Shown piece after piece: positions 1 to 64,000 of a stretch of 64,000 nucleotides of DNA (position 1 is the stretch's first letter; each line of letters starts with the position of its first letter). The translations under genes and the position numbers were made by a program. The stretch is from an uncultured Microbacterium sp. (GTDB taxonomy: Bacteria > Actinomycetota > Actinomycetes > Actinomycetales > Microbacteriaceae): assembly GCA_913774665.1 (NCBI GenBank), contig CAJYHN010000002.1:372001-436000 (forward strand). Reading direction: 5' to 3'. The notes beneath the pieces are model-generated. The model saw nothing but the letters and a program-made list of their open reading frames with translations, was not told the DNA's origin and did not search any database.

Positions 1-840
1 AGCGAGCATCGACGACGACTCGCGGGTGCCCGCCACGCGCGCCATGGTGCGGAGCTTCATCGCGACCGCGGCGACGAGCGGGACGGGATCGGCCCCGGAT
101 GCCAGCGCGTGCCGCAGCGCGAGCAGGGCGGGGCCGTACTGCCCGGCGATGGCGGTGTCGGCCACGGTGAAGGCCGAGGTCTCGACGCGACCCCCGTAGT
201 AGCGCTCGACGGTCCGCTCGTCGATGTCGCCCGGGACGTCGGAGATCAGTTGCTGGCAGGCCGCGGCCAGCTCGGTGAGGTCGTCGGCGAAGGCCGAGAC
301 CAGGGACCGGAGGGCGACGGGGGCGATCCGCTTGTGCGCGGCCTTGAACTCGCCGACGGCGAAGTCGAATCGGTCGGAGTCGCGCTTGACCGCGGGGCAG
401 GCGATCTCGATGCCGCTGCCCTGACCCGCGCGGATGCCGTCGAGCAGCTTCTTGCCGCGAACGCTCGCTCCCGTGTGGCGCAGCACGACGGTCGCGCCAT
501 CCTGCGGGTGGGCGAGATACGACACCGCCTCGGTGAGGAAGGTGTCGCTGCACTTCTCGACCCCGCTGACGCGGACGAGTCGGGGCTCGCCGAACAGCGA
601 CGGCGACGTGACGCTGAGCAGGGTGCCGGCGGCGTAGTCGTCGGCACGGATATCGGTGACCTCGAGACTCGGGTCTTCGCTCTTGAGCATCGACCGGATG
701 CCCGCGATCGCACGCTCGGCGCAGACCTCTTCGGGGCCCGAGACCAGGACGATCGGCGCGGGCTGAGGGGAACGCCACGACACCTGGGGAATGGCCGACT
801 TCGCCTTGGCGGGGGCGGAGCGTCGGGGAGCCGGAGTCAC
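1..840 (-). CDS. holA: DNA polymerase III subunit delta, 3' end outside the window
   Basis: Clamp-loader delta subunit, which opens the sliding clamp for the replicative polymerase. The frame is open from a GTG at 838-840 to base 1, 280 codons without a stop. HolA proteins are usually 320-350 aa, so the last several dozen residues are missing here. The visible protein has a Pro/Ala-rich lead of about 25 residues, then the HolA-type N-terminal fold (VLVSGPEE near residue 31, SLFGEPRLVRVSG near 82, VVLRHTGASVRGKKLLDGI near 120) and a helical middle region with a collar-like segment (AIAGQYGPALLALRH). It lies 9 bases after the comEC stop on the same strand, so it is probably co-transcribed with comEA-comEC, a common actinobacterial order. 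Identification rests on family resemblance of the translated sequence. Confidence 0.88.
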   Translation of the reverse strand, partial: MTPAPRRSAPAKAKSAIPQVSWRSPQPAPIVLVSGPEEVCAERAIAGIRSMLKSEDPSLEVTDIRADDYAAGTLLSVTSPSLFGEPRLVRVSGVEKCSDTFLTEAVSYLAHPQDGATVVLRHTGASVRGKKLLDGIRAGQGSGIEIACPAVKRDSDRFDFAVGEFKAAHKRIAPVALRSLVSAFADDLTELAAACQQLISDVPGDIDERTVERYYGGRVETSAFTVADTAIAGQYGPALLALRHALASGADPVPLVAAVAMKLRTMARVAGTRESSSMLA

Positions 841-849
841 TCCCCCAGC

Positions 850-3201
850 CTACCGACCGGCTCCGACATCGCCGGTCGGGTCGCGCGCCCCTTCCCCGGG
901 TCCCGCCCGCTCGCGCCACAGGGTGAGTCTTCCCTCTTCGTCGATCCACACCGCCAGCGCGCCGTCCCGATCGGTGCGCGCCGCCGTGGTTCCTAGAGCC
1001 GTCAGGATGCCGAGGAGCTTCGCGGTCGGATGCCCGTAGTCGTTGTCGGCGCCGACCCCGATGAGCCCGACCGCCGGATGCAGCGCCCGATAGAGCGCGG
1101 CATCCTGGTCGGCGCTGCCGTGGTGGGAGACCTTCACGACCCGCACGCGCGGGACGTCGACCCGCCGCCGGAGGGCGGACTGCGCCTGCTCGCCGAGGTC
1201 GCCGAGCAGCAGCGTGCGAGGAAAGCCCGGGCCGGCGACGTCGATCGCGACGGAGGCATCGTTTCCGGGCTCGGCGTTCGGGGCGGGACCGAGCGCCTGC
1301 CACCGCGTATCGCCGAGAGCGCCCGTCATACCGTTCGTCGCCCCCTGCACGCGCGCTCCGGCCTGCGAGAACCGGTCGAGGAGTCGTCGGTCGGCCGCTT
1401 CGTCGGGCGGCCCGTGCACCACCAGATCGACCCGCCCCATCACCGCCGCGGACCCCCCGACGTGATCGAGGTCGAAGTGCGTCAGGACGACGAGGGCGAG
1501 ATGGTCCACCCCGAACGTCTGCAGGCAGCGGGTCAGCGCCTCGGGTTCGGGTCCGGTGTCGACCAGCGCCACGGCGTCCCCTGAACGCCACAGCGTCGCG
1601 TCGCCCTGACCGACATCGCACATGGCCACCTGCCACGCCACGGGCACGGTCAGGGGACCCGCAACGGTGCGGACCGCCGTCTGACCGAGGACCAGGCCGA
1701 CGACCACGGCGACGGCAAGGGAGGAGATCGCGGTGATCCGGGGCAGCCGGTGCGGTCTCACGACGGCGATGCCGACGGCGGCGCCGACGCCGGCGAGCAG
1801 GGCCGCTCCGATGGGACCGCCGGGCCACGGCAGGTTCTGGGCCGACACCGCGGCGGTCGTGTGCGCGACGGCCGCGATCCACGCGGCCGGCAGCCAGGCG
1901 AGCGCCGTCAGACCGTCCCTCAGCCACGGGAACGGGGCGATGCAGGCGAGGGCTCCGGCGATCGTGGCGGGCGCCGCGGCGGGGTCGGCGACGAGGTTGG
2001 CCGCGACGCCGAGAAGGGGAACATGCGGGTCGATGAGGACGATCAGCGGTCCGCAGACGAGCTGGGCGGAGGTGGGCACCGCGAGGGCGAGGGCGAGGGC
2101 GCGCGGCATCCACCGCTCCAGTCCGCCGGCCAGCGGGCGCGCGAGCACGAGGAGGGCTCCCGTCGCTGCGGCCGAGAGGGCGAAGCCGAGCGAGCGCGAG
2201 AGCCACGGGTCGACCACCAGCAGAACCGTCACCGCGAGGGACAGGACGGCCACGCCGATCGCCGGCCGCCCGAGTGCGAGCGCGAGCATCGCCACCGCCG
2301 CCATCGCGGCCGCGCGGATGACGCTCGGCTCGGGGGTGACGAGCGCCACGAACGCCGCCAGCACCAGCATCGCACCCGCCACCCTTCCGCCCCGGGACGC
2401 ACCGCAGAACGCCAGTAGGGCGAACGCCGCACCGACGACGATCGCGCAGTTCGCCCCTGACACGGCCGTGAGGTGCGACAGCGACGAGGCGTTCATCGCG
2501 GCCTCGGTGCCGGGGTCGAGGCTCGACGTGTCGCCCACGGCGAGCCCGGGCACCAGACCCGCTCCCGGCTGGGGCAGACCGCGGGTCGACGCGACGAGGC
2601 CGTCGCGCAGCCCCTCGAAGAACGCCCACACGCCCGCCGGCGTCGAGGCCGACTCGATGGAACTCGCCCGGACGACCAGGGCGGCGCGCTCCCCCGGATC
2701 GGACGGGATGGCCCGCCCCGTCAGCCGCACCTCGCTGCCCATGCTCGCCGCTCCCAGCGCCGATCGCCCCTCGGTGTCGATCAGGACTCGCGCCGGCACC
2801 GTCCCCGTGACGGCGAGGGCGCCCGCGCGCACCCTCGTGGCGACGGCGTCGAACCACGCGCCGCCGTCGGGAGAGCCGTCGATGCGTCCTGTGACGGTGA
2901 GCTCGACCTCGAGGTGGCGCCCGCCGTCGGCCTCGAGGGCTTCGATCTGCGCCCGCGTCGATCCCGCCGTCGTCACGGTCCCCGCCGCCGCCGCCGAGCA
3001 GGCGAGTGCGACCGCGACCACCGCGAGCACGGCCGAGCGCCGCCACGCGAGCGCGGTGGTCGCGCACGCAGCGACGGCGAGGACCACCGCGAGCGGGGTG
3101 GCATCCGGAACCGTCGTGCTCGCGCCCGCGGTCGCCCAGGTTGCCGCGGCGACGATGACCGCTCGCAGGGAGCGGCGGCGTGCGCCGGGACGCCCCCTCA
3201 C
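850..3201 (-). CDS. comEC: ComEC/Rec2-family DNA uptake channel
   Basis: Polytopic inner-membrane protein of the competence family that passes single-stranded DNA into the cytoplasm. The 783-aa product has N-terminal membrane segments with a DUF4131-like soluble domain, a central multi-helix ComEC competence domain (LTAVSGANCAIVVG), and a C-terminal metallo-beta-lactamase-like domain (VGQGDA; THFDLDHVGG near residue 574; KVSHHGS). The GTG start at 3201 overlaps the comEA stop by four bases (GTGA), so upstream in-frame codons inside comEA were rejected. All domains are present and no disruption is seen. Whether the cell is naturally competent cannot be told: no other com or type IV pilus genes are in the window. 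Confidence 0.93.
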   Translation of the reverse strand: MRGRPGARRRSLRAVIVAAATWATAGASTTVPDATPLAVVLAVAACATTALAWRRSAVLAVVAVALACSAAAAGTVTTAGSTRAQIEALEADGGRHLEVELTVTGRIDGSPDGGAWFDAVATRVRAGALAVTGTVPARVLIDTEGRSALGAASMGSEVRLTGRAIPSDPGERAALVVRASSIESASTPAGVWAFFEGLRDGLVASTRGLPQPGAGLVPGLAVGDTSSLDPGTEAAMNASSLSHLTAVSGANCAIVVGAAFALLAFCGASRGGRVAGAMLVLAAFVALVTPEPSVIRAAAMAAVAMLALALGRPAIGVAVLSLAVTVLLVVDPWLSRSLGFALSAAATGALLVLARPLAGGLERWMPRALALALAVPTSAQLVCGPLIVLIDPHVPLLGVAANLVADPAAAPATIAGALACIAPFPWLRDGLTALAWLPAAWIAAVAHTTAAVSAQNLPWPGGPIGAALLAGVGAAVGIAVVRPHRLPRITAISSLAVAVVVGLVLGQTAVRTVAGPLTVPVAWQVAMCDVGQGDATLWRSGDAVALVDTGPEPEALTRCLQTFGVDHLALVVLTHFDLDHVGGSAAVMGRVDLVVHGPPDEAADRRLLDRFSQAGARVQGATNGMTGALGDTRWQALGPAPNAEPGNDASVAIDVAGPGFPRTLLLGDLGEQAQSALRRRVDVPRVRVVKVSHHGSADQDAALYRALHPAVGLIGVGADNDYGHPTAKLLGILTALGTTAARTDRDGALAVWIDEEGRLTLWRERAGPGEGARDPTGDVGAGR

Positions 3202-3929
3202 ACGCGCACCAGGTCTCGGATGCCCGCGAGCATCTTCTCGCCGATCCCCGGCACCGAGAGCAGATCGTCGACGCTCGTGAAGCGACCGTTCGCCTCGCGC
3301 CACTCCAGGATGCGGTCGGCCATCGCCGGCCCGATGCGCGGGAGTCCGTCGAGTTGCTCGCGCGTGGCGGCGTTGAGGTCAAGCGGTCCACCCGCGCTGC
3401 CGCCGCCGCCCGAGGCGGGTGCGGCTGTTTCGGCCCCGACCACCGGGACGACGATCTGCTCGCCGTCGGCCACGGGCCTCGCGAGGTTCACCCCGTCGCG
3501 TTGCGCGTCGTCGGCGAAACCTCCCGCCCGGGCGATCGCGTCGGCGACCCTGTCACCGGCGTCCAATCGGTAGAGCCCGGGCTCGCGCACCGCTCCTGCG
3601 ACGTGGACGTAGAGTCCCGCCTCCGCGGGCAGGGCGCCGGAAGACGCCGAGGGGGATGCCGTCTCGCCGACGATCTCGGCACCGGTGGCGCCCCGCAGCA
3701 TGCCGATGCCGATCGTCACGGCGAAGGCGAGCACCACCAGGACGATGACCGCGCCGATGCCGAGGCGCGCGTGCGGGGGAAGAGCGCCGGGGGGCGAGTC
3801 CGCCGCAGCGTGCTCCCCCGGGTCGCTGCCGACAGCTTGCGACAGCAGGTCCGACTGTCGCCCGGGCTCTTCCCGCGCCCCTGTCCCCGTCCGCGCCACG
3901 CGGTGGGAGGAGGGGGACGGTTCGATCAC
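3198..3929 (-). CDS. comEA: ComEA-family helix-hairpin-helix DNA-binding protein
   Basis: Membrane-anchored DNA receptor that binds incoming double-stranded DNA and works with ComEC. The 243-aa protein has a cytoplasmic N-terminus, one membrane segment at about residues 56-78, an SLBB-like domain at about 104-163 (VHVAGAVREPGLYRL) and a tandem helix-hairpin-helix domain at about 183-243 (LNAATREQLDGLPRIGPAMA; VPGIGEKMLAGI). A Gly/Ala/Pro linker separates the two outer domains. The GTG start is placed six bases after a TAGCGT -10 box, so translation is probably leaderless. Its stop overlaps comEC, indicating coupling. Confidence 0.93.
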   Translation of the reverse strand: MIEPSPSSHRVARTGTGAREEPGRQSDLLSQAVGSDPGEHAAADSPPGALPPHARLGIGAVIVLVVLAFAVTIGIGMLRGATGAEIVGETASPSASSGALPAEAGLYVHVAGAVREPGLYRLDAGDRVADAIARAGGFADDAQRDGVNLARPVADGEQIVVPVVGAETAAPASGGGGSAGGPLDLNAATREQLDGLPRIGPAMADRILEWREANGRFTSVDDLLSVPGIGEKMLAGIRDLVRV

Positions 3930-3941
3930 GCGACGACGCTA
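3930..3941 (-). promoter_or_regulatory. Leaderless promoter of comEA-comEC-holA
   Basis: A TAGCGT -10 hexamer lies at 3936-3941 (read on the minus strand), followed by six bases and then the GTG of comEA at 3929. This is the TANNNT-N6/7-start layout seen repeatedly in this window, with transcription expected to begin at the start codon. No convincing -35 box was found. Confidence 0.6.
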
Positions 3942-4025
3942 AACACCGGACCCGCCCTCGCGCGGCGCGAGATCGACCTTTCGTGGACAGGCGGGAGGAT
4001 TCCCGCGCTGTGCAGAACCCGCGCC

Positions 4026-4037
4026 TACGCTGGAGAG
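4026..4037 (+). promoter_or_regulatory. Leaderless promoter of the DUF2087 gene
   Basis: TACGCT at 4026-4031, six bases, then ATG at 4038. The GGAGAG that touches the ATG is too close to serve as a ribosome binding site, which fits leaderless translation. It lies about 85 bases from the divergent comEA promoter. Confidence 0.55.
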
Positions 4038-4535
4038 ATGTCCACGAACAGCTGGCGCGCCCTGGTCTCGGCACTCGCCGACGATCGCGCGCGCGAGGTG
4101 TACGCGCGGATGGTGCTCGCCCAGCCGATCGATGACGCCCTCGACGCCCTGTCACCCGGAAAGCGTCGGCGCGTCCTCGACACCCTGCGTTCCGCGGGGC
4201 TCATCTCCCCGGACGGGGAGGGATGGCGAGTCGAACCCGACGTGTTCCGCGTCGCCCTCCGCTCCGCACCGGCCGCGCCCCGGCTGACGGGCATCGACCG
4301 TTTCTTCGTCGACGGCCGCCTCGCGGTCTATCCCTCTCGGGCCGCTGACCGCGACGCCGTTCTCGCCCACGTCGTCGAGCGAGTGGCGACGCCGGGCGAG
4401 ATCCTCACCGAGGGGGCGGTCAACGACCGGTTGGCGGCGATCGTCGACGACGTCGCCGCGATGCGCCGCTATCTCGTCGACGCCGGGCTCCTCGAGCGCT
4501 CACGCGACGGCGCCGCCTACTCTCGCGCCCGCTGA
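4038..4535 (+). CDS. DUF2087 domain protein, probable transcriptional regulator
   Basis: 165-aa cytoplasmic protein. The N-terminal half resembles a winged-helix fold (LSPGKRRRVLDTLRSAGLISPDGEGW). The C-terminal half matches the DUF2087 pattern: DRFFVDGRL, then YPSRAADRDAVLAHV, then LTEGAVNDRL, and a closing MRRYLVDAGLLERSRDG. DUF2087 domains often accompany ArsR-type helix-turn-helix domains, so a regulatory role is inferred; the ligand and targets are unknown. The ATG at 4038 was chosen over a longer upstream open frame, which runs antisense through comEA and has no promoter. It is transcribed alone and ends before a bidirectional terminator. Confidence 0.82.
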   Translation: MSTNSWRALVSALADDRAREVYARMVLAQPIDDALDALSPGKRRRVLDTLRSAGLISPDGEGWRVEPDVFRVALRSAPAAPRLTGIDRFFVDGRLAVYPSRAADRDAVLAHVVERVATPGEILTEGAVNDRLAAIVDDVAAMRRYLVDAGLLERSRDGAAYSRAR

Positions 4536-4610
4536 TCCCTCGGCGCGCACTCCCCTCGGAACGGCCCGAGAGGCGCACATCGCACCTCCCCTCGCTACCG
4601 CCCGAAACGC

Positions 4611-4658
4611 CGGATGCCACGCCCTGCGCTCCGCAGAGCGCCGGTGGCGTGGCATCCG
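4611..4658. terminator. Bidirectional terminator between the DUF2087 gene and leuS
   Basis: A perfect 13-bp inverted repeat (CGGATGCCACGCC and its complement) pairs 4611-4623 with 4646-4658. The loop holds a second small stem (GCGCT...AGCGC). It sits between convergent genes. There is no U-tract, as is usual in high-GC actinobacteria. The arms contain the frequent GGATGCC heptamer as an inverted pair. Confidence 0.7.
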
Positions 4659-4668
4659 GAATCAAGAC

Positions 4669-7242
4669 CTACTTCGTCGAGAAGCTGACCACCTTCGGCG
4701 GGCGCACGACCGCGCGCACGATCTCGCGGTCACCGAGGGCGCGGAGCACCTTCTCGTCGGCGCGCGCCATGGCCTCGAGCTCGTCGGCGCCGATCTTGGC
4801 CGAGACCTCGAGCGTGCCGCGCACCTTGCCGTCGATCTGCACGACCGCGGTGACGGTGTCTTCGACGAGCAGCGTGGGGTCGGCCTGGCGCCAGGTGGCG
4901 AGGCCGACGAACCCGTCGTAGCCGAGCGTCGCCCACATCTCCTCGGCGGTGTGCGGGGCGAAGAGGTCGAGGGTCATCGCGATGACCTCGGCGGCCTCGC
5001 GCACGGCGGGGTCGCTCGCACCGGCCTTGCCGTCGATCGCCTTGCGGGTGGCGTTGACCAGCTCCATCAGGCGCGCGACGACGACGTTGAACTTCGTCTG
5101 CTCGACGAGGTTCGCGGCATCGGCGAGCAGACGGTGCGTCACGCGACGCAGCGACGCGTCTCCCTCGGCCCAGACCACGTCGGTCTCGCTGTCGACGTCG
5201 TGCGCGATGCGCAGGGCGCGGGCCAGGAACTTCGCCGCCCCGGTGGTCGAGACGTCGTTCCAGTCCTTGTCGTCCTCCACAGGACCCGCGAAGGCCAGGG
5301 CCACGCGCAGGGCGTCGGCGCCGTGGGCGTCGAGCTCCTCCTGGAACAGCACCAGGTTGCCCTTGCTCTTCGACATCTTCGTGCCGTCGAGGATGACCAT
5401 GCCCTGGTTGATGAGGCTCGAGAACGGCTCGGTGAACTCCACCAGACCCATGTCGAACAGCGCCTTGGTGATGAAGCGTGCGTACAGCAGGTGCAGGATC
5501 GCGTGCTCGACGCCGCCGATGTAGAAGTCGACGGGGCCCCACTTGTTGGCCTCGCGGGCCGAGAACGCCTCGGTCTCGCTGTTCGGCGAGAGGAAGCGCA
5601 GGTAGTACCACGAGCTGTCGACGAAGGTGTCCATCGTGTCGGGGTCGCGCAGCAGCGTCTGGCCCGTCTCGGGGTCGGTCACCTGCACCCAGTCGGTGGC
5701 CGCGCCGAGGGGCGAGGTTCCCTTGGGCTTCAGGTCGAGACCCTCGACCGAGGGCAGGGTCACCGGCAGCTGGTCGGCGGGCACGGGCGTGATCGAGCCG
5801 TCCTCACCGTGCAGCATCGGGATGGGCGTGCCCCAGTAACGCTGGCGCGAGATCAGCCAGTCGCGCAGGCGGTAGGTCTTGGCGGCGCGGCCGACGCCCT
5901 TGGCCTCGAGCTCCTCGATCATGCGGGCGATCGCGTGACGCTTGGAGAGACCGTTGAGCGAGCCCGAGTTCATCATGCGACCGTCTCCGGTGAGCGCGAT
6001 GCCGGTCTTGACCGGGTCCAGGTCGTCGATGTCGCCGAGCGGGTCGATCGGCACGCCGTCGTCGTCGAGCTCGATCACTGGGATCGCGCCGGTGATCGGC
6101 GCGGTCGTGTCGACGACGACCTTCACGGGCAGGTCGAAGGCGCGCGCGAAGTCGAGGTCGCGCTGGTCGTGCGCGGGCACGGCCATGACCGCGCCGTGAC
6201 CGTAGTCGGCGAGGACGTAGTCGGCGGCCCAGATCGGCAGCTTCTCGCCGTTGACCGGGTTGATCGCGTAGTGGCCGAGGAACACGCCGGTCTTCGGGCG
6301 GTCGGTGGCCTGACGCTCGATGTCGGTCGCGCGCTGCACCTGGGCGAGGTAGGCCTCGAAACTCTCGCGCAGACCCTGATCAGCGGATGCCGCGAGCTCG
6401 GCGGCCAGGTCGGACTCGGGGGCCACGACGAAGAACGTCGCGCCGTGCAGGGTGTCGGGGCGCGTGGAGAAGACGGTGATCTTGTCGTCGCGACCCTCGA
6501 TCTCGAACTCGATGTCGGCACCGACGGAGCGGCCGATCCAGTTGCGCTGCATCTGGATGACCTTGCTCGGCCAGAAGCCCTCGAGCTGGTTCAGGTCGTC
6601 GAGCAGGCGGTCGGCGTAGTCGGTGATGCGCAGGAACCACTGCGTCAGCTTCTTCTTGACGACGACGGCGCCGCTGCGCTCGGACGTGCCGTCGGGCAGC
6701 ACCTGCTCGTTGGCGAGGACTGTCTGATCGACCGGATCCCAGTTGACCAGGGCGTCCTTGCGGTAGGCGAGGCCCTTCTCGTACAGCTTCTGGAACAGCC
6801 ACTGGTTCCAGCGGTAGTACTCGGGGTCGCTGGTGTGCAGGACGCGGCTCCAGTCGAACGAGACGCCGTAGTCCTTCAGGCTCGCCTTCTGCTGGGCGAT
6901 GTTCGCGTAGGTCCACTCGACGGGGTCGGCTCCGCGCTTGATGGCGGCGTTCTCGGCGGGCAGGCCGAACGAGTCCCACCCGATGGGGTTGAGCACGTTG
7001 TACCCGCGATGGCGCCAGAAGCGGGCCACGATGTCGGAGTAGAGGTAGTTCTCGGCGTGACCCATGTGCAGGTCGCCCGAGGGGTACGGGAACATCGCGA
7101 GCACGTACTTGCGGGGGCGCGTGTCGTCGTCGCCCCCGGCGCGGAACGGGTCTTTCTCGGCCCACGCCTGCTGCCACTTCGCCTGGATGGCGTGGGTGTC
7201 GAAGCCCCCCTCGCGGGGGTCTGGTGCGGAGATCTGTGACAC
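4669..7242 (-). CDS. leuS: Leucine--tRNA ligase
   Basis: Charges tRNA-Leu with leucine in the cytoplasm. The 857-aa class I synthetase carries the HIGH-type motif HMGH near residue 58 ([14 protein letters not shown]), an editing domain in the middle (including the conserved [12 protein letters not shown]), KMSKS near residue 620 ([11 protein letters not shown]) and the anticodon-binding and C-terminal domains, ending [13 protein letters not shown] at 7242 gives the normal family length; a TTG four codons upstream is an alternative. The open frame running on upstream to 8052 is antisense-like extension into pabB and is not part of the gene. It appears monocistronic. Confidence 0.97.
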
Positions 7243-7307
7243 GGATGAAGCCAATCGTGAAGGTCGGAAGGCCGCGGGGCCAACCTCCAGGCTATCGGAC
7301 GCGCAGG

Positions 7308-8546
7308 TCACCACCCCGGCGGGACCTCGGCTCCCAGTGCCGCCAGCGGAGCCCGGGCCTTGAGCCCGACCTCGGCGACTTCGGATGCCGCGACCGAGCG
7401 CCACGTGATACCGCCTCCGGCCCCGACCCAGGCGGCATCCTGCTCCACGACGACGCTGCGGATGACCATCGCGAGATCCGCCGCTCCGTCGTCGCCGATC
7501 CATCCGAAGGCACCCGAGTAGATGCCCCGTTCCTCCCCCTCCAGCCCGGCGAGGATCTGCATCGCGGACTGCTTGGGCGCGCCCGTCATGCTCCCGGCGG
7601 GGAACACGGCCTCGAGCAGCCCGCCGATCGTGGTGCCCGGTAAGAGCCGCCCCGATACCTCGCTCACCAGCTGATGCACGGTGGGGTACGTCTCGACCTC
7701 GAGCAGCCGGTCGACCCCGACCGTCGAGGGTTCGCAGACGCGCGACAAGTCGTTGCGCATCAGGTCGACGATCATGACGTTCTCGGCCTGTTCCTTCGGG
7801 TCCGTCCGCACCTGCTCGGCGAGCGCGAGATCCTGCTCCGGGTCGGCCGAGCGAGGACGCGTGCCCTTGATGGGGTGGGTGTGCACGCGACCGTCGCGGA
7901 CCTCGAGGAAGCGCTCGGGAGACGAGCTGACCAGGGTGGTGCCGCCGATGCGGATGAGACCCGCGTGGTGCGAGGCCGAGGCCTGCCGCAACCGACGGAA
8001 CACCGCGACCGCGTCGTGCCGCCCGGGCACGGTGAAGCGGGTGGTCAGGCACAGCTGGTACGCGTCGCCCTCGCGGATCCGCTCACGACACGCTCCGATG
8101 AGCTCGGCGTAGCGGCTGGGTCTCACGCGGCCGGATGCCATCCCCCGCGGCTCCGCCGAGCCCACGGGCACCGGGGTCGGTGCGGACGCGACCCGCGCGG
8201 CGAGGCCGGAGTCGCCGAAGACGTGGACGCGGCGGCCGCCGTGGTCGAACGCGACGAGGGCGCCGACGCGCAGCCAGGCGTCCTGTCCTTCGTATGAGCG
8301 CCAGCCGACCCAGCCGCCACGGAACGGGCCGCTGTCATCCGTGGGTCCGCCGGCGGGAGTGGCATCCCTCTGCAGGGGTGCCGAGGAGGCGTCGAGGCGA
8401 CCCGAGCCCATCCAGCTCCAGCCCGTCGACGACTCGTGTCCGGCGTCCAGCCAGAACACGTCCTCGCCCGTCGCGAAGACGTGCAGGAAGACCGCCTCGG
8501 GGTCGACCCACCGCGGCAGGGTGAACGGAGAGGCGGAGTGGGGCAC
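7308..8546 (-). CDS. pabB: Chorismate-binding enzyme, aminodeoxychorismate synthase component I-like
   Basis: Member of the anthranilate synthase I / PabB / menaquinone-siderophore chorismate enzyme family; most like PabB, which makes 4-amino-4-deoxychorismate for folate. The 412-aa protein has the chorismate-binding core in its C-terminal two-thirds: IKGTRPR, then [13 protein letters not shown], then [12 protein letters not shown], and the closing [10 protein letters not shown]. The lysine of IKGTRPR fits the PabB-type catalytic lysine (PIKGT). The N-terminal third is shorter and more divergent than in TrpE, which argues against anthranilate synthase. No amidotransferase partner (pabA) is adjacent. 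The GTG start follows a leaderless promoter. Confidence 0.85.
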
Positions 8547-8558
8547 GCTCCCAGGCTA
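8547..8558 (-). promoter_or_regulatory. Leaderless promoter of pabB
   Basis: TAGCCT at 8553-8558 on the minus strand, six bases, then GTG at 8546. It is divergent from the dedA promoter; the two -10 hexamers are only 17 bases apart, so both cores and any regulator would share one short DNA face. Confidence 0.62.
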
Positions 8559-8575
8559 GAGCGGGGATCCGGCCC

Positions 8576-8588
8576 TAGGCTGACGGAG
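8576..8588 (+). promoter_or_regulatory. Leaderless promoter of dedA
   Basis: TAGGCT at 8576-8581, seven bases, then GTG at 8589. The CGGAGG directly abutting the GTG has no spacing and so would not act as a ribosome binding site. This fixes the dedA start at the GTG. Confidence 0.6.
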
Positions 8589-9269
8589 GTGAACGAGATC
8601 CTCACCTGGTTGCTCGACGTCGTCCAGAACGTCGACCCCGTGCTGCGCACGATCATCGCCGGGATCGCGGTCATGCTCGAGACCAGCGTGCTCGTGGGGC
8701 TCATCGTCCCGGGCGACACGATGGTCATCGTGGCCGGCACCGCGGTCGCCTCCCCGGTCGAGGGAGTCGTCCTGGCCGCGGCGATCGTGGTGGGCGCGTT
8801 GCTCGGTGAGAGCTTCGGGTTCTGGCTCGGTCGTTACTTCGGTCCGCGCATCCGCGCCTCGCGGCTCGGCCAGAAGCTCGGCGAACGCAATTGGGAGCGG
8901 GCCGACAGATACCTCCGCCGTCGCGGCGGACCCGCCATCTTCCTGTCGCGCTTCCTCCCCGTGCTGCACTCGCTCGTTCCCCTGACCGTGGGCATGAGCG
9001 GGTACAGCTACCGCCGCTTCCTCGCCTGGACCACCCCCGCGTGCGTCGTGTGGGCGAGCCTGTACGTCACGGTCGCCGCGTCGGCTGCGGGAACGTACCG
9101 CGAGCTGTCCGACCGCATCCACGGCGCGGGCTACATCTTCGTCGGCATCCTCGTCGCCTTCATCGTTCTGGTCTTCATCGGCAAGAAGGTCCTCGAGCGG
9201 CTCGAACGTCGCCATCTCGCCGACGAGACCGCTCCTCTCGAACCGGTGGACGGTGACGTGAAAGACTGA
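8589..9269 (+). CDS. DedA/SNARE-associated family membrane protein
   Basis: 226-aa integral membrane protein of the DedA superfamily, whose members are undecaprenyl-phosphate or phospholipid flippases/transporters. Visible features are a membrane-entry segment with the family acidic site (AGIAVMLETSVLVGLIVPGD, where the glutamate is the usual charged residue), a re-entrant region (LLGESFGFWLGRYFG), and the basic motif FLSRFLPVLHSLVPLTVGMSG with the essential arginine. The C-terminal segment AGYIFVGILVAFIVLVFIGK is a last membrane helix. It lies five bases before an App1-like phosphatase gene, so the pair probably forms a lipid-related operon. Confidence 0.9.
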   Translation: MNEILTWLLDVVQNVDPVLRTIIAGIAVMLETSVLVGLIVPGDTMVIVAGTAVASPVEGVVLAAAIVVGALLGESFGFWLGRYFGPRIRASRLGQKLGERNWERADRYLRRRGGPAIFLSRFLPVLHSLVPLTVGMSGYSYRRFLAWTTPACVVWASLYVTVAASAAGTYRELSDRIHGAGYIFVGILVAFIVLVFIGKKVLERLERRHLADETAPLEPVDGDVKD

Positions 9270-9274
9270 GGGCG

Positions 9275-10306
9275 ATGCCTCGTTCCTCTCGCGCCAAAGT
9301 GCTCTGGTTCGCCCGACTCGAGCGCCGATTCCACCGCTGGCGCGAACGTCGAGCGCGCGCCCGGGGCCTGCGTCCCGCCGTCACGGGTTTCCCGGGGTAC
9401 GGGACCGAGGAATGGGTCCGCGTGCTGGGCCGCGTGCTCATCGCCCCGCCGATCAAACGCACGTCAACGGGCGAGTTCGCGAGCCTGCGCGGGTGGCGGA
9501 GCTTCGCGGCCGTGCCGGTCGGTTTCGGGCAGGTCGACGTCACGATCGACGGCGTCACGCACCGCGTCGTCGCCGACCGCGGCGGAGTGATCGACGCGAA
9601 GCTCCCCGCGACGCTCAGCCCCGGCTGGCAGAGCGTCACCATGTCGGTCGAAGGCAGCGAGCCGGCCGAGACGCGCGTGTTCATCGTGGGGTCCGATGTG
9701 CGCTTCGGCGTGGTGAGCGACGTCGACGACACCGTCATGGTGACCCTGCTCCCCCGCCCCCTGCTCGCGGCGTGGAACTCCTTCGTCGTCGACGAGCACG
9801 CCCGACAGCCCGTCCCCGGGATGGCGGTCATGCTCGAGCGCCTCACTCGCGAACACGCGGGGACACCCGTGGTCTACCTGTCGACCGGCGCCTGGAACGT
9901 GGCGCCCACCCTCACCCGCTTCATGCGCCGCCATCTCTTCCCCGCCGGATCGTTCCTGCTCACCGACTGGGGCCCGACCCACGACCGGTGGTTCCGCAGC
10001 GGTCGAGAGCACAAGGAGCAGAACCTCCGACGCCTGGCCGCGGAGTTCCCCGACGTGAAGTGGCTCCTCGTCGGCGACGACGGCCAGCACGACGACGCGA
10101 TCTACACCGACTTCGCGATCGAGCACCCCGACAGCGTCGCGGCCGTCGCGATCCGGAGACTGCTCCCCGCCGAAGCGGTGCTCGCCGGTGGACGGACGGT
10201 CGTCGACGACCACTCCGCCGCCGAGGTGCCCTGGGTGACGGCGTCGGACGGCGCGGGACTCCTCGAGCGGCTGCGCAGCACCGGCGTCATCTCGAACGAC
10301 GCCTGA
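9275..10306 (+). CDS. App1-like phosphatidate phosphatase family protein (DUF2183)
   Basis: 343-aa protein with the HAD-type catalytic motif DVDDT at residues 149-153 (VVSDVDDTVM), the signature of the App1/DUF2183 phosphatidate phosphatase catalytic domain. Further HAD motifs follow: VVYLSTGAWN (motif II serine/threonine), a lysine in REHKEQNLRR (motif III) and LLVGDDGQHD (motif IV acidic pair). The N-terminal 110 residues form a beta-rich domain (VDVTIDGVTHRVVADRGG). Yeast App1 dephosphorylates phosphatidate; the bacterial substrate is not established. There is no signal peptide or membrane helix; the N-terminus is strongly basic (RFHRWRERRARARG), which could favour membrane surfaces. Five bases separate it from dedA. 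Confidence 0.86.
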   Translation: MPRSSRAKVLWFARLERRFHRWRERRARARGLRPAVTGFPGYGTEEWVRVLGRVLIAPPIKRTSTGEFASLRGWRSFAAVPVGFGQVDVTIDGVTHRVVADRGGVIDAKLPATLSPGWQSVTMSVEGSEPAETRVFIVGSDVRFGVVSDVDDTVMVTLLPRPLLAAWNSFVVDEHARQPVPGMAVMLERLTREHAGTPVVYLSTGAWNVAPTLTRFMRRHLFPAGSFLLTDWGPTHDRWFRSGREHKEQNLRRLAAEFPDVKWLLVGDDGQHDDAIYTDFAIEHPDSVAAVAIRRLLPAEAVLAGGRTVVDDHSAAEVPWVTASDGAGLLERLRSTGVISNDA

Positions 10307-10420
10307 TCCCGGATGCCGCTGACCTCACGTCCGCGCCAGGTCGGTGGCATCCCGAGTTCCGGCTGAGCGCGTGCGGAGCGCGGCCGGCCGAGCGCGAGGC
10401 CCGATGTCGGAGGTGGCGCG

Positions 10421-10432
10421 TACGGTGGAGGC
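10421..10432 (+). promoter_or_regulatory. Leaderless promoter of the SRAP gene
   Basis: TACGGT at 10421-10426, six bases (GGAGGC), then ATG at 10433. Same arrangement as the other leaderless promoters here. Confidence 0.6.
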
Positions 10433-11143
10433 ATGTGCGGTCGTTTCGTCGTAGCCAACGTGGCCTCCGAGCTCGTGGGGGTGCTGCGCGTCGACGTCGA
10501 GGCCGATGAGCTGCCCCGGCCCTCCTACAACATCGCGCCGACGTCCCCGATCGGCATCGTGCTCGACTCGATCAAGAGCGAGCCCCCGGTGCGCCGTCTC
10601 GAGGTCGCGCGGTGGGGCCTCATCCCGGGGTGGGCGAAAGACGTCAAGATCGGCGCGCGGGCCTTCAACGCGCGGTCCGAAGAGGTCGAAGACAAGCCCA
10701 TGTTCCGTAACGCCCTCATCAAGCGTCGCGCCGTGATCCCGGCATCCGGCTACTACGAGTGGAAGACCACCGACGAGGGCAAGACGCCCCACTACATCCA
10801 TCCCGCCGACGGCTCGCCGCTGTTCTTCGCGGGGCTCTACGAGTGGTGGAAGAACCCCGCCCTCGCCGATGACGACCCCGCACGGTGGGTGCTGAGCTGC
10901 ACGATCCTCACACGTGATGCGATCGGACGACTGGGCTCCATCCACGACCGCATGCCGCTGTTCATGGATCCCGACTTCGCCGACGCCTGGCTCGATCCCA
11001 CGACCGAGAACGTCGGAGACATCCTCGACGCGGCCATCGACGCCGCGCCCGACATGGCCGAGACGCTCGAGGACCACGTGGTCTCGGCGGCGGTGGGCAA
11101 CGTCCGCAACGACTCCCCCGACCTCATCGAGCCGGTCGAATGA
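10433..11143 (+). CDS. yedK: SOS response-associated peptidase, SRAP/YedK (HMCES) family
   Basis: Protects abasic sites in single-stranded DNA by forming a thiazolidine crosslink with its N-terminal cysteine. The 236-aa protein begins MCGRF, so Cys2 is exposed after methionine removal, and carries the other family residues: YNIAPTS (Asn), WGLIPGWAKD, NARSEEV, PASGYYEWK (Glu) and HDRMP (His). The start must be this ATG because Cys2 is catalytic. Its stop overlaps the next start (ATGA). No LexA box was recognised upstream; the start lies directly at a leaderless promoter. Confidence 0.95.
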   Translation: MCGRFVVANVASELVGVLRVDVEADELPRPSYNIAPTSPIGIVLDSIKSEPPVRRLEVARWGLIPGWAKDVKIGARAFNARSEEVEDKPMFRNALIKRRAVIPASGYYEWKTTDEGKTPHYIHPADGSPLFFAGLYEWWKNPALADDDPARWVLSCTILTRDAIGRLGSIHDRMPLFMDPDFADAWLDPTTENVGDILDAAIDAAPDMAETLEDHVVSAAVGNVRNDSPDLIEPVE

Positions 11144-12048
11144 CCCTCGTCGCGACCCGAACCGTCCTGACGCGCGCGGAGTGGACGGACGCCGCCGAAC
11201 AGCACGCGCATCGCGCCGACGCACTCACCGCCGATCACCGCGCCCGCGCGAGCCGCGCGCAGAAGCATCCGGTGGAAGATTTCCTCTTCACGTACTACTC
11301 GTACAAGCCCGCCATCCTGCGGCGGTGGCATCCGGGTCCCGGGGTCGTTCTCGAAGCGGCCGACGAACGCGCCGCGTGGAGGTGGTACCGGGCCGAGCCC
11401 GAGGGCATGCGAGTGGATGCCGAGCTCTTCCGCACCGAGAAGGGGTCGATGTACCGCGGTATCGTCAACCTGCTGCGCGCCACCCTCGATCGACCCGCGC
11501 AGTTCGGGTGCTTCGGTCTGCACGAATGGGCGATGGCCTACCGCGTCGACGACGTGCGGCACGCCGTGCCCTTACGCCTCGGTCGCGACGGCACCGACGC
11601 GGTCGTCGACGCCCACGACCTCAAGTGCACGCACTTCGACGCGTTCCGCTTCTTCACGCCCGAGGCCGTTCCCCTCAACCGCACCTTCCTCCGTCGCGAC
11701 GACCAGGTGGCGAAGGAGCAGCCGGGCTGTCTGCACGCGGGGATGGACGTCTACAAGTGGGCGGTCAAGCTCGGGCCCCTGGTCCCTGGGCCGCTCCTGC
11801 TCGACGCCTTCGAACTGGCGCGCGACATCCGCACCCTCGACATGCAGGCCTCCCCCTACGACCTGACCGACTGGGGGTATGCGCCAGTGGCGATCGAGAC
11901 CCCCGAGGGCAAAGCCGAGTACGTCGTGCGTCAGCGCGCGCTGAGCGAGCGCGGGCAGGCCCTTCGCCGGGCGGTCGTGGACGCCGTGACGGCCCCGGGC
12001 GACACGCCCGACGGCGCCGATTTCTTGCGGCCGCGATCTGTGTTGTAA
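11140..12048 (+). CDS. Probable 3-methyladenine DNA glycosylase-annotated family protein
   Basis: 302-aa cytoplasmic protein. Close actinobacterial relatives, as I recall them, carry the database name '3-methyladenine DNA glycosylase', but I see no helix-hairpin-helix/GPD motif or AAG fold signature, so the activity is unproven. Conserved-looking blocks are HPVEDFLFTYYSYKP, LRRWHPGPG, CFGLHEWAMAYR and KCTHFDAFRFF. A histidine/aspartate-rich core (LHEWAM, CTHFDAF) would suit a metal or nucleotide site. Four-base overlap (ATGA) with the SRAP gene supports a shared DNA-repair role. Its stop lies about 40 bases before tRNA-Ala, and TAAGCT at 12046-12051, part of the stop region, is a candidate -10 box for that tRNA. 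Confidence 0.7.
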   Translation: MTLVATRTVLTRAEWTDAAEQHAHRADALTADHRARASRAQKHPVEDFLFTYYSYKPAILRRWHPGPGVVLEAADERAAWRWYRAEPEGMRVDAELFRTEKGSMYRGIVNLLRATLDRPAQFGCFGLHEWAMAYRVDDVRHAVPLRLGRDGTDAVVDAHDLKCTHFDAFRFFTPEAVPLNRTFLRRDDQVAKEQPGCLHAGMDVYKWAVKLGPLVPGPLLLDAFELARDIRTLDMQASPYDLTDWGYAPVAIETPEGKAEYVVRQRALSERGQALRRAVVDAVTAPGDTPDGADFLRPRSVL

Positions 12049-12088
12049 GCTCATGGAGTTGCCTCAAACGGGGCGGAAAACAAAAAAC

Positions 12089-12164
12089 GGGCCTGTGGCG
12101 CAGCTGGTAGCGCACCTGCATGGCATGCAGGGGGTCAGGGGTTCGAGTCCCCTCAGGTCCACCA
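12089..12164 (+). tRNA. tRNA-Ala(GGC)
   Basis: 76-nt cloverleaf: acceptor GGGCCTG pairs with CAGGTCC, the D arm is GCGC...GCGC, the anticodon stem CCTGC/GCAGG encloses loop ATGGCAT with anticodon GGC, the T arm contains GGTTCGAGTCC, the discriminator is A and CCA is encoded. A candidate promoter -10 (TAAGCT) lies at 12046-12051. Confidence 0.96.
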
Positions 12165-12169
12165 CGAGA

Positions 12170-12197
12170 GAAAGCCTCCGCTGCGGCGGGGGCTTTC
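12170..12197 (+). terminator. Terminator of tRNA-Ala
   Basis: 12-bp stem (one G-U pair): GAAAGCCTCCGC at 12170-12181 pairs with 12186-12197 around a TGCG loop, directly after the tRNA. Confidence 0.75.
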
Positions 12198-12250
12198 GTC
12201 GTTCCCGGATACGGCGTCCGCCGGCGAACTTCACGGCAGCCCTCGCCCTT

Positions 12251-13126
12251 CGCGCAACCTCGGCGATTCGCACAATCTCAGGCAGAAGGCGCGGGACGCC
12301 ACTGATTTTGTGCGGATCGCTGAGGTTATGCGGTTTGCCGGGTGCGGCGGCATCCCTCGCCCTTTACGCAAATTCGGCGATTCGCACAATCTCAGCCTCT
12401 AGGCCTGGGATGCCACTGACTTTGTGCGGGTCGCTGAGGTTATGCGGTTCGCCGGGTGTGGCGGCATCCCTCCCCGCCGCGTAACTTCGGCGATTCGCGC
12501 AATCTCAGCCTGCAGGCGTGGGATGCCACTGACTTTGTGCGGATCACTGAGGTTATGCGGTTCGCCGGGTGCGGCGGCATCCCTCCCCCTCCGCGTAACC
12601 TCGGCGATTCGCATAACCTCAGCCCCGAGGTGCCGGATGCCACTGACTTTGTGCAGATCGCTGAGTTTATGCGGTTCGCCGGGTGCGGCGGCATCCCTCC
12701 CCTCCGCGCAACCTCGGCGATTCGCGCAATCTCAGCCCGAAGGCGCGGGATGCCACTGACTTTGTGCGGATCGCTGAGGTTATGCGCTCCGCCGGGTGCG
12801 GCGGCATCCCTCCCCGCCGCGCAACCTCGGCGATTCGCGCAATCTCAGCCCGAAGGCGCCGGATGCCACTGACTTTGTGCGGATCGCTGAGGTTATGCGC
12901 TCCGCCGGGTGCGGCGGCATCCCTCCCCGCCGCGCAACTTCGGCGATTCGCACAATCTCAGCCCAAAGGCGCGGGATGCCACTGACTTTGTGCGGATCGC
13001 TGAGGTTAGGCGGTTCGCCGGGTGTGGCGGCATCCCTCCCCCTCCGCGCAACCTCGGCGATTCGCATAACCTCAGCCCGAAGGCGCCGGATGCCACAGAC
13101 TTTGTGCGGATCACTGAGGTGACGCG
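12251..13126. repeat. Tandem array A: eight 113-114 bp palindromic units
   Basis: Eight tandem copies with spacing 114, 113, 114, 113, 113, 113 and 114 bp, measured between the CCACTGACTTTGTGCGG-type blocks at 12299, 12413, 12526, 12640, 12753, 12866, 12979 and 13093. Each unit holds a left arm (GCAACCTCGGCGATTCGCAC type), a short spacer with GGGATGCC, a right arm that is the inverted complement (TGCGGATCGCTGAGGTTATG type), and a GC-rich spacer ending GGCGGCATCCCTCCCC. Each unit can therefore form a long imperfect hairpin. Copies differ by only a few bases. The small open frames inside are by-products of the repeat. There are no unique spacers, so this is not CRISPR. It fills the gap between tRNA-Ala and the convergent LCP gene; 13127-13280 holds nothing I recognise. 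Confidence 0.93.
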
Positions 13127-13280
13127 AACTTCCGGGCACGCGGCATTCCGCGCCTCACCAGGCACGCCCACAGAGAGGGGCGCCTCTCCTCGAGAATCCG
13201 ACCCCGGCGAGTCTCATCGACACCCCGCCGACCGACCGGCACCCCGCGGCCGAGCTCCGAGCGGTACGGCTGAGCACACC

Positions 13281-14528
13281 TCAGTTCACGCACGGCACCG
13301 ACCCCGCGCGCATCGGCTGCTGCGAGTCGGTGTACACGGACGACGTCGGGGACGGGGTTGCCACGGGAGCGCTCGTCGCGGGTGCGTCGGTCGGGCTCGG
13401 CGTGGCATCTAACCCGGAATCCGTCGTCGACGCGGGAGCCGGGTGGAGCAGGGCGGCGACCTGAGCCGCGATGGCCTTCTGGTCGACGATGTTCACGCTC
13501 TCGCCGTCGATCGTGCCGAAGCGTTCCACCGGCAGGGTCTGGAACGTCACGTCCCCTCCGGCGAGGCGCTGGGCCGTCGAGGCGAGGCTGAGCAGGTCGA
13601 AGCCCTGGTCGACGGCCACATACTGCTTGGCGGTGTCGAGCAGATCCTGCAGGCGTCCGAAGTCGGTGAAGGTCTGCGCGTCGCGCAGCTTCAGCGCGAG
13701 CGACACCAGGAACGCCTGCTGACGGCGCGTGCGGTCGAGGTCGGTGAGGAAGACGTCGTCGTACTTCGTGTCGCGGCGCTGGCGGACGAAGGCCATCGCC
13801 TGTGCGGCGTCGATCTGCTGCTCCCCCGCCACGAAGTCCGCCCCCGAGTAGGTGTCGGCGGTCGCGTGGTTGAGGCACACCGAGATGGGCTGGACGGCCT
13901 GTGCGACCCGGTAGAACGCCGCCATCGTCACCTCGACGAAGTGGTCGATCGGGACTCCGCCTAAGAACTGCGACACGGTCTGCATCTCTTCGGTGCGCGC
14001 GGCGTCGCGGGCCTGCTGATAGGCGTCGTCCTCCGCGACACCCGCCGCGCGGAGCTCGTCGTCCTTCGCGGCGAAGGCCCGGCCGTAGGCCTCTTTGATC
14101 TTGCCCTTCTTCGTCCCACCAGGAGCGCCCGCGTAGTCGACATAGTCGTCGCGCGGGATCGACACGGCGACCGCTTGCCCACCGCCCGCGGGGATGTGCA
14201 CGTACATCAGCACGTTGGTGTTGTAGCCGCCCACCGACGCGTCCTCGGCGTGGATCGCGTCGTAGATCTCCTGGGGGTACGGCTTGCCGTCCTCGTCGAC
14301 CCGACTGTCCAGGCCCATGATGAGGATGTTCTGCTCGCCCTCGTCTTGGGCGACCCCGGGAGCGGCTGTGGGCAGCTCGGCATCGGAATGATGGATGCCA
14401 TTGGCCGCGCCGGCGAGATTGACCGCGACGACGGCCACGGTGCCCACGACGGCCGTGGTGACGACGGCGGCGACGAGGAGCAGGAGTCGACGCCGGTTGC
14501 GGCGGACGCGGTGCGAGGTCGGTGACAC
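13281..14528 (-). CDS. LytR-CpsA-Psr (LCP) family cell-wall glycopolymer transferase
   Basis: Membrane-anchored enzyme expected to transfer undecaprenyl-linked glycopolymers to peptidoglycan outside the cell. The 415-aa protein has a basic cytoplasmic N-terminus (RVRRNRRR), one membrane segment at about residues 15-40, and an extracytoplasmic LCP domain (NILIMGLDSR; VSIPRDDYVD; the arginine-rich FVRQRRDTKYDD). The C-terminal 60 residues are a Thr/Ser/Pro/Ala-rich tail ending near a lone cysteine. GTG at 14528 was chosen because it gives a normal N-terminus before the membrane helix; the open frame continues upstream only as antiparallel noise over rsfS. A CATGCT six bases before the GTG is a possible weak leaderless -10. 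Confidence 0.9.
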   Translation of the reverse strand: MSPTSHRVRRNRRRLLLLVAAVVTTAVVGTVAVVAVNLAGAANGIHHSDAELPTAAPGVAQDEGEQNILIMGLDSRVDEDGKPYPQEIYDAIHAEDASVGGYNTNVLMYVHIPAGGGQAVAVSIPRDDYVDYAGAPGGTKKGKIKEAYGRAFAAKDDELRAAGVAEDDAYQQARDAARTEEMQTVSQFLGGVPIDHFVEVTMAAFYRVAQAVQPISVCLNHATADTYSGADFVAGEQQIDAAQAMAFVRQRRDTKYDDVFLTDLDRTRRQQAFLVSLALKLRDAQTFTDFGRLQDLLDTAKQYVAVDQGFDLLSLASTAQRLAGGDVTFQTLPVERFGTIDGESVNIVDQKAIAAQVAALLHPAPASTTDSGLDATPSPTDAPATSAPVATPSPTSSVYTDSQQPMRAGSVPCVN

Positions 14529-14577
14529 CGACCCAGCATGCGCTGTCGCGTCTATGAATCCGGCGTACGAACGAGAA

Positions 14578-14604
14578 CGCCCCCTGCCGCGGGGGCAGAG
14601 GGCG
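14578..14604 (-). terminator. Terminator downstream of rsfS
   Basis: CGCCC (14578-14582) and CTGCC (14584-14588) pair with GGCAG (14594-14598) and GGGCG (14600-14604), with one C/A mismatch at 14583/14599. It lies between rsfS and the LCP gene on the same strand, suggesting the LCP gene has its own promoter. Confidence 0.55.
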
Positions 14605-14619
14605 TCGACGGCAGGGTCG

Positions 14620-15000
14620 TCAGTCGGTGGCGTTCGCCGGGGTCGGCAGCTCGATCGGGACGACCGGGCAGTCCTTCCAGAGGCGCTCGAGGCCGTAGTA
14701 GACGCGCTCTTCCTCATGGAAGACGTGGACGACGAGGTCGCCGAAGTCGAGCAGGACCCAGCGGGACTCCTGTCGGCCCTCGCGCCGCACGCGCTTGTGG
14801 CCGTGCTCGAGGAGCTTCTCTTCGACCTCGTCGGCGATCGCGGCGACGTTGCGCTCGTTGCGACCGGTGACGAGGAGGAAGATGTCGACGAGCGGGAGGG
14901 GTTCGGACACGTCGAGCGCGACGATGTCGTCGCCGCCCTTCGCGTCGGCGGCGAGGGCGGCAATCTGCGCCATCTCGCGACCGTTGTCGGTGGCTGTCAT
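14620..15000 (-). CDS. rsfS: Ribosomal silencing factor RsfS
   Basis: Binds ribosomal protein L14 and blocks subunit joining when nutrients run low. The 126-aa protein matches the RsfS/DUF143 family across its length: AALAADAKGGDDIVALDVSE, LVTGRNERNVAAIADEVEE and the hallmark SRWVLLDFGDLVVHVF. ATG at 15000 overlaps the stop of the upstream gene (ATGA), so it is the third gene of the nadD-membrane protein-rsfS group, the usual bacterial linkage of nadD and rsfS. Confidence 0.96.
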   Translation of the reverse strand: MTATDNGREMAQIAALAADAKGGDDIVALDVSEPLPLVDIFLLVTGRNERNVAAIADEVEEKLLEHGHKRVRREGRQESRWVLLDFGDLVVHVFHEEERVYYGLERLWKDCPVVPIELPTPANATD

Positions 15001-16094
15001 CGGAAGACTCCTGTCGTGAAGGCGAGGCCGAGGGTGACGGCCACCGCCAGGAAGAGAGCACCGGTCGTGATGATGAGCCCGATGAGGAGCTTGCTCCCCT
15101 TCTCGGGCGCCGGCGGGCGGATGATCTCGCCGGGCTGCTTGACGGTGCTGATCGCGGCACTCGCTGCGATCGGGGTGGGGGACGAGGCGGGCGGAAGCTC
15201 GCCGTCGAGGAGCACGGCGTCGGCGTCGCGACCATCGGTGGTACCGGGAGCGTGACCGACCGAGCCCAGCCCCTCGGGCAGCTCGAACGTGCCCGTGATC
15301 ATGACCTCACCGGTCGCGGTGACGGGCCCGACCAACGGAACGCCGGTGGGGGTCTGCGACAGGATCAGCGCGTTCGGGGTCGACACGGCGCCGCTCGCCG
15401 CGGCGTTGCGCGAGATGAGCTGATCGAACGACGCGGGGAGCGAGACCTCGGGGGTCGCCCCGTCCAGCAGCTCGGAACCGAGTGCGGGGTTGACGACGGA
15501 CGCGCCGGGTTCAGCGTCGTCCGATGGGATCGGGCTCTCTGCGGTGTCGGGGGCGGCGGGACGGAAGATGGCCGGCAGAGCGGACTCTTCGTCGGCCTGC
15601 GGCGCCGGAGCGGTGTTCTGACGCGACATCGACGACTCGAGGTCGGAGCTGATGACCGGGACCGCGGCCGTGCGGATCTTCTCCTGCGCCCGGACCTGTC
15701 GACGCGTGAGACCGGTGACACCGAAGTCGCCGTCGCCAAAGGGCCCGTCGAACGAGTCGGGACGCAGAGCGGGCGCGAAGGGCTCGACGCGCTTCTCGAC
15801 GGGCGCGGGCTCCTCGGACACGGCGGGCTCGTGCTCCGCCGACGCGTCCTCGGTCTCGGCCTCGGCGCGCTCCGATGCGGCGTGCTCGTCGCCCGCGCTC
15901 TCGTCGACGCCTCGCTCGGGCACGCGATCGACGATCGGCGCCTTGGCCGACTCGACCGGAGCGGCCGGGGTCTCGGCATCCGGAGTATCGCCCTCGGGCT
16001 GCGGAACGATGATGGGCGTCGCGCCGGTCTGGCGGAGCTCGCGCAACTGACGGCGGGTCAGCGCGGGAGTCTCGGGGTTCTCGGGAGTGCTCAT
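14997..16094 (-). CDS. Hypothetical Glu/Ala/Pro-rich protein with one C-terminal membrane helix
   Basis: 365-aa protein between nadD and rsfS, with four-base overlaps at both ends, so translation is coupled to both. Two short basic elements repeat the same theme, [11 protein letters not shown] at about residue 12 and [13 protein letters not shown] at about 130. The rest of the N-terminal region is acidic and low-complexity (Ala, Glu, Pro, Ser). A single membrane helix near the C-terminus ([20 protein letters not shown]) is followed by a very short tail. It therefore looks like a tail-anchored cytoplasmic protein. I do not recognise a functional domain. Similar proteins occupy this position in related genera as I recall; function unknown. 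Confidence 0.85.
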
Positions 16095-16687
16095 GCTGTG
16101 CTCCGGTAGAGGTGGTGCTTCGCGATGTACTGCACGACGCCGTCGGGCACGAGATACCACACGGGGTGGCCTCGGCGCACACGGGCGCGGCAGTCTGTGG
16201 ACGAGATCGACAGGGCGGGGATCTCCAACTGGCTCACGTTCTCGGACGGGAGTCCCTCGGTCGTGAGGACGTGACCCGGCCGGGACACCGCCACGAAGTG
16301 CGCCAGATCCCAGAGCTCCTGGTGGTTGCGCCAGCTGAGGATCTGCGCGACCGCGTCGGCCCCGGTGATGAAGAACAGCTCCGCGCCGGGACGCTGCTCC
16401 TGCAGGTCGCGCAGCGTGTCGATCGTGTACGTGGGTCCCGCGCGATCGATGTCGACGCGACTCACGGTGAACTGGGGATTGGATGCCGTGGCGATCACCG
16501 TCATGAGGTAGCGGTGCTCGCTCTCGGTGACGTCGTCTTTCTGCCACGGACGCCCCGTCGGCACGAAGACGACCTCGTCGAGGTCGAACGATTGAGCGAC
16601 CTCGCTGGCGGCGACCAGGTGACCATGATGGATGGGATCGAACGTCCCACCCATGACCCCGATGCGAGGGGCGCGCGTCACCGACAT
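16091..16687 (-). CDS. nadD: Nicotinate-nucleotide adenylyltransferase
   Basis: Joins nicotinate mononucleotide and ATP to form deamido-NAD in NAD synthesis. The 198-aa protein has the nucleotidyltransferase signature [12 protein letters not shown] near residue 14 and the second motif ISSTDCR near 165 (the ISSTxxR nucleotide-binding signature). The stop overlaps the next gene (ATGA). A 74-aa membrane protein gene lies 10 bases upstream, so the run proB-proA-small protein-nadD may extend the operon. Confidence 0.97.
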
Positions 16688-16697
16688 ACGGTGGGCC

Positions 16698-16922
16698 TCA
16701 GTGGCCGTGCGCCTCGGGGGTGGGCGTCCCGTGCTTCTGGGTGTACGCCGCCGCCTTGTGCGCGTGACGGTTCGACACGTTGCGGTACGACAGCGTCACG
16801 AGGCTCAGGGCCACGAAGGTGAGGAATGCGACGGCGCCGTACCAGAAGGTCTGGGCCTGCACGTTTCCACCGTGGTGGGCGCCTTCTTCTGCGGCTTGGG
16901 CCAGAAGTGCGACGAAAGTCAT
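16698..16922 (-). CDS. Small single-helix membrane protein
   Basis: 74-aa protein with one membrane helix ([21 protein letters not shown]), a His-rich N-terminal segment before it and a basic, His-containing tail ([16 protein letters not shown]). Upstream GGAG before the ATG supports the start. I do not recognise the family. Its position between proA and nadD, with 10 bases to nadD, suggests co-expression but says nothing certain on role. Confidence 0.75.
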
Positions 16923-16972
16923 CAGTGCTCCGATCAGAGGTCTGCGCGAGGCGCGCGTCTCATTTTAGGCGG

Positions 16973-18228
16973 TCAGGCGCGTACCTGGCCGTCGCCGCGC
17001 CCGAGCCACTTGGTGCTCGTCAGCTCGGCGAGGCCCATGGGTCCGCGGGCGTGAAGTTTCTGGGTGGAGATGCCGACCTCGGCCCCGAAGCCGAACTCGC
17101 CTCCGTCGGTGAAGCGCGTCGAGGCGTTCACCAGGACCACCGCGGAGTCGACCTCCGCGAGAAAGCGATCGGCGGCCGCGGAATCGGCGGTGATGATGGA
17201 CTCGGTGTGGTGGGTCGAGTAGCGGCGGATGTGCGCGAGGGCCTCGTCGAGATCATCGACGACGCGGACGGCGAGGTCGAGGGTGCCGTACTCGAGCGAC
17301 CAGTCCTCGTCGGTGGCCGGTACGACCCGCGCATCGTGCGACCGCGTGTCCGCGTCGCCGTGAATCGTGACGCCGGCGTCGGCGAGCGATGCCAGCAGCT
17401 CGGGCAGCAGCCGGTCGGCGGCGTCGCGGTGCACGAGCACGGTCTCGACAGCGTTGCAGACGCTCGGCCGCTGCGTCTTGGCATTCAGGACGATGTCGCG
17501 GGCCCAGTCGTCGCGGGCCGTGGCGTCGAGGTAGACGTGGACCACTCCGGCGCCGGTCTCGATCACCGGCACGGTCGACTGGGTGACGACGGTCTCGATG
17601 AGACCGGCGCTCCCGCGCGGCACCAGCACGTCGACGAGCCCGCGCGCGTTCATCAGCGCCTTCGCCCCGTCGCGACCGAAGTCGTCGACGCTCTGGATGG
17701 CCTCGGGGCTCACCCCGTGGTTCGAGAGCGCGACGCGCATGATCCGGACGAGCGTGGCATTGCTGCTCTGCGCCGCGGATCCTCCGCGCAGCACCACGGC
17801 GTTGCCGGAGCGCAGGGCGAGCGAGGCGATGTCGACGGTCACGTTGGGTCGGGCTTCGTAGATCGACCCGACGACGCCGAAGGGCACCGCGACCTTCTCG
17901 AGCGAGAGACCGTTGGGCAGCGTCCGGCGGTCGAGCACGCGGCCGACCGGGTCGGGAAGCTCGGCGACGTCGCGGACGGCCGCGGCGAGGGCCGCCACGC
18001 GCTTGGCGTCGAGACGCAGCCGGTCGAGGAGCGCCTCGCCGATGGCATCGCGGCGCCCCCTCTTGAGATCCTCGGCGTTCGCCTCGACGATCTCGGTCGA
18101 CGAGGTCTCGAGCGCGTCGGCGACGGCGTGCAGGAGCGACGTTTTGCGCGCGGAATCGAGCAGACCGATCTCTCGCGCCGCATCTTTGGCCAGACGCAGG
18201 CGCTCGTCGACGGAGGCGGCGATCACGG

Positions 18229-18232
<4 letters not shown>
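16973..18232 (-). CDS. proA: Glutamate-5-semialdehyde dehydrogenase (gamma-glutamyl phosphate reductase)
   Basis: Second step of proline synthesis: NADPH reduction of glutamyl-5-phosphate. The 419-aa protein has the aldehyde dehydrogenase fold with the ProA signature around the catalytic cysteine (AKTQRPSVCNAVETVLVH), NADP-binding region (VPFGVVGSIYEARPNVT) and closing motif TDGGEFGFGAEVGISTQKLHARGP. ATG at 18232 overlaps the proB stop (ATGA), so the two enzymes that pass a labile intermediate are translationally coupled. Confidence 0.98.
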
Positions 18233-20970
<2,738 letters not shown>

Positions 20971-20988
20971 CTCTGCGTCTCCTGGCTC

Positions 20989-21297
20989 TTACTTGATGCC
21001 GGTGATCTTGACGCGCGTGAGGTCCTGACGGTGGCCCTGGCGCTTCTTGTAGCCGGTCTTGTTCTTGAACTTCTGGATCACGATCTTCGGACCGCGCTCC
21101 TCGCCGAGCACCTCGGCCGTGACCGAGACCTTCGCGAGCTTGTCGGCGTCGGTCGTGACCGCGTCGCCGTCGACGAACAGGACGGCGGGCAGCTGGATGC
21201 TCTCGCCGATCTTCGCCTTCTGGCGGTCGAGCACGACGACCGTGCCGACCTGGACCTTCTCCTGGCGGCCGCCGGCGCGCACAACTGCGTAAACCAC
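20989..21297 (-). CDS. rplU: 50S ribosomal protein L21
   Basis: 102-aa ribosomal protein that binds 23S rRNA. The family pattern is [17 protein letters not shown] at the start and [15 protein letters not shown] near the end. GTG at 21297 gives the standard length and is preceded by AGGTG. The stretch 21298-21511 is its leader and promoter region, shared with the divergent DUF4031 gene; TAAACT or TTGACC near 21440-21450 (minus strand) are possible promoter elements but I cannot decide between them. Confidence 0.97.
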
Positions 21298-21499
21298 TTC
21301 ACACCTGTTTTCGTTCGGGAGCGCGAAGCTCCGGTTGTCTGATGACGTCGGGAGGGTCTGACGACCCAAGTCTCGGTGCGATCCGGCCGACGAAAGTCAG
21401 CGGGGTCACGCTCCGATGAGAGCGGACGCGACGCACCAAGGGTCAAGTTTAGCTCACCCCGAGGCATCCGGCAAAAGCATTCGACCCGCGTGTCGACCG

Positions 21500-21511
21500 T
21501 AGGATCGCGGG
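21500..21511 (+). promoter_or_regulatory. Leaderless promoter of the DUF4031 gene
   Basis: TAGGAT at 21500-21505, six bases, then ATG at 21512. Confidence 0.6.
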
Positions 21512-21787
21512 ATGGCAATTCTGATCGACGATCCCCAGTGGCCCGCGCACGGACGTCTGTGGGCTCACCTGGTCAGCGACAGCGATCTCGACGAACTGCA
21601 CGCCTTCGCCGCAGCGGCCGGCATCCCGCGCCGCGCGTTCGACCTCGACCATTATGACGTGCCCGACGAGCGTCACGCCGACCTCGTCCGCGCGGGGGCG
21701 GAGCACGTCGGCGGCAAGGAGCTCGTGCGGCGCCTGCGCGCCTCGGGACTGCGGATCACCGCCCGAGAGCGGCGACCTCGCCGGTGA
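21512..21787 (+). CDS. DUF4031 domain protein
   Basis: 91-aa cytoplasmic protein matching the DUF4031 pattern: it opens ILIDDPQWPAHGRLWAHLVSD, continues ELHAFAAAAGIPRRAFD, and has DHYDVPDERHADLVRAGAEH. The order of conserved Asp, His and Tyr residues suggests a metal or nucleotide site, but no activity is known to me for this family. It is a single-gene unit on a leaderless promoter, convergent with rne across a strong hairpin. The Arg-rich end (RERRPRR) may be flexible. Confidence 0.85.
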   Translation: MAILIDDPQWPAHGRLWAHLVSDSDLDELHAFAAAAGIPRRAFDLDHYDVPDERHADLVRAGAEHVGGKELVRRLRASGLRITARERRPRR

Positions 21788-21858
21788 CTCTCCGGCTTCG
21801 CGGGCCCCGCACCTGACGACGGGACCGGGTCTGCGGCATCCGTCCCTGTCCGCACACA

Positions 21859-21922
21859 CGCGTGAGGGCCGATCTCCGTCGCGGAGCGAAGCTCGCGGCG
21901 ACGGAGACCGCCCCGTCACGCG
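21859..21922. terminator. Bidirectional terminator between the DUF4031 gene and rne
   Basis: Nested hairpin: outer arms CGCGTGA/TCACGCG (21859-21865, 21916-21922), a perfect 10-bp inner stem TCTCCGTCGC with 21898-21907, and an apical GAGC-GAA-GCTC. It lies between convergent genes. Confidence 0.7.
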
Positions 21923-21931
21923 GGACGGGGC

Positions 21932-24610
21932 TCAGGCCTCCGACGACGGCTGGGCGTTGACCGGGGTGCCGGTGAGGGCAGCCGTGGTCACGCGTCGGCG
22001 GGAGCGTCCCTGGCCGGGAGCCTTGGGCTCGGGCAGGGCCTCGAGGACCGACTCGAGCAGGGCGTCCTTCTCGGTGCGGGGTGCCTTGGGCTCGCGCTTC
22101 TTGCGGGGGCGCTTCTCCCGAGCGGGAGCGGGCGCTTCGGTCGCGGACTCGGTCTTCGCCTCGAGGACGGCCTCGACGGATGCCACGACCGCCGCCTCGA
22201 CGAGGGCGGGGTCGTCGATGGTGGGCTTGACGGTCGACGCCGCGATCTGCGCGAGAGCGGACTTGACGCCCTCGGTGATGACGTGGGTGCCGCCGGCCTG
22301 CGCCGCCGCTCCCCCGTTGCCGCTCGCCCCGCCGTTACCCTGCGCGGCGTGACCGCCGTTGCCGCCGCCGGTCGACGCGTTGCCGTTCGAGCCGCCGTTG
22401 CCGCCGCGGCCACGACGGTTCGACGATCCGCCGTTTGAGTTGCCGCCGCCGTTGATCGACGAACCCGCGGGGCGGTGCTTGACGACGGGGTCGTGGTGCA
22501 CGATGACGCCGCGACCGGCGCACACCTCGCACGCCTCGCTGAAGGTCTCGAGCAGGCCGAGACCGAGCTTCTTGCGGGTCATCTGCACGAGACCGAGCGA
22601 GGTGACCTCGGCGACCTGGTGCTTCGTGCGGTCGCGGCTCAGGCACTCGATCAGGCGGCGCAGCACGAGGTCGCGGTTGGACTCGAGCACCATGTCGATG
22701 AAGTCGACGACGATGATTCCGCCGATGTCGCGCAGGCGCAGCTGGCGCACGATCTCTTCGGCCGCCTCGAGATTGTTCTTCGTGACGGTCTCTTCGAGGT
22801 TTCCGCCCGAGCCGACGAACTTGCCGGTGTTGACGTCGACGACGGTCATCGCCTCGGTGCGGTCGATGACCAGCGAGCCGCCGGAGGGCAGCCAGACCTT
22901 GCGGTCGAGCGCCTTCTCGATCTGCTCGGTCACCCGGAACGCGTCGAACGGATCCTGTTCGCCCTCGTACTTCTCGACACGCTCGAGCAGGTCGGGGGCG
23001 ACACCCTGCAGGTACGAGGAGATCGTCTGCAGCGCTTCGTCGCCCTGGATGAGCATGCGCGTGAAGTCCTCGTTGAAGACGTCGCGGACGATCTTGACCA
23101 GTAGGTCGGGCTCGGAGTGCAGCAGGGCGGGAGCCTGGATGGTCTTGACCTGGTTCGAGACGTGCTCCCACTGCGAGGTGAGGCGCTGCACGTCGAGAGT
23201 CAGCTGCTCCTCGGTGGCGCCTTCGGCGGCCGTGCGCACGATCACGCCCGAGGACTCGGGGAGCACCTCTTTGAGGATTTTCTTCAGACGCGCGCGCTCG
23301 GTGTCGGGCAGCTTGCGCGAGATCCCGTTCATCGTGCCGTTGGGCACGTAGACCAGGTAGCGGCCGGGGAGCGAGATCTGGCTCGTCAGACGGGCGCCCT
23401 TGTGGCCCACCGGGTCCTTGGTGACCTGCACGAGAACGCGGTCGCCCGACTTGAGGGCGAGCTCGATGCGACGCGGCTGGTTGTTGGTCTCGACGCCGTC
23501 CCAGTCGACCTCACCGGAGTAGAGCACGGCGTTGCGGCCGCGACCGATGTCGACGAACGCGGCCTCCATGCTGGGCAGGACGTTCTGGACGCGACCGAGG
23601 TAGACGTTGCCGATCAGCGAGGCGTCCTGGTTGCGGGCGACGTAGTGCTCGACGAGCACGTTGTCTTCGAGCACGGCGATCTGGATGCGACCGGCCTTGG
23701 AGCGCACGACCATGACGCGGTCGACGGCCTCGCGGCGCGCGAGGAATTCGGCTTCGGTGACGACGGGGCGACGGCGTCCCGCCTCGCGACCGTCGCGGCG
23801 ACGCTGCTTCTTCGCCTCGAGACGCGTGGAACCCTTGATGCGCTGCGGCTCGGTGATGACCTCGACCGCGCGCTGACGCACGGGCGGCGCGGCGGGAGCC
23901 TCGGGGGCATCGTCACGGTTGTCGTTCGGTCCCCCGCGGCGGCGGTTGCGACGGCGGGCATTCGCCGAGACACGCTCGCCGGGGCCCTCGTCGTCGCGGT
24001 CATCGAAGTCATCGCGGACCACGACGGGCGGGAGCGCGGGCGCGTAGAAGTGCAGGGCCGTCGACACGGCCGAGACGAAGTTCTCGGGGAGCAGGCCGAG
24101 CGACACGGCGGTCGGACGGGCGGGCTTCTCGGGCTCCGAAGGGGTCTCGGGCTGGGCCGGGGTCTCTGGCTGGGCCGGGGTCTCTGGCTGGGCCGAGGTC
24201 TCTGGCTGGGCCGAGGTCTGGGACTGGGCCAGGGTCTCGGGCTCGGCCTGAGCGGGAACCTCGGCCTGGGCGGGAGCGCCCTCGGGCTGCTCCGTCCCCG
24301 TTTCGGCGGGCGTGGCCTCGTCCGAAACCGAACCGGACGCCGGCACCTCGGGCTCAGCGATCGGCTCGGGCTCATCCGCGGCCGGTGCGGACTGCTCCGA
24401 CGCGTCCGCCTCGGATGAGTCGTCCGTGGCGGCGGGGATGTCCTCCACGTCGAGCACCGCGGGCGCCTCGGTGTCGTCGGCGGCCGCGTCTTCGGCATCC
24501 TGGACCGCCGCCTCTTCTTCGTCGACCGCGGGGGTGGCGTCGGGGTTAGCGGTGTCCGGAGAGATCGGCGTCTCGTCGGTGGGGTTCTGTTCGTCTGTCA
24601 CATCGGCCAT
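21932..24610 (-). CDS. rne: Ribonuclease E/G
   Basis: Central endoribonuclease for mRNA decay and rRNA processing. The 892-aa protein has an acidic, low-complexity N-terminal extension of about 270 residues including QPETPAQPETP-type repeats, then an S1 domain (EAAFVDIGRGRNAVLYSGEV), the RNase E/G catalytic region (VVDVNTGKFVGSGGNLEETV and IVVDFIDM, holding the two metal-binding aspartates), the zinc-link CEVCAGRG and a Gly/Asn-rich then Lys/Arg-rich C-terminal tail. ATG at 24610 follows AGGGAG; a methionine nine codons upstream is possible. Scaffold regions on both sides of the core are typical of actinobacterial enzymes. Confidence 0.95.
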   Translation of the reverse strand: MADVTDEQNPTDETPISPDTANPDATPAVDEEEAAVQDAEDAAADDTEAPAVLDVEDIPAATDDSSEADASEQSAPAADEPEPIAEPEVPASGSVSDEATPAETGTEQPEGAPAQAEVPAQAEPETLAQSQTSAQPETSAQPETPAQPETPAQPETPSEPEKPARPTAVSLGLLPENFVSAVSTALHFYAPALPPVVVRDDFDDRDDEGPGERVSANARRRNRRRGGPNDNRDDAPEAPAAPPVRQRAVEVITEPQRIKGSTRLEAKKQRRRDGREAGRRRPVVTEAEFLARREAVDRVMVVRSKAGRIQIAVLEDNVLVEHYVARNQDASLIGNVYLGRVQNVLPSMEAAFVDIGRGRNAVLYSGEVDWDGVETNNQPRRIELALKSGDRVLVQVTKDPVGHKGARLTSQISLPGRYLVYVPNGTMNGISRKLPDTERARLKKILKEVLPESSGVIVRTAAEGATEEQLTLDVQRLTSQWEHVSNQVKTIQAPALLHSEPDLLVKIVRDVFNEDFTRMLIQGDEALQTISSYLQGVAPDLLERVEKYEGEQDPFDAFRVTEQIEKALDRKVWLPSGGSLVIDRTEAMTVVDVNTGKFVGSGGNLEETVTKNNLEAAEEIVRQLRLRDIGGIIVVDFIDMVLESNRDLVLRRLIECLSRDRTKHQVAEVTSLGLVQMTRKKLGLGLLETFSEACEVCAGRGVIVHHDPVVKHRPAGSSINGGGNSNGGSSNRRGRGGNGGSNGNASTGGGNGGHAAQGNGGASGNGGAAAQAGGTHVITEGVKSALAQIAASTVKPTIDDPALVEAAVVASVEAVLEAKTESATEAPAPAREKRPRKKREPKAPRTEKDALLESVLEALPEPKAPGQGRSRRRVTTAALTGTPVNAQPSSEA

Positions 24611-24914
24611 GTCGGGGTACTCCCTGGCGGACGACACCGCGCGTCGTCCGACGAAATCTCATGCGGCGCCGCACCCGGCGGGGCCGCGAACTCACTCGGT
24701 CTGCAGCCGGCCTGCGGCTCGTGCTGCGAAGGGCGGTCATCGCCCGAAGTCTTCTGGGTGATGTTCCTGCGGCGCGGCCGCGGTCACATCAGCCTTCATT
24801 ATCGCACGAACCGCCGGGAACGCCCACGAAGCACGTCGGCGCGATGTTATCCACAGGGGGTTCCGGTGCGTCCGACCCAATCGATATGTTCGAAGCTCTG
24901 GCGAGGGGGCCAAC
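24611..24914. promoter_or_regulatory. Divergent control region of rne and the type VII cassette
   Basis: 304 bases without a gene. On the minus strand GATAAT at 24798-24803 is a candidate -10 for rne, giving a leader of about 180 nt, in keeping with leader-based control known for other rne genes. On the plus strand TATGTT near 24887 may serve the YbaB-like gene, whose GTG follows GAGGGGG. A perfect DnaA-box consensus (TTATCCACA) lies at 24847-24855. Confidence 0.5.
24847..24855 (+). promoter_or_regulatory. Consensus DnaA box, single
   Basis: TTATCCACA is the full consensus 9-mer for DnaA. It stands alone in the intergenic region, so it is not an origin. It could place a nearby promoter under DnaA influence or be chance; a 9-mer match in 64 kb is not by itself strong evidence. 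Confidence 0.35.
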
Positions 24915-25322
24915 GTGACCTTATTTGATGACTCGATCACTGCTCTGGAGCGAGCGCGTGCGCGCGTTCAATCTCAGACCGCTGAGGTGCGCGCGATGTC
25001 GGAGGAAGCCGCGCGGATGGCGGCCGATGTCCGCACCGCCACCGCGTCGCGAAGCTCGGCCTGCCGAGAGGTGAGGGTGTCTGCATCAGCCGGAGGGCGA
25101 GTACAGCGCATCGACATCTCATCGAATGCGATGAACTTCGACGCGGCGACGTTGTCGCGTATCGTCACCAACACCGTCCGCGAGGCGCAGCGTGACGCGG
25201 CGGACACAGCTCTCCACCGGATGTCAGAATGCCTCGGCGAGACATCGCTGCTCGTTGCTGCTGCGCGTCAGAGGATTGACGATGAGAACGCGGGTCCGAC
25301 CTCGGAAACGAGGCGCTCATGA
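24915..25322 (+). CDS. YbaB/EbfC-like nucleoid-associated family protein in a WXG locus
   Basis: 135-aa largely helical protein. The central part matches the YbaB pattern: repeated small helical N-terminus, then ACREVRVSASAGGRVQRIDISSNAM, FDAATLSRIVTNTVREAQRDAA. YbaB-like proteins of this kind are common first genes of actinobacterial WXG100 clusters; their role there is not established. The GTG at 24915 has GAGGGGG upstream. Its stop overlaps the next start (ATGA). Base composition drops from here on compared with rne. Confidence 0.75.
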   Translation: MTLFDDSITALERARARVQSQTAEVRAMSEEAARMAADVRTATASRSSACREVRVSASAGGRVQRIDISSNAMNFDAATLSRIVTNTVREAQRDAADTALHRMSECLGETSLLVAAARQRIDDENAGPTSETRRS

Positions 25323-25618
25323 TGGAGCATCTGGAAGTAGTTCCAGCTCGATTAGCGACCACGTCGCAGAGCATCAGGGCCGCCAGCGCTCAGATTGATG
25401 CTCTCGTCGAGACACTGACGCGTGAGACCGCTGTACTGAGCACCATGTGGAGCGGGGAAGCCCAGCGGGCCTACGCATTGGCTCAGGTCCAGCTCAGCGT
25501 CTTTCTTGCAGGTCACACGACACTCCTCGCCCGGATCTGCGGAGAACTCGATGACCTCGCGACCGCCTATAGCGACGCAGACCTGACGGGCGCTCGCGGC
25601 TTGGGGGTGAGCGCGTGA
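25319..25618 (+). CDS. WXG100-family type VII secretion substrate/partner
   Basis: 99-aa helical hairpin protein with the WXG motif at residues 44-46 (TMWSGEAQRAYALAQ), length and layout typical of ESAT-6-like proteins exported as dimers by type VII systems. There are two adjacent ATG codons (25319 and 25322); the first overlaps the upstream stop. The end (SDADLTGARGLGVSA) recurs as a fragment at 27954-28001, marking a duplication. No type VII ATPase or membrane genes are in this window. Confidence 0.85.
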   Translation: MMEHLEVVPARLATTSQSIRAASAQIDALVETLTRETAVLSTMWSGEAQRAYALAQVQLSVFLAGHTTLLARICGELDDLATAYSDADLTGARGLGVSA

Positions 25619-26064
25619 GGCTTCGTGCGCGCACGATCGTGGCCGCAACAATCCTGTTCACGGTCGGTGCCGCCGTAGCCGGGTGTAGCCAATTCCCGTT
25701 TCACGACGAGTCCTACAAGGCGCGGATTCCTGACGCGCTGCAGGAAGCTGAGCTAGGAATCTCCGCAGCGTGGGCTGAGGTCGGTCTATCAGGTTTCGTG
25801 GAAACGCTTTACGTCGGAGGGACCCTCGAAATCACCGAGGAATCGAAAAAAACCGTCTCGACGCAGCTGGTAGCCGAAGTCATCGACGTCGTGCTCAGCA
25901 ACACGCCACCTCCTTCCACTTACCTGAAGCTGTCGTTCCGAGACTCAAAGGACGCGCTCATCGACCTGAGCTCAACATTTCAAGAACTCGACGTGGCGGT
26001 AAGAGGCGATGGGTCCATCTCGATGGAAGACGCCAAGATCGTGGCAAAGGACGAGAACCGGTGA
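25615..26064 (+). CDS. Small lipoprotein of the WXG cassette, possible immunity protein
   Basis: 149-aa lipoprotein with a basic start, hydrophobic signal helix and lipobox VAGC with the lipid cysteine at residue 24. The mature part (PFHDESYKARIPDALQEAEL; FVETLYVGGTLEI; a C-terminal GDGSISMEDAKIVAKDE) is soluble with no known domain I recognise. Both ends overlap neighbours (GTGA), so it is made with the WXG proteins and the hydrolase. By analogy with type VII lipase toxins that are paired with membrane-anchored immunity lipoproteins in Firmicutes, an immunity role is a reasonable guess; it is inference only. A paralogue with a stop at the lipobox lies at 27998-28444. Confidence 0.8.
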   Translation: MRLRARTIVAATILFTVGAAVAGCSQFPFHDESYKARIPDALQEAELGISAAWAEVGLSGFVETLYVGGTLEITEESKKTVSTQLVAEVIDVVLSNTPPPSTYLKLSFRDSKDALIDLSSTFQELDVAVRGDGSISMEDAKIVAKDENR

Positions 26065-26378
26065 CCGCGGCAAATCAACACATCGAAATAGACGGGCGCG
26101 TTCTCAAAAAGCAAGCCGCGTTTCTGCAGGAGGCTGCGACTGTCTTGGCAGCGTCCGTCGCTCACGTTCACGCGGATTTACCCGGCGACGCATTCGGCGC
26201 CCTGAACCGTGGGCTGGTGTCTCCCCTCGCGACCGCTCTCGCAACGGAGGCTCGAGGCCTATTATCCAAGGTCGCGGCACTGGCCGAACGCTCAGCCGAG
26301 GGTGTTCAGAAAGCCGCCGAATCGTTCGCCGCTGTCGAAGAGCAAGCTGTCGCGAACTTCGCGAGGGCAGACCCGTGA
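26061..26378 (+). CDS. Small helical type VII secretion-associated protein
   Basis: 105-aa protein predicted to be almost all helix, with a break at DLPGDAFGALNRG that resembles the turn of EspC/ESX-1-associated proteins. It lacks a WXG tryptophan. GTG start overlapping the lipoprotein stop; its own stop overlaps the hydrolase start. It probably acts as a partner or targeting factor for the 509-aa protein that follows. A frameshifted paralogue lies at 28441-28705. Confidence 0.7.
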   Translation: MTAANQHIEIDGRVLKKQAAFLQEAATVLAASVAHVHADLPGDAFGALNRGLVSPLATALATEARGLLSKVAALAERSAEGVQKAAESFAAVEEQAVANFARADP

Positions 26379-27904
26379 GCGAGACGTCGATTCTCGCAGC
26401 GCGAATCGCCGAAGGCACCTGGGCCGCGAGTTTGCCGACTGTCGGGACAGGTGGGGATGCCTGCGCCCAGCTCCCCGGAATCTCTGGACTCGTGTTGCAG
26501 TACATCCAGCCGTTGCGCGACTGGCTTGACCAACTCGTGGGCGAGCCCGGAGTTGTCGCGGCGACCGCGTCATCCTGGGAAGACGTTTCGGCAGCCCTAG
26601 CCAGGACCTCCGACCTCGTTGAGCTGGCACGTACGTCCGTAAACGAACTCGACGGGAGAACCGTCCGCGCCGCACGCGAACGATGTGAGGATCTGCAGCG
26701 TTTGACCCTCGACGCTGCGGAATGGACGGCATCAACCGCGGCAGCCCTAAGACTTGCGTCCCGCGTTGTAGAAGCAACGCGATCTCTCATCTGCGACGCC
26801 CTCGTTTCACTCGTACAGTTCTCCGAGAAACTCTTTCATTGGACGCTCAACCCCTTCGACCTTGCGGATAGAGTCGAGCAGTTTGCACGTGCTGCGGCTG
26901 ACCTCGTGCAGTCCGCTAGCCGACTCGTCATCGAACTGCTTGAGGCAATGTGCGCGCTTGGAGCGCTGATGTCCGAGCTCGCCCCTCTTGTGCGGAAGGG
27001 TCAGGATGAGATTTCTCGCGTTCTCGCAGAGATGTTGCCATCGGCTGGCGCTTTGTTGACAACCGCTCTGGGTGGGCCGACGCTCGGCGTTGTCGGTTCA
27101 ATGGTCGGCGGCGCTGGCAAGAATTATATACAGCCGTCTACCTATGTCGAGGAGCTCGACCCATCGCTGCTCTCAGGACCGAGACGCGACGCGTGGGATC
27201 GAGCTCAGAACGTGACGGAGATCACCTCGCTGTCAGATCTCGTAAGCGTCAACGGCACGACAGATCTGATGGGCGGTGAAGACGCCACCGTCATCGACAT
27301 CAAGAAGGTCGTTGGGCCTGACGGCACCGAGAAGTGGTTTGTATCCCTACCGTCAACCCAGGACTGGCAACTGTTCTCAGACACGGGAGCTCTTAACGAC
27401 CGGGACTCAAACATTGCACTCATGATGAACGACCCGAACATGCGAACTGTCTACGAACGTGCCGTATTGGAAGCAATGCAGGATGCTGGGATCCCGCAGG
27501 GGAGCAATGTCGTCCTCGCGGGATTCAGCCAAGGAGGAATCACGGCGGCTAGTCTCGCGTCCGATTCGCAGTTTCCGTACAACACGGTCGGAATCGTCAC
27601 CGACGGAACCCCTAGCGATAGTTTTCACATCCCGTCGCACATACCTGTCTACGCGTTCCAACACGTGACGGACGTCGTTCCGATGCTCGACGGCAACCCC
27701 TACGGCTCGCCCCCCGAAAACGTTCAGCGCGTCCTGCTTGAGGGGCCAGCCAGCCCAATAGCGGCGCATGACAACGCGGCATATACCTCGTCAGTCAAAA
27801 GATGGGAAGAGCGTTATGCGGAGGTCTTCGGCGGCCCACCACCCAACATGGACGTTTTTACGGGGCAGGTCGTAGACCACATCGCTTACCGCACTCATGA
27901 GTGA
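26375..27904 (+). CDS. WXG-type N-terminal domain fused to a C-terminal alpha/beta-hydrolase; candidate type VII effector
   Basis: 509-aa protein. Residues 1 to about 250 are long helices with a WXG-like turn at SSWEDVSAAL (Trp68), resembling LXG/WXG secretion domains. A hydrophobic Gly/Ala-rich stretch follows (GGPTLGVVGSMVGGAG). The C-terminal 200 residues are an alpha/beta-hydrolase: nucleophile elbow GFSQGG with Ser385, then Asp433 in VTDVVPMLDG and His465 in AAHDNAAY, a plausible triad. Substrate is unknown; lipase or esterase is the natural guess. The GTG start overlaps the upstream stop. GC content is clearly lower than the surrounding housekeeping genes (for example 32 of 60 bases at 27121-27180), which suggests acquisition by transfer. 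Confidence 0.8.
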   Translation: MSETSILAARIAEGTWAASLPTVGTGGDACAQLPGISGLVLQYIQPLRDWLDQLVGEPGVVAATASSWEDVSAALARTSDLVELARTSVNELDGRTVRAARERCEDLQRLTLDAAEWTASTAAALRLASRVVEATRSLICDALVSLVQFSEKLFHWTLNPFDLADRVEQFARAAADLVQSASRLVIELLEAMCALGALMSELAPLVRKGQDEISRVLAEMLPSAGALLTTALGGPTLGVVGSMVGGAGKNYIQPSTYVEELDPSLLSGPRRDAWDRAQNVTEITSLSDLVSVNGTTDLMGGEDATVIDIKKVVGPDGTEKWFVSLPSTQDWQLFSDTGALNDRDSNIALMMNDPNMRTVYERAVLEAMQDAGIPQGSNVVLAGFSQGGITAASLASDSQFPYNTVGIVTDGTPSDSFHIPSHIPVYAFQHVTDVVPMLDGNPYGSPPENVQRVLLEGPASPIAAHDNAAYTSSVKRWEERYAEVFGGPPPNMDVFTGQVVDHIAYRTHE

Positions 27905-27953
27905 ATGCTCCTGGACCGTTGCTCCGCTCGGACGCGACATCGCCTGCAGGCCC

Positions 27954-28001
27954 AGCGAAGCTGACCTCGCGGGAGCACGAGGACTGGGGGCGACGGCATG
28001 A
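27954..28001 (+). pseudogene. C-terminal fragment of a second WXG100 gene
   Basis: The 15 codons before the stop encode SEADLAGARGLGATA, aligned with SDADLTGARGLGVSA at the end of the intact WXG100 protein at 25319-25618. The rest of the gene is missing. The stop overlaps the ATG of the next pseudogene, reproducing the layout of the intact cassette. Confidence 0.75.
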
Positions 28002-28444
28002 CCCGACGTTCACGCGTCGCCGCCCTGGTCGGTATCGCTCTCGCGGCGAGCGTCGCGTCAGGCTGAAGTCAGCTGCCGTTCCACGACGACTCGTACAAGA
28101 CCGAGATCCCGGCCGCGCTGGAGGCGGCGGATGTGGGCATCACCGATGCGTGGGCCGGGGTGAGTCTCAGCGGCTTCACGGAGACGCTGTCGATTGGGGG
28201 GACGTTGAGTTCCCCCGAACAACCAGAGGATGAGGTGTCTCCTCAGATCGTGGCGCAGGTCCTCGGCGTTGCGCTGCACGACCCATCACTGTCGATGTCA
28301 TACGTCGAGCTCGCGCTCAGAAACGCTGACGACGACCTCCTCGACGTCGGTTCCGCCTTGGAGTCATTGAACGCGCATCCAAGGGGGGAAAGCAGCATAA
28401 CGATGGATGAAGCGAAGAAGATCGCGGAGGAGTCCAGACGATGA
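27998..28444 (+). pseudogene. Paralogous lipoprotein gene with a stop codon at the lipobox cysteine
   Basis: ATG at 27998 opens a signal peptide (VAALVGIALAASVASG), then TGA at 28064-28066, then 125 uninterrupted codons in the same frame that align over their whole length with the lipoprotein at 25615-26064. The intact copy reads AGCSQFPFHDESYK; this one reads SG-stop-SQLPFHDDSYK. The stop therefore replaces exactly the cysteine that would be lipidated. One base change from TGC or TGT explains it. A later GTG (28133) could only start a shortened, unexported protein. Confidence 0.85.
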
Positions 28445-28705
28445 CCACGGCGAACCCGCACATCGAGATCGATGGCGGAGTGCCGCGGAAAAGGCTGACA
28501 TCGCTCGAGAGGCATCGTCGGCTTTCGCACGGCCGCAGACAGTGTCCGCGCCGAGCTACCGGGCGATGCCTTCGGACTCCTGAGCCGGGGTCTGGTCGCC
28601 ACTGGCCGACGCGCTCGCGGGGCGGGCGCGCGAACTGCTTTCATCGGCCCGTGATCTCTCCGACCGAGTAGCGGATGGGGTCGAGCAGGACACGGTCGAC
28701 GCTCG
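28441..28705 (+). pseudogene. Frameshifted second copy of the small helical secretion protein
   Basis: Begins MTTANPHIEIDG, matching MTAANQHIEIDG of the intact gene at 26061. Similarity then moves between frames: ELPGDAFGLLSRGLV in one, and PLADALAGRARELLSSARDL in another, matching consecutive parts of the intact protein. At least two indels are needed, so no full-length product can be made. The start still overlaps the preceding stop (ATGA). Confidence 0.8.
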
Positions 28706-28765
28706 GGTCTCGACATGTTCACCGGCGAGGTCGACGACCCCAGCGTCTTCACGGCACATGAGTGA
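28706..28765 (+). pseudogene. C-terminal fragment of a second hydrolase gene
   Basis: The last codons, DMFTGEVDDPSVFTAHE then stop, align with DVFTGQVVDHIAYRTHE at the end of the intact hydrolase (26375-27904). The other approximately 490 codons are deleted. With the three fragments before it, this marks a tandem duplicate of the whole cassette that has collapsed. Bases 28766-28870 hold nothing I recognise. Confidence 0.75.
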
Positions 28766-28876
28766 ACGTGGCTGATACACCTTCGGTCGAATTCGCCCCG
28801 GGGGCTGCTCGCAGCTATCCCGCTGACGAGGAGCAGTCCGCTTTGCGCTCAAAGCTTTCGCATAGGGCGTCGGTGG

Positions 28877-28889
28877 GATAATCCCGATC
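28877..28889 (+). promoter_or_regulatory. Leaderless promoter of the VKOR gene
   Basis: GATAAT at 28877-28882, seven bases, then ATG at 28890. Confidence 0.55.
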
Positions 28890-29486
28890 ATGACCGAAAC
28901 CGTCACCCCGCGTCGACCCGTCGTCGTCGCCGTCTGGCTGATCTTCGCGGGGGTCGTCGGGTGGTGGGCCGCTTTCTCGCTCACCTTGGACAAGTTCCAG
29001 CAGCTCGCCGACCCCTCGGCGTCCGCGTCATGCGACTTCAGCGTGCTCGTGCAGTGCTCCGCGAACCTGCAATCTCCGCAGGGCAGCGTCTTCGGCTTCC
29101 CCAACCCGATCATCGGGCTCGCCGCGTGGATCGCGCCCATCGTCGTCGGAATGGCGCTGCTGGCCGGCGCGCGGTTCGCGCGGTGGTTCTGGGCGCTGTT
29201 CTGGGTCGGTTTCGCCTTCGCCCTGACCTTCGTCATCTGGCTCATCTCGCAGAGCATCTTCGTTCTGGCGACGCTGTGCCCCTGGTGCATGGTGACGTGG
29301 TCGGTCGTGATCCCCTCATTCTTCGTCGTGACGCTGCACGTGCTGCGCGAGGGCGTGATCCCTCGAGAGCGGGTTCGCGAGATCGCCGACCGGCTGATGG
29401 CGTGGGTGCCGCTGATGACGATCGTGGCGTTCGCGGTGGTCGCGGTGATCGCGCAGTTGCGGCTGAACGTCCTCGCCCAGCTCTGA
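28890..29486 (+). CDS. Vitamin K epoxide reductase family protein
   Basis: 198-aa membrane protein that, in bacteria, reoxidises periplasmic DsbA-like thiol oxidases using quinone. The redox CPWC motif is in a membrane segment (ATLCPWCMVTWSVV), and the loop cysteine pair is ASCDFSVLVQC near residues 48-56. The conserved serine/asparagine region GSVFGFPNPIIGL is also present. Four or five hydrophobic helices fit the family. No DsbA partner is adjacent. In relatives this gene usually sits next to rne and ndk, as I recall, so the WXG island appears to split a conserved block. Confidence 0.93.
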   Translation: MTETVTPRRPVVVAVWLIFAGVVGWWAAFSLTLDKFQQLADPSASASCDFSVLVQCSANLQSPQGSVFGFPNPIIGLAAWIAPIVVGMALLAGARFARWFWALFWVGFAFALTFVIWLISQSIFVLATLCPWCMVTWSVVIPSFFVVTLHVLREGVIPRERVREIADRLMAWVPLMTIVAFAVVAVIAQLRLNVLAQL

Positions 29487-29533
29487 CCGGGTAGGCGCTG
29501 TCCCTCGTGCCCTCACGTCGAGGGATGGATGCC

Positions 29534-29755
29534 GTGAACCCACTGATGCCCGCCGCGTACGATCTCGTCTGGTCGGCGGTCGCGCTCGTGGCATTCGGCC
29601 TCGTCGTGTGGGCCGTCGTGAGCCTCTCCCGACGTGCGAGACCCCTCCCGTCGAGGGTTGTGCTCACGTGGGCGCTCGTGATCGTGGTGGTCCCCGTCCT
29701 CGGCCCGGTGGCGTGGTTGGCGGCGGGACGCCGAGCAGGGGTCTTGCGCTCCTAA
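29534..29755 (+). CDS. PLDc_N-type small membrane protein
   Basis: 73-aa protein with two membrane helices (LVWSAVALVAFGLVVWAVVSL and LTWALVIVVVPVLGPVAWLA), matching the phospholipase D nuclease N-terminal (PLDc_N) pattern, including VPVLGPVAWLAAGR. These domains occur alone or before cardiolipin synthases; alone, function is unknown. GTG at 29534 is preferred because AGGG lies nine bases upstream; ATG 29525 or GTG 29507 are alternatives. Confidence 0.75.
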   Translation: MNPLMPAAYDLVWSAVALVAFGLVVWAVVSLSRRARPLPSRVVLTWALVIVVVPVLGPVAWLAAGRRAGVLRS

Positions 29756-29834
29756 CGGATGTGCCCCGCGGGGCCGGTGGCCTCGACAGGCTCGGCGACC
29801 TCGCGGAGATCAGCCACCCCGCCCTCGAACGACG

Positions 29835-29866
29835 AAGGCCGCCACCCCTCACGGGGCGGCGGCCTT
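29835..29866. terminator. Bidirectional terminator between the PLDc_N gene and ndk
   Basis: AAGGCCGCC at 29835-29843 pairs with 29858-29866; inside, CCCC pairs with GGGG. It lies between convergent genes. Confidence 0.78.
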
Positions 29867-29880
29867 CTCGGCATCCGGAA

Positions 29881-30297
29881 TCAGGAGAACCAGATCGCGA
29901 GCTCGCGCTCGGCGGACTCGACGCTGTCGGATCCGTGCACGAGGTTCTGCTGCACCTTGAGGCCCCAGTCGCGACCGAAGTCGCCGCGGATCGTGCCGGG
30001 GGCGGCGGTGGTGGGGTCGGTCGTGCCCGCGAGCGAGCGGAAGCCCTCGATGACGCGATTACCGGCGAGGCGGATCGCGACGGAGGGACCCGACATCATG
30101 AACTCGAGCAGCGGCTCGTAGAACGGCTTGCCCTCGTGCTCGGCGTAGTGCTGGGCGAGGGTCTCGCGGTCGGGCTCGACGAGACGGATATCGACGAGGG
30201 CGTAGCCCTTCGCCTCGATACGGGCCAGGATCGCGCCGGTCAGTCCGCGGGCGACGCCGTCGGGCTTGACCAGGACGAGGGTCTCTTCGGTAGCCAT
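29881..30297 (-). CDS. ndk: Nucleoside-diphosphate kinase
   Basis: Transfers the gamma phosphate of ATP to other nucleoside diphosphates. The 138-aa protein has the opening TLVLVKPDGVARGL and the active-site histidine 121 in NLVHGSDSVESAERE. The ATG has GGAG upstream. It follows the DUF4233 gene by three bases and is the last gene of the ileS-folC group. Confidence 0.98.
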   Translation of the reverse strand: MATEETLVLVKPDGVARGLTGAILARIEAKGYALVDIRLVEPDRETLAQHYAEHEGKPFYEPLLEFMMSGPSVAIRLAGNRVIEGFRSLAGTTDPTTAAPGTIRGDFGRDWGLKVQQNLVHGSDSVESAERELAIWFS

Positions 30298-30300
30298 GGG

Positions 30301-30714
30301 TCATTCTCCGTTCGAGAGGTCGGGGGAAGCGGCACGTCGCGCGTTCTGCCGATCGAGCGCCGCTCCCTTGATCGTCGCATACGCCCACATGCCACCGAAA
30401 ATGACGGCGACCACGGCGAGGGCCGGAACGAGAAGACCGCCGAGCAGCAGGATCACCTGCAGACCCCATCCGGCGAACAGGGCCCAGCGGTGACGCAGCA
30501 GGCCCGACACGGCCACCATCGCGATCGCCATGACGACACCCCCGACGATCCCCCACCACGGCTCGATGCCCGCGGGGAGCACCTTGAGGCCGTAGACGAC
30601 GAGACCACCGAGGAAGACGATGATCGACTCGAAGCCGAGCACGACGGCACCCAGCGACTCCTGCGCACCGCGCTGACGGCGAACGCGGGGAGCACGGGGT
30701 TCGCGCGGGCTCAC
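30301..30714 (-). CDS. DUF4233 domain membrane protein
   Basis: 137-aa protein with four membrane helices (VVLGFESIIVFLGGLVVYGL; WWGIVGGVVMAIAMVAVSGLL; WALFAGWGLQVILLLGGLLV; LAVVAVIFGGMWAYATIKGA) and the ending seen in DUF4233 proteins. Its position between folC and ndk is characteristic in actinobacteria; function is unknown. The GTG start overlaps the folC stop (GTGA). The long upstream open frame is a shadow of folC. Confidence 0.88.
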   Translation of the reverse strand: MSPREPRAPRVRRQRGAQESLGAVVLGFESIIVFLGGLVVYGLKVLPAGIEPWWGIVGGVVMAIAMVAVSGLLRHRWALFAGWGLQVILLLGGLLVPALAVVAVIFGGMWAYATIKGAALDRQNARRAASPDLSNGE

Positions 30715-32063
30715 GCCTGCCACCCCGACTTCCAGTCCTCGAGTTCCGACAGGCGCAGGGCTTCTCCGGCGAGGACGACGGATCCGGCCACCACGACAGC
30801 GCGGCGGTCGGACTCGGCGGCCCAGGCGCGCGCTGCGTCGGCGGCGTCTTCGAGGGTCGGGTGCACGGTGACCGGCAGGTCGGCGGCCTCGGCGACGTCG
30901 GCGATCACGTCGGGATCGGTCGCGCGGTCGCTGTCGGGAGCCGTGGCGAAGACCCGCGCGACGGCAGGGACGAGCGCCGACATGATGCCCGCGGCGTCCT
31001 TCCCGTCGAGGATGCCGACCACGGCGCCCCACTCGTCGATGTCGAACGCCTCGTCGAGGGCGGCGACCAGCGCGCGAGCGCCGTGCGGGTTGTGGGCGGC
31101 GTCGACGAGCACGGTCGGCGCGGTGCCGACGAGCTGCAGGCGCCCGGGCGAAGTGGCGTTGCCGAGGCCGTCGGCCACGACGTCGGCGGTGAGGGGCTGG
31201 GTGCCTCCCCCGACGAGCGACTCGACCGCGGCGACGGCCAGTGCCGCGTTGGCGCCCTGGTGCGCGCCGTACATCGGCAGGTAGACCTCGCGGTACGTGC
31301 CCGCCACACCGCGGATGTCGAGCTGCTGCCCGCCGACGGCGAGGGTCTGGCCCTCGAGGGCGAAGCCGTCGCCGGCCACCGCGACCGTCGCGCCCTCCTT
31401 CTCGGCGCGCGCGCGGATCGCGCGCAGGGCCTCGTCGGGCTGGGCCGCCGAGACGACCGCGGCGCCCGGCTTGATGATGCCGGCCTTCACGGTCGCGATC
31501 TCGGCGATGGTCGAGCCGAGACGGTCGACGTGGTCGATGTCGATCGGTGCGAACACCGCGACGTCGCCGTCGGCGGTGTTCGTGGAGTCCCACTCCCCGC
31601 CCATCCCGACCTCGAGCACGAGTACGTCGATCGGCGCGTCGGCGGCCACGACGAACGCGAGCACCGTGAGCAGCTCGAAGAAGGTCAGCGGAGCGTCTCC
31701 GGATGCCGCGAGCTCGGCATCCACCATGTCGACGAACGGCTGGATCTCGTCCCACGCGTCGGCGATCGCGGCATCCGCCACGGGCTCACCGTCGATGAGA
31801 ATGCGCTCGGTGAATCGCTCGAGGTGCGGGCTGGTGAACAGGCCGGTGCGCAGGCCCATCGCGCGCAGCAGGCTCTCGATCATCCGGCTGGTCGAGGTCT
31901 TGCCGTTCGTGCCGGTCACATGGATCACGCGGTACGTGCGCTGGGGGTCGGCGAGCAGCTCGAGCACGCGGCGGGTGCGCTCCACGCGTGGCTGCACCCA
32001 CTGCTCGCCCTGTCGTTCGAGAAGCGCCGCGTAGACGGCATCCGCCCTGCTGCGATCGCTCAT
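30711..32063 (-). CDS. folC: Folylpolyglutamate synthase / dihydrofolate synthase
   Basis: Adds glutamate to dihydropteroate and folates. The 450-aa Mur-ligase-fold protein has the ATP P-loop [13 protein letters not shown] near residue 50, the folate loop [29 protein letters not shown] and [18 protein letters not shown] at 32063 overlaps the ileS stop (ATGA). Paired with pabB elsewhere in the window it belongs to folate metabolism. Confidence 0.97.
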
Positions 32064-35000
32064 GCGGGGGCTCCGATCCGCGCGACGGCCACCGTGACCG
32101 CGCCGACGTTCGCGTAGGTCTTTGCGGCGAGGACGTTCTCGAACTCGGGCTCCCCCACGTTCCCGCGCTCGATGAGCCGCTCGGTGCGGCTGGCCAGCAC
32201 GACGCCTTCGGCGAGGGTCTCGGATGCCACGCCCGCGCCGTCGAACGCCTGGGCGACAGCCGCCGCATCCCCGGCGTCGTCGAACGTGAGGGTCAGGGAG
32301 ATCCGATCGCTCACGTCGAAACCGGCGGCCTTACGGGTGTCCTGGATGCCGCGGATCATGTCGCGCGCCAGGCCCTCGGCCTCGAGCTCGGGGGTGGTGA
32401 CGGTGTCGAGCAGCAGGAAGCCGTCGGCGGCGACGAGCAGCGCGACCGCTTCACCCTCGGCGAGGCGGGAGGCGTCGGTCTCCAGGGTCCCCTCGCCGAG
32501 ACCCAGCACGACCTCGCCCTCCGGGGTCTGCACGACGATGCCGCGGTCGGTCTCCGCCCAGTTGCCGGCCTTGGCCGCCTGGATGACCTGCTGCACGCGC
32601 TTTCCCAGACGAGGGCCGGCGGCGCGCGCGTTGACGACGAGGCGCTGCGCGAGTCCGAACTCGTCGAACGACTGGGGCGTCAGCTCCACCAGCTGCACGT
32701 CCTTGACGTTGAGTTCCTCGCGCACGAGGTCCTCGAACTGCGCCAGGCCCGCGGCATCCGGGGTCACCACCGTCAGACGCGGGAGCGGCAGGCGCACGCG
32801 CTTGCCCTCTCGCTTGCGCAGCGCGTTGGCGACGCTGGAGACCTCGCGCACGGTGTCCATCGCGGTGCGGATGTCTTCTGAGGCGGGGAACGCCGAGGCG
32901 TCGGGCCAATCGGTCAGGTGAACGCTCCGCCCGCCCGTCAGGCCCTGCCACACGCGCTCGGTGACCAGCGGGAGCAGCGGCGCGGCGACGCGCGTCAGCG
33001 TCTCGAGCACGGTGTAGAGCGTGTCGAAGGCCTCGCGGCTGCGCCGATCGTCAGTGACGCCCACCCAGAAGCGGTCGCGGGAGCGGCGGATGTACCAGTT
33101 GGTCAGCACCTCGGCGAAGTCGCGCAGGCGCTCGGCCGCCGTCGTGGAGTCGAGCCCTTCGAGGTCGGCGGCGACGTTCTTCACGAGGTCGCCGGTGAGC
33201 GCGAGGATGTAGCGGTCGAGCACGTCGGTGGAGTCGGTGCGCCACTCGGCTTCGTATCCGTCGGGACCCGACGCGTTCGCGTACGTCGCGAAGAAGTACC
33301 ACGCATTCCACAGCGGCAGCAGGAATTCGCGGACGCCCGAGCGGATGCCCTCCTCGGTCACGACGAGGTTGCCGCCGCGCAGCACGCTCGACGACATGAG
33401 GAACCACCGCATGGCATCCGAACCGTCGCGATCGAAGACCTCGCGCACGTCGGGGTAGTTGCGCAGCGACTTCGACATCTTCTGCCCGTCGTTTCCGAGC
33501 ACGATGCCGTGGCACGACACGCCCGTGTAGGCGGGGCGGTCGAACAGCGCGGTCGAGAGCACGTGCATCACGTAGAACCAGCCGCGCGTCTGCCCGATGT
33601 ACTCGACGATGAAGTCGGCCGGGGCGTGCTCGTCGAACCACTCGTGGTTCTCGAACGGGTAGTGCACCTGCGCGAACGGCATCGAACCCGAGTCGAACCA
33701 CACGTCGAGGACGTCTTCGATGCGGCGCATCGTCGACTGCCCCGTCGGATCGTCGGGGTTCGGGCGGGTGAGGTCGTCGATGTACGGACGGTGCAGGTCG
33801 ACCTCGCCGTCGGCGTTCCGCGGCAGGCGGCCGAAGTCGGCCTCCATGTCGGCGAGCGAGCCGTAGACGTCGACGCGCGGGTAGTCGGGGTTGTCGCTCT
33901 TCCACACCGGGATCGGCGAGCCCCAGTAGCGGTTGCGGCTGATCGACCAGTCGCGCGCACCCTCGAGCCACTTGCCGAACTGGCCCTCCTTGACGTTCTC
34001 AGGCACCCAGGTGATCTGCTGGTTGTTCGCCAGCAGGTCGTCCTTGATGTCGGTCACGCGCACGAACCAGCTCGACACGGCCTTGTAGATGAGGGGGTTC
34101 CGGCAGCGCCAGCAGTGCGGGTACGAGTGCTCGTACGACGCCTCGCGCAGAAGGCGCCCGCCCTGCTTGAGCAGACGGATCAGCGGACGGTTCGCGTCGA
34201 GCCACAGCTCTCCCGCGACGTCGGTCACGGCCGACAGGAACCGGCCGCCGTCGTCGAGCGAGATGATCGTCGGCAGGCCCGCGGCATCCGCCAGTCGCTT
34301 GTCGTCCTCACCGTAGGCCGGAGCCTGGTGCACGATGCCCGTACCGTCGCTGACGGTGACGTAGTCGTCGACGAGGATCTTCCACGCGTTCTCGGTTCCC
34401 CACACGGAGGCGTCGGCGTAGTAGTCGAAGAGGCGGTCGTACGACACGCCCTCGAGCTCGGAGCCCAGGATCGTGGTCTGAACGGCCTCGCGGGCGGCAT
34501 CCGCACTCTCGTATCCGAGGTCTTTCGCGTAGCCGGGCAGCAGGTCCTCGGCCAGAAGGTAGCGGTGGGCGACGGCCTCGAACGCCTCGTCGGGCGTGCC
34601 GTCGGGAGCGCGGTGCACGTCGGCGGCGCCGTTCGGCCCGCCCTCGATGACGGCATAACGGATGCCGGGACCCACGGCCAGCGCGAGGTTCGTGGGCAGC
34701 GTCCACGGCGTCGTCGTCCATGCCAGGGCGCGCACGCCGGTGAGGCCCAGCGCCTCGGCCTTGGCCCCGACGAGCGGGAACGTGACCGTGACCGACGGGT
34801 CCTGCCGCATCTTGTAGACGTCGTCGTCCATACGGAGCTCGTGCGTGGACAGCGGCGTCTCATCGCGCCAGCAGTACGGCAGCACGCGGTAGCCCTCGTA
34901 CGCGAGACCCTTGTCGTGCAGGGTCTTGAACGCCCACAGCACGCTCTCCATGTACGTCGTGTCGAGCGTCTTGTAGCCGCGCTCGAAGTCGACCCAGCGG

Positions 35001-35455
35001 GCCTGACGCGTGACGTAGTCCTGCCACTCGCGCGTGTACTCGAGCACCGACTCGCGGGCTTTCGCGTTGAAGGTCGCGACGCCCATGGCCTCGATCTCGT
35101 CCTTCTCGGTGATGCCGAGCTGCTTCATCGCCTCGAGCTCGGCGGGCAGGCCGTGCGTGTCCCAGCCGAAGACGCGGTCGACCTTCTTGCCGCGCATCGT
35201 CTGGAAGCGCGGGAACACGTCCTTCGCGTAGCCGGTGAGCAGGTGGCCGTAGTGCGGCAGGCCGTTGGCGAAGGGCGGGCCGTCGTAGAAGACCCACTCC
35301 TCCGCGCCCTCGCGGTTCGCGATCGAGGCGCGGAAGGTGTCGTCGTCCTTCCAGAACGCGAGCGTGTCGTTCTCGATCGACGGGAAGCGCGGGCTGGGGA
35401 CGACGGATGCCGCGTCGGCGGCCGGGCCGAAGGATGAGGGGCGTGGGTAGGTCAT
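32060..35455 (-). CDS. ileS: Isoleucine--tRNA ligase
   Basis: Charges tRNA-Ile. The 1131-aa class I enzyme has the HIGH-type motif HYGH near residue 67 ([12 protein letters not shown]), a CP1 editing domain with [11 protein letters not shown], and KMSKS near residue 655 ([12 protein letters not shown]). Its length and the C-terminal region (including the absence of a terminal zinc finger) fit the long eukaryote-like type common in actinobacteria. ATG at 35455 is preceded by GGAGAG, which lies in the T-box sequestering hairpin; the alternative upstream ATG would fall inside the leader. Confidence 0.97.
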
Positions 35456-35670
35456 GTCTCTCCGCAGGTTGGGATCCACCTGCGGGGACGATCCGTGCGG
35501 ACCGCGGTACCACCCCGCGTTGCACCGCCCCTGTCCGGGACCGGCGCCTCTCTCACTGCGGCTGTGACGGGCCTGCCCCGCGCGGTTCTACTGACCCGGC
35601 CCGTGAGGGTCGGACGTTCTTCCGCGTGCTCCCCGGTGATGGCCGGATCGGTGCGTGTACGACAAGTCTA
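35456..35670 (-). promoter_or_regulatory. Translational T-box riboswitch of ileS
   Basis: Minus-strand leader that senses uncharged tRNA-Ile. It contains the T-box core GGTGGTACCGCG (TGGTACCGCG complement at 35503-35512), a specifier-type stretch ATCACCGGGG whose ATC codon is at 35638-35640, and GGAAGAAC and AGTAGAACCG blocks typical of actinobacterial ileS leaders. A sequestering hairpin at 35462-35485 (8-bp stem CCGCAGGT/ACCTGCGG) ends on the ribosome binding site GGAGAG at 35458-35463, so control is at translation. The -10 box TAGACT is at 35665-35670. No terminator stem lies before ileS. Confidence 0.9.
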
Positions 35671-35709
35671 CGCGAGCCGCGCGCGGTGCGCTGCGGTGCG
35701 TGCGCGGCC

Positions 35710-35733
35710 GTTGAGTGTCCAAGAAACTCGGAC
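35710..35733 (+). promoter_or_regulatory. Copy 1 of a 24-bp site shared with 55289-55312
   Basis: This stretch matches the reverse complement of 55289-55312 at 20 of 24 positions. It is an imperfect palindrome around GAGTGT...AAACTC and lies 40 bases upstream of the ileS -10 box. Confidence 0.45.
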
Positions 35734-35752
35734 GCGGGCCGGACCCATCCGG

Positions 35753-35765
35753 GTGTTGTGAACAC
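35753..35765. promoter_or_regulatory. GTGTT-n3-AACAC palindrome
   Basis: GTGTTGTGAACAC differs by one base from GTGTTCTGAACAC in the site at 55293-55309. It lies between the ABC transporter end and the ileS promoter, 20 bases from copy 1. Possible operator; regulator unknown. Confidence 0.35.
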
Positions 35766-35807
35766 TTCACGCTGGCGGAGGGACCGGGGCCGGACGCGAC
35801 CCACGAC

Positions 35808-37355
35808 TCACGCCCCGGTCGCGCCGAGACCGGCCGCGGCCAGCAGCTCGCGAGTGAAGGGATGCCGTGGCTCGGCGAAGACGCACGACACAGTGCCCGA
35901 GTCCACGACGCGCCCGTCCTTCATCACGATCAGGTCATCGGCGATGCCGGCGACCACGTCGAGGTCGTGCGTGACGAACACCATCGCGAGGTCGCGCTCG
36001 GTCTGCAAGGCGCGCAGGCGGTCGAGGATCCGCGCCCGCACCGACGCGTCGAGCGCCGAGACCGGCTCGTCGAGCACGAGAAGGTCGGGCGTCACGGCGA
36101 GGGCGCGCGCGATCGCGACGCGCTGGCGCTGCCCGCCCGACAACTGCGCGGGCCGTCGCCGGACGAACCCGGGAGACAGGCCCACCTCCTCGAGCAGCGC
36201 GGCGACCGCGGAGCGACGTCCGGAACGCGCGACTCCCCCGGCGGTCACGGCCTCGGTGAGCGTGCGGCCGACCGTCCAGCGGGGGTCCAGGGCGCCCCAC
36301 GGGTTCTGCTGCACGAGCTGCACGCGGGTGCGCGCGGCGCCGCGGGCGACCTCCGACGACCAGGGGCGTCCCGCGAAGGTCATCGTCCCGGCATCCGGAT
36401 CCGCCACCCCGACGATCAGGCGCGCGAGGGTCGTCTTGCCCGAGCCCGACTCCCCCACCACCGCGAGCGTGCGACCACGGCGCACCTCGATCGACACCTC
36501 GTCGACCGCTGTTCGGGCGCCGAAGCGCTTCGTCACGGCGTCGGCGGTGAAGATCGGGGCGTCGGTGCGCGGGGCGCGGCGCAGCGGCTCGTGCGACACC
36601 GCCTGCACCAGCTCGCGCGTGTGCGGGTCGCGGGGCGATGCGAGCACCTCGGCGGTCGGTCCGGTCTCGATGACCCGCCCCTCGTGCATGACGACGACAC
36701 GATCAGCGACGCGGGCGACCGCCCCGAGATCGTGGCTGATGAAGACCACGGCCACGCCGTCGTCGGCGATGCGGCGCAGCAGGTCGAGCACGCGCGCCTG
36801 CACGGTGGCATCCAGGGCCGTCGTGGGCTCGTCGGCGACGAGCACCGCGGGGTTCGCCGCGAGAGCGGAGGCGATCAGCGCGCGCTGACGCAGGCCGCCC
36901 GAGAGCTCGTGGGGGTACTGCCGTGCTCGCGTCTCGGGCTCGGGCAGCGCCACCCGCTCGAGGCTGTGGCGAACGCGCGTCGCCAGCGCCTCGCCCCGCA
37001 CCCGTGGCTCGTGGATGCGGACGGGCTCGGCGACCTCGGCCCCGATCCGCCGCAGCGGGTCGAGCGACACGAGCGCGTCTTGAGAGACGAGGGCGATCCG
37101 GTCGCCGCGCAGCCCACGCCACTGCCGCTCGCCGAACGATCGGGCGTCGACGCCGTCGATCTCGAGCTCGTCGACCCGGACCGACAACGCGCGGGGCACA
37201 AGACCCAGCAGCGCACGGGCGCTCACCGACTTGCCGGTGCCCGACTCCCCCACGATCGCGACGCATTCGCCCGGGGCGACGTCGAGGTCCAGTCCGCGCA
37301 CGATCGCGCCGGCCGGGCCGTCGACGCGCAGGCCGCGCAGCCGCAGCCCGCTCAC
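35808..37355 (-). CDS. ABC transporter ATP-binding protein, two fused NBDs (peptide/nickel type)
   Basis: 515-aa cytoplasmic subunit with two complete nucleotide-binding domains, equivalent to DppD-DppF fused. NBD1: Walker A GESGTGKS, signature LSGGLRQR, Walker B VLVADEPTTAL. NBD2: Walker A GESGSGKT, signature LSGGQRQR, Walker B LLVLDEPVSAL. Both have the H-loop (FISHDL; FVTHDL). GTG at 37355 overlaps the permease stop (GTGA). It is the last gene of a four-gene import operon; the DNA beyond, 35671-35807, holds the candidate operator sites. Confidence 0.93.
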   Translation of the reverse strand: MSGLRLRGLRVDGPAGAIVRGLDLDVAPGECVAIVGESGTGKSVSARALLGLVPRALSVRVDELEIDGVDARSFGERQWRGLRGDRIALVSQDALVSLDPLRRIGAEVAEPVRIHEPRVRGEALATRVRHSLERVALPEPETRARQYPHELSGGLRQRALIASALAANPAVLVADEPTTALDATVQARVLDLLRRIADDGVAVVFISHDLGAVARVADRVVVMHEGRVIETGPTAEVLASPRDPHTRELVQAVSHEPLRRAPRTDAPIFTADAVTKRFGARTAVDEVSIEVRRGRTLAVVGESGSGKTTLARLIVGVADPDAGTMTFAGRPWSSEVARGAARTRVQLVQQNPWGALDPRWTVGRTLTEAVTAGGVARSGRRSAVAALLEEVGLSPGFVRRRPAQLSGGQRQRVAIARALAVTPDLLVLDEPVSALDASVRARILDRLRALQTERDLAMVFVTHDLDVVAGIADDLIVMKDGRVVDSGTVSCVFAEPRHPFTRELLAAAGLGATGA

Positions 37356-38167
37356 GTGTCGCGCTCCTCGGCTCGGGCGCGCAGAATGCGGCCGATCACG
37401 CTGACGCTCACGACGGTCGCGGTGATCGCGAGGCCGGGGAACACGGCGACCCACGGCGCCTGCAGCAGCAGGTTGCGTCCGGCGGAGAGCATGAGGCCCC
37501 ATTCGGCGGTCGGTTCGGTGGGACCGAGCCCGAGGAAGCTCAACCCGGCAGCCGCGAGGATCGAGGTGCCGATGCCGATCGTGGCCAGCACGCTCACCGC
37601 GCCCAGCACGCCGGGGAGCACGTGGCGAACGTGCACCAGGACGGTCGGCACCCCGGTGATGCGTGCGGCCTCCACGTGCTCGGCGGCGGCGAGCGTGCGG
37701 GTCTGCGCGCGCGCGAGACGGATGTAGACGGGCACCGCGGCGATGGTCACCGCGACCGCGACGTTCACCGGGCCGGGTCCGAGCACCGCGACGACCAGCA
37801 GGGCGACCAGGAACTCCGGGAACGCCAGCAGCACGTCGACGACGCGCATCGCCGCGGCATCCGCCCATCTGGGGGCGACGGCCGACAGCGAACCGGCGAT
37901 CACCCCGACGACGAGGGCGAGTCCGGTGGCGAGCAGACCGATCCCCACGGACCGCCCGGCGCCGGAGACCACGCGCGAGTACACGTCACGTCCGCTCTGG
38001 TCGGTACCGAACCAGTGCTCCGCACTCGGCGCCTGGAGGGTCGCGCGCACGTCGGTCAACAGCGGATCGTGGGTGGCGAGCAGGCCCGGGGCGACGGCGG
38101 CCAGGGCGATGACGGCGAGCGCGGCGCCGGCGATCCCGAGCGCCACGGCCTGACCACGCCGCCTCAC
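37352..38167 (-). CDS. ABC transporter permease, DppC/OppC type
   Basis: 271-aa inner-membrane subunit. It has the N-terminal DppC features (ATLQAPSAEHWFGTDQSGRD) and the coupling-helix EAA motif region (HVEAARITGVPTVLVHVRHVL), with about five or six helices. GTG at 38167 overlaps the preceding permease stop, so the earlier part of the open frame was rejected. Partner of the DppB-type subunit; substrate probably peptides or nickel. Confidence 0.92.
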   Translation of the reverse strand: MRRRGQAVALGIAGAALAVIALAAVAPGLLATHDPLLTDVRATLQAPSAEHWFGTDQSGRDVYSRVVSGAGRSVGIGLLATGLALVVGVIAGSLSAVAPRWADAAAMRVVDVLLAFPEFLVALLVVAVLGPGPVNVAVAVTIAAVPVYIRLARAQTRTLAAAEHVEAARITGVPTVLVHVRHVLPGVLGAVSVLATIGIGTSILAAAGLSFLGLGPTEPTAEWGLMLSAGRNLLLQAPWVAVFPGLAITATVVSVSVIGRILRARAEERDT

Positions 38168-39141
38168 GAGGGCACCGCCGTCCGTGCGGCCGGCGCGGGG
38201 GTCGCCGTGCGCAGGCGCGGATCGATCAGGGGCACGACGAGGTCGACCACGGTGTTCACCACGACGAAGACGAGCGCGCTCAGCAGGATCACCCCGGTGA
38301 TCACGGGCAGGTCGCGGTTGGTGATCGCGGTCAGCGTCACGCGCCCGATGCCGGGCCGGGCGAACACGGTCTCGACCAGCACGGCACCGCCGAGCAGCGA
38401 CCCGACGAGATAGGCGGCCAGCGTCACGCCCCCGACGCTCGCGTGGCGCAGCGTGTGGTGCACGCTCTCGCGGAGGGGCGTCGCTCCCCGCGCGCGCACG
38501 GTGGTCAGGAACGGCTCGCGCTCGGCCGCCTCGACCCCGTCGCGCAGCACCTGCGACAGCAGCGCCGCGACCGGCAGGGCCAGGGTCACCGCCGGCAGCA
38601 CGATGGCGGCGGCATCCCGCGCCCCCGACACCGGGAACCACCCCAGCTGGAACGAGAACACGCTCAGCAGCAGCAGCCCCGTCCAGAACACCGGCGACGA
38701 CAGCACGACGAGTTCGATCCCGGATGCCACAGCCCGACCGGTCCGCCCGCGCACGAGCAGCGACGAGGCGAGGGCCAGCACCACGGCGATCACGAGCGCG
38801 AGCGCCGAGAGCTGCAGGGTCGGTGCGAGCTGGCGCCCGATGACCTCGACGACCGGCTGCCGCAGCTGGTACGACTCGCCGAGGTCTCCGCGCACGAGTC
38901 GGCCGAGGAACGTCGCGTACTGCTCGAGGACGGGTCGGTCGAGCCCCAGGTCGCTGCGGATTCCCGCCTTGACGGCTTCGCTCACCTGAGCCTGCGGTCC
39001 GAGCAGCACGTCGACCGGGTCTCCCGGGATGATCCGGAACGCCACGAACGCCAGCGTCGCCGCTCCCCACAGGACCAGGACGACGGATGCCATGACCCCG
39101 CCGAGGCGCCTCAGCAAGGCGCGCGAGCGAGAACGTGGCAT
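38164..39141 (-). CDS. ABC transporter permease, DppB/OppB type
   Basis: 325-aa inner-membrane subunit with the DppB opening (FVAFRIIPGDPVDVLLGPQA; IRSDLGLDRPVLEQYATFLG) and coupling motif (TTVRARGATPLRESVHHTLR). Six membrane helices are visible. ATG at 39141 begins MPRSRSRALLRR and lies 28 bases after the receptor gene stop; a start farther upstream would overlap that gene. Confidence 0.92.
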   Translation of the reverse strand: MPRSRSRALLRRLGGVMASVVLVLWGAATLAFVAFRIIPGDPVDVLLGPQAQVSEAVKAGIRSDLGLDRPVLEQYATFLGRLVRGDLGESYQLRQPVVEVIGRQLAPTLQLSALALVIAVVLALASSLLVRGRTGRAVASGIELVVLSSPVFWTGLLLLSVFSFQLGWFPVSGARDAAAIVLPAVTLALPVAALLSQVLRDGVEAAEREPFLTTVRARGATPLRESVHHTLRHASVGGVTLAAYLVGSLLGGAVLVETVFARPGIGRVTLTAITNRDLPVITGVILLSALVFVVVNTVVDLVVPLIDPRLRTATPAPAARTAVPS

Positions 39142-39169
39142 CCGACCAGTGTGTCCGAAACCCGGCGGG

Positions 39170-40783
39170 TCAGCCGACCGCGGCGGTCGCGAAGAGCGGG
39201 CGACCATACAGGTCGAAGGTCAGCCCCGAGACCTTCGGTGCCACGGCGCTGATCAGCGCCGGGCTGTACAGCGGCACGATGGCGGCCTGCTGGGCGTTCC
39301 ACTGCTGCACCTGGGCGTAGATCGCGGTGCGCGCGGCGGGATCCGTCGTCGAGGCGCCCTGCTCGAGCAACGCGTCCAGCGCGGGGTCGCTCACCTGCGA
39401 GGCGTTCTGGAACCCGCCGGTGGCGAGGTGGCTGCGCAGCAGGTCGGCGTCGACGCCCGAGAAGCCCCAGTCGGTGACGTCATAGGTCTTCGGTCCGTAC
39501 TGCTCGTTGTAGGCGCCCGGCTCGAGCACCTCGCGCTGCAGGTCGAAGCCCACGGCCTTCAGGTCGCTCTGCACGGCGTTGGCGAGCGCGGCGCGGTCGT
39601 CGGGAACCGGGGTCCACGCGATCCACCGGGCGGTGAGACGCTGACCGTTCTTGGTGCGGATGCCGTCGGCATCCCGACCCGTCCATCCGGCCTCGTCGAG
39701 AAGGGCGTTGGCCTGAGCCTGGTCGAGAGGCCAGGAGTTCTCGAGGCTCGCGTCGTAGCCGGGGGTCGTCGCGCCCAGGATGCTCCACGCGCGGGGGTAC
39801 TGTCCGAAGAAGATCTCGCTGACCGCGGAGTCGACATCGATCGCGCGCGTGAACGCCTGGCGCACCTTCTGATCGGCGAAGACCCCGTACTTCTCGTTGA
39901 GGAACAGCGAGTAGGGCAGACCCGGGTACGCGATCGACTGGACGGTGTCGTCGGCGGGCACCTGCGACACGAGGTTCGGCGGCAGGTTCGTCACGACATC
40001 GGCCTGGCCGCTCGACAGCGCACCGACGCGCACCGAGGCTTCGGGCAGGATGTCGACCCGCAGCGTCTTGAAGCTCGGCGTGCCGGCGCCGTCGGGGCCC
40101 CAGGTGTAGGCGTCGTTGCGGGTGTACACGATGTCCTGGTCGGGCGTGTACTCGGTGAGTTCGAACGGGCCGGTGCCGACGGTCACGTCGGGTCCGCCCG
40201 CGGCGAGCTGGTCGGCCTTGGTCTCGAGCACCGCCGGAGAGTAGAAGCCCAGAAGGGCCGTGCTCGCCGCCTGCAGGAACGGCGCGTAGGGCTGCGAGAA
40301 GCGCACGCGCACGGTGTGCTCGTCGACGACGTCGGTGCCGGCGTAGAGCTCGCCACCGAGCATGCTCGCGGCCTGCGCCGAGGCGGTCGCGGGGTCCGCG
40401 ATGCGGTCGAAGTTCGCCTTCACCGCGGCCGCGTCGAAGGGGGTGCCGTCGTGGAAGGTCACGTCGGTGCGCAGGCGGAAGAGGTAGCTCGCACCGCCGT
40501 CCTCGACGTCCCACGAGTCGGCGAGCCACGGCGCGAACGTGCCGTCGGCCTCCTGGAACACGAGCGAGTCGAGCACGGCGCGCTGCACCATGGCGGTGAC
40601 GTCGAGCTGGCTGGTCTGAGGGTCCATCTTGCCGGCCGACAGGTTCGCTCCCTCGATCGCCCAGACGATCTCGCCGTCACCGGATGCCGCGGGGTCGGAC
40701 CCGGCGCAGGCAGACAGCGAGAGGGCGGAGACGGCCGCGACGGCGACCGCCGACAGCACGCGGCGCGAAAGCGGAGAAAGCAT
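39170..40783 (-). CDS. ABC transporter substrate-binding lipoprotein, SBP_bac_5 family
   Basis: 537-aa extracytoplasmic receptor anchored by a lipid at Cys26 (lipobox LSAC). Family blocks: WLADSWDVEDGG, FRLRTDVTFHDGTPFDAAAV, VGTGPFELTEYTP, and KVRQAFTRAIDVD. These fix it as peptide/nickel/dipeptide-type (DppA/OppA). First gene of the importer operon. Upstream on the minus strand TAAGCT near 40836 is a candidate -10. Ligand is not predictable from this sequence. Confidence 0.93.
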   Translation of the reverse strand: MLSPLSRRVLSAVAVAAVSALSLSACAGSDPAASGDGEIVWAIEGANLSAGKMDPQTSQLDVTAMVQRAVLDSLVFQEADGTFAPWLADSWDVEDGGASYLFRLRTDVTFHDGTPFDAAAVKANFDRIADPATASAQAASMLGGELYAGTDVVDEHTVRVRFSQPYAPFLQAASTALLGFYSPAVLETKADQLAAGGPDVTVGTGPFELTEYTPDQDIVYTRNDAYTWGPDGAGTPSFKTLRVDILPEASVRVGALSSGQADVVTNLPPNLVSQVPADDTVQSIAYPGLPYSLFLNEKYGVFADQKVRQAFTRAIDVDSAVSEIFFGQYPRAWSILGATTPGYDASLENSWPLDQAQANALLDEAGWTGRDADGIRTKNGQRLTARWIAWTPVPDDRAALANAVQSDLKAVGFDLQREVLEPGAYNEQYGPKTYDVTDWGFSGVDADLLRSHLATGGFQNASQVSDPALDALLEQGASTTDPAARTAIYAQVQQWNAQQAAIVPLYSPALISAVAPKVSGLTFDLYGRPLFATAAVG

Positions 40784-40897
40784 GGAGAAACCTCGGAATC
40801 TCTGGTGGGAAGGCTTTCAGCTTACCGGGGTTGCTGTACCGGGTGCGGAAAGTCCGCCGCCCGGCGCACGCCGGCAGCGAACGGGCGCGTGCGCGCC

Positions 40898-41414
40898 GCG
40901 CAATCTCAGCGGTTCGCGCAACCTCAGTGATTCACGCAACCTCAGTCGGCATCCGCCCCTTCGGCCTGACTTTGTGCGAATCGCTGACTCTGTGCGGCTC
41001 CGTCCCCGCGCTTCGCACGGGCCTCGCCCCGCGCCTGCGCAACCTCAGTGATCCGCGCAACCTCAGTCGGCATCCGGCCCTTCGGCCTGACCTTGTGCGA
41101 ATCGCTGACTCTGTGCGGGCCCCGCCCCGCGCTCCGGGCGGGCCCCGCCCCGCGTCTGCGCAATCTCAGTGATCCGCGTAACCTCAGTCGGCATTCGCCC
41201 CTTCGGCCTGATCGTGTGCGAATCGCTGACTCTATGCGGCTCCGCTCCCGCGGACCGCGCAGCCACAGTCGGCATCCACCCTTTCGACGTGACTCCGTGC
41301 GAATGGCCGACTCCGCGCGGGCCCCGCCCCCGCGCTCCGCGCAACCTCAGCGATCCGCGCAACCTCAGTCGGCGTCCGCCCGTCGCGACCAACACTGCGC
41401 AGATCGCGGAGCGG
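40898..41414. repeat. Repeat array B: five palindromic units related to array A
   Basis: Units are marked by CAGTCGG-type blocks at 40943, 41064, 41185, 41266 and 41366, so spacing is 121, 121, 81 and 100 bp. Each has paired left arms (GCGCAACCTCAGTGATCC, GCGCAACCTCAGTCGG), a CCCCTTCGGCCTGA centre, and an inverted right arm (TTGTGCGAATCGCTGACTCT). The arms are the same family as array A. The last two units are shorter and more degenerate. It fills the gap upstream of the importer receptor gene and ends 52 bases from the DUF559 gene; 40784-40897 carries the receptor promoter. Confidence 0.9.
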
Positions 41415-41465
41415 GCGCGAGAGATGCGTCGCGTTGCGCTTCGCCTCAGCGGGAGGAAGGCCGGC

Positions 41466-42305
41466 TCACACCCGGTGCAGGCCCTGGGCGACGGCGTGCA
41501 TGATCTGCTCCTGCACCTCAGGCCAGCGGTTGATCACCTGGTCGTATCCCACGCGGATGACGTGGTACCCGAGCAGCATCAGCTCGGCGTCGTGACGGAT
41601 GTCTTCCGCGCGCTGCGCCCCCACGTGGTGTCCGCCATCCACCTGAAGAACGAGTCGCTCACCGATCAGGAAGTCAACCCGATGGCCGAGGATCCAGATC
41701 TGGGTCCTGATCGGCAGCCCCAGCCACTTCAAGCGGATGGTCACGAAGGTCTCGAGCCCGGAGTCGGCCCAGGGCGACACCTCTTCGACGAGTCGTCGTG
41801 CGCGGCCGGTCCACGGCAGTCTTCGGAGACGAGCGAGGTCCACGACCTTCTTGTTCAGCGCGGAATCCCACACGGCGCGGGCCGCCTCATACGGCTGGCA
41901 CGCGGCGACGGTGAGCAGGACGTTCTCGATGTCGTCTTCGAGCTGATCAGGATGCCGCGGCACGATGCCGCGCTGCCAGTGCACGACAGCCGCCGGCCCG
42001 TCGATCCTCCCGCGCCCCGGATAGGCGACGTGCGGCCGGTCCGGATGCTCGGCAACCCACAATCCGCGGCGTTCAGCGGCGGTCACGCACGACAGCACGA
42101 CCCCCGTCCGAGCCGCGGCTATTAGGTGGGTGTCGGCGGAAGGGAGGGCGATCCAGTCCCGTCTGATGCGGACGACGAGGCCGCGTTCCATTGCTTGACC
42201 GATCCGATAGCGGCTGTGCCCCTCGCGGACGAGTCGGGTTGCGCGAACGACACCTCCGAGCTGGGCGACGCGCGTCGCAAGGTCACGGGCCGGAGAGTCG
42301 TCCAT
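41466..42305 (-). CDS. DUF559 endonuclease-fold protein with N-terminal AbiEi-like helix-turn-helix
   Basis: 279-aa protein. The N-terminus is like the AbiEi antitoxin-type winged helix (LATRVAQLGGVVRATRLVREG, then YRIGQAMERGLVVRIRRDWI). The C-terminal 110 residues match DUF559, related to Vsr and the PD-(D/E)XK nuclease fold: SGLETFVTIRLKWLGLPIRT, then HRVDFLIGERLVLQVDGGHH. The acidic residues Glu, Asp and the QVDGGHH segment are in the right order for a catalytic site. Such proteins are abundant in Microbacteriaceae; none has a proved function known to me. A GATCCT box seven bases before the ATG may be a leaderless promoter. It is flanked by palindromic repeats on both sides. Confidence 0.82.
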   Translation of the reverse strand: MDDSPARDLATRVAQLGGVVRATRLVREGHSRYRIGQAMERGLVVRIRRDWIALPSADTHLIAAARTGVVLSCVTAAERRGLWVAEHPDRPHVAYPGRGRIDGPAAVVHWQRGIVPRHPDQLEDDIENVLLTVAACQPYEAARAVWDSALNKKVVDLARLRRLPWTGRARRLVEEVSPWADSGLETFVTIRLKWLGLPIRTQIWILGHRVDFLIGERLVLQVDGGHHVGAQRAEDIRHDAELMLLGYHVIRVGYDQVINRWPEVQEQIMHAVAQGLHRV

Positions 42306-42408
42306 ACCCGCAAGGATCGCTCCGCTCCGTATCCGCCTCGGGCACTCGTCCGTCGGGTGTGGACGGATTCGGACCTGGGGAGGAGGGTCGTCGACCCCAC
42401 CCGCGTTC

Positions 42409-42490
42409 GCGCAACCTCAGCGATCTGCGCAAACTCAGCCGGCATCCGCCCCACCCCACTGAACTCGCGCGAATCGCCGAGCGTGCGCGG
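42409..42490. repeat. Single palindromic element C of the same family
   Basis: One degenerate unit: left arm GCGCAACCTCAGCGATCTGC, a GCCGGCATCCGCCCC centre and inverted right arm GCGCGAATCGCCGAGCG. It stands between the DUF559 gene and valS. The rest of 42306-42586 shows only the valS ribosome binding site. Confidence 0.75.
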
Positions 42491-42586
42491 CAAGAAGCGC
42501 GGCGACGCCGTGCCCCGGTATCGTGGACGCAGACCCCATCAGGCACGCTCACACAGTGCCGCTCATATCGCTCGAGGAGTACCCCT

Positions 42587-45154
42587 ATGGCCACCATTCC
42601 CGACAAGCCCGCCCTGGAAGGCCTCGAGCAGAAGTGGGACGCCGCGTGGCGTGAACGCGGCACCTACGTCTTCGATCGTCTGCGGGCCGCCGACCTCGGC
42701 CGCCAGGGCGTGTACTCGGTCGACACCCCGCCGCCGACGGCATCCGGAAGCCTCCACATCGGCCACGTGTTCTCGTTCACGCACACCGACGTGAAGGTGC
42801 GCTTCGAGCGCATGCGCGGCAAGACCGTGTTCTACCCGATGGGCTGGGACGACAACGGCCTGCCCACCGAGCGCCGCGTGCAGAACTACTACGGCGTGCG
42901 CTGCGACCCCTCGCTCCCCTACGACGCCGACTTCACCCCGCCGTTCGCGGGCGGCGACAACAAGAGCAGCAAGGCCGCCGACCAGGTGCCGATCAGCCGC
43001 CGCAACTTCATCGAGCTGTGCGAGCAGCTGACCGTCGAAGACGAGAAGCAGTTCGAAGACCTTTTCCGCGAGCTGGGCCTGAGCGTCGACTGGACTCAGA
43101 CCTACCGCACGATCTCCGACGACTCGATCCGCACGAGCCAGCTGGCGTTCCTGCGCAACATCGAGCGCGGCGAGGCGTATCAGGCCCTCGCGCCGACGCT
43201 GTGGGACGTGGACTTCCGCTCCGCGATCGCCCAGGCCGAGCTCGAGGACCGCGACCAGCCCGCCGCGTACCACCGCGTGGGCTTCGCCAAGACCGACGGC
43301 TCGGGCGACGTGTTCATCGAGACCACCCGCCCCGAGCTGCTCCCGGCGTGCGTGGCGCTTGTGGCCAACCCGGACGACGAGCGCTACCAGCCGCTGTTCG
43401 GCACGACCGTGCGCACGCCCCTGTTCGACGTCGAGGTGCCCGTGCTCGCGCACCCCCTCGCGCAGAAGGAGAAGGGATCGGGCATCGCCATGATCTGCAC
43501 CTTCGGCGACGTGACCGACATCATCTGGTGGCGCGAGCTCGACCTCCCCAACCGCACGATCATCGGCAAAGACGGTCGCATCGTCGCCGAGGCTCCCGAG
43601 GTGATCGTGACGGATGCCGCGAAGGCGGCGTACGGCGAGCTCGCGGGCAAGACCGTGTTCAGCGCCAAGAAGCGCATCGTCGAGCTCCTGCAGGAGTCCG
43701 GCGCCATGGAGGGCGCCCCCAAGCCCTTCACCCACCCCGTGAAGTTCTTCGAGAAGGGCGACCGGCCGCTGGAGATCGTTTCGACGCGCCAGTGGTACAT
43801 CCGCAACGGCGCGCGCGACGCCGAGCTGCGTGAGCGCCTCATCTCGCTCGGTCGCGAGATGTCGTGGCATCCGGACTTCATGCGCGTGCGCTTCGAGAAC
43901 TGGACGAGCGGCCTGACCGGAGACTGGCTGGTGTCGCGTCAGCGGTTCTTCGGCGTGCCGATCCCGGTCTGGTACGGCCTCGATGAGAACGGCGAGCGGG
44001 ACTACGCCCGCGTGCTCACCCCCGACCTCGCCGCGCTCCCGGTCGACCCGACCACCGACGTGCCCCCGGGCTACACCGAAGACCAGCGCGGCGTCCCCGG
44101 CGGCTTCGACCCCGAGCGCGACATCCTCGACACGTGGGCGACGTCGTCGCTCACCCCGCAGCTGGCCGGCGGATGGCAGCGCGACGAGGAGCTCTGGAAC
44201 CTCGTGTCGCCGTTCGACCTGCGCCCGCAGGGTCAGGACATCATCCGCACGTGGCTCTTCTCGACCATGCTGCGCAGCGCCCTCGAAGACGACCGGAGCC
44301 CCTGGACGGATGCCGCCATCTCAGGCTTCATCGTCGACCCCGACCGCAAGAAGATGTCGAAGTCGAAGGGCAACGTGGTCACGCCCGCCGACATCCTGAA
44401 GCAGCACGGCTCCGACGCGGTGCGGTACTGGTCGGCGTCGAGCCGCCTCGGCACCGACGCGGCGTTCGACCCGCAGAACCCGACGCAGGTGAAGATCGGT
44501 CGCCGCCTCGCGATCAAGCTGCTGAACGCGGCGAAGTTCGTGCTGTCGTTCCCGGTGCCCGAGGGTGCCGAGGTGACGCACGCGCTCGACGCGTCGATGC
44601 TCGCGACCCTGGATGCCGTCGTGCGCGACGCCACGGCCGCGTTCGAGGCGTACGACCACGCGCGGGCGCTCGAGATCACGGAGTCGTTCTTCTGGACGTT
44701 CTGCGACGACTACCTCGAGCTCGTCAAGGAGCGCGCGTACGACCAGTCCGACGCCGGCCAGGCGTCGGCGGCGCTCGCGCTGCGCACGGCCCTCTCGACG
44801 CTGGTGCGCCTGTTCGCCCCCGTGCTGTCGTTCGCGTCCGAGGAGGTGTGGTCGTGGTTCGAGGAGGGCTCGGTGCACACCGCCGCGTGGCCCGAGCCGA
44901 GCGGCTCGGAGGGCGATCCGGCCGTGCTGACCGCCGTGAGCGCCGCGCTCATCGGCATCCGTCGCGCCAAGACCGAGGCGAAGGCCTCGCAGAAGACGCC
45001 GGTGACCTCGCTCACCGTGTCGGGCCCCCACGTCGAAGCGCTGCGTCTCGCCGAGGGCGACCTGCGCGCGGTCGGACGCATCGAGGAGATCTCGTTCGCC
45101 GAGGCCGACTCCACCACCGTCACCGACATCGTGTTCGCACCCCAGGAGGACTGA
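42587..45154 (+). CDS. valS: Valine--tRNA ligase
   Basis: Charges tRNA-Val. The 855-aa class I enzyme has HIGH at residues 57-60 (GSLHIGHVFSFTHTD), PMGWDDNGLPTERRVQNYYG, and KMSKS at about 591 ([11 protein letters not shown]). The PMGWDDNGLPTERR region and the lack of the usual C-terminal coiled-coil arm place it in the second (type 2, archaeal-like) ValS group rather than the E. coli type. ATG at 42587 follows GAGGAG; the open frame starting earlier was rejected. Its stop overlaps the next gene (TGATG). Confidence 0.96.
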   Translation: MATIPDKPALEGLEQKWDAAWRERGTYVFDRLRAADLGRQGVYSVDTPPPTASGSLHIGHVFSFTHTDVKVRFERMRGKTVFYPMGWDDNGLPTERRVQNYYGVRCDPSLPYDADFTPPFAGGDNKSSKAADQVPISRRNFIELCEQLTVEDEKQFEDLFRELGLSVDWTQTYRTISDDSIRTSQLAFLRNIERGEAYQALAPTLWDVDFRSAIAQAELEDRDQPAAYHRVGFAKTDGSGDVFIETTRPELLPACVALVANPDDERYQPLFGTTVRTPLFDVEVPVLAHPLAQKEKGSGIAMICTFGDVTDIIWWRELDLPNRTIIGKDGRIVAEAPEVIVTDAAKAAYGELAGKTVFSAKKRIVELLQESGAMEGAPKPFTHPVKFFEKGDRPLEIVSTRQWYIRNGARDAELRERLISLGREMSWHPDFMRVRFENWTSGLTGDWLVSRQRFFGVPIPVWYGLDENGERDYARVLTPDLAALPVDPTTDVPPGYTEDQRGVPGGFDPERDILDTWATSSLTPQLAGGWQRDEELWNLVSPFDLRPQGQDIIRTWLFSTMLRSALEDDRSPWTDAAISGFIVDPDRKKMSKSKGNVVTPADILKQHGSDAVRYWSASSRLGTDAAFDPQNPTQVKIGRRLAIKLLNAAKFVLSFPVPEGAEVTHALDASMLATLDAVVRDATAAFEAYDHARALEITESFFWTFCDDYLELVKERAYDQSDAGQASAALALRTALSTLVRLFAPVLSFASEEVWSWFEEGSVHTAAWPEPSGSEGDPAVLTAVSAALIGIRRAKTEAKASQKTPVTSLTVSGPHVEALRLAEGDLRAVGRIEEISFAEADSTTVTDIVFAPQED

Positions 45155-45402
45155 TGCAGCTCGGAACCCGTTGGACCGCCCGCGAGCAGCCGCCCCAGGC
45201 TGTTCCCGAGGTCCTGCACGCGCAGATCGCCGCGGTCGAGGCCGCGCTGAACCCCGACGGTCTGAGCGCTCCCGCCCCGCGCTGGACGCTGACCTTCCTC
45301 GAGGGGCGCCCCGTCGCCGAGCTCGACACGGGGGTCATCGTGAGCCAGGATGCCGCGGGCGAGGTCGTCGTGCGCTACGACGACGACGCGGAGTTCGCCT
45401 GA
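45154..45402 (+). CDS. Small hypothetical protein coupled to valS
   Basis: 82-aa acidic cytoplasmic protein with no recognised domain. Starts MQLGTRWTAREQPPQAVPE; the C-terminal half has a beta-like pattern (WTLTFLEGRPVAELDTGVIV). ATG overlaps the valS stop by one base, so it is translated with valS. Position suggests a housekeeping link but no role can be assigned. Confidence 0.78.
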   Translation: MQLGTRWTAREQPPQAVPEVLHAQIAAVEAALNPDGLSAPAPRWTLTFLEGRPVAELDTGVIVSQDAAGEVVVRYDDDAEFA

Positions 45403-45425
45403 GCCTCACCGCTCGGGATTGCTGG

Positions 45426-45454
45426 GCCCGTCGACGCGTTCCGCGTCGGCGGGC
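45426..45454 (+). terminator. Terminator of valS and its partner
   Basis: 13-bp stem (one G-U pair): GCCCGTCGACGCG at 45426-45438 pairs with 45442-45454 around a TTC loop. Bases 45455-45618 hold nothing recognised. Confidence 0.65.
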
Positions 45455-45618
45455 TCGCGGCGTTTCGGCGCGGGAGCGCGGGTTCCCGGCCCATCGACAG
45501 GCTCCGGAACCTGGGGTGCCCCTCGCGCGTTCCCCGGCCCTCGGGCAGACTCACGAATCGGAAGCGCGCAGAGAGCCCGTACCCTCCGCGCCCCTCGACG
45601 GGCCCGGCACCTCCGTCG

Positions 45619-45831
45619 TCATCGCGGCGACAGGTACCGCGCGGCATCCGCCGACATCGCCCGCGACGCGGCGCGACCGGCACGCCGCGCCGGCTCCGCC
45701 TCGACGGCCCACGCGCGACGGCGCATCCGCTCTTCGGCGAGCTGGGTCATCGCGCGCGACAGTGCGAGCAGGGCGGCCTCGAGGCGAGTGGGATGCACCG
45801 GCATAACAGCGGTGCGGGTGACGGCGGTCAT
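45619..45831 (-). CDS. Small Arg/Ala-rich hypothetical protein
   Basis: 70-aa basic, helical protein (ALLALSRAMTQLAEERMRRRAW; ARRAGRAASRAMSADAARYL). The ATG overlaps the regulator stop (ATGA), so it is the second gene of that operon. No family recognised. Could be a small DNA- or membrane-associated factor; the sequence does not decide. Confidence 0.65.
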   Translation of the reverse strand: MTAVTRTAVMPVHPTRLEAALLALSRAMTQLAEERMRRRAWAVEAEPARRAGRAASRAMSADAARYLSPR

Positions 45832-46424
45832 GCGGACCCTCTCTCGGTCGGAAGGGGAAAGATGTCCGCCCGCATGGTGATCGGGCGCACGCCCTCGCCG
45901 GACTGGTCGCGATAGCGGGCCACGGTCTCGTCGATCACCGCCTGGATCCGTTGCACGAGCTCGCGCGTCTGGGTCGCGGTGAGCCGGGCACTCGCCGTCG
46001 CGATGAGGGCGGCATCGCGCCACTCCTCCGTCTCGTCCCATCCGTGGGTCGCGAACTGCATGAGCTGCTGATGGCGCAGGGTGAGCGTTTCGGAGTGGAC
46101 CGCTTCGAGCACGGCGCGGCCCGATGGGGTGTTCTCCATATCGGGGTTCGAGAGCGTCACCATCCCGGCCGGGCGCTCCCACCAGCGTTCGCGGGCGGTG
46201 CCGCGGCCGGCGACCTCACGAATGAGATCGTGGTGGGCCAGCGCCCGCAGGTGATAGCTCGTCGCTCCGGTGGACTCCCCCGTCAACTCGGCGAGGCTGC
46301 TCGCGGTCTGCGGGCCGTACTGGCTGAGGATGTCGTAAAGCCGCACGCGCAGCGGGTGCGCGAGTGCTCGGAGCGCTCCGGCGTCGAGGACGCGCTCATT
46401 ACGGGGCTTCGGCTGGTCGGTCAC
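45828..46424 (-). CDS. ArsR-type helix-turn-helix transcriptional regulator
   Basis: 198-aa cytoplasmic repressor-like protein. The winged helix is at about residues 14-80 (ALRALAHPLRVRLYDILSQY; TASSLAELTGESTGATSYHL as recognition region; GRGTARERWWERP as wing). The C-terminal half is a helical dimer/effector domain with an acidic-aromatic stretch (HGWDETEEWRDAALIA). GTG at 46424 is seven bases after a TATCTT -10 box, which lies inside an 18-bp palindrome, so it is very likely autoregulated. The divergent M3 peptidase gene may be a target. No metal-binding cysteines, so not a metal sensor of the ArsR/SmtB kind. Confidence 0.85.
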   Translation of the reverse strand: MTDQPKPRNERVLDAGALRALAHPLRVRLYDILSQYGPQTASSLAELTGESTGATSYHLRALAHHDLIREVAGRGTARERWWERPAGMVTLSNPDMENTPSGRAVLEAVHSETLTLRHQQLMQFATHGWDETEEWRDAALIATASARLTATQTRELVQRIQAVIDETVARYRDQSGEGVRPITMRADIFPLPTERGSA

Positions 46425-46437
46425 ACATGCAAAGATA
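46425..46437 (-). promoter_or_regulatory. Leaderless promoter of the ArsR-type regulator
   Basis: TATCTT at 46432-46437 on the minus strand, seven bases, then GTG at 46424. The hexamer lies within the operator palindrome. Confidence 0.6.
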
Positions 46438-46445
46438 TCTTTGCA
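46428..46445. promoter_or_regulatory. Operator: perfect 18-bp palindrome
   Basis: TGCAAAGATATCTTTGCA is a perfect palindrome covering the regulator -10 box. A related half-site (ATTCTTTGCAA) follows at 46450-46460. It lies about 50 bases before the -10 of the divergent M3 peptidase, so both genes may be controlled. Confidence 0.75.
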
Positions 46446-46492
46446 CGAGATTCTTTGCAACGATTCCTCTGCACGAAGACCAGCACTGCACC

Positions 46493-46504
46493 TAGGCTGT
46501 GGGG
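46493..46504 (+). promoter_or_regulatory. Leaderless promoter of the M3 peptidase
   Basis: TAGGCT at 46493-46498, six bases, then ATG at 46505. This argues for the ATG rather than the in-frame GTG two codons earlier. Confidence 0.58.
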
Positions 46505-48556
46505 ATGACGGATGCCGTGAACAATCCCCTCCTCGCGCCGCCCTCGCTCCCCTACGACCTGCCGCCCTACGGCAGCATCGACGTCGAGCACTACCTCCCC
46601 GCGTTCCGCGCCGGTTTCGCCGCGCAGAAAGCCGAGGTCGACGCGATCACCGCGCAGACCGATGAACCCACGTTCGAGAACACCCTCGTCGCCCTGGAGC
46701 GCAGCGGCGAACTGCTCGACCGGGTCGCGCGCACCTTCTACACCGTGGCATCCGCCGACGGCACCCTCGCGATCCAGACCGTCGAAGAGGAGCTCGCTCC
46801 CCTCATGTCGGCGCACCGCGATGCGATCCAGCTCGACGCCGACCTGTTCGCCCGCATCGCCGTCGTGCACGCGCAGCTCGGCGACCTCGACCTCGATGCC
46901 GAGAGTCGCTACCTCGTCGAGCGGTACCACCGCGAGATGTCGCTGGCCGGCGCCGGTCTCGACGACGCGCAGAAGCAGACACTCACCCGGCTCAACCAGC
47001 GACTGTCGGTGCTGACGACCACCTTCGAGAAGAACCTGCTCGCCGACACCAACGACCTCGCCGTGGTGTTCGACTCCGCGGACGAACTCGACGGCCTGAG
47101 CGACGGCGAGCTCTCGGCGGCGGCGCAGGCGGCCACGAGCCGCGGCCTCGACGGACGCTACGTCGTGAACCTCACGCTGTACACGGGCCACCCCCTGCTC
47201 GCCTCCCTCACCAACCGCGAGAGCCGCCGCCGCCTGCTCGAAGCCTCACGCTCGCGCGCCTCGCGCGGGAACGACAACGACAACCGCGCCGTGCTCGGCG
47301 AGATCGTGCGTCTGCGCGCGGAGCGCGCCGCGGTACTCGGCTACCCCTCGCACGCCGCCGCCGTCCTCGCCGATCAGACGGCGGGGTCTCCGGATGCCGC
47401 ACGCGACCTGCTCCGCCGACTCGCCGCCCCCGCTGCGGCCAACGCCCGATCCGAGCAGGAGGCTCTGCAGAGGATCGCCGACGCCGACGGCATCCGGATC
47501 GAGGCCCATGACTGGGCGTTCTACACCGAGAGAGTGCGCGCCGAGCGGTACGACCTCGACCGCGCAGCGCTGCGGCCGTGGTTCGAGGCCGAGCGCGTGC
47601 TGCGCGACGGCGTGTTCTTCGCGGCCGAGAAGCTCTACGGCATCCGCATGACCGAACGCCACGACCTGCAGGGGTATCACCCCGATGTACGCGTCTTCGA
47701 GGTGCACAACGCCGACGGCGGCGAGCTCGGGCTGTTCCTGCTCGACCTGTACACGCGCGACAGCAAGCGGGGAGGGGCGTGGATGAACTCGATCGCGACG
47801 CAGTCGGCCCTGCGCGGCACGGCCCCGGTCGTCGTCAACAACCTGAACGTCAACAAGCCCGCCCCCGGCACCCCGACGCTGCTGACACTGGACGAGGTCA
47901 CTACCCTCTTCCACGAGTTCGGCCACGCCCTCCACGGGCTCTTCGCGACGGTGACCTACCCGCACTTCGGCGGCACGGCCGTCTACCGCGACTTCGTCGA
48001 GTTCCCGAGCCAAGTGAACGAGATGTGGATCCTCTGGCCCGAGATCCTCACGAATTATGCGCGCCACATCGACACCGACGAGCCGCTCCCGGCCAACGTC
48101 GTCGAGCGCCTGCACGCCTCCGAGGCGTTCAACCAGGGCTTCGCGACCAGCGAGTACCTCGCGGCATCCTGGATCGACCAGGCGTGGCACGGCCTGTCGG
48201 TCGATGAGGCGGCGGCCGACATCGACGTCGCCGCGTTCGAAGCGGCGGCCCTTGCTGACATCGGCCTCGACAACCCCGCCGTTCCCACGCGCTACGCCTC
48301 GACCTACTTCGCCCACGTGTTCTCGGGCGGCTACAGCGCCGGGTACTACTCGTACATCTGGAGCGAGGTGCTCGACGCCGACACCGTGGAGTGGTTCCGC
48401 GAGAACGGCGGGCTCACGCGCGCGAACGGCGACCGCTTCCGCCAGAGGCTGCTGGGGGTCGGCGGTTCCGGCGATCCACTGGCCGCGTACCGGGATTTCC
48501 GGGGTCGGGATGCCGAGATCCAGCCGCTTCTGCAGCGCCGCGGTCTCGCGGGCTGA
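46505..48556 (+). CDS. M3-family metallopeptidase, peptidyl-dipeptidase Dcp-like
   Basis: 683-aa cytoplasmic zinc peptidase that degrades oligopeptides. The zinc motif HEFGH is at residues 470-474 (TLFHEFGHALHGLF) and the third ligand lies in YRDFVEFPSQVNE. The N-terminal helical region starts LPPYGSIDVEHYLPAF, typical of Dcp/OpdA. No signal peptide. It is divergent from an ArsR-type regulator and may respond to it. Confidence 0.94.
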   Translation: MTDAVNNPLLAPPSLPYDLPPYGSIDVEHYLPAFRAGFAAQKAEVDAITAQTDEPTFENTLVALERSGELLDRVARTFYTVASADGTLAIQTVEEELAPLMSAHRDAIQLDADLFARIAVVHAQLGDLDLDAESRYLVERYHREMSLAGAGLDDAQKQTLTRLNQRLSVLTTTFEKNLLADTNDLAVVFDSADELDGLSDGELSAAAQAATSRGLDGRYVVNLTLYTGHPLLASLTNRESRRRLLEASRSRASRGNDNDNRAVLGEIVRLRAERAAVLGYPSHAAAVLADQTAGSPDAARDLLRRLAAPAAANARSEQEALQRIADADGIRIEAHDWAFYTERVRAERYDLDRAALRPWFEAERVLRDGVFFAAEKLYGIRMTERHDLQGYHPDVRVFEVHNADGGELGLFLLDLYTRDSKRGGAWMNSIATQSALRGTAPVVVNNLNVNKPAPGTPTLLTLDEVTTLFHEFGHALHGLFATVTYPHFGGTAVYRDFVEFPSQVNEMWILWPEILTNYARHIDTDEPLPANVVERLHASEAFNQGFATSEYLAASWIDQAWHGLSVDEAAADIDVAAFEAAALADIGLDNPAVPTRYASTYFAHVFSGGYSAGYYSYIWSEVLDADTVEWFRENGGLTRANGDRFRQRLLGVGGSGDPLAAYRDFRGRDAEIQPLLQRRGLAG

Positions 48557-48561
48557 GGTCA

Positions 48562-48594
48562 GCGTGCCCGGCCGCTCCCGGCGTCCGGGCACGC
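48562..48594. terminator. Bidirectional terminator between the M3 peptidase and GNAT genes
   Basis: GCGTGCCCGG at 48562-48571 pairs perfectly with 48585-48594, 13-base loop, between convergent genes. Confidence 0.68.
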
Positions 48595-48598
48595 CGCG

Positions 48599-49117
48599 TC
48601 AGAGCGCGTATTTGAACCCGACGTGCGAGTCGACGAACCCGAGTCGGGTGTAGAACCGGTGGGCGTCCACGCGCGCGGCATCGGAGGTGAGCTGCACGAG
48701 GGTCGCGCCGGTCGCGGGGGCGGCGACGTGCATCACCCAGCGCATCACCGCGCTGCCGATCCCGCTGGAACGCGCACTCGACGACACCCTGACCGCCTCG
48801 ACGAGCAGCCGGGTGGCTCCCTGACGTGCCATGCCGGGAATGACGGTGAGTTGCAGGGTGCCGATCACCTCACCCGCGGCGTCGTCGACGACGAGCAGAT
48901 CGTTCAACGGCGCCTCGAGGACGCCCCGCAGGGCGGTGGCGTAGGTCCCCTCGTCCGAGGCGTCGGCGCGATCGCCGCGCGCGGCACTGACGGGGTCATC
49001 CGCCAGAAGCGCCATCAGCGCGGGCAGGTCGGTCGGCTTCGCCCGGCGGACGGTCACCTCGCCGATGCGGGCGGTCAGGGTCGTGGGCAGATCGAGGTCG
49101 GAGAGCACGCTCTCCAT
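48599..49117 (-). CDS. GNAT-family N-acetyltransferase
   Basis: 172-aa acetyl-CoA-dependent acyltransferase. Motif A is VRVSSSARSSGIGSAVMRWV with the RSSGIGSA acetyl-CoA loop; the C-terminal AHRFYTRLGFVDSHVGFKY is the usual GNAT end. Substrate unknown. ATG at 49117 follows GGGGCAGG. It lies beside the second WXG cassette, but 14 bases and a different style of start separate them, so a link is unproven. Confidence 0.9.
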   Translation of the reverse strand: MESVLSDLDLPTTLTARIGEVTVRRAKPTDLPALMALLADDPVSAARGDRADASDEGTYATALRGVLEAPLNDLLVVDDAAGEVIGTLQLTVIPGMARQGATRLLVEAVRVSSSARSSGIGSAVMRWVMHVAAPATGATLVQLTSDAARVDAHRFYTRLGFVDSHVGFKYAL

Positions 49118-49130
49118 CCTGCCCCGCGCG

Positions 49131-49700
49131 TCAGCGCCAGCCGAGCACCTCGCGCACGACGGCTTGCGACGCCGGTGAACCGTCGTTCTTGAGGGAAAGC
49201 AGCTTCTCGCTGGAGACGAGAGCGCCCGACGCTCCGTAGGCGTCCGAGAGGCCCTGAACCGCCTGCCGGACGAGAGGCGCCGCGTCATTGCGATCGGCGC
49301 CGCCGCGTACCGAATAGTGGGGGTAGACGAGCAACTCGGTCCCCTCGGCCGTCGGTCGCGCACACGCGACGACCACCGTCGGAGTCGCCCCTCTCCAGAA
49401 TTTGGGGAAGAACTCCAAGCCCGTCCCCTCCGCGAAGAACTCGACGACTCCGCGCTTCCACGACTTCGCCACGTCGCCGAGGCGGACGTCATGGGCGGTC
49501 CACTCCGACCCGCTCTCCCGGATCGCGGTGGTGAAGGCGTCGCCCCCGTCGGAGAATCCCGCCGCGATGAGCGCCTCCGTGGCACGGCGGACAGCCGAGG
49601 CGGGCTCGTCACGAACGAGCATTCGCGCCCCGCCTCGCGTTAGTCCGTTCCACCGGACGGGACCGATGTGGGCGTCTTCTCCGGATCCGCGCATGATCAC
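49131..49700 (-). CDS. Hypothetical protein at the end of the second WXG cassette
   Basis: 189-aa soluble protein, no signal peptide. N-terminal helix (RRATEALIAAGF), a central beta-rich region (WKRGVVEFFAEGTGLEFFPKF; PTVVVACARP; ELLVYPHYSVRGG) and a C-terminal helix. I do not recognise the fold. GTG at 49700 gives a GTGA overlap with the WXG100 stop; ATG at 49694 or GTG at 49709 are possible. Its place suggests a cognate immunity or chaperone protein; that is a guess. Confidence 0.7.
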   Translation of the reverse strand: MIMRGSGEDAHIGPVRWNGLTRGGARMLVRDEPASAVRRATEALIAAGFSDGGDAFTTAIRESGSEWTAHDVRLGDVAKSWKRGVVEFFAEGTGLEFFPKFWRGATPTVVVACARPTAEGTELLVYPHYSVRGGADRNDAAPLVRQAVQGLSDAYGASGALVSSEKLLSLKNDGSPASQAVVREVLGWR

Positions 49701-49987
49701 AGCGACCACGCCCTCCCCACGGCGTCATCGGCTTCGCGGTAGGCCTGGGCCGCCGTCCGGGCCGCGTCGGCGGCGGCGCGACCGACATCGGCCAAGCGGG
49801 TCATCTCGGAGAGCCAGTCCCCCTGCTTGGCGGCGTACGCGTCAGCCGCGTCGCCCTGCCACCCTCCGAGAAGGGTGTTGCGGGCAGAGGCGAGTGTTGC
49901 GGTCTCGGCGGCGGTGCGCTGAACGGCGGCGTCGATGGACGAGGCCGTCTCCACGAGCCGGTCGGGCTTGATCGAAAAAGACGTCAT
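49697..49987 (-). CDS. WXG100-family protein
   Basis: 96-aa ESAT-6-like helical hairpin with W43-Q-G45 (LLGGWQGDAADAYAAKQGDW). ATG at 49987 is preceded by GGGAGAG at good spacing, so the upstream ATG was rejected. Expected to be exported as a dimer by a type VII system encoded elsewhere. Partner of the neighbouring 167-aa and 398-aa proteins. Confidence 0.88.
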   Translation of the reverse strand: MTSFSIKPDRLVETASSIDAAVQRTAAETATLASARNTLLGGWQGDAADAYAAKQGDWLSEMTRLADVGRAAADAARTAAQAYREADDAVGRAWSL

Positions 49988-50004
49988 GAGCGACGACTCT
50001 CCCT

Positions 50005-50508
50005 TCACACGTCGCGACGCGCGAGTTCGAGCGCGTCACGGATCTTGGCAAGAGCTTCGGTATAGCGCTCGTGCGAGTGACGGACGGCGGCGTCGAACTC
50101 AGCGTCGGGCGAGAGACGAGAGTCGTCCTCGGTGACGTCCTCCTCGACTTCGTCCCACGACTCACGCAGTGCGCGCAGATTCTCGGATGACATCCTCCGC
50201 AGAGCCTGGGCGGCAGAAGTCTGGTCCTCGCCGAGGAAAACCGCTTCGAGGCTGGTCTCACCGAGGTCGATGCGCGACTGCACGGTGCGCCACTCCGCGC
50301 CCATCTCGCCGGCGCGAGCACGAGCGGCACGATGCTCGTCGGCCTCTTGGCGCTCCTCTGCCTCGATCGCGGCGCGCGCGTTCTCGCGCTCGTCGTCTTC
50401 GCGGAGAAGCCGTGCGAAGGTCTCTGCCATCGTGCGGAAGTCGCCGACGAGCCGATCGTCATCGGGGCCGGGAACGTGATCCATCATCGGGTCTTCGATG
50501 CGTGCCAT
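50005..50508 (-). CDS. Charged coiled-coil protein of the second WXG cassette
   Basis: 167-aa highly charged protein with an Arg/Glu-rich coiled coil (LREDDERENARAAIEAEERQ) and acidic C-terminal helices. No membrane or signal segment. ATG overlaps the stop of the 398-aa gene; its stop is 17 bases before the WXG100 start. Probably a cytoplasmic partner in type VII secretion; family not recognised. Confidence 0.75.
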   Translation of the reverse strand: MARIEDPMMDHVPGPDDDRLVGDFRTMAETFARLLREDDERENARAAIEAEERQEADEHRAARARAGEMGAEWRTVQSRIDLGETSLEAVFLGEDQTSAAQALRRMSSENLRALRESWDEVEEDVTEDDSRLSPDAEFDAAVRHSHERYTEALAKIRDALELARRDV

Positions 50509-51704
50509 CAGACTCGCGCCGCCGCTCCGCGGGCCAGACCCTCGTACAGATCGGCCATGCGCATCGCACTGTCGGTCATCGTGCCGATGTTTCCGACCAT
50601 CCCCGAAACGAGGTCATAGATCATGTTGATCCACTTGTACGCCCACCGCGCATCTTGAATCAGGTCGTACACCGCGATTCCCGCTTCGACGGCCGCCACG
50701 AGCCAACCCGCCACGGGAACGGCAGCTTCGGCCGCGATCCTCAGAAGCTTCTGCGCGAGACGGTCGAGGATCTTCAGAATCTTGCCGACGGCTTCTTTGC
50801 ACAAAAGGATGAGCACCTTGATCGCCGTCGCCACCGTGCCCGCGGGTCCTGCCACGACGGTGTGAGCCTGCGACATCACACCGGCCGCTGCGACGAACGC
50901 CTCGGAGCCCTTGCCGGTCCACGACGCGAGGGGTGGGAGAAGCCCCATCGCGTTCTGACCGATCGCGCTCATGGCATCCCCCGCGTGCGTCCAGGCGAAC
51001 TGCGCCTCGCGCATGCGCTCCCAGTCGCCCGAGAAGGGCTTCGTCACCTCTTCGAGGAGTGAGTAGCCGACGAGCTCTTCGAAGAGCCAGTCCACTCCGC
51101 CGAAGATCGGACCTGCCTTCCAACGGATGCTCTCGATCTCGGGATCCTCGCCCTGGGGCCGAGGGAGGAAGGAGCGCACGTCCTGCTTCTCGGTGACGGT
51201 TCGAGACGCGGACAGTCCGTCTCCCACGCGGTCGGAGATTCCCGATGCCGTCCCATCGGCCCACTCGACGGCCGAGTAGCCGTCCCAGAAGGCTTGGTTG
51301 AAGAGGTTCCCGTCGGGCTCGCCGTAGCGGCTCGATGCCCCGCCCTGTGCAGCGCCGAGAGTCGGCGTGGTGCCCGGCGAATACGGCGGCGTGTCGACGC
51401 CGAGCGACGCGGCGACCTGAGCGATCGCGTCGTGAGCCGTCTGCTCGGCAGCGCGATATGCGGCGACCGTCTCGCCCATCCGCTCGGTACCGATGCCGAA
51501 GGCCTGCGACGACATATCGGCGACGCGCTTTCCGACGTCGACGATGCCGTCGCTGATCGGCTGGAACAGCTGCAGGATGAGGCCCAGCTCTCCCGCATTC
51601 AGGCGGGCGTACGTTTCGAGGTGTTCCCCGATCGCCTGCCCGTGTCCGGCCTGTCTCTCCAACACCTGCTGCGCAAGTGACAGCTGATCGGTATCGACAT
51701 CCAT
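50508..51704 (-). CDS. Large WXG100-like protein with hydrophobic C-terminal region
   Basis: 398-aa protein, first gene of the second WXG cassette. Residues 1-100 form a helical pair without a tryptophan; a Gly/Pro/Thr linker follows; a second WXG hairpin has W262-T-G264 (SWTGKGSEAFVAAAG) preceded by the usual PFSGDWERM. Residues 290-375 are hydrophobic helices (AVPVAGWLVAAVEAGIAVY). No toxin or enzyme domain is visible, so it looks like a structural or pore-like substrate rather than an enzyme effector. ATG follows a GGGGGGA run. Confidence 0.8.
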   Translation of the reverse strand: MDVDTDQLSLAQQVLERQAGHGQAIGEHLETYARLNAGELGLILQLFQPISDGIVDVGKRVADMSSQAFGIGTERMGETVAAYRAAEQTAHDAIAQVAASLGVDTPPYSPGTTPTLGAAQGGASSRYGEPDGNLFNQAFWDGYSAVEWADGTASGISDRVGDGLSASRTVTEKQDVRSFLPRPQGEDPEIESIRWKAGPIFGGVDWLFEELVGYSLLEEVTKPFSGDWERMREAQFAWTHAGDAMSAIGQNAMGLLPPLASWTGKGSEAFVAAAGVMSQAHTVVAGPAGTVATAIKVLILLCKEAVGKILKILDRLAQKLLRIAAEAAVPVAGWLVAAVEAGIAVYDLIQDARWAYKWINMIYDLVSGMVGNIGTMTDSAMRMADLYEGLARGAAARV

Positions 51705-51746
51705 TCGGTCCCCCCGGTCCGTAGGTGAAGGTGTGAGCGGAGCAGG

Positions 51747-53015
51747 TTACGCGCTCCGCCGCTTCTGTGCCAGCACGATGGTCGGCTGCGCGCGGTCTTC
51801 GACGGCCGCACGCGTGATGACGACCTTGGCGATGTCGTCGGCCGAGGGCACGTCGAACATGATCGGGCCCAGGACGTCCTCGAGAATCGCGCGCAGACCG
51901 CGCGCACCGGTCTTCCGCACGACGGCGAGGTCGGCGATCGCGCGCAGCGCGTCCTCTTCGAACTCGAGCTGCACACCGTCGAGCTCGAACATCCGCTGGT
52001 ACTGCTTGACCAGCGCGTTGCGCGGTGCCGTGAGGATCTCCATCAACGCGTCCTGGTCGAGGGGCGAGACGGATGCCACGACGGGCAGGCGACCGATGAA
52101 CTCGGGGATCAGGCCGAACTTGTGAAGATCCTCGGGCAGGGCCTCGCTGAACAGGTCGGGCGCGTCTTCCTTGCGCTGCAGCGGAGCGCCGAATCCGACG
52201 CCGTGCTTGCCGACGCGTGCCGAGATGATCTCTTCGAGGCCTGCGAAGGCCCCGGCCACGATGAACAGGACGTTCGTCGTGTCGATCTGGATGAACTCCT
52301 GGTGCGGGTGCTTGCGGCCGCCCTGCGGCGGAACCGAGGCGACCGTTCCCTCGAGGATCTTCAGCAGCGCCTGCTGCACGCCCTCGCCCGACACATCGCG
52401 TGTGATCGAGGGGTTCTCGGCCTTGCGGGCGATCTTGTCGACCTCGTCGATGTAGATGATGCCGGTCTCGGCGCGCTTGACGTCGAAGTCGGCGGCCTGC
52501 AGAAGCTTCAGCAGGATGTTCTCGACGTCCTCACCGACGTAGCCGGCCTCGGTGAGGGCGGTGGCATCGGCGACCGCGAACGGCACGTTGAGGCGCTTCG
52601 CGAGGGTCTGGGCGAGGTATGTCTTGCCGCACCCGGTGGGCCCGAGCAGCAGGATGTTGCTCTTGGCGATGTCGATCTCTTCGGCGCGCTGCTCGGCGGG
52701 CTGAAGGGTGCCGTGCGAGCGCACGCGCTTGTAGTGGTTGTAGACGGCGACGGCGAGGGCGCGCTTGGCGGGCTCCTGCCCGACGACGTACTCCTCGAGG
52801 AACGAGAAGATCTCGCGCGGCTTCGGCAGGTCGAACTCGGCGACCTCACCGGCCGACGACTCGGCCATGCGCTCTTCGATGATCTCGTTGCAGAGCTCGA
52901 CGCACTCGTCGCAGATGTAGACGCCCGGACCGGCGATCAGCTGCTGTACCTGCTTCTGGCTCTTGCCGCAGAAGGAGCACTTGAACAGGTCGGCGCTCTC
53001 ACCGATACGTGCCAT
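51747..53015 (-). CDS. clpX: ATP-dependent Clp protease ATP-binding subunit ClpX
   Basis: Hexameric unfoldase that feeds substrates to ClpP. The 422-aa protein has the zinc-binding domain with Cys13, Cys16, Cys35 and Cys38, Walker A GPTGCGKT, Walker [11 protein letters not shown], the pore GYVGED and the ClpP-docking loop GVGFGA. A 359-base gap separates it from clpP2, with a strong hairpin in between, so it likely has its own promoter. Confidence 0.98.
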
Positions 53016-53374
53016 GGCCGGTTCCTCCCGTCACCCGGCCCCCGCCGGTGTGTTACCCGAGCCTAACCCGAGCCCGAGCGAACCGAGGGCATTCGCGCGC
53101 GCGGCGGTGTCGTGATCGCCCACGGCGGACTCCCGGCATCCGCTCTCCCACCCTGTCGTCGCGAACGTCGAGCTGCCGCTATGGCCACCCCGCCGCGGCG
53201 GCAGGCGGCGCCGAGACGGCATCTCGCCGACGAGTCCGTTGCAGGGCGACGCCGGGGTGTCGGCCAGCTGCAGTCTCACGATCCGCGGTGCCCACCGTCC
53301 ACGACGACCGCCCTGCGCGACGAAGCCCCGCAGACCGAAACGGGTCTGCGGGGCTTCGTCGTGGCGCGAGGGCC
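53016..53374. other. 359-base gap between clpP2 and clpX
   Basis: Holds the clpP2 terminator hairpin (53318-53361) and the clpX promoter and ribosome binding site (GGAGGAA before the ATG). No gene, tRNA or repeat seen in the remaining 53030-53317; short open frames there have no family match. Confidence 0.5.
53318..53361 (-). terminator. Strong hairpin terminator after clpP2
   Basis: Perfect 19-bp stem, 53318-53336 with 53343-53361, loop GAAACG. No U-tract follows. Confidence 0.75.
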
Positions 53375-54037
53375 TCAGGCGGTGAGGGCCGCGGGAGTGC
53401 GCTTGCGGGTCGTGAGCACCTGGTCGACGATGCCGTACTCCATCGCCTCGGCGGCGGAGAGGATCTTGTCGCGGTCGATGTCCTTGTTGACCTTTGAAAC
53501 GTCCTGGCCGGTGTGGCGTGCCATGGTCTCTTCGAGCCAGGTGCGCATGCGAAGGATCTCCTGCGCCTGGATCTCGATGTCGGACGCCTGTCCGTGTCCG
53601 GCCTCGCCCATCGCGGGCTGGTGGATCAGGATGCGGGCGTTCGGCAGGGCGAGACGCTTGCCGGGGGCGCCGGCGGCCAGCAGCACGGATGCCGCGGAGG
53701 CGGCCTGACCGAGCACGACCGTCTGGATCTGCGGCGAGACGTACTGCATCGTGTCGTAGATCGCCGTCATGGCGGTGAAGGAGCCACCAGGCGAGTTGAT
53801 GTACATGATGATGTCGCGGTCGGGGTCCTGCGACTCGAGGACGAGCAGCTGGGCCATGACGTCGTCGGCCGACGCGTCGTCGACCTGCACGCCGAGGAAG
53901 ATCACGCGGTCTTCGAACAGCTTGTTGTAGGGGTCCTGGCGCTTGTAGCCGTAGGCCGTGCGCTCCTCGAACTGAGGAAGGACGTAGCGGCTCGAGGGCA
54001 TGTGCGATGCGGCGCCGCCGAAAGTGGGGATGTTCAT
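53375..54037 (-). CDS. clpP2: ATP-dependent Clp protease proteolytic subunit ClpP2
   Basis: 220-aa serine protease subunit. Predicted triad Ser114 (GQAAS), His139 (LIHQP) and Asp190 (DRDKIL). Actinobacteria assemble mixed ClpP1-ClpP2 rings. The longer N-terminus (about 20 extra residues, SHMPSSRYVLPQFEE) and position upstream of clpX fit ClpP2. It follows clpP1 by 23 bases. Confidence 0.96.
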   Translation of the reverse strand: MNIPTFGGAASHMPSSRYVLPQFEERTAYGYKRQDPYNKLFEDRVIFLGVQVDDASADDVMAQLLVLESQDPDRDIIMYINSPGGSFTAMTAIYDTMQYVSPQIQTVVLGQAASAASVLLAAGAPGKRLALPNARILIHQPAMGEAGHGQASDIEIQAQEILRMRTWLEETMARHTGQDVSKVNKDIDRDKILSAAEAMEYGIVDQVLTTRKRTPAALTA

Positions 54038-54060
54038 GATGGTGTGCTTTTCCTCTCGGC

Positions 54061-54645
54061 TCAGGCCGCGGTTCCGCCGCCGCCGGTGACGTCGGTGGCG
54101 TGCTCGCGCATGTGGTCGACGAAGCCGTACTCGAGCGCTTCCTGAGCGGTGAACCAGCGGTCGCGGTCACCGTCGGCGTTGATCTGCTCGACGCTCTTGC
54201 CGGTCTGGTTCGCGGTGATCTCGGCGAGACGGCGCTTCATGTCGAGGATGAGCTGCGCCTGCGTCTGGATGTCGCTCGACGTTCCGCCGAAGCCACCGTG
54301 GGGCTGGTGCAGCAGCACGCGCGCGTTCGGCGTGATGTAGCGCTTGCCCTTGGTGCCGCTGGTGAGCAGCAGCTGGCCCATGGAGGCCGCCATGCCGATG
54401 CCGACGGTGACGATGTCGTTGGGCACGAACTGCATCGTGTCGTAGATTGCCATACCGGCCGTGATCGAGCCGCCGGGCGAGTTGATGTAGAGGTAGATGT
54501 CCTTCTGCGGGTCTTCTGCGGCAAGCAGCAGGATCTTGGCGCAGATCTCGTTGGCGTTCTCGTCGCGCACCTCGGAACCGAGCCAGATGATGCGGTCCTT
54601 GAGCAGTCTGTCGAAGACGCTCGTTGCCATAAGGGGTTCGGGCAT
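54061..54645 (-). CDS. clpP1: ATP-dependent Clp protease proteolytic subunit ClpP1
   Basis: 194-aa serine protease subunit with Ser88 (GMAASMG), His113 (LLHQP) and Asp162 (DRDRWF). ATG at 54645 follows GAGGAG. First gene of the clpP1-clpP2 pair, downstream of the TPR gene. Numbering as clpP1 or clpP2 follows gene order in actinobacteria. Confidence 0.96.
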
Positions 54646-54722
54646 GTGTGCTCCTCTTCCGTGATCTGAATTGAATCTACCGGCGCGTTCCGGAGCGGGA
54701 TGCCGTGTTCGCCGCGGGCGGA

Positions 54723-55211
54723 TCAGCCCGCCTGGTCGGCGATTTCTCGCGCATATCCCGTCACGGAACGGGTATAACGCGGCAGGTGGGGGGCGAGGGC
54801 CTGAAGGGCGATGGATGCCGCCCGCTCGGGCGCTCCGCTCGACACGAGCGCGAGGGCGTAGAAGGCGGCGGCCGCGTCGTGCAGCGGCCCTTTCGGATCC
54901 CGCTCGTACTCCGCCTCGAGCATCGCCAGCGACTCCTCGGTCTTACCGAGGTTGCGGATCGTGCTCGCCAGTTGGATCGTCGCACGCGTGCGGCGCTGGT
55001 CGTCGAGTCCGATCTCGAGGGCTCGGCGGTAGAGCACCTCCGCCTCGTCCTCGACGCCGGCCGAGTCGCGCGCCCCGGCGCGTTCGAACAGCGCCAGCGC
55101 ATCGTCGGCCGGTCGCTCGGCGGCGAGCTCGTCGATCCGCTCGATCACGTGCTCGGGGCTCAGCGTGTCGTCGGCCCACACGGCATCCACCCTGCTCTGC
55201 CAGTCGTTCAT
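54723..55211 (-). CDS. TPR_5-type tetratricopeptide repeat protein
   Basis: 162-aa cytoplasmic repeat protein. Helical pairs with TPR character: [80 protein letters not shown]. Function is unknown; TPR_5 proteins are scaffolds. Start at ATG 55211 (MNDWQSRVD); ATG at 55220 is possible. The sequence 55289-55312, upstream, carries a palindromic site. Confidence 0.85.
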
Positions 55212-55288
55212 GTGTCGCATCCTCATCATCGTTCTGACCCCGTGTTCAGGCAGGAAGAGCCCACAACGCCCGGACGCTTCGAGAAGCG

Positions 55289-55312
55289 GTCCGAGTGTTC
55301 TGAACACTCAAC
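55289..55312. promoter_or_regulatory. Copy 2 of the 24-bp site, with perfect 17-bp palindrome
   Basis: GAGTGTTCTGAACACTC at 55293-55309 is a perfect palindrome about 80 bases upstream of the TPR gene. The 24-bp stretch matches 35710-35733 in reverse complement at 20 of 24 positions. Likely a binding site of an unidentified regulator. Confidence 0.55.
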
Positions 55313-55346
55313 GGGGTCGTTCCCCCGGACGGCGCCCGGAAATGAA

Positions 55347-55384
55347 AGAAGGGGGCGGATGCCACGGCATCCGCCCCCTTCTTC
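55347..55384 (-). terminator. Terminator of tig
   Basis: 18-bp stem with apical ACG loop, 55347-55364 with 55367-55384, made around an inverted GGATGCC/GGCATCC pair, followed by TTCATTT on the minus strand. Confidence 0.8.
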
Positions 55385-55389
55385 ACGGC

Positions 55390-56892
55390 TTACTCGCTGT
55401 CAGCGGCCTCGTCGGTCTTCTTCTTGGCGGGGGCGCGCTTCTTGGCGGGAGCCTTCGCGGGGGTCTCCTCCGCGGCGGGCGCCTCGTCCGCGTCGGCCTT
55501 CTTCTTCGCGGGGGCGCGCTTCTTGGCGGGAGCCTTCGCGGGTGCCTCCTCGACGGCGGCCTCCTCGGCGGGAGCCTCGTCGGCGTCGTCGTCACCCTCG
55601 ACGGGCTCTTCGCCCTCGACGGCGACGAAACCGGTCAGGTCGACGGGCTTGCCGTCGGTGTCGACGACGGTGACCTTGCCGAGCGCGATCGCGAGGGCCT
55701 TGTTGCGGGCGACCTCACCGACGAGCGCGGGCAGCTGGTTGCCCTGCTGCAGCGCGTTGACGAAGTCCTGCGGCGCCATGTTGTACTGCGCGGCCGACTG
55801 GATGAGGTACTGGGTCAGCTCGTCCTGCGACACCTGCACGTTGGCGTCTTCGGCGATCTTGTCGAGGACCATCTGCGTGCGGAACTGCTTCTCGCTCGCC
55901 TCGGTGACCTCGGCGCGGTGCTCGTCGTCTTCGAGGCGGTTCTCGCCCTCGAGGTGCTGGTGCACCTCGTCCTCGATGAGCTGCGGCGGGACCGGGATCT
56001 CGACGGCCTCGAGGAGCGCCTCGATGAACTTGTCGCGCGCGGCGGAGCCCTGCGTGAACACGGCCTGCTGCGACACGCGCTCGCTGAGCGACTCGCGCAG
56101 TTCGGCGATGGTGTCGAATTCCGACGCCATCTGCGCGAAGTCGTCGTCGGCCTCGGGGAGCTCGCGCTCCTTGACGGCGGTGATGGTGACCGAGACCTCG
56201 GCCTCTTCACCGGCGTGCTCGCCGCCGACCAGCTTCGAACGGAACGTGGTCTGCTCGTCGGCCGTCAGCGACTCGATGGCCTCGTCGATGCCCTCGAGCA
56301 GTTCGCCCGAGCCGATCTCGTACGACACGCCCTCGGCGCGGTCGATCTCGTTGCCGTCGATCGTGGCGACCAGGTCGAGCTCGACGAAGTCACCGGTCTT
56401 GGCGGGACGGTCGACCGTGATGAGCGTGCCGAAGCGCGCGCGGAGGCGGTCGAGCTCGGCGTCGATACCGGCCTCGTCGACCTCGGCGGCGTCGACCGTC
56501 ACCGTGATCGAGTCGTACGCGGGCAGGTCGAACTCGGGGCGCACGTCGACCTCGACGTCGACGATCAGATCGCCCGAGAAGTCCTTGAGCTCGGGGAGCT
56601 CGACGATCTCGGCGTTCGGGCGACCGATGACGCGCAGCTCGTTGGCCTCGACGGCCTCGCGGTAGAACCCGTCGAGCCCCTCGTTGACCGCGTGCTCGAT
56701 GACGGCGCCGCGGCCCATGCGCTGGTCGATGATCGGCGCGGGCACCTTGCCCTTGCGGAAGCCGGGGATCTGCACGTCGCGGGCGATGTGCTCGTAGGCG
56801 TGGGCGATGCTCGGCTTGAGCTCGTCGGGCGAAACCGTGATGTGCAGCTTGACCCGGGTGGGGCTGAGCTTCTCGACGGTGCTGTTGACCAT
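55390..56892 (-). CDS. tig: Trigger factor chaperone/peptidyl-prolyl isomerase
   Basis: Ribosome-bound chaperone at the exit tunnel. The 500-aa protein has the ribosome-binding signature GFRKGKVP near residue 45, an FKBP-type isomerase domain ([19 protein letters not shown]), a helical C-terminal domain and then an acidic-basic tail of about 70 residues. The tail contains a near-duplicated [13 protein letters not shown] element, flanked by acidic Glu/Ala runs; similar Lys/Ala tails occur in actinobacterial nucleic acid-binding proteins. ATG at 56892 begins MVNSTVEKL. tRNA-Pro lies just upstream. Confidence 0.97.
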
Positions 56893-56964
56893 GCGGTTCG
56901 TTCTCCTCGTGTGGCCCGCGCGCACGCGGGGGCCGATTGGGCCTGTGGTCTGTGGGGCCGTTCG

Positions 56965-57038
56965 TCGGGGCGACAGGATTTGAACCTGCGGCCTCCCGCT
57001 CCCAAAGCGGGCGCTCTACCAAGCTGAGCTACGCCCCG
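56965..57038 (-). tRNA. tRNA-Pro(TGG)
   Basis: 74-nt cloverleaf on the minus strand: acceptor CGGGGCG/CGCCCCG, anticodon stem CCCGC/GCGGG around loop TTTGGGA with anticodon TGG, T arm GGTTCAAATCC, discriminator A. CCA is not encoded (CGA follows). Confidence 0.95.
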
Positions 57039-57231
57039 GGGCGGCGCGCGGCACGCGCCGACGAAACGACCGCTGAAAGTCTAGTCGATAGCCCTGGCTG
57101 CGCCGATTTCACCGGCCCCCTTGTGCGCGAGAGCGGAGGGATGCCGACACCCCCGCGTTCGCAACGGGCCTCAGGGTGTCGTAGAGTAGGGGCGTCCGAC
57201 TTCGCGGTTCGTCAGAAAACCGCGGAAATCC

Positions 57232-57305
57232 GGGGCTGTAGCTTAGTGGTAAAGCCTCTGTCTTCCAAACAGATGATGCGAGTTCGATTCTCGTCAGCCC
57301 CTCCA
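57232..57305 (+). tRNA. tRNA-Gly(TCC)
   Basis: 74-nt cloverleaf: acceptor GGGGCTG/CAGCCCC, anticodon stem TCTGT/ACAGA around loop CTTCCAA with anticodon TCC, T arm AGTTCGATTCT, discriminator T and encoded CCA, followed by TTTTT. TAGAGT at 57182-57187 is a candidate -10. Confidence 0.95.
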
Positions 57306-57425
57306 TTTTTCCCGTCTCGCTCGCCGCCTAGCGCCTTCTCTCGCGTCTCTTCCGGGGCATCCTTCGCGCTTGATACGTTGTTGGCGAGCGTGCGGGGCGC
57401 GCGCGGACGCGGAATGGGGCGGCAG

Positions 57426-58076
57426 ATGCGCGGAACGACGACGATACGGCGCGCTTTCGCGCTCTCCCTCGCGGGAATCATGGTGACCGGGCTCACCGCG
57501 TGCACCGGAAGCCCCGACGCGGGAGGCGACTTCTCCGCGCAACGTGAGACGGTGACCGCTTTCATGAGTGCTCTCGAACGCGGCGACGCCCAACAGGCGG
57601 CAACCTACCTCTCCGACACCACGTCGTTCCCGCGGGGGGCGCTCACCGATGACTTCTACGCGAAGGCCGTCGCTCGTCCCACCGCCGCGACCATCACCGT
57701 CGCCACCGAGATCGACGGAAAAGTCGCCGTCCAGCTGGACTTCCGTCTCGGCGACGACGACCGCGAGTTGGATCTGATGCTCGATCGGTCGACGCCACCG
57801 CGCATCGAGCAGTGGTCGGGAATGCCGACCATCCTCCGCTCTGCCGACGGTGCCGGCCGCCTCGAGATCTCCCAGGCCCTGACGATCGACCTCGACACGC
57901 AGTCGACCTCCGCCGCGCTTCTCCCCGCGCGATATCGGATGGCCTTCACGGGCACCTCGAACACAGAGAACGTCGGTGCTTTCGAGCTGGACTTCCCCGT
58001 GACACCGGATGCCGTGGACACGCAATTGCCCGACGGTGTCGGCTTCGCCGGAGGAGCGCTCGCGTTCGGCGACTGA
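57426..58076 (+). CDS. Lipoprotein of unknown function
   Basis: 216-aa exported protein. Signal helix FALSLAGIMVTGL ends in lipobox LTAC. The mature part begins with a Gly/Asp linker, then a small helix-rich domain (VTAFMSALERGDAQQAATYL) like the N-terminal transpeptidase-associated NTF2-like region, and beta-rich sequence. No catalytic motif seen. ATG at 57426 is preferred to the ATG 12 bases earlier. Transcribed alone. Confidence 0.75.
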   Translation: MRGTTTIRRAFALSLAGIMVTGLTACTGSPDAGGDFSAQRETVTAFMSALERGDAQQAATYLSDTTSFPRGALTDDFYAKAVARPTAATITVATEIDGKVAVQLDFRLGDDDRELDLMLDRSTPPRIEQWSGMPTILRSADGAGRLEISQALTIDLDTQSTSAALLPARYRMAFTGTSNTENVGAFELDFPVTPDAVDTQLPDGVGFAGGALAFGD

Positions 58077-58105
58077 TGCCCTCGATCAGCGGTCGGTGGG
58101 TCGCG

Positions 58106-58122
58106 CGGCGGAGGCTCCGCCG
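58106..58122. terminator. Small bidirectional hairpin after the lipoprotein
   Basis: CGGCGGAG at 58106-58113 pairs with CTCCGCCG at 58115-58122 (loop effectively three to five bases), between convergent genes. Weak, GC only. Confidence 0.45.
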
Positions 58123-58215
58123 TCACCCCGGGTCACGGCATCCGGAATCTGCTGTGCCGAGCGATGACGCTCCCCGTGCGTGAGATAGAGCGACAAGCCC
58201 ACGTCGAACGTCGAG

Positions 58216-58677
58216 CTAAGGAGCGCAATCGGCGTAAACAGCACTCGCCGATGCGGTCCATTTTCCGATCGAAGCCGTGACCGTATAGGTGTAGTTCGTC
58301 TCGTCCGAGAGGCCGTAATCATCGGCGGAATAGTCGTACCGGTTCCCTGTCCACGTCGGGCCCCTGGAGCTCACCGTCACGACAGACCCGTCGGGGTTCT
58401 GACGCGTGAGGGTAAACGTCGGGAGAACTCCCTGCCACGCTCTCGACGCCCCAGAAGTCGGATCCGCCGACCACTGAACGTTCGCCACACAGTGGCCAAC
58501 CCCGTTCGACATCCTGAGATTCACGGGTGGCAGGACTTGGCCAGTAGTCACGACATTCCCCGCCACATTTTGCTGCGCCGTGAAAGATGCGCCGCTCACC
58601 GATGGTGTGCCGATGGCGGCGCTCAAGAGCACCATCACGATGAGCGCGCTCAATTTCCTCAACGGAAGTCCTCTCAT
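58216..58677 (-). CDS. Exported beta-sandwich protein with SipW-like signal peptide
   Basis: 153-aa exported protein. N-terminal signal helix LSALIVMVLLSAAIGTPSV is followed by SGASFTAQQNVAGNVVTTGQ, close to the alternate signal-peptide pattern of the three exported proteins at 59578-61195. The mature part looks fibronectin type III-like, with two cysteines (GHCVANVQW, ADCAP) that could form a disulfide. ATG at 58677 is chosen; earlier in-frame sequence is antisense noise. Could be a surface-fibre component; function not proved. Confidence 0.7.
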   Translation of the reverse strand: MRGLPLRKLSALIVMVLLSAAIGTPSVSGASFTAQQNVAGNVVTTGQVLPPVNLRMSNGVGHCVANVQWSADPTSGASRAWQGVLPTFTLTRQNPDGSVVTVSSRGPTWTGNRYDYSADDYGLSDETNYTYTVTASIGKWTASASAVYADCAP

Positions 58678-58877
58678 CAACACCGGTGACAGAGGCAGTC
58701 TTGTGCGACCGGGATCTCCAGGCACAGCGCAACGTGACGCCTGAGCGTGCAGTTCGACGCTGTCCCTCAACGAATACCGACCTCGCGACCGAACGCCAAC
58801 CTCGTTACGGTGCCACCGCAGTCGAAGCCTCCGCACACGACCGCTCGGCTACCTCTGTGGGCACACCCGAAGAATCC

Positions 58878-59408
58878 TTACATCCTTGCCCCGTGCCGCA
58901 CCGCCTGCGCGAGATAGCTCTGGGCGTTGCCCCGGATCCCCGCCCGCTCCTCCTCGGTCAAGGCCCTCCGCACCTTCGCCGGCACCCCCGCCACCAGGGA
59001 CCCTGCAGGAACCACCGTGCCCTCCAGCACGACCGCTCCCCCGGCCACGAGGCATCCTGGCCCGATGTTCGCGCCCGACAGGATGACGCTGCCCATGCCC
59101 ACCAGCGACCCGTCGCCGATCGTGCACCCGTGCACGACCGCGTTGTGGCCCACGGAGACGTCGGCCCCGATGACGGCGGGGTGGTCGGCATCGACGTGCA
59201 CCGACACGTTGTCCTGCAGATTGCTGCGCTCACCGACGATGATGGCGGCGCTGTCGCCGCGGAGGACGGCGTTGTACCAGACGCTCGCACCCTCGCTCAG
59301 CGTCACGTCGCCCACCACCCGCGCTCCGGCTGCGACGAAGGCGGTGCCGTGAATGGTCGGACCGGCGCCGGGAAGGGCGAGGACGGACGCGAGGGGATCG
59401 ATCGGCAT
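58878..59408 (-). CDS. Gamma-class carbonic anhydrase family protein
   Basis: 176-aa left-handed beta-helix protein with hexapeptide repeats (VVGDVTLSEGASVWYNAVLRG; IGDGSLVGMGSVILSGANIG). The zinc-ligand histidines are in place (SVHVDADH, VGHNAVVHG). Also like PaaY/YrdA, so the reaction could be bicarbonate dehydration or another hydrolysis. ATG start follows a leaderless promoter. Confidence 0.92.
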   Translation of the reverse strand: MPIDPLASVLALPGAGPTIHGTAFVAAGARVVGDVTLSEGASVWYNAVLRGDSAAIIVGERSNLQDNVSVHVDADHPAVIGADVSVGHNAVVHGCTIGDGSLVGMGSVILSGANIGPGCLVAGGAVVLEGTVVPAGSLVAGVPAKVRRALTEEERAGIRGNAQSYLAQAVRHGARM

Positions 59409-59420
59409 GTGCTGAGGCTA
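59409..59420 (-). promoter_or_regulatory. Leaderless promoter of the gamma carbonic anhydrase
   Basis: TAGCCT at 59415-59420 on the minus strand, six bases, then ATG at 59408. Confidence 0.6.
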
Positions 59421-59577
59421 GCGTTCGCCAGTACCTACTGAGCGGCTACCCACCTGCGTCCCCGACTACGCACTCCGGCTCCGCCACTACTGCATTGCGC
59501 CAGATCGGTAGCGATGAACTCACACGCGACTCCTAACTTCGGGGCGTAAGCCGCACCGCACCGCCACAGGAGTCGCC

Positions 59578-60177
59578 ATGTCCCAGCCCACCGAACCCAC
59601 CCGCTCCGTCGTCGAGCCCGCACCCCGCCACCGCAAGGCGAAGGCGATCCTCGCCATCGCCGCCGGAACCGCCCTGCTGCTCGGCGGCGGCGGCACCTAC
59701 GCCTACTGGTCGACCGAGAAGGCGCTCACCGCCACGCAGGTCAACTCCGGAAACCTCGACCTCGGCCTCGGGGCGGGCACATGGAAGCTCAAGGGCGCCC
59801 TTCAGTCCGCCCCGACCGATCTCACCAGCCTCACCAACGTGAAGATCGTGCCCGGCGACGTGCTCACCCTGACCCAGCCGCTCACCGTGACGCTCACCGG
59901 CGACACCCTCGTCGCCAACCTCAAGGCAGAGCTGGGCTCGACCTTCAGCGCGAGCGTGCTCGGGCAGAACCTCGACGTCAAGCTCACGATGCCCGCCAAC
60001 TACGGCACGTCCACCAGCGACACGAGCTACCGTCTGACCTCGGCCGACTCGGGTACGCCGAACGCGACTCTCACGATCACCTTCCGGGGCGGCACGAGCC
60101 AGCAGACGGCGGTGAACACGAGCGTCAATCTCTCGGACGTGAAGTTCAGCCTCTCGCAGGCCTTCCCCACTCCGTGA
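59578..60177 (+). CDS. Alternate-type signal peptide exported protein
   Basis: 199-aa exported protein. Basic N-terminus, hydrophobic helix ILAIAAGTALLLGGGGTYAYW, then STEKALTATQVNSGNLDL, the pattern of the 'alternate signal peptide' family of actinobacteria processed by a SipW-type signal peptidase, related to TasA and camelysin of Bacillus. The mature protein is rich in Thr, Leu and beta structure. Preceded by AGGAG at good spacing. First of four genes ending in the peptidase fusion. Confidence 0.85.
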   Translation: MSQPTEPTRSVVEPAPRHRKAKAILAIAAGTALLLGGGGTYAYWSTEKALTATQVNSGNLDLGLGAGTWKLKGALQSAPTDLTSLTNVKIVPGDVLTLTQPLTVTLTGDTLVANLKAELGSTFSASVLGQNLDVKLTMPANYGTSTSDTSYRLTSADSGTPNATLTITFRGGTSQQTAVNTSVNLSDVKFSLSQAFPTP

Positions 60178-60698
60178 CGTCCGCCATGTCGAAGCGCGAC
60201 GACGGCGTCACGCGGAGGCTGCGCTGGACGAGTCTGCTCGCGGCGGTCCTGGTCTTCGGAACCGGGACCGCCGCGGCACAGGCGTTCTGGAGGGCCGAGA
60301 AGCCCCTCTCCGGCACCGTGTCATCGGGGTCGTTCACCCTCTCGACGCAGTGGGTGGGCGACTGGAACACCTGGGCGTCGATCTTTCCGGGCGAGACGCG
60401 CGTCACCCCGATTCTCCGCGTCACCGAGACAGGGGCCGCGGGGTCGACGCTGCGGTGGAGAATCACCCCGATCGTGACCGCGTCGCCGAATCTCACGACC
60501 CAGCTCTTCGTCGGCTCGTGCGATTCCGGTGTCGCCATCGCGTCGGGGACGCCCTATGCACCGCCGGGGGGCTACGCGGCGGGCCAGTCGGTCGACCTCT
60601 GCCTGAGGGCGACACTCAAAACCGGCACGGACACCGCGCTGCAGGGCACCCCGCTCACGCCCTCCATCACGGTCACGGGGGAACAGGTGGTGGGATGA
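60174..60698 (+). CDS. Second alternate-type signal peptide exported protein
   Basis: 174-aa exported protein: signal helix SLLAAVLVFGTGTAAAQAFW then RAEKPLSGTVSSGSFTLS, same pattern as its neighbour. The mature part has two cysteines (VGSCDSG and VDLCLRA) and a beta-sandwich character. GTG at 60174 gives a GTGA overlap with the previous stop; ATG at 60186 is an alternative. Confidence 0.78.
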   Translation: MTSAMSKRDDGVTRRLRWTSLLAAVLVFGTGTAAAQAFWRAEKPLSGTVSSGSFTLSTQWVGDWNTWASIFPGETRVTPILRVTETGAAGSTLRWRITPIVTASPNLTTQLFVGSCDSGVAIASGTPYAPPGGYAAGQSVDLCLRATLKTGTDTALQGTPLTPSITVTGEQVVG

Positions 60699-61195
60699 AA
60701 CCGATCGACAAGAGCCTCTGGTCGGCCGGGGTCGTCGCCGCGGCGGCGCTGCTGCTCATGACCCCGGCGAGCACGCCGGCGTCTGCCGCCTGGCAGACGA
60801 GCACCACCGTCTCGGTGACGACGCTCGACGCGGGCCGGCTCGCCGCACCCTCCGCGCCAACGTGCCAGAACGCGAATCGCGTCCTCCCGATCGTCGTCAT
60901 CACCTGGACCAAAGTGCCGAACGCCCTCGAGTACGAGGTCGTGACCCTCTCGTCCGGCAGCACCTCCTCCGTCCTCGCGACGGTCTCGGCCTCGTCGGCG
61001 TCCGGTCCGACGCTCTCGGCGGAACTGACCGGAACCCTTCTCAACGGCGTGATCTCCCTCCTGACGGGCGACCCTCAGATCGCCGTGGTCGCGAAGAACG
61101 ACACCTGGCGCTCGAACCCGAGCAGCTCGCGCACCGTCGTCCCCGCCGGGTTGAGCGGCTACCTGCTGGGCGGTGTCAAATGCCAGGGGACCTGA
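60695..61195 (+). CDS. Third alternate-type signal peptide exported protein, FN3-like
   Basis: 166-aa exported protein: helix SAGVVAAAALLLMTPASTPA then SAAWQTSTTVSVTTLDAGRL. The mature part has a fibronectin III-like run (RVLPIVVITWTKVPNALEYE) similar to the protein at 58216. ATG overlaps the preceding stop (ATGA). Two cysteines (PTCQNA, VKCQGT) may pair. Confidence 0.8.
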   Translation: MKPIDKSLWSAGVVAAAALLLMTPASTPASAAWQTSTTVSVTTLDAGRLAAPSAPTCQNANRVLPIVVITWTKVPNALEYEVVTLSSGSTSSVLATVSASSASGPTLSAELTGTLLNGVISLLTGDPQIAVVAKNDTWRSNPSSSRTVVPAGLSGYLLGGVKCQGT

Positions 61196-62430
61196 CACTC
61201 CGCCGGGACCGCCGCGCACCGGCGCCGGCCACCCTGCGCCCCCGCGCCTGGACGCGCGCCCGCGCGATCACGGGCACCCTCGTCCTGGTCGCGGTGTCCC
61301 TCTTCGCCCTCGTCACCGTGGTGATTCCCCTCATCCTCGGGGCGCAGACCTACACCGTGCTGACCGGAAGCATGCAGCCCGGCATGCCGCCCGGCACCCT
61401 CATCGCCGTCAGGCCCGTCGCCATCGACCAGGTCCGCGTCGGAGATGTCATCACCTACCAGATCCGGTCGGGCGACCCCGCGGTCGTCACGCATCGCGTC
61501 GTGGGCACCACGAGCAGTACGGGCGGTGAACGCCTGTTGATCACGCGCGGGGACGCCAACGACCGTGACGACCCCCCGGTCCAGTCGGAGCAGCTGCGAG
61601 GAAGCGTCATCCTCGCCCTTCCCTACCTGGGCTATCCCGGTGCCGTCTTCGGTGGGCAGGAGCGTGGAGCCGTCATCGCCGCGGCCGGTGTGGCGGTCGT
61701 CGGATACGGCCTGGCCCTCCTCGCTTTCGACGCCATCCGGGCACGGCGCCGCAAGACCGCAGCCCACGCCGCGGGTGCCCTCGTGGCCGCTCTCGTTCTC
61801 GCGCCCATGCTGATGCCCGCACCCGCCTCGGCGATGGAGCGGGCGGATGCCACGGCGCCCGACCGCCTGCTCGTCAGCGTCGACGGTGTGCGCTTCGTCG
61901 CCGACGGCTCCGTCACCCCGTTCGACGGGATCGACGATCTGGTGCCCGGACAGACGGTCTCCGCCACGCTGTGGGTCCGCAACGCGAGTGCCGACGCGGC
62001 ACGCGCAGCACTCCGTGTGAGCGCGGCTCCGGTGTCAGCCGCGGCGACCGACACCGCCGTCGCCGCGGCGCTGCAGCTCGTCGTCGCCTCTTCACCCGTG
62101 CCCGCGGGCCAGGAATGGGTGAGCGAGGTCATCCCCGCCGGGCAGACGCTCCGGCTGGAGGTCGGACTGCGCATGGATGCCGCTGCCGGAAACACCTCGC
62201 GCGCCGGGGCGGCGATCATCCTGCCCGCGATCAGCCTGACGCAGGCGGTCGCGGACCCCGCACCGCCCAGCTCCGCAGCTCCCGCTCCCGCTTCGCCCGA
62301 CGCGACGCGACCGAGCGGGACGCTTCCCGCCACAGGCGCCGACGTGCCCCTCGTTGCGCTCATCGGCGCGGCCGTCGTCGCGCTCTCTCTCGGCCTGCTG
62401 ACGAGGCGGCCACGTGCGCGGCGAAGGTAA
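61180..62430 (+). CDS. SipW-type signal peptidase I fused to an LPXTG-anchored domain
   Basis: 416-aa membrane protein. Residues 28-52 are membrane helix 1, then the catalytic part: Ser64 (TGSMQPGM), His105 (VVTHRVVG) in place of the bacterial-type lysine, and Asp125 (GDAN), the Ser-His type of SipW and ER peptidases. Helix 2 (AVIAAAGVAVVGYGLALLAF) and a basic loop follow. Residues 190-216 then look like a fresh signal peptide (AALVLAPMLMPAPASA), leading to an extracytoplasmic domain and a C-terminal sorting signal LPATG at 382-386, hydrophobic helix and RRPRARRR. The reading frame is continuous, so it appears to be a true fusion. ATG at 61180 overlaps the previous stop by 16 bases. No sortase is in the window. 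Confidence 0.85.
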   Translation: MPGDLTLRRDRRAPAPATLRPRAWTRARAITGTLVLVAVSLFALVTVVIPLILGAQTYTVLTGSMQPGMPPGTLIAVRPVAIDQVRVGDVITYQIRSGDPAVVTHRVVGTTSSTGGERLLITRGDANDRDDPPVQSEQLRGSVILALPYLGYPGAVFGGQERGAVIAAAGVAVVGYGLALLAFDAIRARRRKTAAHAAGALVAALVLAPMLMPAPASAMERADATAPDRLLVSVDGVRFVADGSVTPFDGIDDLVPGQTVSATLWVRNASADAARAALRVSAAPVSAAATDTAVAAALQLVVASSPVPAGQEWVSEVIPAGQTLRLEVGLRMDAAAGNTSRAGAAIILPAISLTQAVADPAPPSSAAPAPASPDATRPSGTLPATGADVPLVALIGAAVVALSLGLLTRRPRARRR

Positions 62431-62451
62431 GGATTGCCTGTCTACCAGGAA

Positions 62452-62500
62452 TTTAGCCGAGCCTCATCTTGCTTGCGGAATGCCCGTGCCTGAGTAGCGT
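62452..62500 (+). promoter_or_regulatory. dps promoter with possible DtxR/IdeR-like box
   Basis: TTGCGG at 62473-62478 and TAGCGT at 62495-62500, 16-base spacing, fit a promoter about 40 bases before dps. Just upstream, 62452-62470 matches the complement of the DtxR/IdeR consensus in its AGGCT core and CTAA arm only, so an iron-responsive box is possible but weak. GAAGGAG precedes the ATG. Confidence 0.4.
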
Positions 62501-62541
62501 TTCCTCCAACAGACGTCATTCGCTGCGAGAAGGAGCACCAC

Positions 62542-63027
62542 ATGAGCACCGTCCAGACCCCCGCCGCCACCACCGTCGACCCGACGATGGCCGCCGGCAC
62601 CGCCCAGTTCCTCTCCCCCGTCGTCATCGGACTCGAGGCCCTCGTCGTCAACGGCAAGCAGGCGCACTGGCACGTGCGCGGCTCCAACTTCATCGGCGTG
62701 CACGAGCTGCTCGACTCGGTCGTCGCTCACGCCCAGGAGTGGGCAGACCTGGCCGCCGAGCGCATCGTCGCCCTGGGCCTTCCCATCGACTCGCGCCTGT
62801 CGACCGTCGCGGCGAAGGCGAAGGCCACCGAGGTCCCCGCCGGTTTCGCGCAGTCCGACGTGGTCATCCGCGCCGTGATCGCCGACATCGACGCCGTGCT
62901 CGTCGACATCGAAGCCGCCATCGAGGGTCTTGACGAGATCGACATGTCCAGCCAGGACGTGGCGATCGAGATCAAGCGCGGCCTCGACAAGGACCGCTGG
63001 TTCCTCTTCGCGCACCTCGCCGCGTAA
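62542..63027 (+). CDS. dps: Dps-family ferritin-like DNA-protection protein
   Basis: 161-aa four-helix protein that forms a 12-mer storing iron and shielding DNA. Ferroxidase ligands are visible: His in QAHWHVRG, and Asp/Glu in LDSVVAHAQEWADLAAERI. The N-terminal extension lacks the usual lysine cluster, so DNA binding may be weak. ATG follows GAAGGAG. Confidence 0.95.
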   Translation: MSTVQTPAATTVDPTMAAGTAQFLSPVVIGLEALVVNGKQAHWHVRGSNFIGVHELLDSVVAHAQEWADLAAERIVALGLPIDSRLSTVAAKAKATEVPAGFAQSDVVIRAVIADIDAVLVDIEAAIEGLDEIDMSSQDVAIEIKRGLDKDRWFLFAHLAA

Positions 63028-63033
63028 GACGTT

Positions 63034-63073
63034 CCACGAAGGGGGCGGTGCTTCGGCACCGCCCCCTTCGTGG
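63034..63073 (+). terminator. Terminator of dps
   Basis: 18-bp stem, 63034-63051 with 63056-63073, capped by a TTCG tetraloop. Strongest hairpin in the right end of the window. Confidence 0.88.
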
Positions 63074-63198
63074 TTCTCCGTCCCCGGCTGGTCCGATCCC
63101 ATCCGGAAGCGGGCCGCGCGGGAGGGCTCATCGCCTATCGCCGAGCGTCACTCCCCGCGACGCGCTCAGACCTCTCCCGCCCAGGCCGGCGCGGCGGG

Positions 63199-64000
63199 TC
63201 AGGCGGAGTGCGTCACGCGACCGGCCAGGAGGGTCGCGCGCACGGGCATTGCACGCAGCCCACGCTCGTCGGCGGTCAGTGGGTCGGCCCCGACGATGAC
63301 GAGATCGGCGACGGCGCCCGGTGAGATCTCCGCGGGTGCGGTCGAACCCCCCGCCGTCGAGGCGGCGATCGCCGTGTCGATCCCGACCCGCTGGTGCGGC
63401 TGCCACGCGTCGCGCCCGTCGCGCGTGCGGAACACCGCCGATGCCATCGCGGCCCACGGGTCGAGGGGCGCGACGGGCGCGTCGGAGCCGAAGCGCAGAT
63501 TCGTCCCGCTGTCGGCCAGGGCGCGCAGCGGGTAGGGCTGCGCGGATTGCTCGGCCCAGATGGCATCCGTCATATCCCGATCGTCGAGCGCATGCTCGGG
63601 CTGCACGCTCGCGGCGACCCCCAGACGAGCGAAGCGCGGAATGTCGGCGTGTGCGACGAGCTGAGCGTGTTCGATGGTTCCGACCGCGCCGGTGAGGGCG
63701 TACGCGTCGAGCGCGTGCGCGTTCGCGACGTCGCCGATGGCGTGGATCGCGCAGTCGAGTCCGGCAGCCGTGGCGCGCGTCATCATGTCGACGAGCTGCT
63801 CCGGCGGAACGGTCAACAACCCGTGGTTGCCGGTGTCGCCCGGATAGTGGTGGGCGCACGCCGCGGTGCGCGTGCCCAGCGAGCCGTCGGTGATCGCCTT
63901 GAGCGGCCCCACGCGCACGAGGCCGTTCGTCGATCCCCGCACCGGGTCGCCCGTCCGGAGGCCCTCGGCGATGGCCCGGTCCAGGTCCTGCGGATACGTG
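63199..64000 (-). CDS. Amidohydrolase family protein, 5' end outside the window
   Basis: 267 codons of an amidohydrolase_3/YtcJ-type protein, open without stop to the right edge; the N-terminal metal-binding HxH region lies outside. Visible motifs: GLVRVGPLKAITDGSLGTRT, CAIHAIGDVANAHAL, TIEHAQLV and FGSDAPVAPLDPWAAM, the metal and catalytic residues of the barrel. The substrate cannot be predicted. Gene start is beyond 64000; an internal GTG at 63942 is not the true start because the frame continues (TYPQDLDRAIAEGLRTGDP). Bases 63074-63198 hold nothing recognised. Confidence 0.88.
   Translation of the reverse strand, partial: TYPQDLDRAIAEGLRTGDPVRGSTNGLVRVGPLKAITDGSLGTRTAACAHHYPGDTGNHGLLTVPPEQLVDMMTRATAAGLDCAIHAIGDVANAHALDAYALTGAVGTIEHAQLVAHADIPRFARLGVAASVQPEHALDDRDMTDAIWAEQSAQPYPLRALADSGTNLRFGSDAPVAPLDPWAAMASAVFRTRDGRDAWQPHQRVGIDTAIAASTAGGSTAPAEISPGAVADLVIVGADPLTADERGLRAMPVRATLLAGRVTHSA

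Follow-up and report, generated by a model that had tools for sequence, protein, structure and literature searches.

The window analysed here, a 64,000-nucleotide stretch of DNA from an uncultured Microbacterium sp., carries a gene in which a SipW-type signal peptidase is joined in frame to a second domain, a predicted beta-sandwich, that ends in a sorting signal (Table 1). The gene stands behind three genes for exported proteins, of which the second and third overlap by 4 bp (ATGA); between the third and the fusion gene the overlap is 16 bp. Bacillus is the best-known source of TasA-type fibres, and a TasA-type operon is recognised by a protein with an alternate-type signal encoded near sipW, as the TasA-like protein is here. 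Motifs of one kind, read by eye, occur in the three upstream proteins, as AYW in the TasA-like protein and as AFW and AAW in the other two. The TasA-like protein and the product of the second gene are probable SipW substrates, and the third appears from its sequence to be a substrate-like exported protein. On the opposite strand (58219-58836, -) lies a gene for an exported-looking protein, possibly a further SipW substrate, in which GASFTAQ follows a hydrophobic segment and Pur_ac_phosph_N is matched weakly (E 0.021, below the cut-off). A Dps-type gene lies downstream of the fusion gene, at 62542, and the interval between the two (62428-62541) holds GGATTGCCT...TTTAGCCGAGCC..., a stretch that recurs in 11 of 15 fusions, the window included, and that may be an iron-regulator box, which it resembles.

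Table 1. Features of the fusion gene and of the genes preceding it (positions in the window; residues are those of the fusion protein).
Feature	Position	Strand	Basis and remarks
TasA-like protein, alternate-type (SipW-type) signal	59578..60177	+	TIGR04089 121.2 bits (cut-off 60); TIGR04088 23.2 bits (cut-off 19)
Second small exported protein, AFW after signal helix	60186..60698	+	No family match; similar gene in the same place in operons of fused relatives
Third small exported protein, AAW after signal helix	60695..61195	+	Weak TIGR04089 (E 0.07, under cut-off); similar gene in the same place in relatives
SipW - beta-sandwich - sorting-signal fusion gene	61180..62430	+	416 aa; single stop-free frame, ATG at 61180, TAA stop
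SipW/ER-type signal peptidase with both flanking membrane helices (residues 22-190)	61243..61749	+	TIGR02228, AlphaFold, Foldseek; S64, H105, GDAN 124-127
Basic loop (residues 187-195)	61738..61764	+	Predicted cytoplasmic, n-region of internal signal; positive-inside rule
Internal signal-peptide-like helix ending PAPASA (residues 196-218)	61765..61833	+	Predicted cut after A218; A218 invariance
Predicted beta-sandwich (Ig-like or pilin-like), unnamed actinobacterial family (residues 230-357)	61867..62250	+	AlphaFold
Sorting signal: LPATG, hydrophobic helix, basic tail (residues 382-416)	62323..62427	+	TIGR01167; L[PA]xTG in 15/15 fusions

The preliminary description of this DNA had proposed that one frame joins a SipW-type Ser-His peptidase to a domain with an LPATG signal, and profile searches bear this out at both ends of the protein. 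TIGR02228 matches residues 36-167 with 85.1 bits (cut-off 51.85), and the sorting-signal model TIGR01167 scores 17.7 bits on the whole protein and 20.3 bits on its C-terminal part (cut-off 15.9). Pfam S26 (20.9 bits, cut-off 22.9) and Gram_pos_anchor (PF00746; 14.7 bits on the whole protein and 17.1 on the C-terminal part, cut-off 20) stay below threshold. The catalytic residues S64 and H105 and the GDAN motif are invariant in 14 of 14 aligned fusions, so that the enzyme has the Ser-His pair typical of TIGR02228-type peptidases at its predicted active site. Judged by these matches, and by a score of 68.7 bits against a cut-off of 190 for the Bacillus SipW equivalog NF046067, the peptidase is SipW-type and distinct from its Bacillus counterpart.

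A hydrophobicity scan marks residues 34-52, 165-183, 194-212 and 389-407, with RARRRK at 187-192 and LPATG at 382-386; it also flags residues 285-303, which we did not count as a membrane helix because AlphaFold places them, as a helix and a strand, inside the sandwich. An AlphaFold model of the full-length protein, run with a 62-row alignment, has helices at 22-52, 160-190 (block means 76-80), 196-211 and 391-409, a confident peptidase after the first of these, a low-confidence junction at 211-226, and a flexible linker between the sandwich and the final helix. The order envisaged at the outset, of helix, outward-facing catalytic domain, helix, basic loop, helix, outside domain and sorting signal, agrees with both the hydrophobic stretches and the modelled helices. 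The basic loop is placed in the cytoplasm by the positive-inside rule, and since this predicted topology also leaves the end of the peptidase in the cytoplasm, the helix that comes next, past the loop, would be able to serve as an internal signal peptide.

The sandwich itself is modelled with confidence (block means 87-98 over residues 231-360), and more poorly when the C-domain is run alone (mean pLDDT 77.4), while the arrangement of the halves with respect to each other is unreliable at a pTM of 0.48. Foldseek relates the peptidase half to the human signal peptidase complex paralogues (E 4.0e-6 and 6.8e-5). For the sandwich it returned weak Ig-like or pilin-like matches, such as FimG (E 2.4e-3), and none that reached E 0.001. 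The C-domain is predicted to be a beta-sandwich, putatively of an Ig type. Homology of the C-domain to TapA or TasA was sought and not found: neither protein appears among the 50 fold matches listed in each of two Foldseek searches, nor among the four matches at E <= 1 in a sequence-profile search of the PDB. The nearest approach to TasA-type proteins, among the fold matches listed, was to the Pyrobaculum bundling pili (rank 49, E 0.048), which are named beside TasA in the paper on TapA (PMC10151520). A scan of 25 members of the C-domain family with Pfam and NCBIfam yielded no domain beyond sorting signals and scattered weak matches.

A joined frame of this kind might be an error of sequencing or assembly, and relatives with two genes and a frame break at the junction would speak for it. 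We searched 366 same-genus genomes with a C-domain profile and obtained a match at E <= 0.001 in 47; because the profile includes the sorting signal, the weakest of these may be mere sorting signals. A gap in the scores separates strong matches (E <= 6.6e-19, the cut being chosen at the gap) from the next (3.4e-14). Among the 17 strong places, 15 are in-frame fusions, the window included, one is split over two contig ends (G044), and one is frame-broken (G305). The break in G305 (L057 / L113) falls at the junction of peptidase and C-domain, its C-domain frame has no ATG before the sandwich, and it may be either natural or an error. Against this one case stand the 15 in-frame genes, two further lineages that were apparently fused independently (below), and purifying selection, which acts on both halves of the fusion: over seven pairs, dN/dS is 0.06-0.19 for the peptidase and 0.16-0.36 for the sandwich, and, on few sites, 0.19-1.08 for the loop and internal signal and 0.21-1.01 for the linker and sorting signal. 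An artefact is thereby ruled out for the group, and we consider it exceedingly improbable that an error joined the two genes here. All 15 fusions of the Microbacterium clade also retain L[PA]xTG, as LPxTG in nine and LAxTG in six.

Separately encoded versions of the same two parts, for which the preliminary description had suggested a search, proved common. We compared the best 80 of 210 named loci, ranked by match to the whole fusion alignment, a ranking that favours loci with a C-domain. Twelve of these 80 are fused (L151-L160, L162 and L206 from Myceligenerans), one lies at a contig end (L161), 41 have a separate C-domain gene directly after sipW, and 26 have none there at the threshold used. 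The separate pairs come from genera that include Arthrobacter, Glutamicibacter, Cellulomonas, Nocardioides, Rhodococcus, Aeromicrobium and Rathayibacter. The two genes overlap by 4 bp in 34 of these 41 pairs, with a start at -1 to the stop (ATGA, GTGA or TTGA); for this count, which includes many related loci, the start was the one closest to the end of sipW, at a distance of at most 40 bases. Since a start codon arises wherever TGA is preceded by A, G or T, what deserves attention in this count is the one shared frame relation.

Gene order differs within the Microbacteriaceae, where we chose 20 neighbourhoods (L123-L142), made up of 11 of the 32 weaker genus matches listed and nine of the 61 family matches besides that of the window. 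Here the C-domain gene precedes sipW in 16, with a second copy further on in L135, and follows it in three (L128, L129, L137); L132 has sipW and, at the threshold used, no C-domain. A TasA-like match lies near in all 20.

The separate C-domain proteins carry ordinary-looking signal peptides: an A-x-A motif lies within residues 16-60 of 35 of the 41, against a mean of 26.8 in shuffled sequences, and none of 1000 shuffles reached 35. At their C-terminal ends, 10 have LPxTG, 11 have LAxTG and 20 have neither; by eye, some of these 20 show an LGxTG-like sequence, some only a helix, and two from Rhodococcus neither of these. Wall anchoring is therefore not universal in the family. Taken together, the comparisons identify the C-domain as a conserved actinobacterial family, as yet unnamed, that on the evidence of gene sequence and order is tied to SipW, a point that goes beyond the preliminary description.

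The fusion appears to have arisen more than once. In a quick tree of 143 peptidase rows (one row having been dropped for length, and six loci having given none), the fusions of Microbacterium form one branch of 17 rows with the split and the frame-broken relative (SH-aLRT 98), and this branch adjoins eight unfused Cellulomonas rows. Over a SipW tree of 119 rows that takes in further genomes and omits six near-duplicates as well as 29 rows from the other branch of peptidases, the fused or unfused label needs three changes when the split and frame-broken rows are left unlabelled, and five when they are counted as not fused (five being also forced by well-supported branches). The three changes fall at the Microbacterium clade, the Myceligenerans gene L206 beside the unfused L200 of Cellulomonas denverensis (SH-aLRT 98), and L263 beside the unfused L262 of its own genus (SH-aLRT 99). 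Both other fusions have an A-x-A at the junction (ARA in L206, ANA in L263). These trees are quick ones, with support by SH-aLRT only and some weak backbone branches, and they suggest that neighbouring, often overlapping genes for SipW and the C-domain were joined about three separate times. Repeated joining of one gene pair suggests a functional linkage, although the overlap of the genes would also make fusion mechanically easy.

SipW-like peptidases are joined to other domains as well. A second SipW-like subfamily forms one tree branch of 26 rows (24 distinct genes, SH-aLRT 96; L163, L168, L173, L174, L176, L180, L183-L186, L195, L198, L199, L202-L205, L209-L213, L221, L225; second peptidase gene), the early-stopped row of L187 having been dropped by a length filter. 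In every member the peptidase continues into a long tail, which has a helix resembling a signal, in many cases a motif of the AAFTD or AYWTD type, and an FnIII/Ig-like or unassigned domain; among the 24 scanned, TIGR04088 was matched at E <= 0.05 in three (in L199 above the cut-off) and fn3 in three. By sequence, these genes look as if a peptidase had been fused to a SipW substrate. In two same-genus genomes a SipW-like peptidase is fused to a different, longer exported domain (L027, L029; L047, L048), which ends in LAATG in L027 and in LAPTG in L029. Another gene (L030:1450-2631, L049) adds to such a peptidase a domain that begins AWAAW and by eye resembles the third exported protein of our operon, and in a last case (L261:4142-5296, -) the C-terminal tail is weakly similar to an Hpt phosphotransfer domain (E 0.0074, under the cut-off).

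The preliminary description had pointed to a cut after an ASA motif near residue 217; the motif is present, and its position needs adjusting, as ASA ends at residue 218 and the N-terminus created by a cut would be M219. A-x-A motifs occur anywhere within residues 196-229 in 14 of 14 aligned fusions, with a shuffled mean of 12.6 and 334 of 2000 shuffles reaching 14, and because the stretch is rich in alanine, such counting lies within chance and says little about cleavage. We relied instead on position: A218 is the only invariant column between residues 191 and 229 in the 14 of 15 fusions that were aligned, while position 216 is alanine in 12 of these 14 and threonine and serine in the others. 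The internal helix, moreover, is positioned like the N-terminal signal of separately encoded C-domains. We also considered that the C-domain might be translated separately from a start at the junction, and rejected this as a general explanation because two of the 15 fusions have no start codon of any kind there.

With these observations in hand, we favour the reading that the fusion is a natural precursor of two products in one, which belongs to a TasA-type fibre system and whose sandwich would be anchored as a TapA-like partner of the fibre. The N-terminal half would be the operon's SipW peptidase, removing the special signals of the fibre-type proteins encoded upstream, and the second half would be the partner of the system, a beta-sandwich with an internal signal peptide of its own. 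Once the chain had been inserted through the membrane it would be cleaved behind A218, with the ordinary type I signal peptidase as the likeliest agent. The freed sandwich would be held in the membrane by its C-terminal helix until a sortase cut at L(P/A)xTG and linked it to the wall; there, like TapA in Bacillus, it would either nucleate the fibres or hold them. Such a fusion would fix a one-to-one supply and the co-localisation of the two products, which relatives would obtain from adjacent, mostly overlapping genes for sipW and the C-domain. We counted in favour of this reading the 15 in-frame fusions among 17 strong matches, the low dN/dS of both halves, the three changes on the SipW tree, the invariance of A218, the A-x-A at the junction of both other fusions, the L[PA]xTG kept in all 15 fusions, the TasA-like neighbours in all 20 chosen neighbourhoods, the 34 overlaps among 41 pairs, the precedent of TapA in Bacillus, and a class E sortase encoded in the genome (239.2 bits, cut-off 160), which is one of three sortase matches there, the others being a class F enzyme (177.9 bits, cut-off 166) and one under every class cut-off. 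Counted against it were the 20 of 41 separate proteins that lack L[PA]xTG, the 26 loci, among the best 80 of 210, with no C-domain gene directly after sipW at the threshold used, the chance level of A-x-A counts in the fusions, and the failure of the searches to find homology of the C-domain to TapA or TasA. On balance we give it a probability of about 0.5. Of its elements, the fusion, its conservation, the selection on it, the pairing of the genes and their repeated joining are read from the sequences, the topology and the sandwich fold are model predictions, and the cut, the enzyme responsible for it, the anchoring in the wall and the likeness of role to TapA are inferred.

The main rival supposes that the internal helix stays uncut and that sortase links the whole chain, so that SipW would be tethered to the wall beside its substrates. 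The chain has every part needed for this, L[PA]xTG is kept in every one of the 15 fusions, and the presence of A-x-A alone is within chance; yet A218 does not vary amid a stretch that otherwise varies freely, the internal helix sits where separate genes have their N-terminal signal, and linkage to the wall would presumably strain an enzyme held in the membrane by several helices. We think a tethered SipW unlikely. A similarly low standing attaches to the proposal that SipW cuts its own chain, in cis or in trans, as a self-processing polyprotein, a proposal that shares every other step with the two-in-one precursor, so that the odds of the two overlap. By the predicted topology, the internal cut would lie on the side of the membrane that the active site faces, and the SipW of B. 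subtilis is described as processing both TasA and TapA (PMC4292775). The internal signal, however, has none of the AYW, AFW or AAW motifs of the operon's other signals and is ordinary in form, like those of the separate relatives, and the genome also encodes an ordinary type I signal peptidase (127.9 bits, cut-off 47) and a second TIGR02228-type enzyme (L240:3250-3816; 69.2 bits, cut-off 51.85), the latter missed by the protein-level search. For a signal of the ordinary kind, the ordinary type I peptidase is the simpler cutting agent, and self-cleavage in the form first put forward is not supported.

The C-domain might also be a regulator or receptor of SipW, such as a pro-domain or a part for substrate docking or fibre sensing, and no fibre anchor at all. 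Its family keeps its association with SipW more steadily than it keeps any single type of anchor, and all three fusions are to SipW; against this, the C-domain is encoded before sipW in 16 of the 20 chosen Microbacteriaceae neighbourhoods, and the sorting signal would carry a C-domain, once cut free, away from the enzyme. We regard such a role as rather less probable still. A bolder combination of these ideas would make the protein a self-processing surface polyprotein, in which SipW frees a wall anchor at the internal signal and so locks processing capacity and anchor number at one to one; it would have arisen about three times from the adjacent, mostly overlapping pair, with the second actinobacterial peptidase subfamily likewise fused to a substrate-like domain. 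This, too, we consider doubtful.

If the two-in-one precursor is the correct reading, it would predict a physical or stoichiometric link between a signal peptidase and a fibre anchor, and would connect SipW processing with sortase anchoring, export steps that are usually treated apart. The fusion could also serve as an uncomplicated model in which to study bacterial internal signal peptides. Among the titles and abstract openings listed in our literature search, from whose coverage most subscription journals fall outside, there was no paper on a SipW-LPXTG fusion or on a partner family like the C-domain.

Several known systems share features with this locus. SipA of Streptococcus pyogenes, a homologue of signal peptidases that is needed for building surface fibres, resembles the peptidase half in fold (4n31, Foldseek E 4.3e-4), and is a stand-alone protein serving sortase-built pili. 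Class E sortases are described as displaying LAXTG proteins (PMC5148588), in keeping with the class E enzyme of this genome and with the LAxTG found in six of 15 fusions and 11 of 41 separate relatives, whereas the motif of the window's own protein is LPATG. In Clostridium perfringens, the sipW-bsaABCRSD operon likewise serves a surface protein whose secretion and polymerisation depend on SipW, and it includes two accessory secreted proteins, BsaB and BsaC (PMC7395162); the available excerpt of that report describes no fusion, predicts BsaA to lack an LPXTG-like motif and notes no difference in a srtB mutant.

A further parallel is the tapA-sipW-tasA operon of B. subtilis. TapA has a V-set Ig fold and is about as scarce as SipW, and the tapA and sipW genes overlap by their stop and start codons, according to the TapA paper (PMC10151520). 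Here too SipW is encoded beside a TasA-like protein and a partner with a predicted sandwich fold, and in relatives the pairing of the two genes is clear. Unlike the Bacillus operon, the partner is fused to SipW and equipped with a sorting signal, and the order is substrates, SipW and partner; among the matches listed, the C-domain showed neither a sequence relation nor a confident fold relation to TapA or TasA, so that the likeness is one of analogy. A TapA equivalent in Actinobacteria did not come up among the literature matches listed, and we suggest that the family described here, a partner of SipW that has been joined to the enzyme about three times, is a candidate for that place.
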